Below are positions 1-26,970 of a stretch of DNA of 26,970 nucleotides, piece by piece. The position numbers and the translations under genes are program-made. The number at the start of each line of letters is the position of its first letter. Position 1 is the first letter of the stretch. This DNA is from Nitrospirota bacterium (lineage in GTDB: Bacteria > JACPQY01), in assembly GCA_016180645.1 (NCBI GenBank), contig JACPAV010000044.1, forward strand, positions 1-26,970, read 5' to 3'. The notes under the pieces are model-generated. The model was not told the origin of the DNA. It made no database searches and saw only the letters and a list, made by a program, of their open reading frames with translations.

Positions 1-489
1 GATGGCTGTCCGTGTCCGCGATGTAGAGATTCCCATTCGGATCCACGGCGACGCCGCCAGGGGCGCACAGCGATGCCTCTGTGGCCTTCCCGCCGTCGCC
101 GGAGTATCCCGGTAGCCCGTTCCCCGCCACAGTGGTGATCTTCTGCGTTGTGGCGTCCACCTTCCGGATGCGATGGTTGCCTGTGTCCGCAATGTAGAGA
201 TTCCCGTTCGAGTCCACGGCGACGCCGGAGGGGATGTTCAGCTTTGCCGCCGTGGCCTTGCCGCTGTCGCCCGAATACGCACCCTGGTAGCGGCCATTTA
301 GAAGGCTAGGGTTCCCCGCCACGGTGGTGATATTCCCGCTCGTGTCCACCTTGCGGATGTGATGGCTGTCCGTGTCCGCGATGTAGAGATTCCCATTCGG
401 ATCCACGGCGACGCCGCCAGGGGCCCACAGCCATGCCTCTGTGGCCTTCCCGCCGTCGCCGGAGTATCCCGGTAGCCCGTTCCCCGCCA
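1..489 (-). repeat. Near-identical duplicated NHL-repeat coding unit (1-129 and 361-489)
   Basis: Positions 1-129 and 361-489 are almost identical, differing at only about two positions near 65-73. The distance is 360 bp (120 codons). Other NHL repeats in the same gene (around 180-250 and 535-600) are clearly more diverged. This indicates recent duplication or gene conversion inside the propeller-coding region, in frame. Confidence 0.85.
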
Positions 490-3400
490 CGGCGGTGATG
501 ATCCCACTCGGGTCCACCTTCCGGACGCGGTGGTTGCCCGTGTCCGCGATGTAGAGAATCCCGTTCGGGTCCACGGCGACGCCGCCGGGTCTCCACAGTC
601 TTGCCTCCGTGGCCGGGCCGTTGTCGCCGGAATTGCCGCCCGTTGTTCCCGCCACGGTGGTGATGATCCCGCCCGCCATCTTGACCTCTGTCTCCTGCGC
701 GATGGCGCTCCGGTTGCCCGCTTCGTCTATCGCCACGGCGGTGAAATAGTACGTGGCGGTCGAGGAGAGGCCCTTAACCGTGTGACTCGTGGCGCCGGCG
801 AAGGTGGTGTAGTTGGATGTGAAGTTTGCCGCGCACTGCCCCTTCGTCTCGCTCCAGCAGATCTGGTAGATCAGATTGGCGGGCTGGCTCACGTTGTCCG
901 TCGCCTCCGCCCATCCGAGGAGGACGGAAGTGCCGTCCGACTGCTTATTGGCCCTGGTCAATCCGGCGAACGTCGGTCCAAACATATCCACAACCCAGCT
1001 TACCGATGCGGGCGTTTCATCCGCGATCCCGGCGGAGTTTTTCGCGCGGACGGCGAAGGTGTGGGGGCCGTTGCCGAGGTAGTAGAGGAAAGCACCCTCT
1101 GGACTGCATTCTGCATAATCGGAGGACTCCTGGGAGCACTCGAACGTGCAGGCGGTGTTGTTGGGACTCTTGCAATCGTATGTAATCTTGTCGAAGGACA
1201 CGGCGGTGGGAGAGGACGGCTTCGACGTGATGAAGGTATCGGGCGCGGCGGTATCGCAGTCCTGCGGGCAGGTCTGGACCGATTCCGCCAGTTCGCACGT
1301 CTGATTGCCGCACTCCGGCGTGGGGATGACGACGATCTCGATGTCGGCCGGGGTCGGATCTTCGTAGCCGTCCTTGTTGATCGCCTTGACGGCCACGTGG
1401 GTGCGGACCGCCAAGGGAATCCCGTCCACGGAGGAACCGGACGGCAGTTTTGAGAACTTGATCGTCCACGGCGAGGCGCAGTCTATGTACTCCGTGTCCG
1501 CCGCGTTGCACTTGAACTTGCAGGATGCTTCGTCCGCCTTCACCTCCTCGGCGCACGAGAACTCGAATGTGATCTCTTCGTCCAAGCTGACCATGTCCTC
1601 GTCGGCCTCGGCGGTCGTTTCGGGGGCGGTGTCGTCGATCCGGACGGCCATCCAGGTGTGCTTGGCGATCTTCGAGACGTTTCCGACGGAGTCGGTCGCG
1701 CGGACGGAGAAGGTGTGGGCGCCTTCCGGTAATGAGTTATGAGCGATGGGTGATGTGCAGGAAGAAAAAGCCGCCGAATCAAGAGAGCATTGGTAGGTGC
1801 AAGTGTCGCCCCGCAACCCGCGACGTTCGACGTGCGACGTATCGCCGCGTAGGGGCGGATCATCAGATCCGCCCGAACCGGAGGGAGCATCTAAAGATGC
1901 TCCCCTACGGGATACGCCCGAACCGGAGGGAGCATCTAAAGATGCTCCCCTACGGGATACGCCCTTCTCTGCGGCCTGGTCGGAACACGAAAGGGCGAAC
2001 TTGGCCCAGGATTGATCGATGGCGGAGCTGTCGGGGAGGTTCGCGTCGATGAAGGCGGTCGGGGGCGTGGTGTCGGTGCTCCACTCGTACGAGGCTGGGG
2101 TGGGGTCTACGTTGCCGGCGGGGTCGGTGGCGCGGACGGAAAAAGTGTGGGGGCCGTCCTTCGACAAGCTCAGGACGAGCGGACTTACGCATGAGGAGAA
2201 GTCGGCGGAGTCGAGGGAGCACTGGAAGGAGCAGGTAGCCGCAGGCTTCACGCCTGCGTCCGAAGACGCACCCGTAAAGGGTGCGGCTACCGGATCGGTG
2301 CAGGAGAATTCGAACACGTGCGACGAGTCACGTGTCACGAGTAACGGCGTTTTCCCAAACGCAGTTTCCGGCGGCGTCTTGTCGACAGTCCACGTGAGCG
2401 AGGCCGGGGTGGGGTCCACGTTTCCGGCGGCGTCTTTCGCGCGGAGCCTGATGGTGTAGGTGCCTTCCCCCATGGCGCCAAAGTCGTTCTCGTCGTTCTC
2501 ATAGTCGCTGGGGGGCGGTTCACAGGCTTCGTAGTCGGTGGTTTGCGATTCGGTGGGTGAAGTGATGGTGAAGGAGCATTCGAACGAGCAAGGCTCGTCG
2601 TTCATTCCCCGTCGTTCGTTCTTGCGTAGGGGCGGATCTTCAGATCCGCCCGGATCGGAGGGAGCATCTAAAGATGCTCCCCTACGGGATATGCCCGAAC
2701 CGGAGGGAGTGTCTAAAGATGCTCCCCTACGGGATATGCCCGGATCGGAGGGAGTATCTGAAGATGCTCCCCTACGGGATACGTCCTTCCCTGCTTGCGG
2801 GCGGGCATCCAGCCTTCGCAGCAGCTTCAGCGGAGTAGGCAGCCCGCCCCTACGTGGAGGGGCGATGAAGGTCGGCGAGGAGTCGGAACAAGAGAAGGTG
2901 ATCGAGGCTTTCAGCTTGTTCAGCACCAGACCGCTGGGCACCGGTTGTCCGGCGCTCATGATGATCAGCGCGGTATCCGGCACGTCGGTGTCGATGGACC
3001 ACTTGTAGGTGGCCGAGGAGTCGTCAAGGTTGCCGGCGGCGTCGGTGGCGCGGACGGAGAAGGTGTGCTGCCCCTCGACAAGGCTCGGGGAAGAATAGGG
3101 AGGGGTGCAGGGGGAGAAATCGGCGGAATCGAGGGAGCATTCGTAGGTGCAGGCGGGCGAGGTGGACGTCGCCCCTACGTCACTCGTCGCTTGTTGCTCG
3201 TCTTCGCGTAGGGGCGGATCTTCAGATCCGCCCGGATCGGAGGGAGCATCTAAAGATGCTCCCCTACGGGATATGCCCGGATCGGAGGGAGCATCTAAAG
3301 ATGCTCCTCTACGGGATATGCCCGAATCGGAGGGAGCATCTAAAGATGCTCCTCTACGGGATATGCCCGAATCGGAGGGAGCATCTAAAGATGCTCCCCT

Positions 3401-5959
3401 ACGGGATACGTCCTTCCCTGCTTGCGGGCGGGCATCCAGCCTTCGCAGCAGCTTCAGCGGAGTAGGCAGCCCGCCCCTACGCACCGGCGCGGCGGGGGAA
3501 GAATTTGGCTCGGAGCACGAGAATTCGAACGCGGCGGTGGTGAAGCCGCTGACGGGTGAGGGTTGATTGGTGATGGTCGTCTCTGGCGCGGTGGTGTCGA
3601 TCGTCCAAGTGAACGTGGCCGGGGAGGGGTCAACATTGAGAGCGGCGTCGGTGGCGCGGACGGAGAAGGAATGCGAGCCGTCCTTCGACAAGCTCAGGAC
3701 GAGCGGGCTTGTGCAGGGGGAGAAGGAGTCGTCATCGCGAGCGGCTCGTGCTACGCAGCGAAGCCCTGCTTCGCAGAGTGGCAAGCGAAGCAATCCCGGC
3801 GCTTCGCCGTTGAGATTGCTTCGTCGAAGACTCCTCGCAATGACGGAGCGGGAGGGGAGAGGGGAGCCGTCCAGGGAGCATTCAAAGGAGCAGGAGGGCG
3901 GGTCTAAAGACACCGCCCCTACGGAAGAATCGGAACAGGAGAATTCGAATACGGCCGACGAGTCACGTGTCACGAGTAACGGCGTTTTCCCAAACGCGGT
4001 CTGCGGCGGCGTTTCGTCCACGGGCACGGCTTCCTCCGTGGCTTCTTCCACCGCTGCGCTGAAGTTCTGCGCGATGACGTTGGCGGCGATCTGGGTTTCT
4101 TCCCGGCTGGGGGGAGGCGTGGCGGGATCGAGGGCGGTTTTGACCGCCTCCTTGACTTGGTCCTGGAACGTCGGCTGGGGCGGAAGCTCGGGGAGGAGGA
4201 CGTCCGGAGGGAGATCCGGAATCGGCTGGAGTTCCTGTGGGAGGACGATCGGCTCCGGAACGGAAGCGACGGCCACGGCGATCTTGACGAGGGTAGGCGT
4301 GGCCTTGTCCTGGGTTTCGGGTTGGCTGGCGAGTTCGACCGGCGCGGACAGACTTGGGCCGCCGAGGGTTGGGGATGGCACGCGGGCCGTGATGAGGGAA
4401 ATGGGTTCTGCGTTTGGATCATCGCCCTTGGTGAACAGAGCGACGTTCAGGCCCGCCGGCGGCTCGTCCGCCGCCTGAGGGGTGGCTACGCAGGATTCGG
4501 CCTTGCCGGCGAGTTCGTCCGCGCGACGAATGAGGGCCGGGTTGGGGGAGTCTATTGGGCGACCAAGTTCGCCCGTTCTTGACTCCTGTAGGGGAGCAGC
4601 CTCGGCTGCTCCCGAAGAGGGAGGACCTGAAGGTCCTTCCCTACGCGCCTCGTCACGTGGCCCGGCGAGGAGGTACTTCTCGGCGGATTCGAGTTCGGAG
4701 AGGACCATGCCCAGGCATTTCACGCCGAGAGTGTCCCCCCCCCGGCGGGCGGCTTGTAGCATCGCTTCGGCTCCGGCGCGGACGCAGAGGACGCGGTTGG
4801 TCACCTCCGCAGAGGAGGGGATGATGGCGGGGGGAACGATTGTGGCTGCTTCCCCGATCCTTCTCTTCGTAGCGTCCGGGTTCACCCGGACGGGAATCGC
4901 CCGCCTGAAGGCGGGCGCTACGAGGGAGGACTGGGTCTCTGTTGTCTCCTTCAAAGAGGCCTGGACTTCGTAGTGGAGACAGGCTTTGGCAACGGGCCCG
5001 CCCGTTCGAGACGTATCATCGACACAGGTCACGGCATCCTCCCCGACACCCGCGCCGCATTGAAGGGCCGCGCCGAGGGCGAGGCGGCTGCGGCGCACAA
5101 GTTCGTCGGCCGCCGGTCCGGAAACGGTGGAATTCAACCTGGATTGCAGAACCTGGAGCGCGGAGTGTTTGTCTTCGATGCACGCCTTCTCCTCGCCGGA
5201 GCGCGCGAGGCGGGATCGTTCAGCCACGAGACCAACGGCGGCCGCGACCTCAGGCTCGGGAGTTCGGCGGGGCGCCCGTGAGGGGTGAGGGGTAGGCGCA
5301 GGCTTTACGCCTGCGTCTGAAGACGCACCCATGAAGGGTGCGGCTACCATCTCGTCTGAAGACGCACCCATGAAGGGTGCGGCTACCATCTCGTCTGAAG
5401 ACGCACCCGTAAAGGGTGCGGCTACCACGCCATCTGAATGGGATGGGGGGGACTGACTGGACGCGAGGGCGGCATCGAGATCGGTCAGAACGTCCGCCGG
5501 GTAGACCACGTCCCACACGGCCACCATGTCGGCGGGGAGGAGGCCTTCGGGCAGGCTGCTCGTAGTCTGCCTCCTGCTCGCCAGAAGGGCCTCGTTGGGC
5601 GTGTGGGCTGGGGCGGCGTTCGGGTTGACCACCATAAAGGGCCGCGCGGCGGCCGCCCGCACGCCCTCTTCGCTCGGCGCGTCCACCTTCATGTAGAGCG
5701 GGCCGGCCTTTTCGGCGGTCTGGAGCAGGGCCGCCGCGTTCGATTCGAGATCGAGCGAGACGACGGAAGGGACGCACTCGGCGGTCGCATCGAAGAGAAG
5801 CGTCTTTTCGAACTCGCCGGTCTTCTCGACGCGTCCCACGCAGCCGACAAAGAAGAGAAGAAGTGCGAAGTGCGCATTCCGGGTAGTCGCAGCCTTCAGG
5901 CTGCGTTGTGGACGCGGGCTAAAGCCCGCGGCTACCGGGAACTTCTGCGCGCTTCTCAC
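2..5959 (-). CDS. Giant lipoprotein: Ig-like modules, FN3-like module and NHL repeats (C-terminus off window)
   Basis: One frame is open for 1986 codons and leaves the window before a stop. I chose the GTG at 5959: it overlaps the TGA of the OmpA-domain gene as GTGA, and GGAGG lies about 8 nt upstream. Residues 1-40 form a lipoprotein signal ending FALLLFFVGC (Cys40), unusually long because a repeat fills residues 9-26. Residues 41-645 are unrecognised, with scattered Cys and Pro/Ala-rich linkers. Residues about 646-1656 are seven modules of the type FEFSC...C-F-ECSLD...HTFSVRATDAAGN. An FN3-like module (about 1657-1756) precedes NHL repeats reading GGVAVDPNGNLYIADT. NHL repeats form beta-propellers used in binding; an outer-membrane or cell-surface role is inferred from the lipobox and from the coupled OmpA partner. 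At least twelve interspersed repeats lie in frame, listed separately. The exact ligand and function are unknown. Confidence 0.9.
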   Translation of the reverse strand, partial: MRSAQKFPVAAGFSPRPQRSLKAATTRNAHFALLLFFVGCVGRVEKTGEFEKTLLFDATAECVPSVVSLDLESNAAALLQTAEKAGPLYMKVDAPSEEGVRAAAARPFMVVNPNAAPAHTPNEALLASRRQTTSSLPEGLLPADMVAVWDVVYPADVLTDLDAALASSQSPPSHSDGVVAAPFTGASSDEMVAAPFMGASSDEMVAAPFMGASSDAGVKPAPTPHPSRAPRRTPEPEVAAAVGLVAERSRLARSGEEKACIEDKHSALQVLQSRLNSTVSGPAADELVRRSRLALGAALQCGAGVGEDAVTCVDDTSRTGGPVAKACLHYEVQASLKETTETQSSLVAPAFRRAIPVRVNPDATKRRIGEAATIVPPAIIPSSAEVTNRVLCVRAGAEAMLQAARRGGDTLGVKCLGMVLSELESAEKYLLAGPRDEARREGPSGPPSSGAAEAAPLQESRTGELGRPIDSPNPALIRRADELAGKAESCVATPQAADEPPAGLNVALFTKGDDPNAEPISLITARVPSPTLGGPSLSAPVELASQPETQDKATPTLVKIAVAVASVPEPIVLPQELQPIPDLPPDVLLPELPPQPTFQDQVKEAVKTALDPATPPPSREETQIAANVIAQNFSAAVEEATEEAVPVDETPPQTAFGKTPLLVTRDSSAVFEFSCSDSSVGAVSLDPPSCSFECSLDGSPLPSRSVIARSLRRSNLNGEAPGLLRLPLCEAGLRCVARAARDDDSFSPCTSPLVLSLSKDGSHSFSVRATDAALNVDPSPATFTWTIDTTAPETTITNQPSPVSGFTTAAFEFSCSEPNSSPAAPVRRGGLPTPLKLLRRLDARPQAGKDVSRRGASLDAPSDSGISRRGASLDAPSDSGISRRGASLDAPSDPGISRRGASLDAPSDPGGSEDPPLREDEQQATSDVGATSTSPACTYECSLDSADFSPCTPPYSSPSLVEGQHTFSVRATDAAGNLDDSSATYKWSIDTDVPDTALIIMSAGQPVPSGLVLNKLKASITFSCSDSSPTFIAPPRRGGLPTPLKLLRRLDARPQAGKDVSRRGASSDTPSDPGISRRGASLDTPSGSGISRRGASLDAPSDPGGSEDPPLRKNERRGMNDEPCSFECSFTITSPTESQTTDYEACEPPPSDYENDENDFGAMGEGTYTIRLRAKDAAGNVDPTPASLTWTVDKTPPETAFGKTPLLVTRDSSHVFEFSCTDPVAAPFTGASSDAGVKPAATCSFQCSLDSADFSSCVSPLVLSLSKDGPHTFSVRATDPAGNVDPTPASYEWSTDTTPPTAFIDANLPDSSAIDQSWAKFALSCSDQAAEKGVSRRGASLDAPSGSGVSRRGASLDAPSGSGGSDDPPLRGDTSHVERRGLRGDTCTYQCSLDSAAFSSCTSPIAHNSLPEGAHTFSVRATDSVGNVSKIAKHTWMAVRIDDTAPETTAEADEDMVSLDEEITFEFSCAEEVKADEASCKFKCNAADTEYIDCASPWTIKFSKLPSGSSVDGIPLAVRTHVAVKAINKDGYEDPTPADIEIVVIPTPECGNQTCELAESVQTCPQDCDTAAPDTFITSKPSSPTAVSFDKITYDCKSPNNTACTFECSQESSDYAECSPEGAFLYYLGNGPHTFAVRAKNSAGIADETPASVSWVVDMFGPTFAGLTRANKQSDGTSVLLGWAEATDNVSQPANLIYQICWSETKGQCAANFTSNYTTFAGATSHTVKGLSSTATYYFTAVAIDEAGNRSAIAQETEVKMAGGIITTVAGTTGGNSGDNGPATEARLWRPGGVAVDPNGILYIADTGNHRVRKVDPSGIITAVAGNGLPGYSGDGGKATEAWLWAPGGVAVDPNGNLYIADTDSHHIRKVDTSGNITTVAGNPSLLNGRYQGAYSGDSGKATAAKLNIPSGVAVDSNGNLYIADTGNHRIRKVDATTQKITTVAGNGLPGYSGDGGKATEASLCAPGGVAVDPNGNLYIADTDSH
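1849..1953. repeat. In-frame REPIN-like palindromic repeat, class 1, two 45-bp units
   Basis: The element begins GTAGGGGCGGATC and ends CTCCCCTAC. It contains a hairpin of GGCGGATC with GATCCGCC, then two tandem copies of a 45-bp unit whose core is GGGAGCATC-TAAA-GATGCTCCC. It lies inside the Ig-like module that starts near 2065 and is read on the minus strand as GVSRRGASLDAPSGS repeats without a stop. The GTAG starts at a position equal to 1 mod 3, like the other class 1 elements. Confidence 0.9.
2153..2182. repeat. In-frame short repeat encoding PLVLSLSKDG (copy 1)
   Basis: A 30-nt sequence with core CTTCGACAAGCTCAGGACG is identical to 3677-3706. On the minus strand it reads SPLVLSLSKDG and fills the loop between the Cys-Ser-Pro and HTFSVRATD segments of an Ig-like module. 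From memory, this short repeat occurs in many bacterial genomes and gives LSLSKDG or ELVEG peptides in predicted proteins. Confidence 0.8.
2235..2290. repeat. In-frame REPIN-like palindromic repeat, class 2
   Basis: The element runs from GTAGCC to GGCTAC with two internal hairpins: GCAGGC-TTCAC-GCCTGC and GCACCC-GTAAA-GGGTGC. On the minus strand it encodes VAAPFTGASSDAGVKPAAT, inserted between FEFSCTDP and CSFQCSLD. A very similar element lies in the intergenic region at 7798-7921, split by an insertion. Confidence 0.9.
2626..2853. repeat. In-frame REPIN-like repeat array, class 1, three 45-bp units
   Basis: The array is 228 bp (76 codons). It opens with GTAGGGG and the GGATC-TTCA-GATCC hairpin, continues with three 45-bp units (core hairpin closing on TAAA or TGAA), and ends in a segment finishing CCCGCCCCTAC. 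That 3' segment, from about 2780 to 2853, is identical to the end of the array at 3208-3480. It sits in the same FSCS/C-x-FECS loop as the other class 1 arrays, and one unit encodes GISRRGASLDTPSGS. Confidence 0.9.
3208..3480. repeat. In-frame REPIN-like repeat array, class 1, four 45-bp units
   Basis: The array is 273 bp (91 codons) and has the same architecture as the array at 2626-2853 but with four 45-bp units. The units differ at single bases, for example CTCCTCTAC against CTCCCCTAC. The minus-strand frame stays open through it, giving repeated SRRGASLDAPSDSGI. The shared 3' segment with 2626-2853 indicates duplication of module plus array, or gene conversion. Confidence 0.9.
3677..3706. 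repeat. In-frame short repeat encoding PLVLSLSKDG (copy 2)
   Basis: Identical over 30 nt to 2153-2182 and in the same codon phase. It occupies the equivalent loop of another Ig-like module, before GSHSFSVRATD. Confidence 0.8.
3731..3844. repeat. In-frame 114-bp repeat with inverted ends (GTCAT...ATGAC)
   Basis: The segment begins GTCATCGCGAG and ends CTCGCAATGAC, an inverted pair, and contains GAAGCAATC / GATTGCTTC inverted segments. Its length is 114 bp (38 codons). In the minus frame it encodes VIARSLRRSNL followed by Arg/Ala-rich sequence. It separates the ECSLDGS and DSFSPC parts of one Ig-like module. It belongs to the common interspersed repeat that yields CHCEERSDEAI-like peptides in predicted proteins; a short copy lies at 22851-22880. 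Confidence 0.8.
3896..3922. repeat. Single-hairpin repeat related to class 1
   Basis: GGGCGGGTCTAAAGACACC is followed by GCCCCTAC. The hairpin stem GGCGGtgTC/GA-CCGCC type and the terminal CTAC match one half of the REPIN-like elements. On the minus strand it encodes VGAVSLDPP in the FEFSCSDSS to CSFECSLD loop of the first Ig-like module. It is the shortest of the set and could be a decayed copy. Confidence 0.6.
4588..4644. repeat. In-frame REPIN-like palindromic repeat, class 1 variant
   Basis: The element is 57 bp (19 codons), from GTAGGGG to TTCCCTAC. Its two hairpins are AGCAGCC-TCG-GCTGCT and AGGACC-TGA-AGGTCCT. The stems differ from those of the other class 1 copies while the GTAG/CTAC ends are kept. 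It encodes REGPSGPPSSGAAEAAPLQ on the minus strand, in the unrecognised N-terminal half of the giant lipoprotein. Confidence 0.85.
4869..4921. repeat. In-frame REPIN-like palindromic repeat, class 2 variant
   Basis: Runs from GTAGCGTCCGGG to GGCGGGCGCTAC. Its hairpins are GTCCGGG-TTCA-CCCGGAC and CGCC-TGAA-GGCG. On the minus strand it encodes VAPAFRRAIPVRVNPDATK. The GTAG starts at 0 mod 3, the same phase as the other class 2 elements. Confidence 0.85.
5292..5425. repeat. In-frame REPIN-like repeat with three 39-bp units, class 2
   Basis: After GTAGGCGCAGGCTTTACGCC come three tandem copies of a 39-bp unit containing GCACCC-(AT/GT)(G/A)AA-GGGTGC and GGCTAC. One unit encodes DEMVAAPFMGASS on the minus strand (13 codons), so copy-number change preserves the frame. 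It lies near residue 180-220 of the giant lipoprotein. Confidence 0.9.
5883..5935. repeat. In-frame REPIN-like repeat inside the signal-peptide coding region
   Basis: Runs from GTAGTCGCAGCC to CCCGCGGCTAC with hairpins GCAGCC-TTCA-GGCTGC (one bulge) and GCGGGC-TAAA-GCCCGC. On the minus strand it encodes VAAGFSPRPQRSLKAATT as residues 9-26 of the giant lipoprotein, between MRSAQKF and the hydrophobic core FALLLFFVGC. Confidence 0.9.
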
Positions 5960-7500
5960 CGTCCCGCCTCCACAATCGTAAATTGGACGCGGCGGTTGAC
6001 CATCCGGCCCTCCACCGTCGAGTTGTCGGAGATCGGCGCGGTGTCGCCGTAGCCCTTGGCTTCCAGCCGGGAGGCATCGATTCCTTTTTCCACCAGGTAC
6101 TTCGCCACGGCCTCTGCCCGGGCCTGGGAGACACGGAGGTTGGTGGCGGGATTGCCCAAACTGTCCGTGTGCCCCTCCACCTTCACCCTGATCTCCGGAT
6201 GCTGCCGGAGCGCGCCGGCCACCGCGTCCAGAACCGGGAAGGACTCAGGCAGAATCTCCATCTGGCCGGTTGTGAACCCGATTGTTTCGGAGATGACAAT
6301 TTTCTCCTTGGTGACCTCGACCGCCGGCGGCTCGACGGTCGGCAGAGAAGACTGGATTCCCGCCTCCGCGGGAATGACGGAGGGTGGGGCGGGCGCAGGA
6401 GCCACAATCGCGGGCGTGGGGGCCACGACCGTGGGCGCGGCTTCACGCAGCACCTCGGCCGGAAACCCGAGGAACGAAATTCCGATCAGGATTCTCCAAG
6501 CCGGCACGACTTCATCCTCACCCGGAAAATCCCCGGAGAGGACGCCCAGGTCCGCAGCCACCTCGCCCAGGACCCGGCGCGTCACCTGCGCCCTCACACC
6601 GGGTGTCAGCCAGATGGGGTTGCCGCCGAAACCGATATCGACGATCCGGCCTCTGCTGTCCAGCGCCCGGCCGTCTTCATCGTAGTACATGAACCCTTCG
6701 AGGAAAGCCGTCAGTCTGCGACCCAAGTCCGATTCCACGGCGGCTCCGAGGAGGAAACTGTCCTCCGTGAGAACCCCGCGCGAGAGACGGGTGGACCGCG
6801 ACGGCGCCGGATCGTTCGCGGCCACGTCGAAGACTTCGATCGTGTTGTCCAGCCGGTAGCCTGCGTTGAAATGGAGACGGAATCGGTCGAACGAAAGGGA
6901 GTTGAGAACCATCAGGTCGGGACTGAACGTGGCTGGGTCAACGAATCCGGTGCCCTCCGGCGCCAGGGCGCGGGCGCGGAAGGCGGCGGAGGCGGTCCAA
7001 CGGTCTCCCTCACGCAGCGCAATCTTCGCGCCCAGCGAGAAATCGCCCAGGGACTCGTTCGTCAAATCTTGTGCCCGTCGATTGGGGTGTTCGATGCGCG
7101 TGGTGTCACGCCTCGCCTCCCAGCCCACGGCCCATTCCGTGCGATTGAGGAGTCTGGCGTAGGCCGCCGAGAAACCGGGAACGGCCGGGCTCAGCGTGAG
7201 GGAATAACCGCCCTCGATGAGCCGGTGGTTTTCGTAGTCGCCCACGAATGCGTCCTGCTGAAAGAATCCGAAGTGGAACTTGTGGACCGCGATGCCGGCG
7301 GGTGTGGTGCGGGCGTCGAGTGCGCGGACAAAGCCGCCTTGACCGCTGGGAGTTGTCCCCTCCGCTGCGCTTCGGGGATGACGATATGAAACGCCATCGG
7401 GTCTCGGCGTCGTCCCGTAGTCAAGCCCCCACGCGGGGGTGGCTCCGTGGAGGGCAAGTGCGAAAAGAAGAACCAAGGGGAGGGAGTTCTCCCGACGCAA
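5956..7500 (-). CDS. OmpA-domain outer-membrane protein
   Basis: Counting from the TTG at 7500, the protein is 514 residues. Residues 1-25 are a signal peptide (RRENSLPLVLLFALALHGA, then cleavage near TPAWG). Residues about 30-345 look like an alternating beta-barrel. A Pro/Ala-rich linker follows, then an OmpA C-terminal peptidoglycan-binding domain (about 394-514) with GHTDSLGNPATNLRVSQAR and VNRRVQF. The family anchors the outer membrane to peptidoglycan. The linker contains VIPAEAGIQ (375-383), the product of a common interspersed repeat. The start is uncertain: an ATG at 7677 in the same frame would add 59 residues ahead of the signal peptide, which is unlikely for an exported protein. 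The stop overlaps the start of the giant lipoprotein, so the two are probably translationally coupled and may act together at the outer membrane. Confidence 0.88.
   Translation of the reverse strand: MRRENSLPLVLLFALALHGATPAWGLDYGTTPRPDGVSYRHPRSAAEGTTPSGQGGFVRALDARTTPAGIAVHKFHFGFFQQDAFVGDYENHRLIEGGYSLTLSPAVPGFSAAYARLLNRTEWAVGWEARRDTTRIEHPNRRAQDLTNESLGDFSLGAKIALREGDRWTASAAFRARALAPEGTGFVDPATFSPDLMVLNSLSFDRFRLHFNAGYRLDNTIEVFDVAANDPAPSRSTRLSRGVLTEDSFLLGAAVESDLGRRLTAFLEGFMYYDEDGRALDSRGRIVDIGFGGNPIWLTPGVRAQVTRRVLGEVAADLGVLSGDFPGEDEVVPAWRILIGISFLGFPAEVLREAAPTVVAPTPAIVAPAPAPPSVIPAEAGIQSSLPTVEPPAVEVTKEKIVISETIGFTTGQMEILPESFPVLDAVAGALRQHPEIRVKVEGHTDSLGNPATNLRVSQARAEAVAKYLVEKGIDASRLEAKGYGDTAPISDNSTVEGRMVNRRVQFTIVEAGR
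6353..6379. repeat. In-frame short palindromic repeat encoding VIPAEAGIQ
   Basis: TGGATTCCCGCCTCCGCGGG is followed by AATGACG, with stem TTCCCGC/GCGGGAA. It is read on the minus strand as VIPAEAGIQ in the flexible linker between barrel and OmpA domain. From memory, this repeat is common in many bacterial genomes and gives IPAKAGIQ-type peptides. Confidence 0.75.
7355..7383. repeat. Possible interspersed repeat near the mature N-terminus of the OmpA-domain protein
   Basis: TCCCCTCCGCTGCGCTTCGG is followed by GGATGACG. This resembles the common GTCATCCC...GCGCAGCGGA repeat and is read on the minus strand as RHPRSAAEGTTP. Only one copy is visible here, so the assignment rests on recognition of the motif. 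Confidence 0.4.
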
Positions 7501-7692
7501 GCGATCAACCTGAGAAACGCCCCGACCCCCTGCGAGGATACGGGGGAGCGAAGGGGCCGGGGCATATAGACTTGGAGGCCCGACTTGATGGAGTGCAAAC
7601 CTTATGGAGACCGGGCGAGTCTTTTTTTCTCGCACTCTACGGGGCCCGGCTGAAGCGAGGGATCCCCGTGACTCCATGTTGTCGTGGGGAGC

Positions 7693-7720
7693 AGCATAAC
7701 GAAGGCCGGCCGTTTGCCAA
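7693..7720 (-). promoter_or_regulatory. Promoter for the OmpA-domain / giant lipoprotein pair
   Basis: On the minus strand, TTGGCA (7720-7715) and TATGCT (7698-7693) are separated by 16 nt. The leader to the TTG start at 7500 would be about 185 nt. The ATG at 7677 is only 15 nt beyond the -10, so a short-leader start there cannot be excluded. Confidence 0.5.
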
Positions 7721-7797
7721 TAGTCGAAACTGTGAGCGGGATGTAGCGGTTTGTACTACAGGGCGGACTAGACGCTGTTTGAAAACCTATCTCTGCG

Positions 7798-7921
7798 GTA
7801 GCCGCAGGCCATGGTCCATGCCGCGCCATCCTGGGCGCGGCGACATATCATGGCCCCGTACCCTCCGTGGCACGGGGCTTCAGCCTGCGTCCGAAGACGC
7901 ACCCGTGAAGGGTGCGCCTAC
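7798..7921. repeat. Class 2 REPIN-like element split by a 69-bp palindromic insertion
   Basis: GTAGCCGCAGGC (7798-7809) and TTCAGCCTGCG...CGCCTAC (7879-7921) together rebuild an element nearly identical to 2235-2290, including the hairpin GCAGGC-TTCA-GCCTGC. Between them, 7810-7878 is foreign, and the trinucleotide GGC flanks both sides (7807-7809 and 7876-7878). The intruding DNA carries GGCCATG/CATGGCC (7807-7813, 7849-7855) around a hairpin GCCGCGCC-ATCCTG-GGCGCGGC (7820-7841). This is the only REPIN-like element in the window outside a coding frame, and it sits just after the response regulator stop, where it may also act as a transcript-end hairpin. Confidence 0.75.
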
Positions 7922-7963
7922 CAGGAGATCCCTTCCGGCAACGATGGCGTTTCCAAGCATAGG

Positions 7964-8617
7964 CTATTCCACCAGCTTGTGGTCGAGGGCGTAGCGGATC
8001 AGTTGGGCATTGTTCTCCAGGTTCATTTTCTCCAGGATCCGCGCGCGAAGGGTACTGATGGTGTTTACGCTCAGGGAGAGTTCCCCGGCGATCTGCGAGA
8101 CGGTTTTCCCGGAGGCGATCATTTTGAGGACCTCAAACTCCCGGTTGGAGAGCCGTTCGTGGGGCGCCTTCGGCCCTCCGGACTCTATTTCCATTGCCAG
8201 TCGTTCGGCCACGGATGGCCGGATGTATTTTCCCCCGTCCGCCACTTTCCGAATCGCCTCGATGAGTTCATCGAAGGGCGCTTCCTTGGTCAAGTATCCC
8301 GCCGCGCCGTCGCGGATGGCCCGCACGGCATACTCTTCCTCCGGGTGGACGCTGAAGATGAGGACGGCCAATTTCGGGTGGGCCCTCCTGACGCTTTTCA
8401 AGACCTCCAGCCCGCCGGGGCCCGGCATGGAAAGATCCAAGACCACCACGTCGCAAGGCGTGCGGCCAAGGACGGCGAGCAGTTCATCGCCGCCGGCCGT
8501 CTCGGCCGCCAGGCGTATCCCCGGTGTTTCCTCGAGCAGTTCCTTGAGGCCGCGACGCACAACGGCATGGTCATCCGCAATCAAGACGCGGATTTCCCGA
8601 GGGGAAGTGAAATTCAC
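7964..8617 (-). CDS. NarL/FixJ-type response regulator
   Basis: 217 residues from the GTG at 8617, which overlaps the kinase TGA as GTGA; starting further upstream would intrude 70 bp into the kinase gene. Receiver domain 9-125: acidic pair D15/D16, phosphoacceptor D61 in VVVLDLSMPGPGG, S89 and K111 in the switch positions. A LuxR-type helix-turn-helix occupies 153-217 (LSNREFEVLKMIASGKTVSQ, then VNTISTLRARI). It should be phosphorylated by the overlapping histidine kinase and act as a DNA-binding transcription factor. Its targets are not visible. The OmpA-domain and giant lipoprotein genes lie directly downstream on the same strand and are reasonable candidates, but this is inference only. 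Confidence 0.93.
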   Translation of the reverse strand: MNFTSPREIRVLIADDHAVVRRGLKELLEETPGIRLAAETAGGDELLAVLGRTPCDVVVLDLSMPGPGGLEVLKSVRRAHPKLAVLIFSVHPEEEYAVRAIRDGAAGYLTKEAPFDELIEAIRKVADGGKYIRPSVAERLAMEIESGGPKAPHERLSNREFEVLKMIASGKTVSQIAGELSLSVNTISTLRARILEKMNLENNAQLIRYALDHKLVE

Positions 8618-10542
8618 GAGTTTTGGAGTGGGACTCTCACCCAAACCCGGGTCCCATGGCCGGGCTTTCCCTCCACTTCGCATTCACCACCCAGCGCCAC
8701 GGCTCGTTCCCGCATTCCCAGGATGCCGAGGGAAGTGGACCCCGAACGGCCGGACTCCTTGAACCCCTGTCCGTTGTCGACGATTTCCAGTGTAAGCCGG
8801 CGGTTCGTCGCATCGAGTCGGATGTCCACGGCCGTCGCGCCGGAGTGCCGGATCACGTTCGTCAACGCTTCCTGGGTGATCCTGAAAATGGCGGTGGACG
8901 TATGCGAATCGAGGGGAAGATCTTCGATTGGTGTCCGGAGGTTGCACTGAACGCCTGTCCGCTCCTGGAAGTCGCGGACATACCACTCCAGCGTGGCGAT
9001 CAGACCGAGGTCGTCGAGCGTTCTGGGCCTGAGTTGGGTGGAAATCCTGCGGCCGGCGCGGATGAGATCCTGCACCACCGCCGTCATCCCCTTCACCTTC
9101 TTCTGCTGGGGCGCTTCACCCTGGGCGAGGTGTCGCTCCAGCCAGGACAGATCCAAGTTCAGAGCCGTCAGTCCCTGGCCAAGCTCATCGTGCAACTCCA
9201 GGGCCAGCTTCCGGTTCTGTTCTTCATGAGCCTCCATCACGCGGGCGGAAAGCGACTGGATGGTCGCGCGGGCCGTTCTGAATCGGGCCACCATCGTGTA
9301 CATGATGCAGATCATCATGACCGCCACACCGAAATCGGTCGGGTAGGCCGGCACCCTCGAGAGGATGGAGGAGTAGCCGAAGGCGCCCCACCACTCGATT
9401 CCGATGGCGGTGAAGAGCACCGCCAGACCGGTCAGCACCGCCCACGCGCCGGCGTAGCGGAGAAAAATGCCTCTGACGCTCGCCGCCAGGGAGACCACCG
9501 CGGCCAGCAAGTACAAGGGCAGCGAGAGCATCAGAATCTCCCCGGAGTACCGGTCAAGGCGAAACCATGCGACAAGGGACAGGAGCACACAACCTCCGGC
9601 GGTGATGCGAGCCATCGTTTTCAGGGGCGCTTGGAATACGCGGACCGCCAAGATCCCACCCGCGCCCACCGTGAGGAACCACAGGATGAACACGAGCTTC
9701 TGAATTCCGTGCGTTTTCAAGCCCGCGTCGTATGCAAGCTGGCTGTCCATCGCAAACGCCCCGCCATAGGCGAGCAACAGGATCGCGCAATAGAGATAGT
9801 CCAGGTGCTGGGGGTTCCTTGATTGAAGGAGTGAAATCAGCAGGAGGAGGAGCACCGTCAAGGTCAGGAAGACGCCCTCGAATTGTTTCCGGGCGCTCTC
9901 GCGCTCCGCCTTGACCAGCCGGAGCGACCTGAAGTCCCCCACGCCGATGTCCGAGTCCAACAGGCCGCCCGAGCCGTAAACGTTCATGACTCTGACCGCC
10001 AGGATGTTTGGCCGGTCAGAATAGAGAAGCTCGCGAGGCAAGGGGTAGACCCTCTCGGTCCAAGATGCCTGAACGAATCCTTGTCCCAGTTCCCCTTCGC
10101 CCCCGATCTTGACGCCATTCAAGAAGACCTCGTCGCTTTGGCCCACCCTTCCAAGATACACGGCGGGATCGACGCCAGGAAGAATGGGGTCGGAGTCGAA
10201 TCGCAGCCGGTACCACCCGATGCGCTCGCCTCGCAACGGGATGGCGAGGGAGGGCCAACCCGCTGCCGCATCCCGCTCCGCCCACTCGGAATCATTGTAC
10301 GAGGGCGAAGACCAAGCGGGGTCGTCGCCGCTCCTGAACTTGGGGAGGCCGTCAAAAGGTTTGAGGGCGGCTCGGAGATCCCATGCCGCTTCACTTCGCC
10401 GTCCCGGTGCCGGCCTCCATGCCGTTCCGATCACCGTCCCCGGAGGGGGTTGGAGCTTGGCGGAGAGGGCGGCGTCCACGTGGGCGGTGTGCGACGGCCC
10501 CATGGTGAGGACCAGGAATGACAGCGCGCCGGTCAGCGCCAC
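8614..10542 (-). CDS. Membrane histidine kinase with 7TMR-DISM-like sensor and HisKA_3/HATPase
   Basis: 642 residues from a GTG that overlaps the end of rsmI by 10 bp. Residues 1-20 are a signal sequence. Residues about 40-210 look like an extracytoplasmic jelly-roll (W-Y-R-L-R-F, VFLNGVKIG, PNILAVRVMN), as in sensors related to glycoside-hydrolase sugar-binding folds. About seven membrane segments follow between 222 and 420. Then comes a coiled stretch with the HisKA_3 dimerisation region, phosphoacceptor H451 in LALELHDELGQGL, an N-box around N562 (TQEALTNVIRHSGA), DNGQGF at 589-594 and LGILGMRERA. Together with the overlapping response regulator it forms a NarL-type two-component system. 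A soluble, perhaps carbohydrate-like, ligand is suggested by the sensor fold but not demonstrated. Confidence 0.92.
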   Translation of the reverse strand: MALTGALSFLVLTMGPSHTAHVDAALSAKLQPPPGTVIGTAWRPAPGRRSEAAWDLRAALKPFDGLPKFRSGDDPAWSSPSYNDSEWAERDAAAGWPSLAIPLRGERIGWYRLRFDSDPILPGVDPAVYLGRVGQSDEVFLNGVKIGGEGELGQGFVQASWTERVYPLPRELLYSDRPNILAVRVMNVYGSGGLLDSDIGVGDFRSLRLVKAERESARKQFEGVFLTLTVLLLLLISLLQSRNPQHLDYLYCAILLLAYGGAFAMDSQLAYDAGLKTHGIQKLVFILWFLTVGAGGILAVRVFQAPLKTMARITAGGCVLLSLVAWFRLDRYSGEILMLSLPLYLLAAVVSLAASVRGIFLRYAGAWAVLTGLAVLFTAIGIEWWGAFGYSSILSRVPAYPTDFGVAVMMICIMYTMVARFRTARATIQSLSARVMEAHEEQNRKLALELHDELGQGLTALNLDLSWLERHLAQGEAPQQKKVKGMTAVVQDLIRAGRRISTQLRPRTLDDLGLIATLEWYVRDFQERTGVQCNLRTPIEDLPLDSHTSTAIFRITQEALTNVIRHSGATAVDIRLDATNRRLTLEIVDNGQGFKESGRSGSTSLGILGMRERAVALGGECEVEGKPGHGTRVWVRVPLQNS

Positions 10543-11318
10543 CGGTCGGATCTCGTCACAAATCGGGGGCGGGTTGTGGCGTTGGCAGGGGATTGTTCGG
10601 GCGGCGAAGCCATCGACGCAGCGGCGTGGAGGATGAGCACCATCTCGCCGCGAATTTCATCGGGTTGCAGGCCGGCCTGAATCTCGGCCGGCGTACCCTC
10701 GTAGAGCGACTCATGAATTTTGGTCATCTCGCGCGCGAGGACCACGTGGAGGCGGGGCGCTTCGGCCACGAGGGCCCGCAATGTCTTGGCGATTCGATGA
10801 GGGGCTTCAAAGAAAACGTACGTCCCTCCGCGTGTGTTCAGGTGGTCGAGAATTCTCCTGCGGTCGACCCGCTTCCGAGGGAAGAACCCAAGGAACGTTG
10901 CAGGCGGAACGGGTAGACCCGCGATGGAGAGCGCGGCCGTGATGGCTGAAGGGCCGGGGATGGGGTGGACGGCATGCCCGGCGTCGCGAACGGCTCGAAC
11001 GAGCGCCGCTCCCGGATCGGATAGGGCAGGGGTGCCGGCATCCGTCACGAGGGCGAGCTTTCGTCCGGCATCGAGCCAGTCCAGAACTTCATCGATCCGT
11101 GCGGCCTCATTGTGCGCGTGGAGGCTGACCATCGGTTTTCGGATGCCGTGGCGGTCGAGAAGAATCCGAGTCACACGCGTGTCTTCGGCCAGGATCATGT
11201 CGGATTCGTTCAAAATCCGGATGGCGCGCAGAGTAATGTCCTCCAGGTTTCCGATCGGAGTTCCGACCACGTAGAGCGCGCCCGGCCCCGGCGATCTTGC
11301 TTCATTTGCTTGACGCAT
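10533..11318 (-). CDS. rsmI: 16S rRNA (cytidine-1402-2'-O)-methyltransferase
   Basis: 261 residues of the tetrapyrrole-methylase fold. Family signatures visible are LYVVGTPIGNLEDITLRAI (about 16-34), AEDTR, VTDAGTPALSDPG, GPSAITAALS, FFPRKRVDRR, FFEAPHRI and VLAREMTKIHE. RsmI methylates the ribose 2'-OH of C1402 in the 16S decoding centre using S-adenosylmethionine. The protein is somewhat short because the C-terminal extension of many homologues is reduced. The ATG at 11318 has no Shine-Dalgarno, and a TATAAT lies 9 nt upstream, so the message is probably leaderless. It is first in a run with the histidine kinase and response regulator; the functional link between them is not obvious. Confidence 0.95.
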   Translation of the reverse strand: MRQANEARSPGPGALYVVGTPIGNLEDITLRAIRILNESDMILAEDTRVTRILLDRHGIRKPMVSLHAHNEAARIDEVLDWLDAGRKLALVTDAGTPALSDPGAALVRAVRDAGHAVHPIPGPSAITAALSIAGLPVPPATFLGFFPRKRVDRRRILDHLNTRGGTYVFFEAPHRIAKTLRALVAEAPRLHVVLAREMTKIHESLYEGTPAEIQAGLQPDEIRGEMVLILHAAASMASPPEQSPANATTRPRFVTRSDRWR

Positions 11319-11337
11319 CGTGTTAGTATTATATGCT
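11310..11337 (+). promoter_or_regulatory. Divergent promoter toward aarF
   Basis: TTGACG (11310-11315) and TATGCT (11332-11337) have 16-nt spacing. This would give a leader of about 48 nt before the ATG at 11392. The -35 overlaps the rsmI start codon, so the two divergent promoters share about 30 bp and may compete. Confidence 0.5.
11328..11333 (-). promoter_or_regulatory. -10 element of rsmI (leaderless start)
   Basis: A perfect TATAAT on the minus strand (11333-11328) is followed by nine bases and then the rsmI ATG, so transcription should begin at or next to the start codon. No good -35 hexamer is visible at the usual spacing. It overlaps the divergent aarF promoter. Confidence 0.55.
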
Positions 11338-11391
11338 GCTGGATCAAGCGATGCACTGGAAGGCCGCTACAACACCAAGGATGGGTGTGGG

Positions 11392-13086
11392 ATGGATCTC
11401 AACCAACTCCTGACCCTCCACCGGACGTACAAGAGTCTTGGACGTCTCCGCCAGATCGTGGCGGTCCTCTCCCGACACGGGTTGAGCCAGTTCTTTCAAA
11501 CCAGTCCACTCGCGAAATTCATCCCCCTTCGGCGTCGGTTTCTCCGCGCCCTGTCCTCCGAGGATGAAGCCGTTCCTCTTCCGCGGAGAATCCGGCAGGC
11601 GATGGAGGAGTTGGGACCGACCTTCGTCAAGCTCGGGCAGATGCTCAGCATGCGGCCGGACCTCGTGCCGCCGGGGTTCGTGGAGGAGTTCCAGCGTCTT
11701 CAGGACGCCGTGAATCCGCTTCCGTACGACCAATTGAAGCCGGTTTTCCTGGCGGAATTGGGAAAGGATGCGAAAGAAGTTTTCGCGACTTTCACGGAGA
11801 AGCCGATCGCCTCCGCCAGCATCGCCCAGGTTCACGACGCGGTCCTCCCCTCGGGTGAGAGGGTGGTGGTCAAACTGCAGCGGCCGGACATCGAGAAAAC
11901 GATCGAACTGGATTTGGAAATCCTGGCGCTCCTCGCCGATCTCCTCATGAAGTATTTCCCCGCGCTGGAGGTGTTGAATCCCGCCGGCGTGGTGGAGGAG
12001 TTCAGCCGGGCCATGCGCCGTGAACTGGATTTCCGCCTGGAAGCGAACAACATGGATACCATCCGGGCGAACTTTACCGGAATGCCGATGGTGCGTATCC
12101 CCAAACTGGTCCGCGAGTTGAGCGGGAGGCGGGTGATCGTCATGGAGAGGATCGACGGCGTGAAGGTGACGGACCTCGAAACGCTGCGCCAGTGGGGCCT
12201 GGATCCGGTGGCTTTGGCGGGGCTGGGGGCGGACATTGTGATCAAGCAGGTTTTGAAGGACGGCGTTTTTCATGGCGACCTCCATGCAGGGAACATCCTG
12301 GTGACGCGGCAGGGTGAGGTGGCTCTGCTGGATTTCGGCGTGTTGGGGCGGATGGACAAGAAGCTGACCCGCGGGATCGCGATGATTTTCGTCGGCCTTA
12401 TGGAACAGGAGTTCGGCGTGATTGCGGAAGAAATTCTCGATCTCTGCCAGCCGCGGGACTACACGGACATCGCGCAATTCGAACGAGACATCCGGAACAC
12501 GGTATTGCCGCACATGGGACTCAGCCTCTCGCAGCTTAACGTGGGCATTGTTCTTCTTGAGGTGTTTGGGCTGGCGTTCAAGTACCGGATTCGCGTGCCG
12601 CAGGATCTGTTTCTGCTCGCGCGTTCGCTCGTGACCATCGAGGGGATCGGCCGGGCGCTCGACCCGAAGTTCGACGTCCTGGAGGTGGGATCGAAGTACA
12701 CCAAGGACCTCGTCCAACAGCAATTGGACCCGGAGATGCTGCGCAAAGAAGCGTTGGTGCTGGGCCGCACGTATCTCAAGATGGCCGGCCAGTTCCCGTA
12801 CCAATTTCGCGCGTTCGCGAACCGGGCGTTGACGGACGGCATCCGCGTGGACGTGTCGGATCGGGACCGCGATTGGATCCTGAAACGGCAGGAGCGCGCG
12901 GCGCATGGCTTGGGCCTTGGGATCGTGATCGCGGCCCTCTTGGGATCGAGCACGGTCCTTTACGTGATGGATAGCAGCCTGAGGGTAGGTCCGATACCGG
13001 TCCTCCCAGCGCTCGGCGCGGCGGCGGCGGCCTTCTTGGGCCTTTTCTTCATTGCGGGTATGCTTCCGCGGGGTCGTCACCGATAG
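11392..13086 (+). CDS. AarF/UbiB-family (ABC1) atypical kinase-like ATPase
   Basis: 564 residues from the ATG at 11392 (MDLNQLLTLHRTYKSL, the usual N-terminus); 24 more codons are open upstream but overlap the promoter. Family motifs: PTFVKLGQMLSMRPDLVP (KxGQ motif, about 75-92), SASIAQVHDA (Ala-rich nucleotide loop), the VVVKLQRPDI lysine, HGDLHAGNI and LLDFGVLGRM (catalytic and metal-binding segments). Two hydrophobic C-terminal segments follow (about 510-530 and 538-556). Members support isoprenoid-quinone biosynthesis or lipid handling through ATPase activity; no quinone gene lies nearby to narrow this. The gene stops 13 bp before the GGDEF gene, so both are probably one transcript. Confidence 0.93.
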   Translation: MDLNQLLTLHRTYKSLGRLRQIVAVLSRHGLSQFFQTSPLAKFIPLRRRFLRALSSEDEAVPLPRRIRQAMEELGPTFVKLGQMLSMRPDLVPPGFVEEFQRLQDAVNPLPYDQLKPVFLAELGKDAKEVFATFTEKPIASASIAQVHDAVLPSGERVVVKLQRPDIEKTIELDLEILALLADLLMKYFPALEVLNPAGVVEEFSRAMRRELDFRLEANNMDTIRANFTGMPMVRIPKLVRELSGRRVIVMERIDGVKVTDLETLRQWGLDPVALAGLGADIVIKQVLKDGVFHGDLHAGNILVTRQGEVALLDFGVLGRMDKKLTRGIAMIFVGLMEQEFGVIAEEILDLCQPRDYTDIAQFERDIRNTVLPHMGLSLSQLNVGIVLLEVFGLAFKYRIRVPQDLFLLARSLVTIEGIGRALDPKFDVLEVGSKYTKDLVQQQLDPEMLRKEALVLGRTYLKMAGQFPYQFRAFANRALTDGIRVDVSDRDRDWILKRQERAAHGLGLGIVIAALLGSSTVLYVMDSSLRVGPIPVLPALGAAAAAFLGLFFIAGMLPRGRHR

Positions 13087-13099
13087 GGGGTCTGAAGCG

Positions 13100-15241
13100 A
13101 TGAAACTCCTTCTCCGGCATCATCTGGGCGTCCTGAGCCTGGGCGGCGCGGTCCTCTGGGCGCTCGGTTACTACGATGCGTCCAGCCGTCTCACCTACCC
13201 CACGTTGTTCTACTTGGTGCTGATTTCCGTTCTGTCGTTCTACCAGCTCTTTGGCTACCTCAAAGATCGGCATCCAAGTTGGGCCGGGCAGATCGACCAG
13301 GCGGCCGGCCTCGGGATCAGCATGCGTGTCATGATCCAGGCGCTCGGAGGCTTCGAAAGCCCGTTCTATCCGGTTCTCTATCTGGCGATGGCGTTCGGAT
13401 CGGCGGTCTTCAGCGTCCCCGTCGTGTTGGGCCTGGCGGGGTTTGTCGTCGGCATGGAGCATGTGCACGATTGGGCGGCGGGAACATGGTCTGCGCACTA
13501 CCCGGGGGAAGTGGTGCGTCAGCTCATGACCGTGGCGTTCGCCTTCCTGCCGGGATTCTTCCTTCACCAGGAGAGGAAAGGGCGCCAAGCCTCGCAGATC
13601 CGCCTCCGCGCATTCGAGAAGGAGGCGCAATTCTTCGATTTCCTGAGGTTCACGGAACCCGGAAACGGCCGCCACGCCTTGGAAAAGATCTCGAAAAGCA
13701 GCCGCGAGCGGGATCTGGTGGCGATTTTGAGTGACGGCGATCGCCCGCTGGAGGAACTGACGAACTACCTTTTCGAGAAGCTCAAGCCGAACACGGCGGC
13801 GGTGTTCATGGTGGACAATACGCGGGAGTCCGTGTGGCTCCGGAAATGGAAATCCGCGGGCAACCATCTCGACATCTGCCATCCGATCCCTTTGCGGGAC
13901 AGCATTTTCGCCTGGCCGTACAACCAGAAGAAGAACCTGTACATCCCCGATGTAAAATCGCCGGACGTGCTCCAGTACTACACCGAGCCGCCGCCCGTGC
14001 GATCGTTGCTGTGTTCACCGGTCACGGTGGATGAGGAAGTGGCGGGATTCATCGTGCTGGATTCGCTGGAAGGGGACGCCTTCGAGAGCCAGCAGGATGC
14101 GCTCATGGGACTCAGCCGGGCGTATGCCGCGCACGCGGTGAGAACGCTCAAATCGATGCAGTACATTCATCAGGAGGGAATCGTTTTCTCGACCTTCAAC
14201 CAGGCGTCGCAACGGATCAGCTCGAGCCTCAACCCGCGTGAGATCGCCAAGGCGGTGGGCGAGGTGGTCAAGGGCGTTCTGGAGTGCGACGTGGTCGCCC
14301 TGGCGATCTACGAGACGGTTCCGGAGCGCATCGCGATCTATCATCCCATCGGGCTGAAACTCATTCAGGGCCGCTCCCGTGGCCACGCGCAGGAAGAGGG
14401 AGAGCCGATCGTCATCCGCCCAGGAGAAGGGATCATCGGGTGGACGATCGATCATAAGGAGCCGTTCCCAAAATTTACCGTGGACGACCGAATGGCGCTC
14501 CTTGGGGATGAGGTTCGGCTGGAGGAGATCCGATCCTTCACGTGCCTTCCCCTCAATCTCAAGGAGCAATGTCACGGGGCACTGCTGGTCGGCTCGTACG
14601 AAAAGAACTACCTCGATGCGCGCGACCTGCACATCCTGCGCAATATTGTTTCTCAGACGGCGCTCGCCGTGGCGCACTCGAAGTCCTACCGGGAAAAGGA
14701 AATGCAATCGCTCACGGACGGTCTGACGACGCTGTACAACCGGCGCTACTTCTTGGAGGCCCTGGAGCGTGAAATCGACCGCGTGGAGCGATTCCCAGAG
14801 GAGTTCACGGTCCTCCTCATGGATCTGGACCACTTCAAGAGAGTGAACGACACGTTCGGCCACGCGGCCGGGGATCTGGTGCTCAAGAAAGTGGCGCGGC
14901 AGCTCAAGAGTTCCACACGCCGAATCGATACCATCGCCCGTTACGGCGGTGAGGAGTTCGGGGCGATCCTCGTGAACACCGTCGAGAAGGAGGGAGCCCG
15001 GTTTGCGGACCGAATTCGCCGGGAGGTATCGCAGCTTTCGTTCCCGGTGGCGGAACTCGGCGTGGCGGGGAAGGGAGTCGTGCAACTCAGCGCAAGCATC
15101 GGCGTGTCGGCCTTTCCGCACGACGCCCGGAGCTCGAAGGAGTTGGTCGACCGGGCGGACAAGGCTTTGTACTACGCGAAGAACACCGGACGCGACCGCG
15201 TCTCCACGTATTCGCGCATCAAGAACCTGCTGCCGAGCTGA
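13100..15241 (+). CDS. Membrane GAF-GAF-GGDEF diguanylate cyclase
   Basis: 713 residues from an ATG preceded by AGGGGG about 9 nt upstream. Residues 8-155 contain several hydrophobic segments (membrane anchor). A GAF-like domain occupies about 215-350 and a second about 365-525. The GGDEF domain occupies about 535-705: LTDGLTTLYNRRYF, MDLDHFKRVNDTFGH, then GGEEF at 616-620, the active-site signature. R607-x-x-D610 lies exactly five residues before it, the product-inhibition I-site, so the enzyme is probably active and feedback-controlled. It would make cyclic di-GMP in response to a small ligand or redox signal sensed by GAF. The PilB encoded nearby carries an MshEN-like N-terminus, a possible target. 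Confidence 0.94.
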   Translation: MKLLLRHHLGVLSLGGAVLWALGYYDASSRLTYPTLFYLVLISVLSFYQLFGYLKDRHPSWAGQIDQAAGLGISMRVMIQALGGFESPFYPVLYLAMAFGSAVFSVPVVLGLAGFVVGMEHVHDWAAGTWSAHYPGEVVRQLMTVAFAFLPGFFLHQERKGRQASQIRLRAFEKEAQFFDFLRFTEPGNGRHALEKISKSSRERDLVAILSDGDRPLEELTNYLFEKLKPNTAAVFMVDNTRESVWLRKWKSAGNHLDICHPIPLRDSIFAWPYNQKKNLYIPDVKSPDVLQYYTEPPPVRSLLCSPVTVDEEVAGFIVLDSLEGDAFESQQDALMGLSRAYAAHAVRTLKSMQYIHQEGIVFSTFNQASQRISSSLNPREIAKAVGEVVKGVLECDVVALAIYETVPERIAIYHPIGLKLIQGRSRGHAQEEGEPIVIRPGEGIIGWTIDHKEPFPKFTVDDRMALLGDEVRLEEIRSFTCLPLNLKEQCHGALLVGSYEKNYLDARDLHILRNIVSQTALAVAHSKSYREKEMQSLTDGLTTLYNRRYFLEALEREIDRVERFPEEFTVLLMDLDHFKRVNDTFGHAAGDLVLKKVARQLKSSTRRIDTIARYGGEEFGAILVNTVEKEGARFADRIRREVSQLSFPVAELGVAGKGVVQLSASIGVSAFPHDARSSKELVDRADKALYYAKNTGRDRVSTYSRIKNLLPS

Positions 15242-15480
15242 GCGGTCAAGCAAAAGTGCGCTTGGAGTTTGGTGAATTCTCCGTGTCGGATCCCTGACAA
15301 ACCCGCTCAGGTCCCGAGGCTAAACCTCGATCGGACGCTGGCGAAGGCCGCCCGTGCAATGGGCTTCGAGGTCGTCGAGCCGTAGTTCGACGGGAAGCTG
15401 CCCGCGCTCAGGTTGCCCACACTAGTCCAGGATGGTAGTCTTGCCCCCCACGTATCACGAGTAACGTGCGACGTGTAACG
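15242..15480 (+). pseudogene. Unrecognised non-coding stretch with a possible gene remnant
   Basis: In the same frame as the preceding GGDEF gene, the 47 codons after its stop are open to a TAG at 15383. They include the protein-like RTLAKAARAMGFEVVEP, and beyond the TAG the frame continues with FDGKLPALRLPTLVQDGSL. I see no start codon with a ribosome-binding site and do not recognise a family. It may be a decayed gene end or chance coding-like sequence. No RNA gene is visible here. Confidence 0.25.
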
Positions 15481-15497
15481 CGCCCCCCTCGGGGGCG
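15481..15497. terminator. GC-rich hairpin downstream of the GGDEF gene
   Basis: CGCCCCC-CTC-GGGGGCG is a perfect 7-bp stem with a 3-nt loop. No T-run follows on either strand, so intrinsic termination is uncertain. It directly precedes the truncated tRNA-Lys copy. Confidence 0.35.
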
Positions 15498-15499
15498 GG

Positions 15500-15520
15500 G
15501 AGGCTGTAGCTCAGTCGGTA
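15500..15520 (+). pseudogene. Truncated 5' copy of tRNA-Lys
   Basis: 21 nt identical to nucleotides 1-21 of the intact tRNA-Lys at 15608, covering the 5' acceptor strand and most of the D-arm, 108 bp upstream in the same orientation. It is followed by CCAGCC, which also occurs at the tRNA 3' end, and then by a GC-rich imperfect palindrome (about 15529-15572). Confidence 0.75.
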
Positions 15521-15607
15521 CCAGCCATGGATGGTGCGGCACCGACGTGGCGCGGCAGGACGCCGCCCATCGCGGGTAGACTTGCAGCGGCCAAGTAGAG
15601 AAGTGTT

Positions 15608-15680
15608 GAGGCTGTAGCTCAGTCGGTAGAGCATCTGCCTTTTAAGCAGGGGGTCGCGAGTTCGATTCTCGCCAGCCTCA
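15608..15680 (+). tRNA. tRNA-Lys (anticodon TTT)
   Basis: The cloverleaf is complete: acceptor GAGGCTG with CAGCCTC, D-arm GCTC/GAGC, anticodon arm CTGCC/GGCAG-type stem with loop CTTTTAA (anticodon TTT), T-arm GCGAG-TTCGATT-CTCGC and discriminator A. CCA is not encoded. Confidence 0.95.
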
Positions 15681-15704
15681 TCAGCACCGTCCCCGGCAGG
15701 CTCG

Positions 15705-15733
15705 TTGACTTTTCCAGGAGGGGAGTCTACTTT
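15705..15733 (+). promoter_or_regulatory. Probable tRNA-Glu promoter
   Basis: TTGACT (15705-15710) and TACTTT (15728-15733) are separated by 17 nt and end 15 nt before the tRNA-Glu 5' end. Confidence 0.45.
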
Positions 15734-15748
15734 CTCGTCTTCCGTTCG

Positions 15749-15823
15749 GTCCCCGTCGTCTAGCCTGGCCTAGGACACAGCCCTTTCAAGGCTGTAACAC
15801 GAGTTCAAATCTCGTCGGGGACG
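15749..15823 (+). tRNA. tRNA-Glu (anticodon TTC)
   Basis: Acceptor GTCCCCG with CGGGGAC, anticodon arm CAGCC-CTTTCAA-GGCTG (anticodon TTC), T-arm ACGAG-TTCAAAT-CTCGT and discriminator G. CCA is not encoded. Confidence 0.95.
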
Positions 15824-16003
15824 CTCCTGTGGTTCATGAGGAAAGAGGGTCCAGGGCTTTTCGTTCCGGCCTCCTGCCTGACGAGGCCGATCCCTCCGTG
15901 GCGCGGCGAAGAATCGTGCAGCGGAGAGGGAGGGATCAACAAATGGCTCTCCTGCAATTTGTTCATCCCCAAAGTTGTCGCGCATCCTGCGCTCCATGGA
16001 GGT

Positions 16004-16033
16004 CTCTCCGAATACGCTTCGCGTATCGGAGAG
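16004..16033. other. Strong hairpin overlapping the 3' end of tRNA-Ser
   Basis: CTCTCCGAATACGC-TTC-GCGTATCGGAGAG is a 13-bp stem with a single bulged A. On the minus strand its 5' arm contains most of the tRNA-Ser 3' acceptor strand (CTCTCCG), and the distal arm copies the tRNA 5' end (CGGAGAG). No T-run follows, so it is not a standard terminator. Confidence 0.6.
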
Positions 16034-16113
16034 GGAGGGATTCGAACCCCCGGTCCCCGTAAGAGGACGCCCGCTTTCAAGGCGGGTGCTTTCGGCCGCT
16101 CAGCCACCTCTCC
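16027..16113 (-). tRNA. tRNA-Ser (anticodon TGA)
   Basis: 87 nt with a long variable arm, as expected for tRNA-Ser. Acceptor GGAGAGG with CCTCTCC, D-arm GGCTGAGCGGCC, anticodon arm CCCGC-CTTGAAA-GCGGG (anticodon TGA), T-loop GTTCGAATC and discriminator G. CCA is not encoded. Confidence 0.95.
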
Positions 16114-16223
16114 GTGAAACTGTGCAGGCCATCGGAAACGTCTCCAGTCTATCTCGCCCATCCTTCCATGGCCCGCCTTATCCGGCAATGGAGTCGGCCC
16201 TCCTGGCCTCCATTTCCTTCCGG

Positions 16224-16260
16224 TCAAGGCGGGTGCTTTCGGCCGCTCAGCCACCTCTCC
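16224..16260 (-). pseudogene. Truncated tRNA-Ser: exact 5' half ending at the anticodon
   Basis: 37 nt identical to nucleotides 1-37 of the intact tRNA-Ser (16113-16077), same strand, 147 bp upstream of it. Identity stops directly after the anticodon TGA. It lies 15 bp past the stop of the lipoprotein gene. 16114-16223 between the two copies holds nothing else I recognise. Confidence 0.85.
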
Positions 16261-16275
16261 TCATGAATTGTGGTC

Positions 16276-17403
16276 TTACTTCGTCGTGCTTGTGGTCGTG
16301 CCGGATGACGTGGTCCCGACCGTGGTGCCCGTGGCGGCCCCGGCGACTTTGTACGTTCCGCACCCCGTGATCTCCACGGTGACGGGGGTCGTGCCGGTGA
16401 AGATGATCTTTCCAGATTTGGCCGGCTCGTCCTCGCCGCATTTGGCCGGATCGATGACCACGTCCTTCAGCTCAACGGTTGCCTTGCCTTTGGCGCCTTG
16501 TTTGGCATCTTCGTCGTAATGAACGAACTCGCCCGTCGCGTTGACGGTGGCGGTACCGTCGGAATTCTGCGCCGCGGAGCCCTTGACGCTGTAGATATCC
16601 TGGCTGCCCCCATCGCCGCCCTCGCAGATATCGCTACTCTTCTCGTCGAACTGAACGGTCGAGCTGCTCCCTGAGATCGAGGCATGATCCTCGATGGCGC
16701 ACTTTCCCTTCTTGCCCAGGACCGTCAATTCCGTCGTGAGGGAAAGATCTCCCTTGGCCGTGAAGGAGGAGGTGCCCACCGTAAGCCCGGTTGAGGTGAA
16801 AAGGCCTTGGCCGGTGAACGACGCACCGAACGCGTCGCCCGAGGTGAGCGTCAGCCCATCGAACTTCATGCCGATCGCCGCATCGCCCTTGGTGAGATCG
16901 GACGTCCCCTGGATGAGGAGTGCTCCTTCGACACGAAACCCTTCAGGAGTCGTGCAACCGCCCTTGATCTGGACATCGACAGTCGAGCCGCTGGTGTTGT
17001 TGACCGTGGTGGGGCAAGGGCCGGAGGTCTGACGGGAGAGAGAGCGGCGCAGGAGGCGTCGGGGGGCTCCCGACATGCCGAAAAAGTCATCGCCGATCGA
17101 CGCGATTTCGTTCGGATCGATGCTGCTCTTGATTTGTCCAAAGTGTACCGTTTCGAGCAAGTCGGCGGTGATCTCCTCGGCTCCGGCCGCGGCTTCCTTG
17201 GAGCCGTAGGCGGCTTGGGACAGCCCCGAGAGGGTCTGATCGATCTTCCCGGTGTCCTTGACGTCGGCTTCCTGAACTCCGGTTGCCGCTGAAGAGACGG
17301 CGGACCCGCCTGATGCCGCGGCTGTGGACTTGGAGGCATCCTCTCCGCAGGCCATCAGGAGCGGCACGGTGAGCAGCAGAGTTGTTTGCAGCAGGTGTTT
17401 CAT
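16276..17403 (-). CDS. Secreted lipoprotein of unknown function
   Basis: 375 residues from an ATG preceded by AAGGAAGGA. The signal peptide MKHLLQTTLLLTVPLLMAC has the lipobox LMAC with lipidated Cys19. A Ser/Ala-rich spacer follows, then a polar, mostly beta-predicted body with repeated T-x-T, G-S-A and F-T-G patterns and about eight further Cys. The C-terminus is Thr/Gly/Ser-rich (GTTVGTTSSGTTTSTTK). I recognise no family. It starts 25 bp after nudL on the same strand but has its own ribosome-binding site. A surface or periplasmic location is inferred from the lipobox alone. Confidence 0.85.
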   Translation of the reverse strand: MKHLLQTTLLLTVPLLMACGEDASKSTAAASGGSAVSSAATGVQEADVKDTGKIDQTLSGLSQAAYGSKEAAAGAEEITADLLETVHFGQIKSSIDPNEIASIGDDFFGMSGAPRRLLRRSLSRQTSGPCPTTVNNTSGSTVDVQIKGGCTTPEGFRVEGALLIQGTSDLTKGDAAIGMKFDGLTLTSGDAFGASFTGQGLFTSTGLTVGTSSFTAKGDLSLTTELTVLGKKGKCAIEDHASISGSSSTVQFDEKSSDICEGGDGGSQDIYSVKGSAAQNSDGTATVNATGEFVHYDEDAKQGAKGKATVELKDVVIDPAKCGEDEPAKSGKIIFTGTTPVTVEITGCGTYKVAGAATGTTVGTTSSGTTTSTTK

Positions 17404-17428
17404 TCTTCCTTCCTTTCTTGAAATTGCG

Positions 17429-18022
17429 CTAGCGAGGGGCGTCCTCCACGAGACCTTCATCAAAGAATTGCCTCAGAATGCGACCGGTGGCGCCCCAGAT
17501 GTCGTAACTCCCGAATTGATAGTGGGGAATGGTGAACGTGTAGAGATCGACATGCACGGGCGGGTCTTCGTGATAGATGGCCGGATTGCGCAGGGCCGCG
17601 ATGGGTGCCGTAAAGATCTCCCTGATTTCCACCTCCGAGCGGATACGCGCCGCCGCTCCGTTCTTGATCCAACCCACGAACGGACTGATGCAGAAACCCG
17701 AGGGGGTCGGCTGATCGTCCAACCGGCCGAGAATGACGATGTCCGCCGATTTCACACCGATTTCCTCTTCCGTTTCGCGGAGGACGGTGTCCGTCAGATG
17801 CACGTCCGTGGAATCGGCCACGCCGCCGGGGAAAGAAATTTGCCCTTTATGGTGTTCGACCGTATCCGTCCGCACGGTGAAAAGGATATGCGGCTGATCC
17901 TCGAGGGAGAGAATGGGCAGGAGCACGGCGGCCCGGCAGAGTTTGGTGGTGGCCAGCCGCTGAACCGGTCGGTCCCGCAACGAGCGGCGCACCTCATCGG
18001 CCAGCGTGAACGGTTGGGTCAT
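17429..18022 (-). CDS. NudL-type Nudix hydrolase (CoA pyrophosphatase)
   Basis: 197 residues. The characteristic segment is FTVRTDTVEHHKGQISFPGG followed by the Nudix box (VLRETEEEIGV), with Asp in place of the first box Glu, as is usual in this subfamily. These enzymes hydrolyse CoA and its derivatives to 4'-phosphopantetheine and 3',5'-ADP with Mg or Mn. I chose the ATG at 18022 because a promoter ends 7 nt before it, giving a leaderless message. An ATG at 18034 and a TTG at 18028 in the same frame lie within or just after the -10. Confidence 0.9.
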   Translation of the reverse strand: MTQPFTLADEVRRSLRDRPVQRLATTKLCRAAVLLPILSLEDQPHILFTVRTDTVEHHKGQISFPGGVADSTDVHLTDTVLRETEEEIGVKSADIVILGRLDDQPTPSGFCISPFVGWIKNGAAARIRSEVEIREIFTAPIAALRNPAIYHEDPPVHVDLYTFTIPHYQFGSYDIWGATGRILRQFFDEGLVEDAPR

Positions 18023-18029
18023 GCTCAAA

Positions 18030-18057
18030 AGCATACTCCTCGGCCTCCGAATTTCAA
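18030..18057 (-). promoter_or_regulatory. nudL promoter with leaderless start
   Basis: Minus-strand TTGAAA (18057-18052) and TATGCT (18035-18030) are spaced 16 nt. Seven bases separate the -10 from the ATG at 18022, so transcription would begin at the start codon. Confidence 0.55.
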
Positions 18058-18106
18058 CGCGTGCACTCCCGGCACCCGTCACCGCGTGTTCCCGCTCCGA
18101 TTGAGC

Positions 18107-18135
18107 TTGACCCACTCACGGTGTGATCGTAATAT
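18107..18135 (+). promoter_or_regulatory. pilB promoter with leaderless start
   Basis: TTGACC (18107-18112) and TAATAT (18130-18135) have the ideal 17-nt spacing. Seven bases then lead to the ATG at 18143, and no Shine-Dalgarno is present. It is divergent from the nudL promoter. Confidence 0.65.
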
Positions 18136-18142
18136 TCATCGA

Positions 18143-19840
18143 ATGGCCGTTGAAGAAAAACTCGGGACCCTGCTTGTCCGAGAGAAGATGATCAGCCCGG
18201 AGCAGCTCCGGAAAGCGCTCGAAGAACAAAAAGCCTATGGCGGCCGCCTGGGATCAAGCCTCACGAAGCTCGGGTTCATCAAGGAGGAGGACCTTCTCAA
18301 ATTCCTGTCCCGCGAATACGGCGTGCCCTCGGTGGATCTTCACAACGTCAAGATCGATGGCGGTATTCTCAAGACGGTCCCCCGTGACTTCGCGAAGAAG
18401 AACCGCCTCATGCCCATCAAGAAGGAGGGGGCCACGCTGACCGTGGCCATGAGCGATCCCACCAACATCGCGTTGAAGGACGAACTTCGCTTTCTGACCG
18501 GCCTCAACATCCAGCCCATGGTGGCGCCGGACCACCAAATCCAGGAGGCCATCGAGCGGCACTATTTCGTATCGGAAACGATCCGGGACGTCATCGCCGA
18601 AGTCGGCGCGGATGAAATGGAGCTGGTCAAGGATGTCGAGGAGATCGATCTCACCGATTTGCGGGCCGCCACGCAGCAGGCGCCGGTCATCCGCTTCGTC
18701 AACCACATCATCTCGGATGCCGTGCGGCTGGGGGCGAGCGACATCCACGTGGAGCCCTACGAGAAGATTTTCCGCGTCCGCTACCGCATCGACGGCGTCC
18801 TTCACGAGAAAATTCAGCCGCCGATTCAGCTCAAGGCCGCGATTGTGTCGCGTCTCAAGATCATGAGCAACATGGATATCGCCGAGCGGCGTCTCCCGCA
18901 GGACGGCCGCATGAAGATGCGCGTCCAGAACCGCGAGATCGACTTTCGTATCTCGATGATTCCGACCGTGCACGGTGAAAAGGTCGTCATGCGTCTGTTG
19001 GACAAGGACGCCCTCCAGGTGGACATGACGAAGCTCGGATTCGAGAAGGAGCACCTGGACGTTTTCAAGAAGGCCATCGCGCAGCCGTGGGGAATGGTGC
19101 TGATCACCGGGCCGACCGGCTCCGGAAAAACCACCACGCTGTACTCGGCGGTGCAGGAGCTGAACAAGGTGAACCGGAACATCCTCACGGCCGAAGATCC
19201 CGTCGAGTACAACTTTTCCGGAATCAACCAGGTGCAGATCAATGAGGACATCGGCCTCACGTTTGCCGCGTGCATCCGGGCCTTCATGCGTCAGGATCCG
19301 AACATTATTCTCGTCGGCGAAATCCGCGACTACGAAACGGCGGAAACGGCTATCAAGGCGGCGCTCACGGGGCACCTGGTGCTTTCCACACTGCACACGA
19401 ACGACGCGCCCACCGCGGTTACCCGGCTTCTCAACATGGGTATCGAGCCGTTCCTGATCGTATCGACGCTCCACCTGGTGGGCGCCCAGCGTTTGATCCG
19501 CAAGATTTGCCAGGAGTGCAAAGAGCCGGAAAAGGTTTCACCGGAAATACTTGGGCAGCTCGGCATTCCCAAGGAGAAATTGAATGGAGTGGCGGCCTTC
19601 AAAGGCAAAGGCTGCCGCGCGTGCAATGGGATGGGCTACAAAGGCCGGCTGGCGCTCTACGAACTCCTGCCGCTCAGCGATCCCTTGCGGGAGCTCATAC
19701 TGCAAGGGGCGGCATCGACGGAAGTCAAACGCGAGGCGATCAAGGAGGGGATGAAATCTCTCCGTCAGGCCGCTCTCCAGCGGCTATTGGAAGGAACCAC
19801 GACCATGGAAGAAGTTCTCCGCGTTACGCTGGCCGATTGA
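18143..19840 (+). CDS. pilB: Type IV pilus extension ATPase PilB
   Basis: 565 residues. The N-terminus resembles two MshEN repeats: KLGTLLVREKMISPEQL ending ALEEQ at 6-29, then RLGSSLTKLGFIKEEDLLKF from 35. The MshEN motif binds c-di-GMP in MshE and some PilB proteins. The GspE/PilB ATPase core has Walker A GPTGSGKT (323-330), the Asp box EDPVEY, Walker B NIILVGEIRD (387-396) and the His box LSTLHTNDAPTA. A C4 zinc site (C456, C459, C491, C494) marks an extension ATPase rather than PilT. It is a cytoplasmic hexamer at the pilus base driving pilin assembly, first in the pilB-pilT-pilC set. The ATG is at the predicted transcription start. Confidence 0.96.
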   Translation: MAVEEKLGTLLVREKMISPEQLRKALEEQKAYGGRLGSSLTKLGFIKEEDLLKFLSREYGVPSVDLHNVKIDGGILKTVPRDFAKKNRLMPIKKEGATLTVAMSDPTNIALKDELRFLTGLNIQPMVAPDHQIQEAIERHYFVSETIRDVIAEVGADEMELVKDVEEIDLTDLRAATQQAPVIRFVNHIISDAVRLGASDIHVEPYEKIFRVRYRIDGVLHEKIQPPIQLKAAIVSRLKIMSNMDIAERRLPQDGRMKMRVQNREIDFRISMIPTVHGEKVVMRLLDKDALQVDMTKLGFEKEHLDVFKKAIAQPWGMVLITGPTGSGKTTTLYSAVQELNKVNRNILTAEDPVEYNFSGINQVQINEDIGLTFAACIRAFMRQDPNIILVGEIRDYETAETAIKAALTGHLVLSTLHTNDAPTAVTRLLNMGIEPFLIVSTLHLVGAQRLIRKICQECKEPEKVSPEILGQLGIPKEKLNGVAAFKGKGCRACNGMGYKGRLALYELLPLSDPLRELILQGAASTEVKREAIKEGMKSLRQAALQRLLEGTTTMEEVLRVTLAD

Positions 19841-19843
19841 GTC

Positions 19844-20938
19844 ATGGTCACGCTTCATCAACTCCTCAAGATCATGGTCGAGAAGGGATCCAGCGACCTC
19901 CACCTGACCACGGGCAGCCCTCCCCAACTCCGGATCGATGGAAACCTGTACCCCCTCAAGATGGAGTCGCTTTCGCCCACGGATACCAAGCAGCTCTGCT
20001 ACAGCATTCTGACCGACGCGCAGAAGAAACGGTTCGAGGAGGAGAATGAACTGGACCTGTCTTTCGGCGTCAAGGGTCTGAGCCGGTTCCGTTCGAATCT
20101 GTTCGTGCAACGCGGCGCGGTGGCCGGCGTGTTCCGCGCGATCCCGTATCAGGTGCTCAGTTTTGAGGAACTCGGACTGCCACCCATCATGAACGATCTG
20201 TGCAACAAGCCGCGGGGGCTGGTTCTGGTGACGGGTCCGACGGGATCGGGAAAGTCGACGACGCTCGCCGCGATGATCGACAAGATCAACACGGAGAATC
20301 ACTACCACATCATCACGCTGGAAGATCCGATCGAGTTCCTCCACCAGCACAAGAATTGTCTTGTGAATCAGCGCGAGGTTCATTCGGACACGGAGGGCTT
20401 CGGCAAGGCGCTCAAGTACATCCTCCGGCAGGACCCGGATGTCGTTCTGGTCGGCGAGATGCGCGATTTGGAGACGATTGAGGCGGCGTTGCGAGTGGCC
20501 GAAACCGGGCATCTCGTATTCGCCACGCTCCACACGAACACGGCGGTGCAGACGATCAACCGTGTCATCGACGTGTTCCCGCCGTACCAGCAATCGCAGG
20601 TCCGGGCGCAACTCTCGTTCGTGCTCGAGGCGATCATGTGCCAGTCGCTTCTGCCGAAGGCCGGCGGGGTGGGGCGGGCGATGTGCATGGAACTCATGAT
20701 TCCCAATCCCGCCATTCGAAACCTTATCCGGGAGAACAAGATTCACCAAATCTACTCGCAAATGCAGCTCGGGCAGGCCAAGATGGGCATGATGACCTTC
20801 AACCAGGGGCTGATTTCGCTGTGGCAGAAGGGCACCGTTACGCTGGAGGATGCGATGTCGGTCTCGCCGGAGTATGATGAGTTTCAGCAGATGGTGAACC
20901 AGGTGAAGATGGCGCAGGCGAAAGGGAAGGCGGCCTAG
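19844..20938 (+). CDS. pilT: Type IV pilus retraction ATPase PilT
   Basis: 364 residues, starting 3 bp after pilB. Walker A GPTGSGKS (131-138), Asp box LEDPIEFLH, Walker B VLVGEMRD (201-208), His box FATLHTNTAVQT and the PilT signature AIRNLIRE (290-297) are all intact. There is no zinc site, as expected for PilT. It powers pilus retraction and twitching motility. Tight spacing suggests translation coupled to pilB, and no clear ribosome-binding site precedes the ATG. Confidence 0.96.
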   Translation: MVTLHQLLKIMVEKGSSDLHLTTGSPPQLRIDGNLYPLKMESLSPTDTKQLCYSILTDAQKKRFEEENELDLSFGVKGLSRFRSNLFVQRGAVAGVFRAIPYQVLSFEELGLPPIMNDLCNKPRGLVLVTGPTGSGKSTTLAAMIDKINTENHYHIITLEDPIEFLHQHKNCLVNQREVHSDTEGFGKALKYILRQDPDVVLVGEMRDLETIEAALRVAETGHLVFATLHTNTAVQTINRVIDVFPPYQQSQVRAQLSFVLEAIMCQSLLPKAGGVGRAMCMELMIPNPAIRNLIRENKIHQIYSQMQLGQAKMGMMTFNQGLISLWQKGTVTLEDAMSVSPEYDEFQQMVNQVKMAQAKGKAA

Positions 20939-20941
20939 CGC

Positions 20942-22153
20942 ATGGCTAAGTTTGCTTGGGAGGGCCGTACCGTGCAAGGGCAGATGACGACGGGCTCCAT
21001 GGAAGCACCGAGCGCGGAAGTGGCCCGCGATCTGCTCGGCCGTCGCCGCATCGAAGTGACCAAGATCACGGCGGAAGAGTCGGCATTCGCCGCGCTGAAG
21101 AACATCAAGTTGTTCCAAGGGTCGGTTACGGGGAAGGATCTCGCCGTTTTTACCCGCCAGATTTCCACCATGATCGACGCGGGCGTTCCCATCCTGCAAG
21201 CCTTGGAAATCATGGGCGCCCAGACGCCAAACAAGTATTTCCGGGGCGTGATCACGGCGGTCAAGGCCGACGTTTCCGCGGGTGCGACGTTTGCGCAGTC
21301 GCTGAAGAGGCATCCACGCGTGTTCGACCACCTCTACGTGAACCTCGTGGCATCCGGCGAGCAGAGCGGCGCGCTGCCCACCGTGCTCACTCGGCTGGCC
21401 ATACAGATCGAAAAAATGGTGAAACTGAAGAGCATGGTGAAGAAGGCCATGATGTATCCGGCCGTGGTGGTCTTCGTGGCCGTGGGCGTGATGACCCTGA
21501 TGCTCGTGTACGTGATCCCGAAATTCGAAGGGATTTTCGAGGGACTGGGCGGTAAGCTGCCCCCGTTGACACAGGCGGTGATCGGATTGAGCCATTTCCT
21601 GATCGACCATTTCGTGCTCTTTGGAGCGGCCGCGGGAGGCGCCGTCTTTGCTTTCATCCTCGGCCTCCGCAACGAAAAGTTCCGGAAAGAGGTGCACAGG
21701 ATTCTTTTGCGGATGCCGATCTTCGGCACAATCATCAGGAAAATCGCATTGGCCCGCTTTGCACGGACGCTCGGCACGATGGTGACCGGCGGGCTTCCCA
21801 TCATGGACTCCCTTGAAATCGTGTCGAAGGCGTCCGGCAACCTCATCGTTCAGGCCTCCGTGATGAAATTAAGGGATGAATTGTCCAAAGGGAAGACCCT
21901 CTCGGAGCCGATGTTCAAGGACAAGTTGTTCCCGCCGATGGTGGCGCAAATGGTCCAGGTGGGGGAGAACACGGGCCAACTCGAAAGCATGTTGGGAAAG
22001 ATCGCGGACTACTACGAGGAAGAGGTGGACGTGACCGTGGCCGGTCTCACGAGCATTTTGGAGCCGCTTCTGATCGTGTTTCTCGGGGCAACGGTGGGCG
22101 TGATCATCGTGGCCATGTACCTGCCGATTTTCAAGATCGGCGAACTGGTGTAA
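20942..22153 (+). CDS. pilC: Type IV pilus inner-membrane platform protein PilC
   Basis: 403 residues, 3 bp after pilT, full length for the family. It has two T2SSF domains (about 65-190 and 268-390), each followed by hydrophobic segments (about 170-190, 218-240 and 370-395). Visible signatures are FTRQISTMIDAGVPILQAL and FARTLGTMVTGGLPIMDSLE, and MVQVGENTGQLESML near the end. PilC sits in the inner membrane and couples the ATPases to pilin assembly. No pilin or alignment (PilMNOPQ) genes are in the window. Confidence 0.96.
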   Translation: MAKFAWEGRTVQGQMTTGSMEAPSAEVARDLLGRRRIEVTKITAEESAFAALKNIKLFQGSVTGKDLAVFTRQISTMIDAGVPILQALEIMGAQTPNKYFRGVITAVKADVSAGATFAQSLKRHPRVFDHLYVNLVASGEQSGALPTVLTRLAIQIEKMVKLKSMVKKAMMYPAVVVFVAVGVMTLMLVYVIPKFEGIFEGLGGKLPPLTQAVIGLSHFLIDHFVLFGAAAGGAVFAFILGLRNEKFRKEVHRILLRMPIFGTIIRKIALARFARTLGTMVTGGLPIMDSLEIVSKASGNLIVQASVMKLRDELSKGKTLSEPMFKDKLFPPMVAQMVQVGENTGQLESMLGKIADYYEEEVDVTVAGLTSILEPLLIVFLGATVGVIIVAMYLPIFKIGELV

Positions 22154-22178
22154 GACAGGCGCAAGGAAGGAGTACCGC

Positions 22179-22349
22179 ATGGCATTGGATCCGAAACTTC
22201 TGGAGATTCTGGCGTGCCCGAAATGCAAGGGCGACATCCATCTCACGAAAGAGGGAGATGGCCTCATCTGCGACAAGTGCAAGCTGAAGTACGCCGTCAA
22301 GGACGATATCCCCATCATGCTGATCGACGAAGCCACGCCGATCAAGTAG
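22179..22349 (+). CDS. Trm112-like small zinc-ribbon protein
   Basis: 56 residues, MALDPKLLEILACPKCKGDI at the start, with a second CDKC pair at about 33-36 and the ending KDDIPIMLIDEA. This is the Trm112/YcaR (UPF0434) pattern. Two CxxC pairs should bind zinc. Eukaryotic and archaeal Trm112 activates methyltransferases; the bacterial partner is not known. A strong GGAAGGAG lies 7 nt before the ATG, and it follows pilC by 25 bp, probably in the same transcript. Confidence 0.92.
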   Translation: MALDPKLLEILACPKCKGDIHLTKEGDGLICDKCKLKYAVKDDIPIMLIDEATPIK

Positions 22350-22475
22350 GGCCTCTCCCGCAGCCTGACCCGATAAGACGTCAATCTCAATCCGCCTGAG
22401 CGTTCGGCCTGCCGCGTGCTCACGTTGTGACGAAAAGACTTGACATTTGGCGGGCGATTTGCGAAACAGCCCTTC
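22350..22475 (+). other. Short gap before the giant plus-strand gene
   Basis: Holds TTGACA at 22440-22445, a possible -35 element, and a perfect inverted repeat CCCTTC-GT-GAAGGG at 22470-22483 that spans the GTG start of the next gene. No intrinsic terminator for the pilus set is visible. Confidence 0.4.
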
Positions 22476-25400
22476 GTGAAGGGATACAGGGGAATTCAAA
22501 TCCGATTCGCGCCGCCGGCAGCCGTGCTTTTTCTGGTCTCGTCGCTTCAGGCCGGCATCGGCGGTCCCGGGTTTGGCACGGCCTCTAACACACACAAAGA
22601 TATTCACGCGGACCCCGACGCCCCTGAAAAGCTCCTGATCGTCTCCGTCTCGGACGCCCCCGATCCATTCTCTCCGAATGGAGATGGAAGATACGATCAG
22701 AACTCGATCACCGTCGACGGCACCGTCCGCCCGATCGACGGCCTGAAGGCGCAGGGCGAGTCCCACAAGGAATTCTTCTTCCGCGTCGAAGCTCGCATCC
22801 TCGATCCATTAGCCGGCCGGGTCGTCCGCAACCTCTCCGCCGATTTCCATGTCATTGCGAGCGGAGCGAAGCAATCTCGTTCCGCCGTCTCTGCCTCTGC
22901 AACATGGGACGGCAAGAGCAACTCCGGCCAAACCCTCCCCGACGGCACGTACCCCTACACCGTCGCCTCCTCCTACGTCCGCGTGGACTCCAAGACCGGC
23001 AAGGAGAAGTTGATCGATTCCGTGACGACCGATGGCGGCACGATCACCATCGACACCACTCCACCCACCTTCACCGCCCTTTCACCCGAAAACGGATTCG
23101 TCAGCCCCGTTCCATCAGTTCAGATCACCGGAACTCTCTCCGAGAAGTCCACCCTCACAATCAATTCCCAGTCCGTCACTCTTCCACTTGATCACTCGTT
23201 CACTTTTGACACTTCCCTCGCTCACGGAGCGAACATTCTCACTCTTCTCGCCGAGGACGCCGCCGGCAACCGAACCATGCGCACCCTCACGATCATCTTC
23301 GACAACATCCCGCCGACCATCCAGATCCTCCGCCCCGCGCCGGATGCTTACGTCAACTCCGCAACGCCCGTCATCGAAGTCACCTACCACGACCCCGAAC
23401 CCTCCTCCGGCCTGGACCTCGCCACTCTGTCGGTCTTGGTGGATGGACATTCCATCGTCCCCGGGGACTCGTCCTCCGCAGATGACCCCATGACGACGTT
23501 CCTCTCCATCTCCACATTCCTTTCCGACGGCCCCCACGCCCTCACCGCCTCCATCTCGGACCGCGCCCGCAACGGCGGCGACGCCGAACCCGTCTCCTTC
23601 ACCGTCGACACCATCCCCCCCGTCCTATCCCTCTTTGATCCAGCCTCAGGACTGAGGACTCGGAACCCAGCACTTTTGGTTCGCGGCGCCGTGAACGAGC
23701 CGGGAGAAGTATTCGTGAACGGCGTGCCCGTTCCGCTCCAGCCCGTGGTGGCCGAGCCGATCTCTGTCGTCCCCGGCTTTACCGATCCCCCGTACCTGAA
23801 CTACGCCCCGGAGCGGGACCTGAGCGAGACCTTCGACGAGGGCATCCCCGGCGACTGGTTCCGCGGCCATACGGCCGGCAGCGGGGGCGTCATGGCGGCC
23901 CAGGATGGGCAGGTCCTGTTTGACACGGGGCTTCAGCCGGTCGGGAGCGAGGGCAACAGCCTGGCGATGACGCCGGGCATGATGCAGCCGTTCGACACCT
24001 CCCAGGGGTTCACCGTTTCGGTCGATTTTGCGCTCGATGCCTTGCAGGGCACCGGCTTCTTCGGACTCCGCTTGGGCGATGCGACGGAACTCTCACCGGG
24101 CCGGATGAGCGAGTTCGGCTTCCGAGTCGAAACCTCCTCTCCCGCGCCGGAGGCGGGGGAAAACCCGTTGTCTTCCTGGGTCGAGGGTGTGTGGCTGCGG
24201 GCGGTCACATCGGAGGGGCGGATTTCCGAACAGAGCGATTCCTCCCTGTCCTTCTTTCCCGGCACGACCTACCGGTTCGAGATGGTCTATGACCCCGCCG
24301 GCGCCACCTTGTCCGGTCGGGTCTCCGACCCGACGCGGCTTCTCTTTGACCGCACGATCGAAGGCTTTCGAGCGAACTACCCCGTGAGCGTGGCTGTCCA
24401 AGTGGCGACGCAGGTCTTGGACGCCGGGTCAAGCGGCGGGTGGCTTCAGGCGGACAGCCGGGTGGCGGTGCGGATGGACAACCTGATCGGCGTGAACCTG
24501 AAGCTCCCCGAGGCGTACCTCATGAGCAACTCGCCCCTTCGGATCGGCGAGACGAACTACAAGGAGATTCCCGGCCCGGCGGGGGTGCTGCCGCTGCCCG
24601 GAACGGTCTTTCTTCGGGAAGCCGCGCTCTCTCCGGAGTCGCTGGGACTCGTGACGGGCGACCGCGCCCGGGTTCCGGCGGACGTCGATCGGGACGTGAA
24701 CGCGGCGCTGCTCTCCACGAGCTTCGGGCCGAGGGTGACGGTGTATACGCATCTGGATCGATCCGGCTTCGAGGCGTTTCTCCATGCTGCCCTGGACCCC
24801 CAGGCGACGATCGACGCCTTCTTCCCCGCGTTCAAGTCCCACGGCGCGGGAAAGAGCTACACGTGGACGCTTCCGTCGCGCGGCTCCGGCCCGCCGGGCC
24901 CGCTCACGTTCACCACGCCCGTCGGTCTGGCGGAGGGTCCCAACCTCATCACCGTCACCGCCACCGACCTCGCCGGGAACGACTCCCTCCCCGTCTCCCG
25001 CGCCGTCACGCTGGACACCCAGCCCCCCCAGATCGTCTTGAACTTCCCCGCCTCGGGCCTCCGCACTCGCGACTCCACCATCCCCGTTCGGGTTTCCTAT
25101 CTCGACTCCGGCGTAGGGGTCGACTTGTCGACCCTCATGATTTCCCTCGATGGCGTCAATGTTACGCCGCTCTTCGTCGCCCCCGACTTCGTGGAATTCC
25201 AGCTCACGCCACTGGATGGGAACCACACCCTCCTCGCCTCCATCCGCGACCGGGCCGGCAACTCAGCCGTCTCCGCCCCCGTCTCCTTTTTCGTCGACTC
25301 CACCCCGCCCGTTCTCACCCTCCACAGTCCCCAAGATGGCCAAATCTTCTCCACCGGCGAAGTCCTCGTGGAGGGCGAAGCGTTCGACATTTCTCCGATG

Positions 25401-26970
25401 TTCGCCACCCTCTCCCTCAACGGCGTGCCCGGCATCGTCGATTCCCCCACCCCGAACGGCCATTCGTCCTTCACGCTCCCGCTTGTGGACGGCCGGTACA
25501 CCCTCGAAATCGCCGTCCGCGACGATCTGGGCAACCGGTCGGTAGTATCCGCTTCCTTTGAGGTGGATACATTTCCGCCCTACATTGGCATTGTCTACCC
25601 GCCCGACGGATTCGAATCGAACCAAACCGAGTTCGCCATCGTGGTGGCCTACATCGACGAGACGGAGGGAGGGGGAGTGGACCTTTCGTCCCTCCAGATC
25701 ACGATGGATGGGGTGGATTTCACGCCGTTGTTCCCCACGGACCTTTCCAGTGTCATCATTATTGATCCGATCGCGGAGGGCGCACACACGGTCCATGCCT
25801 CCGTCCGCGATAGGGCGGGAAGCTACGCCCAAGCCACTCCCGTATCCTTCTTGATCGACCGCACCCCACCCGTCGTCGTGATCGACCAGCCGGCGCCGGG
25901 TTCGGTCCGCGAAACGGACGAGGTTTTCGTGCGGGTGGGCTACTCGGACGTCCTGACCGGCGTCGATCCCGGCAGCCTTCAGGTTGTTCTTGATGGCCGG
26001 GAGGTGACCCCAGCGGAGCGGGGTGGGGCGGAAACATCGTTCACGACCCATGTGGCCCCCGGAACGCACACATTGGAGGTCTCGATTATGGATCGGGTCG
26101 GCAATCCCGCCGAAGCGGATCCAGTGGTCTTCATCGCCGACTTCCCCGCGTGCGACTTCGCTTCACCTCCCACGTTCGGTGCTCCGGAGAGGAGTGGCGG
26201 GGCCGGCCGTGGCGCGATCAGGGCGGCCCCGGCCTCGTTGGGAGCCGGAGCTCCCTGCGAGCGGCTGAAACATATGGCCGTCATCCGCAATCACCGTCCC
26301 GAGGAGGGGGGCCTCCTGCCGGTCATGGTCATTCCCTTCGACGATGTCCGATCCGTTCGGGCCGTATGGCGTACAACGGAGCCCGACTCATCCATTCTGG
26401 CCACCGAAATGGCGTGGGGCGGAGGTGATCACGAAATGGCCATCCCAGTTTCAGAAGGGTCCTATCTCGTGGAGATGATCGTTGAGACGGAAGCGTGCCT
26501 GGAACACTCCCCTCCCTCGTGGGTCAATGTAGACGATCCCGCCGCATGGAGTTCGGCGCAGGAACTGCCTCGTTCCGTCGTGAAGAAAACGAGACCGGAT
26601 CTCGCCGGAAGGGCCCCCGTGAGGAAGATGGCGGGGCAGGACATGCCGCCCATTATCGGGGAACATGTATCGACTTCGAATGATTCCGTGTGGACGCGGT
26701 GCGCGACCAATAACGGTCCATTGCGCTGCGAAACTTGTACCGTGAATGACCGTCAAGAATTGTCAGAGGCGATTCCATCATGGTCATATTGCTACAGATT
26801 CGAACAGAAATGCACGACGAACGACGGGTCCGATTGCAACTGGTTGTACAGCAAATTCTACTCGTGCGACTCGATGGGATCTTGCGATTGGGTGGAGTCC
26901 GGCTGTGGAACGGCCGACATCGAGAAGTGTATTGGCGGCTTCGAGTACCAAGGAGAGGGCTTCGGTCGGT
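22476..26970 (+). CDS. Giant secreted Ig-like repeat protein (C-terminus off window)
   Basis: Open for 1498 codons to the right edge. I chose the GTG at 22476, which gives a signal peptide (FAPPAAVLFLVSSLQA). TTGACA at 22440 lies at the same distance as in pilB but the -10 is poor, and a TTG at 22440 is an alternative start. Residues about 60-175 resemble a FlgD/CHU-type module (DPFSPNGDGR...WDGKSNSGQTLPDGTYPYTV). Several Ig-like modules follow, repeating patterns such as GVDLSSL, LDGVNVTPLF, HTLLASIRDRAGN and TPP. One module (residues about 390-840) is split by about 370 residues resembling a ConA/LamG-like sandwich. Residues about 1226-1498 are a Cys-rich region I do not recognise. Cell-surface adhesion is plausible but not shown. 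A short interspersed repeat lies in frame at 22851. Confidence 0.85.
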   Translation, partial: MKGYRGIQIRFAPPAAVLFLVSSLQAGIGGPGFGTASNTHKDIHADPDAPEKLLIVSVSDAPDPFSPNGDGRYDQNSITVDGTVRPIDGLKAQGESHKEFFFRVEARILDPLAGRVVRNLSADFHVIASGAKQSRSAVSASATWDGKSNSGQTLPDGTYPYTVASSYVRVDSKTGKEKLIDSVTTDGGTITIDTTPPTFTALSPENGFVSPVPSVQITGTLSEKSTLTINSQSVTLPLDHSFTFDTSLAHGANILTLLAEDAAGNRTMRTLTIIFDNIPPTIQILRPAPDAYVNSATPVIEVTYHDPEPSSGLDLATLSVLVDGHSIVPGDSSSADDPMTTFLSISTFLSDGPHALTASISDRARNGGDAEPVSFTVDTIPPVLSLFDPASGLRTRNPALLVRGAVNEPGEVFVNGVPVPLQPVVAEPISVVPGFTDPPYLNYAPERDLSETFDEGIPGDWFRGHTAGSGGVMAAQDGQVLFDTGLQPVGSEGNSLAMTPGMMQPFDTSQGFTVSVDFALDALQGTGFFGLRLGDATELSPGRMSEFGFRVETSSPAPEAGENPLSSWVEGVWLRAVTSEGRISEQSDSSLSFFPGTTYRFEMVYDPAGATLSGRVSDPTRLLFDRTIEGFRANYPVSVAVQVATQVLDAGSSGGWLQADSRVAVRMDNLIGVNLKLPEAYLMSNSPLRIGETNYKEIPGPAGVLPLPGTVFLREAALSPESLGLVTGDRARVPADVDRDVNAALLSTSFGPRVTVYTHLDRSGFEAFLHAALDPQATIDAFFPAFKSHGAGKSYTWTLPSRGSGPPGPLTFTTPVGLAEGPNLITVTATDLAGNDSLPVSRAVTLDTQPPQIVLNFPASGLRTRDSTIPVRVSYLDSGVGVDLSTLMISLDGVNVTPLFVAPDFVEFQLTPLDGNHTLLASIRDRAGNSAVSAPVSFFVDSTPPVLTLHSPQDGQIFSTGEVLVEGEAFDISPMFATLSLNGVPGIVDSPTPNGHSSFTLPLVDGRYTLEIAVRDDLGNRSVVSASFEVDTFPPYIGIVYPPDGFESNQTEFAIVVAYIDETEGGGVDLSSLQITMDGVDFTPLFPTDLSSVIIIDPIAEGAHTVHASVRDRAGSYAQATPVSFLIDRTPPVVVIDQPAPGSVRETDEVFVRVGYSDVLTGVDPGSLQVVLDGREVTPAERGGAETSFTTHVAPGTHTLEVSIMDRVGNPAEADPVVFIADFPACDFASPPTFGAPERSGGAGRGAIRAAPASLGAGAPCERLKHMAVIRNHRPEEGGLLPVMVIPFDDVRSVRAVWRTTEPDSSILATEMAWGGGDHEMAIPVSEGSYLVEMIVETEACLEHSPPSWVNVDDPAAWSSAQELPRSVVKKTRPDLAGRAPVRKMAGQDMPPIIGEHVSTSNDSVWTRCATNNGPLRCETCTVNDRQELSEAIPSWSYCYRFEQKCTTNDGSDCNWLYSKFYSCDSMGSCDWVESGCGTADIEKCIGGFEYQGEGFGR
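22851..22880. repeat. In-frame interspersed repeat encoding HVIASGAKQSRS
   Basis: GTCATTGCGAGCGGAGCGAA followed by GCAATCTCG is one end of the same family as 3731-3844, here on the plus strand. It interrupts the FlgD/CHU-type module just before SATWDGKSNSG without breaking the frame. Confidence 0.75.

Follow-up and report, generated by a model that had tools for sequence, protein, structure and literature searches.

Palindromic REPIN elements lie in frame in the loops of Ig-like proteins of a Nitrospirota bacterium

How does a single gene come to hold eight copies of a palindromic element that is normally extragenic? The window analysed here, a contig of 26,970 bases from a Nitrospirota bacterium, ends inside a minus-strand ORF (5959..2) that runs for at least 1,986 codons without a stop and has a high coding score. 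It encodes a putative signal peptide with a lipobox, an N-terminal region, seven Ig-like domains, an FN3-like domain and NHL repeats, with Pfam matches above cut-off along the frame (NHL, 109 bits; Big_13, 83 bits), and its GTG start shares the letters GTGA with the TGA stop of an upstream ORF of the OmpA family. Scanning the window for the pattern GTAG-hairpin...hairpin-CTAC, we find exactly eight elements, at 1849, 2235, 2626, 3208, 4588, 4869, 5292 and 5883 (Table 1). A first-pass annotation had described eight such double-hairpin elements inserted in frame in one coding sequence of 1986 codons, and the scan, the ORF and the Pfam matches agree with it: a single giant frame holds all of them, together with Ig-like domains. 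The element lengths of 53, 56, 57 and 60 nt are multiples of three only in part, and the frame is continuous through the junctions. The phrase "one giant gene" applies in so far as all eight elements lie in ORF 5959..2, but many genes of this genome carry such elements. At the opposite end of the contig (22440-26969) there is a second giant ORF with Ig-like domains (Big_13 and Big_7).

Table 1. The giant ORF, its palindromic elements and its element-free comparator domains, in window coordinates
Feature	Position	Strand	Remarks
Giant ORF	2..5959	(-)	GTG start at 5959; runs past contig end
Family-B REPIN, 53 nt	5883..5935	(-)	Would encode VAAGFSPRPQRSLKAAT; N-region ahead of putative signal-peptide core
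Family-B REPIN and two additional half-elements, 39-nt steps	5292..5425	(-)	VAAPFTGASSDEMVAAPFMGASSDEM...
Third-type REPIN, 53 nt	4869..4921	(-)	Stems CGTCCGGG / GCGCCCGCC
Family-A REPIN, 57 nt	4588..4644	(-)	Stems GGGAGCAGC / GGAAGGACC
Half-REP, 27 nt	3896..3922	(-)	BC loop of Ig domain 1; encodes VGAVSLDPP
GTAG-ended palindrome, long internal segment	3426..3480	(-)	Composite with domain-2 array
Family-A REPIN and three tandem half-elements, 45-nt steps	3208..3402	(-)	BC loop, Ig domain 2
Half-REP GTAGGGGCGACGTCCACCTCGCCC	3155..3178	(-)	Closes domain-2 insert
GTAG-ended composite palindrome, second copy	2799..2853	(-)	Domain 3
Family-A REPIN and tandem half-elements, 45-nt steps	2626..2775	(-)	BC loop, Ig domain 3
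Family-B REPIN, 56 nt	2235..2290	(-)	BC loop, Ig domain 4; encodes VAAPFTGASSDAGVKPAAT
Family-A REPIN and one tandem half-element, 45-nt step	1849..1953	(-)	BC loop, Ig domain 5
Ig-like domains 6 (1328-1630) and 7 (986-1249)	986..1630	(-)	BC loop without any REP; internal comparators

The build of the elements is more regular, and their number larger, than had been described. The stems do differ between copies, but they fall into two main REP families, A and B, which account for seven of the eight window elements, and one minor type (4869), rather than an open-ended set. The loops, given as TTCA, TAAA and TGAA, are indeed four nucleotides long, but consist mostly of a closing T:A pair around a two-nucleotide loop, TC or TT. 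Nor are the eight elements the only palindromes, since tandem half-elements (45-nt or 39-nt steps) and the two half-REPs of Table 1 are also present. The element at 5883-5935 is probably coded within the N-region of the signal peptide, because the GTG at 5959 overlaps the stop of the OmpA-family gene; we saw no later in-frame start in the sequence that would leave it in 5' non-coding DNA. N-terminal intragenic GTAG REPs may, however, be non-coding (Di Nocera 2013, PMC3733652), so this copy is less secure than the other seven. Ig domain 1 also holds another type of repeat in frame, at 3737-3844, with CSLDG on one side and FSPC on the other; its motifs, GTCATTGCGAG ... CGAAGCAATCTC, recur in intergenic DNA and at 22851.

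Family A has a GTAGGGG-stem and is usually 57-60 nt long; the base ahead of GTAG is mostly C and the one behind CTAC mostly G. Family B has a GTAGnCGC-stem and is usually 53-57 nt long, and here the base ahead of GTAG is always G and the one behind CTAC always C. Across 1.2 Mb of the genome, 30 of every 1,000 GTAG tetramers lead into a hairpin (158 in total), about ten times the value for most control tetramers (2-5.5 per 1,000 for eight of nine); the ninth, TAGG, reaches 42.5 per 1,000 and is not an independent control because it overlaps the GTAGG of the elements. The copies are dispersed, with 74 clusters in the 1.2-Mb sample, 42 of them simple head-to-head (+-) pairs, and 88 REPINs in 1.49 Mb. 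Two of the seven Y1_Tnp genes that we found in the genome, each encoding 156-157 aa, exceed the 80-bit NCBIfam cut-off for REP-associated tyrosine transposases: L005 (100.5 bits), with family-A REPs on either side, and L006 (88 bits), with family-B REPs on either side. The suspected tie to RAYT transposases is supported by two genes, each flanked by its own REP family. As judged from the sequence, the two families and their cognate transposase genes constitute a REPIN/RAYT arrangement, and each family would be expected to be moved by its own RAYT.

Several other arrangements were seen around these genes and elements. Three of the Y1 transposases (L001, L003 and L007) are longer, at 312-360 aa, and are without flanking GTAG REPs; most of them have a weak DnaA-like match (TIGR00362) in the C-terminal part. 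The 59-nt family-A REPINs at L026, L028, L041, L055 and other loci share the common flanks GAATGCCGATTC ... GCATTCTGTTAG, as if they were part of a larger dispersed element. At L105, L108, L111, L112, L113, L114 and L120, family-B REPINs are nested between GGGGAAGGGATG and CCCCTCCCCCTC, and several of these fall in long open frames (PSPSKGEG peptide).

The distribution of these REPs was assessed in stretches covering about 1.76 Mb of the 4.72-Mb genome (~37%), with genes called by a simple in-house coding score. That the elements are normally extragenic is borne out: 54 of 74 clusters in the 1.2-Mb sample are intergenic, though ~73% of random positions are intragenic, and the window gene alone holds eight of the 16 intragenic clusters. 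To compare gene classes, the set of Ig-like ORFs was completed through a domain search and not by REP content alone; the domain profile matches 137 times in this genome and 59 times in the sole relative of the same family. The Ig-like ORFs (n = 45, 211 kb) hold 38 clusters, distributed over 17 of the 45, which amounts to 18.0 per 100 kb, as against 23.7 in intergenic and 1.03 in other coding DNA, a comparison designed against, and not wholly free of, the bias towards in-frame copies among loci retrieved by peptide similarity. The window gene accounts for nine of the 38 clusters; leaving it out lowers the density only to about 14 per 100 kb. The assembly comprises 65 contigs, many of which start within REPIN clusters; it breaks at REPINs, so the REP copy counts are lower bounds. 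Contigs C3, C4, C9, C11, C13, C15 and C19, for instance, have their first ~150 bases within or beside family-A REPINs. The extragenic rule of these REPs is breached in the Ig-like gene class.

Within these proteins the elements favour particular turns. In window domains 1-5 the palindromes lie between FxFSC and CxFxC, in the BC loop; in domains 6 and 7 the same loop has 10 and 7 residues. Across all domains, most GTAG-hairpins on the coding strand sit at profile positions 8 or 29-29.5, in the frame GTA-Gxx, whereas GTAG/CTAC sites without a hairpin are scattered over the profile; most of the 143 Ig-like domains are without an element. Six genes, including that of the window, have a family-B REPIN at the identical BC-loop codon and in the same orientation. 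Of the eight changes among these six copies, six alter a residue, so there is no sign of selection for the peptide itself. Other palindromes, GTAGGGGCGGGCTTGCCCGCCC, GTAGGGGCGGGGCTTGCCCCGCCC and GTAGCGCCCGGTTTTACACCGGGC among them, fill the BC loop of other domains, including domains of a second genus, where a palindrome nearly identical to 3896..3922 occupies the BC loop of three domains. When sought as a dispersed repeat, this domain-1 half-REP turned up in the Ig loops of both genera and nowhere else. The half-REP GTAGGGGCGGGCTTGCCCGCCC (VGAGLPALL) also recurs at the same A-B turn of five Ig-like domains (L192, L194, L197), possibly through domain duplication. For domain 4, modelled from seven window domains, AlphaFold predicts an Ig-like sandwich (mean pLDDT 82) in which pLDDT is below 50 only at residues 31-46, a stretch within the REPIN-encoded peptide that links strand B to strand C. 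Searched against the PDB for its fold, this model matched only weakly, in most cases PKD-, FN3- and Ig-like beta-sandwiches, and never at E <=0.001.

The reading frame leaves its mark on the arrays. Every REP has one frame that opens with TAG, and in some family-A halves a second frame contains TAG as well, so the usable frame is partly dictated by stops. Same-strand tandem REPs in ORFs of more than 1,000 aa lie 30, 39, 42, 45 or 90 nt apart, so that all 11 spacings are multiples of three, compared with two of 18 outside ORFs; these 11 cases come from about five or six independent types of array, which makes the frame evidence good, not overwhelming. The inserts of domains 2 and 3 are 91% identical and their flanks 58% and 63%. 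Between domain 4 and its counterpart at locus L109, identity is 90% upstream, 93% in the REPIN and 52% downstream, the sharpest such step among 5,867 domain pairs. Both comparisons suggest copying between loops. The broader proposal that REPINs serve as domain-swap joints in general is not upheld on its own, the domain 4/L109 pair being the single clear case.

Based on these data, we propose, with a probability of roughly 0.7, that RAYT-mobilised REPINs have been tolerated in frame in Ig-like loops, translated, and then amplified in frame and recombined. The cognate RAYT (Y1/HUH) transposases of the genome would mobilise REPINs of these families, and selection would remove most insertions from ordinary genes. 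Exposed turns of the giant Ig-like proteins, chiefly the loop between strands B and C, may accept extra residues, so that in-frame, stop-free copies would survive there and be translated as disordered loop peptides of small residues. Resident copies would then grow through tandem duplications whose lengths are multiples of three, and recombination would copy REPINs between loops and between genes. We infer each of these parts, namely RAYT transposition, translation, tolerance as the cause, and recombination. Read most simply, the pattern reflects tolerance at exposed turns; the use of one codon in one orientation in six genes exceeds what simple tolerance explains, so that copying or a target preference is needed as well.

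The same coincidence of codon and orientation could instead reflect descent, with one or a few REPINs having entered an Ig-like module that was later spread by duplication or domain shuffling, and the identity of the domain 4/L109 pair, which continues upstream of the REPIN, fits such a history. We regard this as possible, at well under even odds. Over 56 nt, the first five of these loop REPINs to be compared share 91-98% identity, far above most of their flanking DNA (about 50-73%), and families A and B as well as several half-REPs occupy the same loop; together these findings require more than one arrival. Among 60 relatives, we found no element-free orthologue of the N-terminal region: the only one of the same family belongs to another genus and is without an orthologue of this region, and the others share only the Ig-like domain. 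With one of 60 relatives in the family, the lineage is sparsely sampled. The domain comparisons likewise yielded no clean empty orthologous site, and in some of them the loop appears to be replaced, not merely interrupted (SDPGTLPPGPC versus TDP-REPIN-C); both points count against our main proposal.

Arrays of one to four half-units differ between domains of one protein, the domain 4/L109 pair has a mosaic joint at the REPIN, and the loop is predicted to be disordered. These observations would also be expected if the loop were an active site of diversification, at which insertion, array expansion and recombination are selected for the variability they bring. We consider this unlikely, as tolerance yields such a pattern with no need for change to be selected. 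It is more doubtful still that the palindromes work at the level of RNA or DNA structure, for example by pausing in the giant mRNA, with the peptide incidental: hairpins are maintained within the elements and the peptides vary, but the placement in a protein loop and the frame rule point to filtering at the level of the protein. Finally, GC-rich DNA with many long overlapping ORFs could yield a spurious frame across a stretch of decayed or non-coding DNA into which REPs have spread. This reading is highly improbable: Pfam domains exceed their cut-offs along the frame, its coding score is high, the tandem arrays step by multiples of three, and the frame overlaps the OmpA-family gene at GTGA.

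Elements of this kind are already known, both as GTAG REPs inside genes and, earlier, as the palindromes of Rickettsia. Di Nocera, De Gregorio and Rocco (2013, PMC3733652) catalogued RAYT-associated GTAG REPs within ORFs, encoding 20-30 residues; as here, these are GTAG-tagged palindromes that form head-to-head dimers and are sometimes clustered. Their hosts are varied, unrelated proteins, many of them in DNA repair, which was read as an argument against functional constraint, whereas the elements described here cluster in a single family of Ig-like proteins and return repeatedly to the same loop. In Pseudomonas, inverted REP doublets are the replicating unit, are mostly extragenic and have a family-specific RAYT (Bertels and Rainey 2011, PMC3116915). 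Our elements share the inverted doublets, the mostly extragenic placement and the family-specific RAYT and, unlike those described in Pseudomonas, have a second reservoir in coding DNA. The first-pass annotation had named the Rickettsia palindromic elements as the closest parallel. These dispersed elements also lie in frame in many genes and are predicted to be compatible with protein structure, but they are about 150 bp long and occur in unrelated genes, and the REP-like ones among them end in CGTC, with no dedicated transposase known (review, PMC10969869). Elements of 53-60 bp with GTAG ends, in one protein family and with RAYTs present, differ on each count; we reject an identity with the Rickettsia elements on their ends and lengths, and the intragenic GTAG REPs of 2013 are the closer match. 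New here are the clustering of the elements in a single domain family and at a single loop, the two RAYT-linked families and the occurrence in a second genus. An open-access literature search, outside which most subscription journals fall, found no work linking REPINs with Ig-like domains.

REPINs are usually viewed as extragenic, with copies inside genes as scattered accidents, and here one domain family carries them at near intergenic density. If, as seems rather improbable to us, they form a loop-diversifying module of the whole protein family, through insertion, in-frame array growth and the swapping of half-domains by recombination, a selfish repeat population would supply variation to Ig-like proteins. 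The family offers a direct system for studying how repeats tied to a domesticated transposase contribute peptides to proteins, and for asking whether recurrent sites mean tolerance, target choice or recombination.
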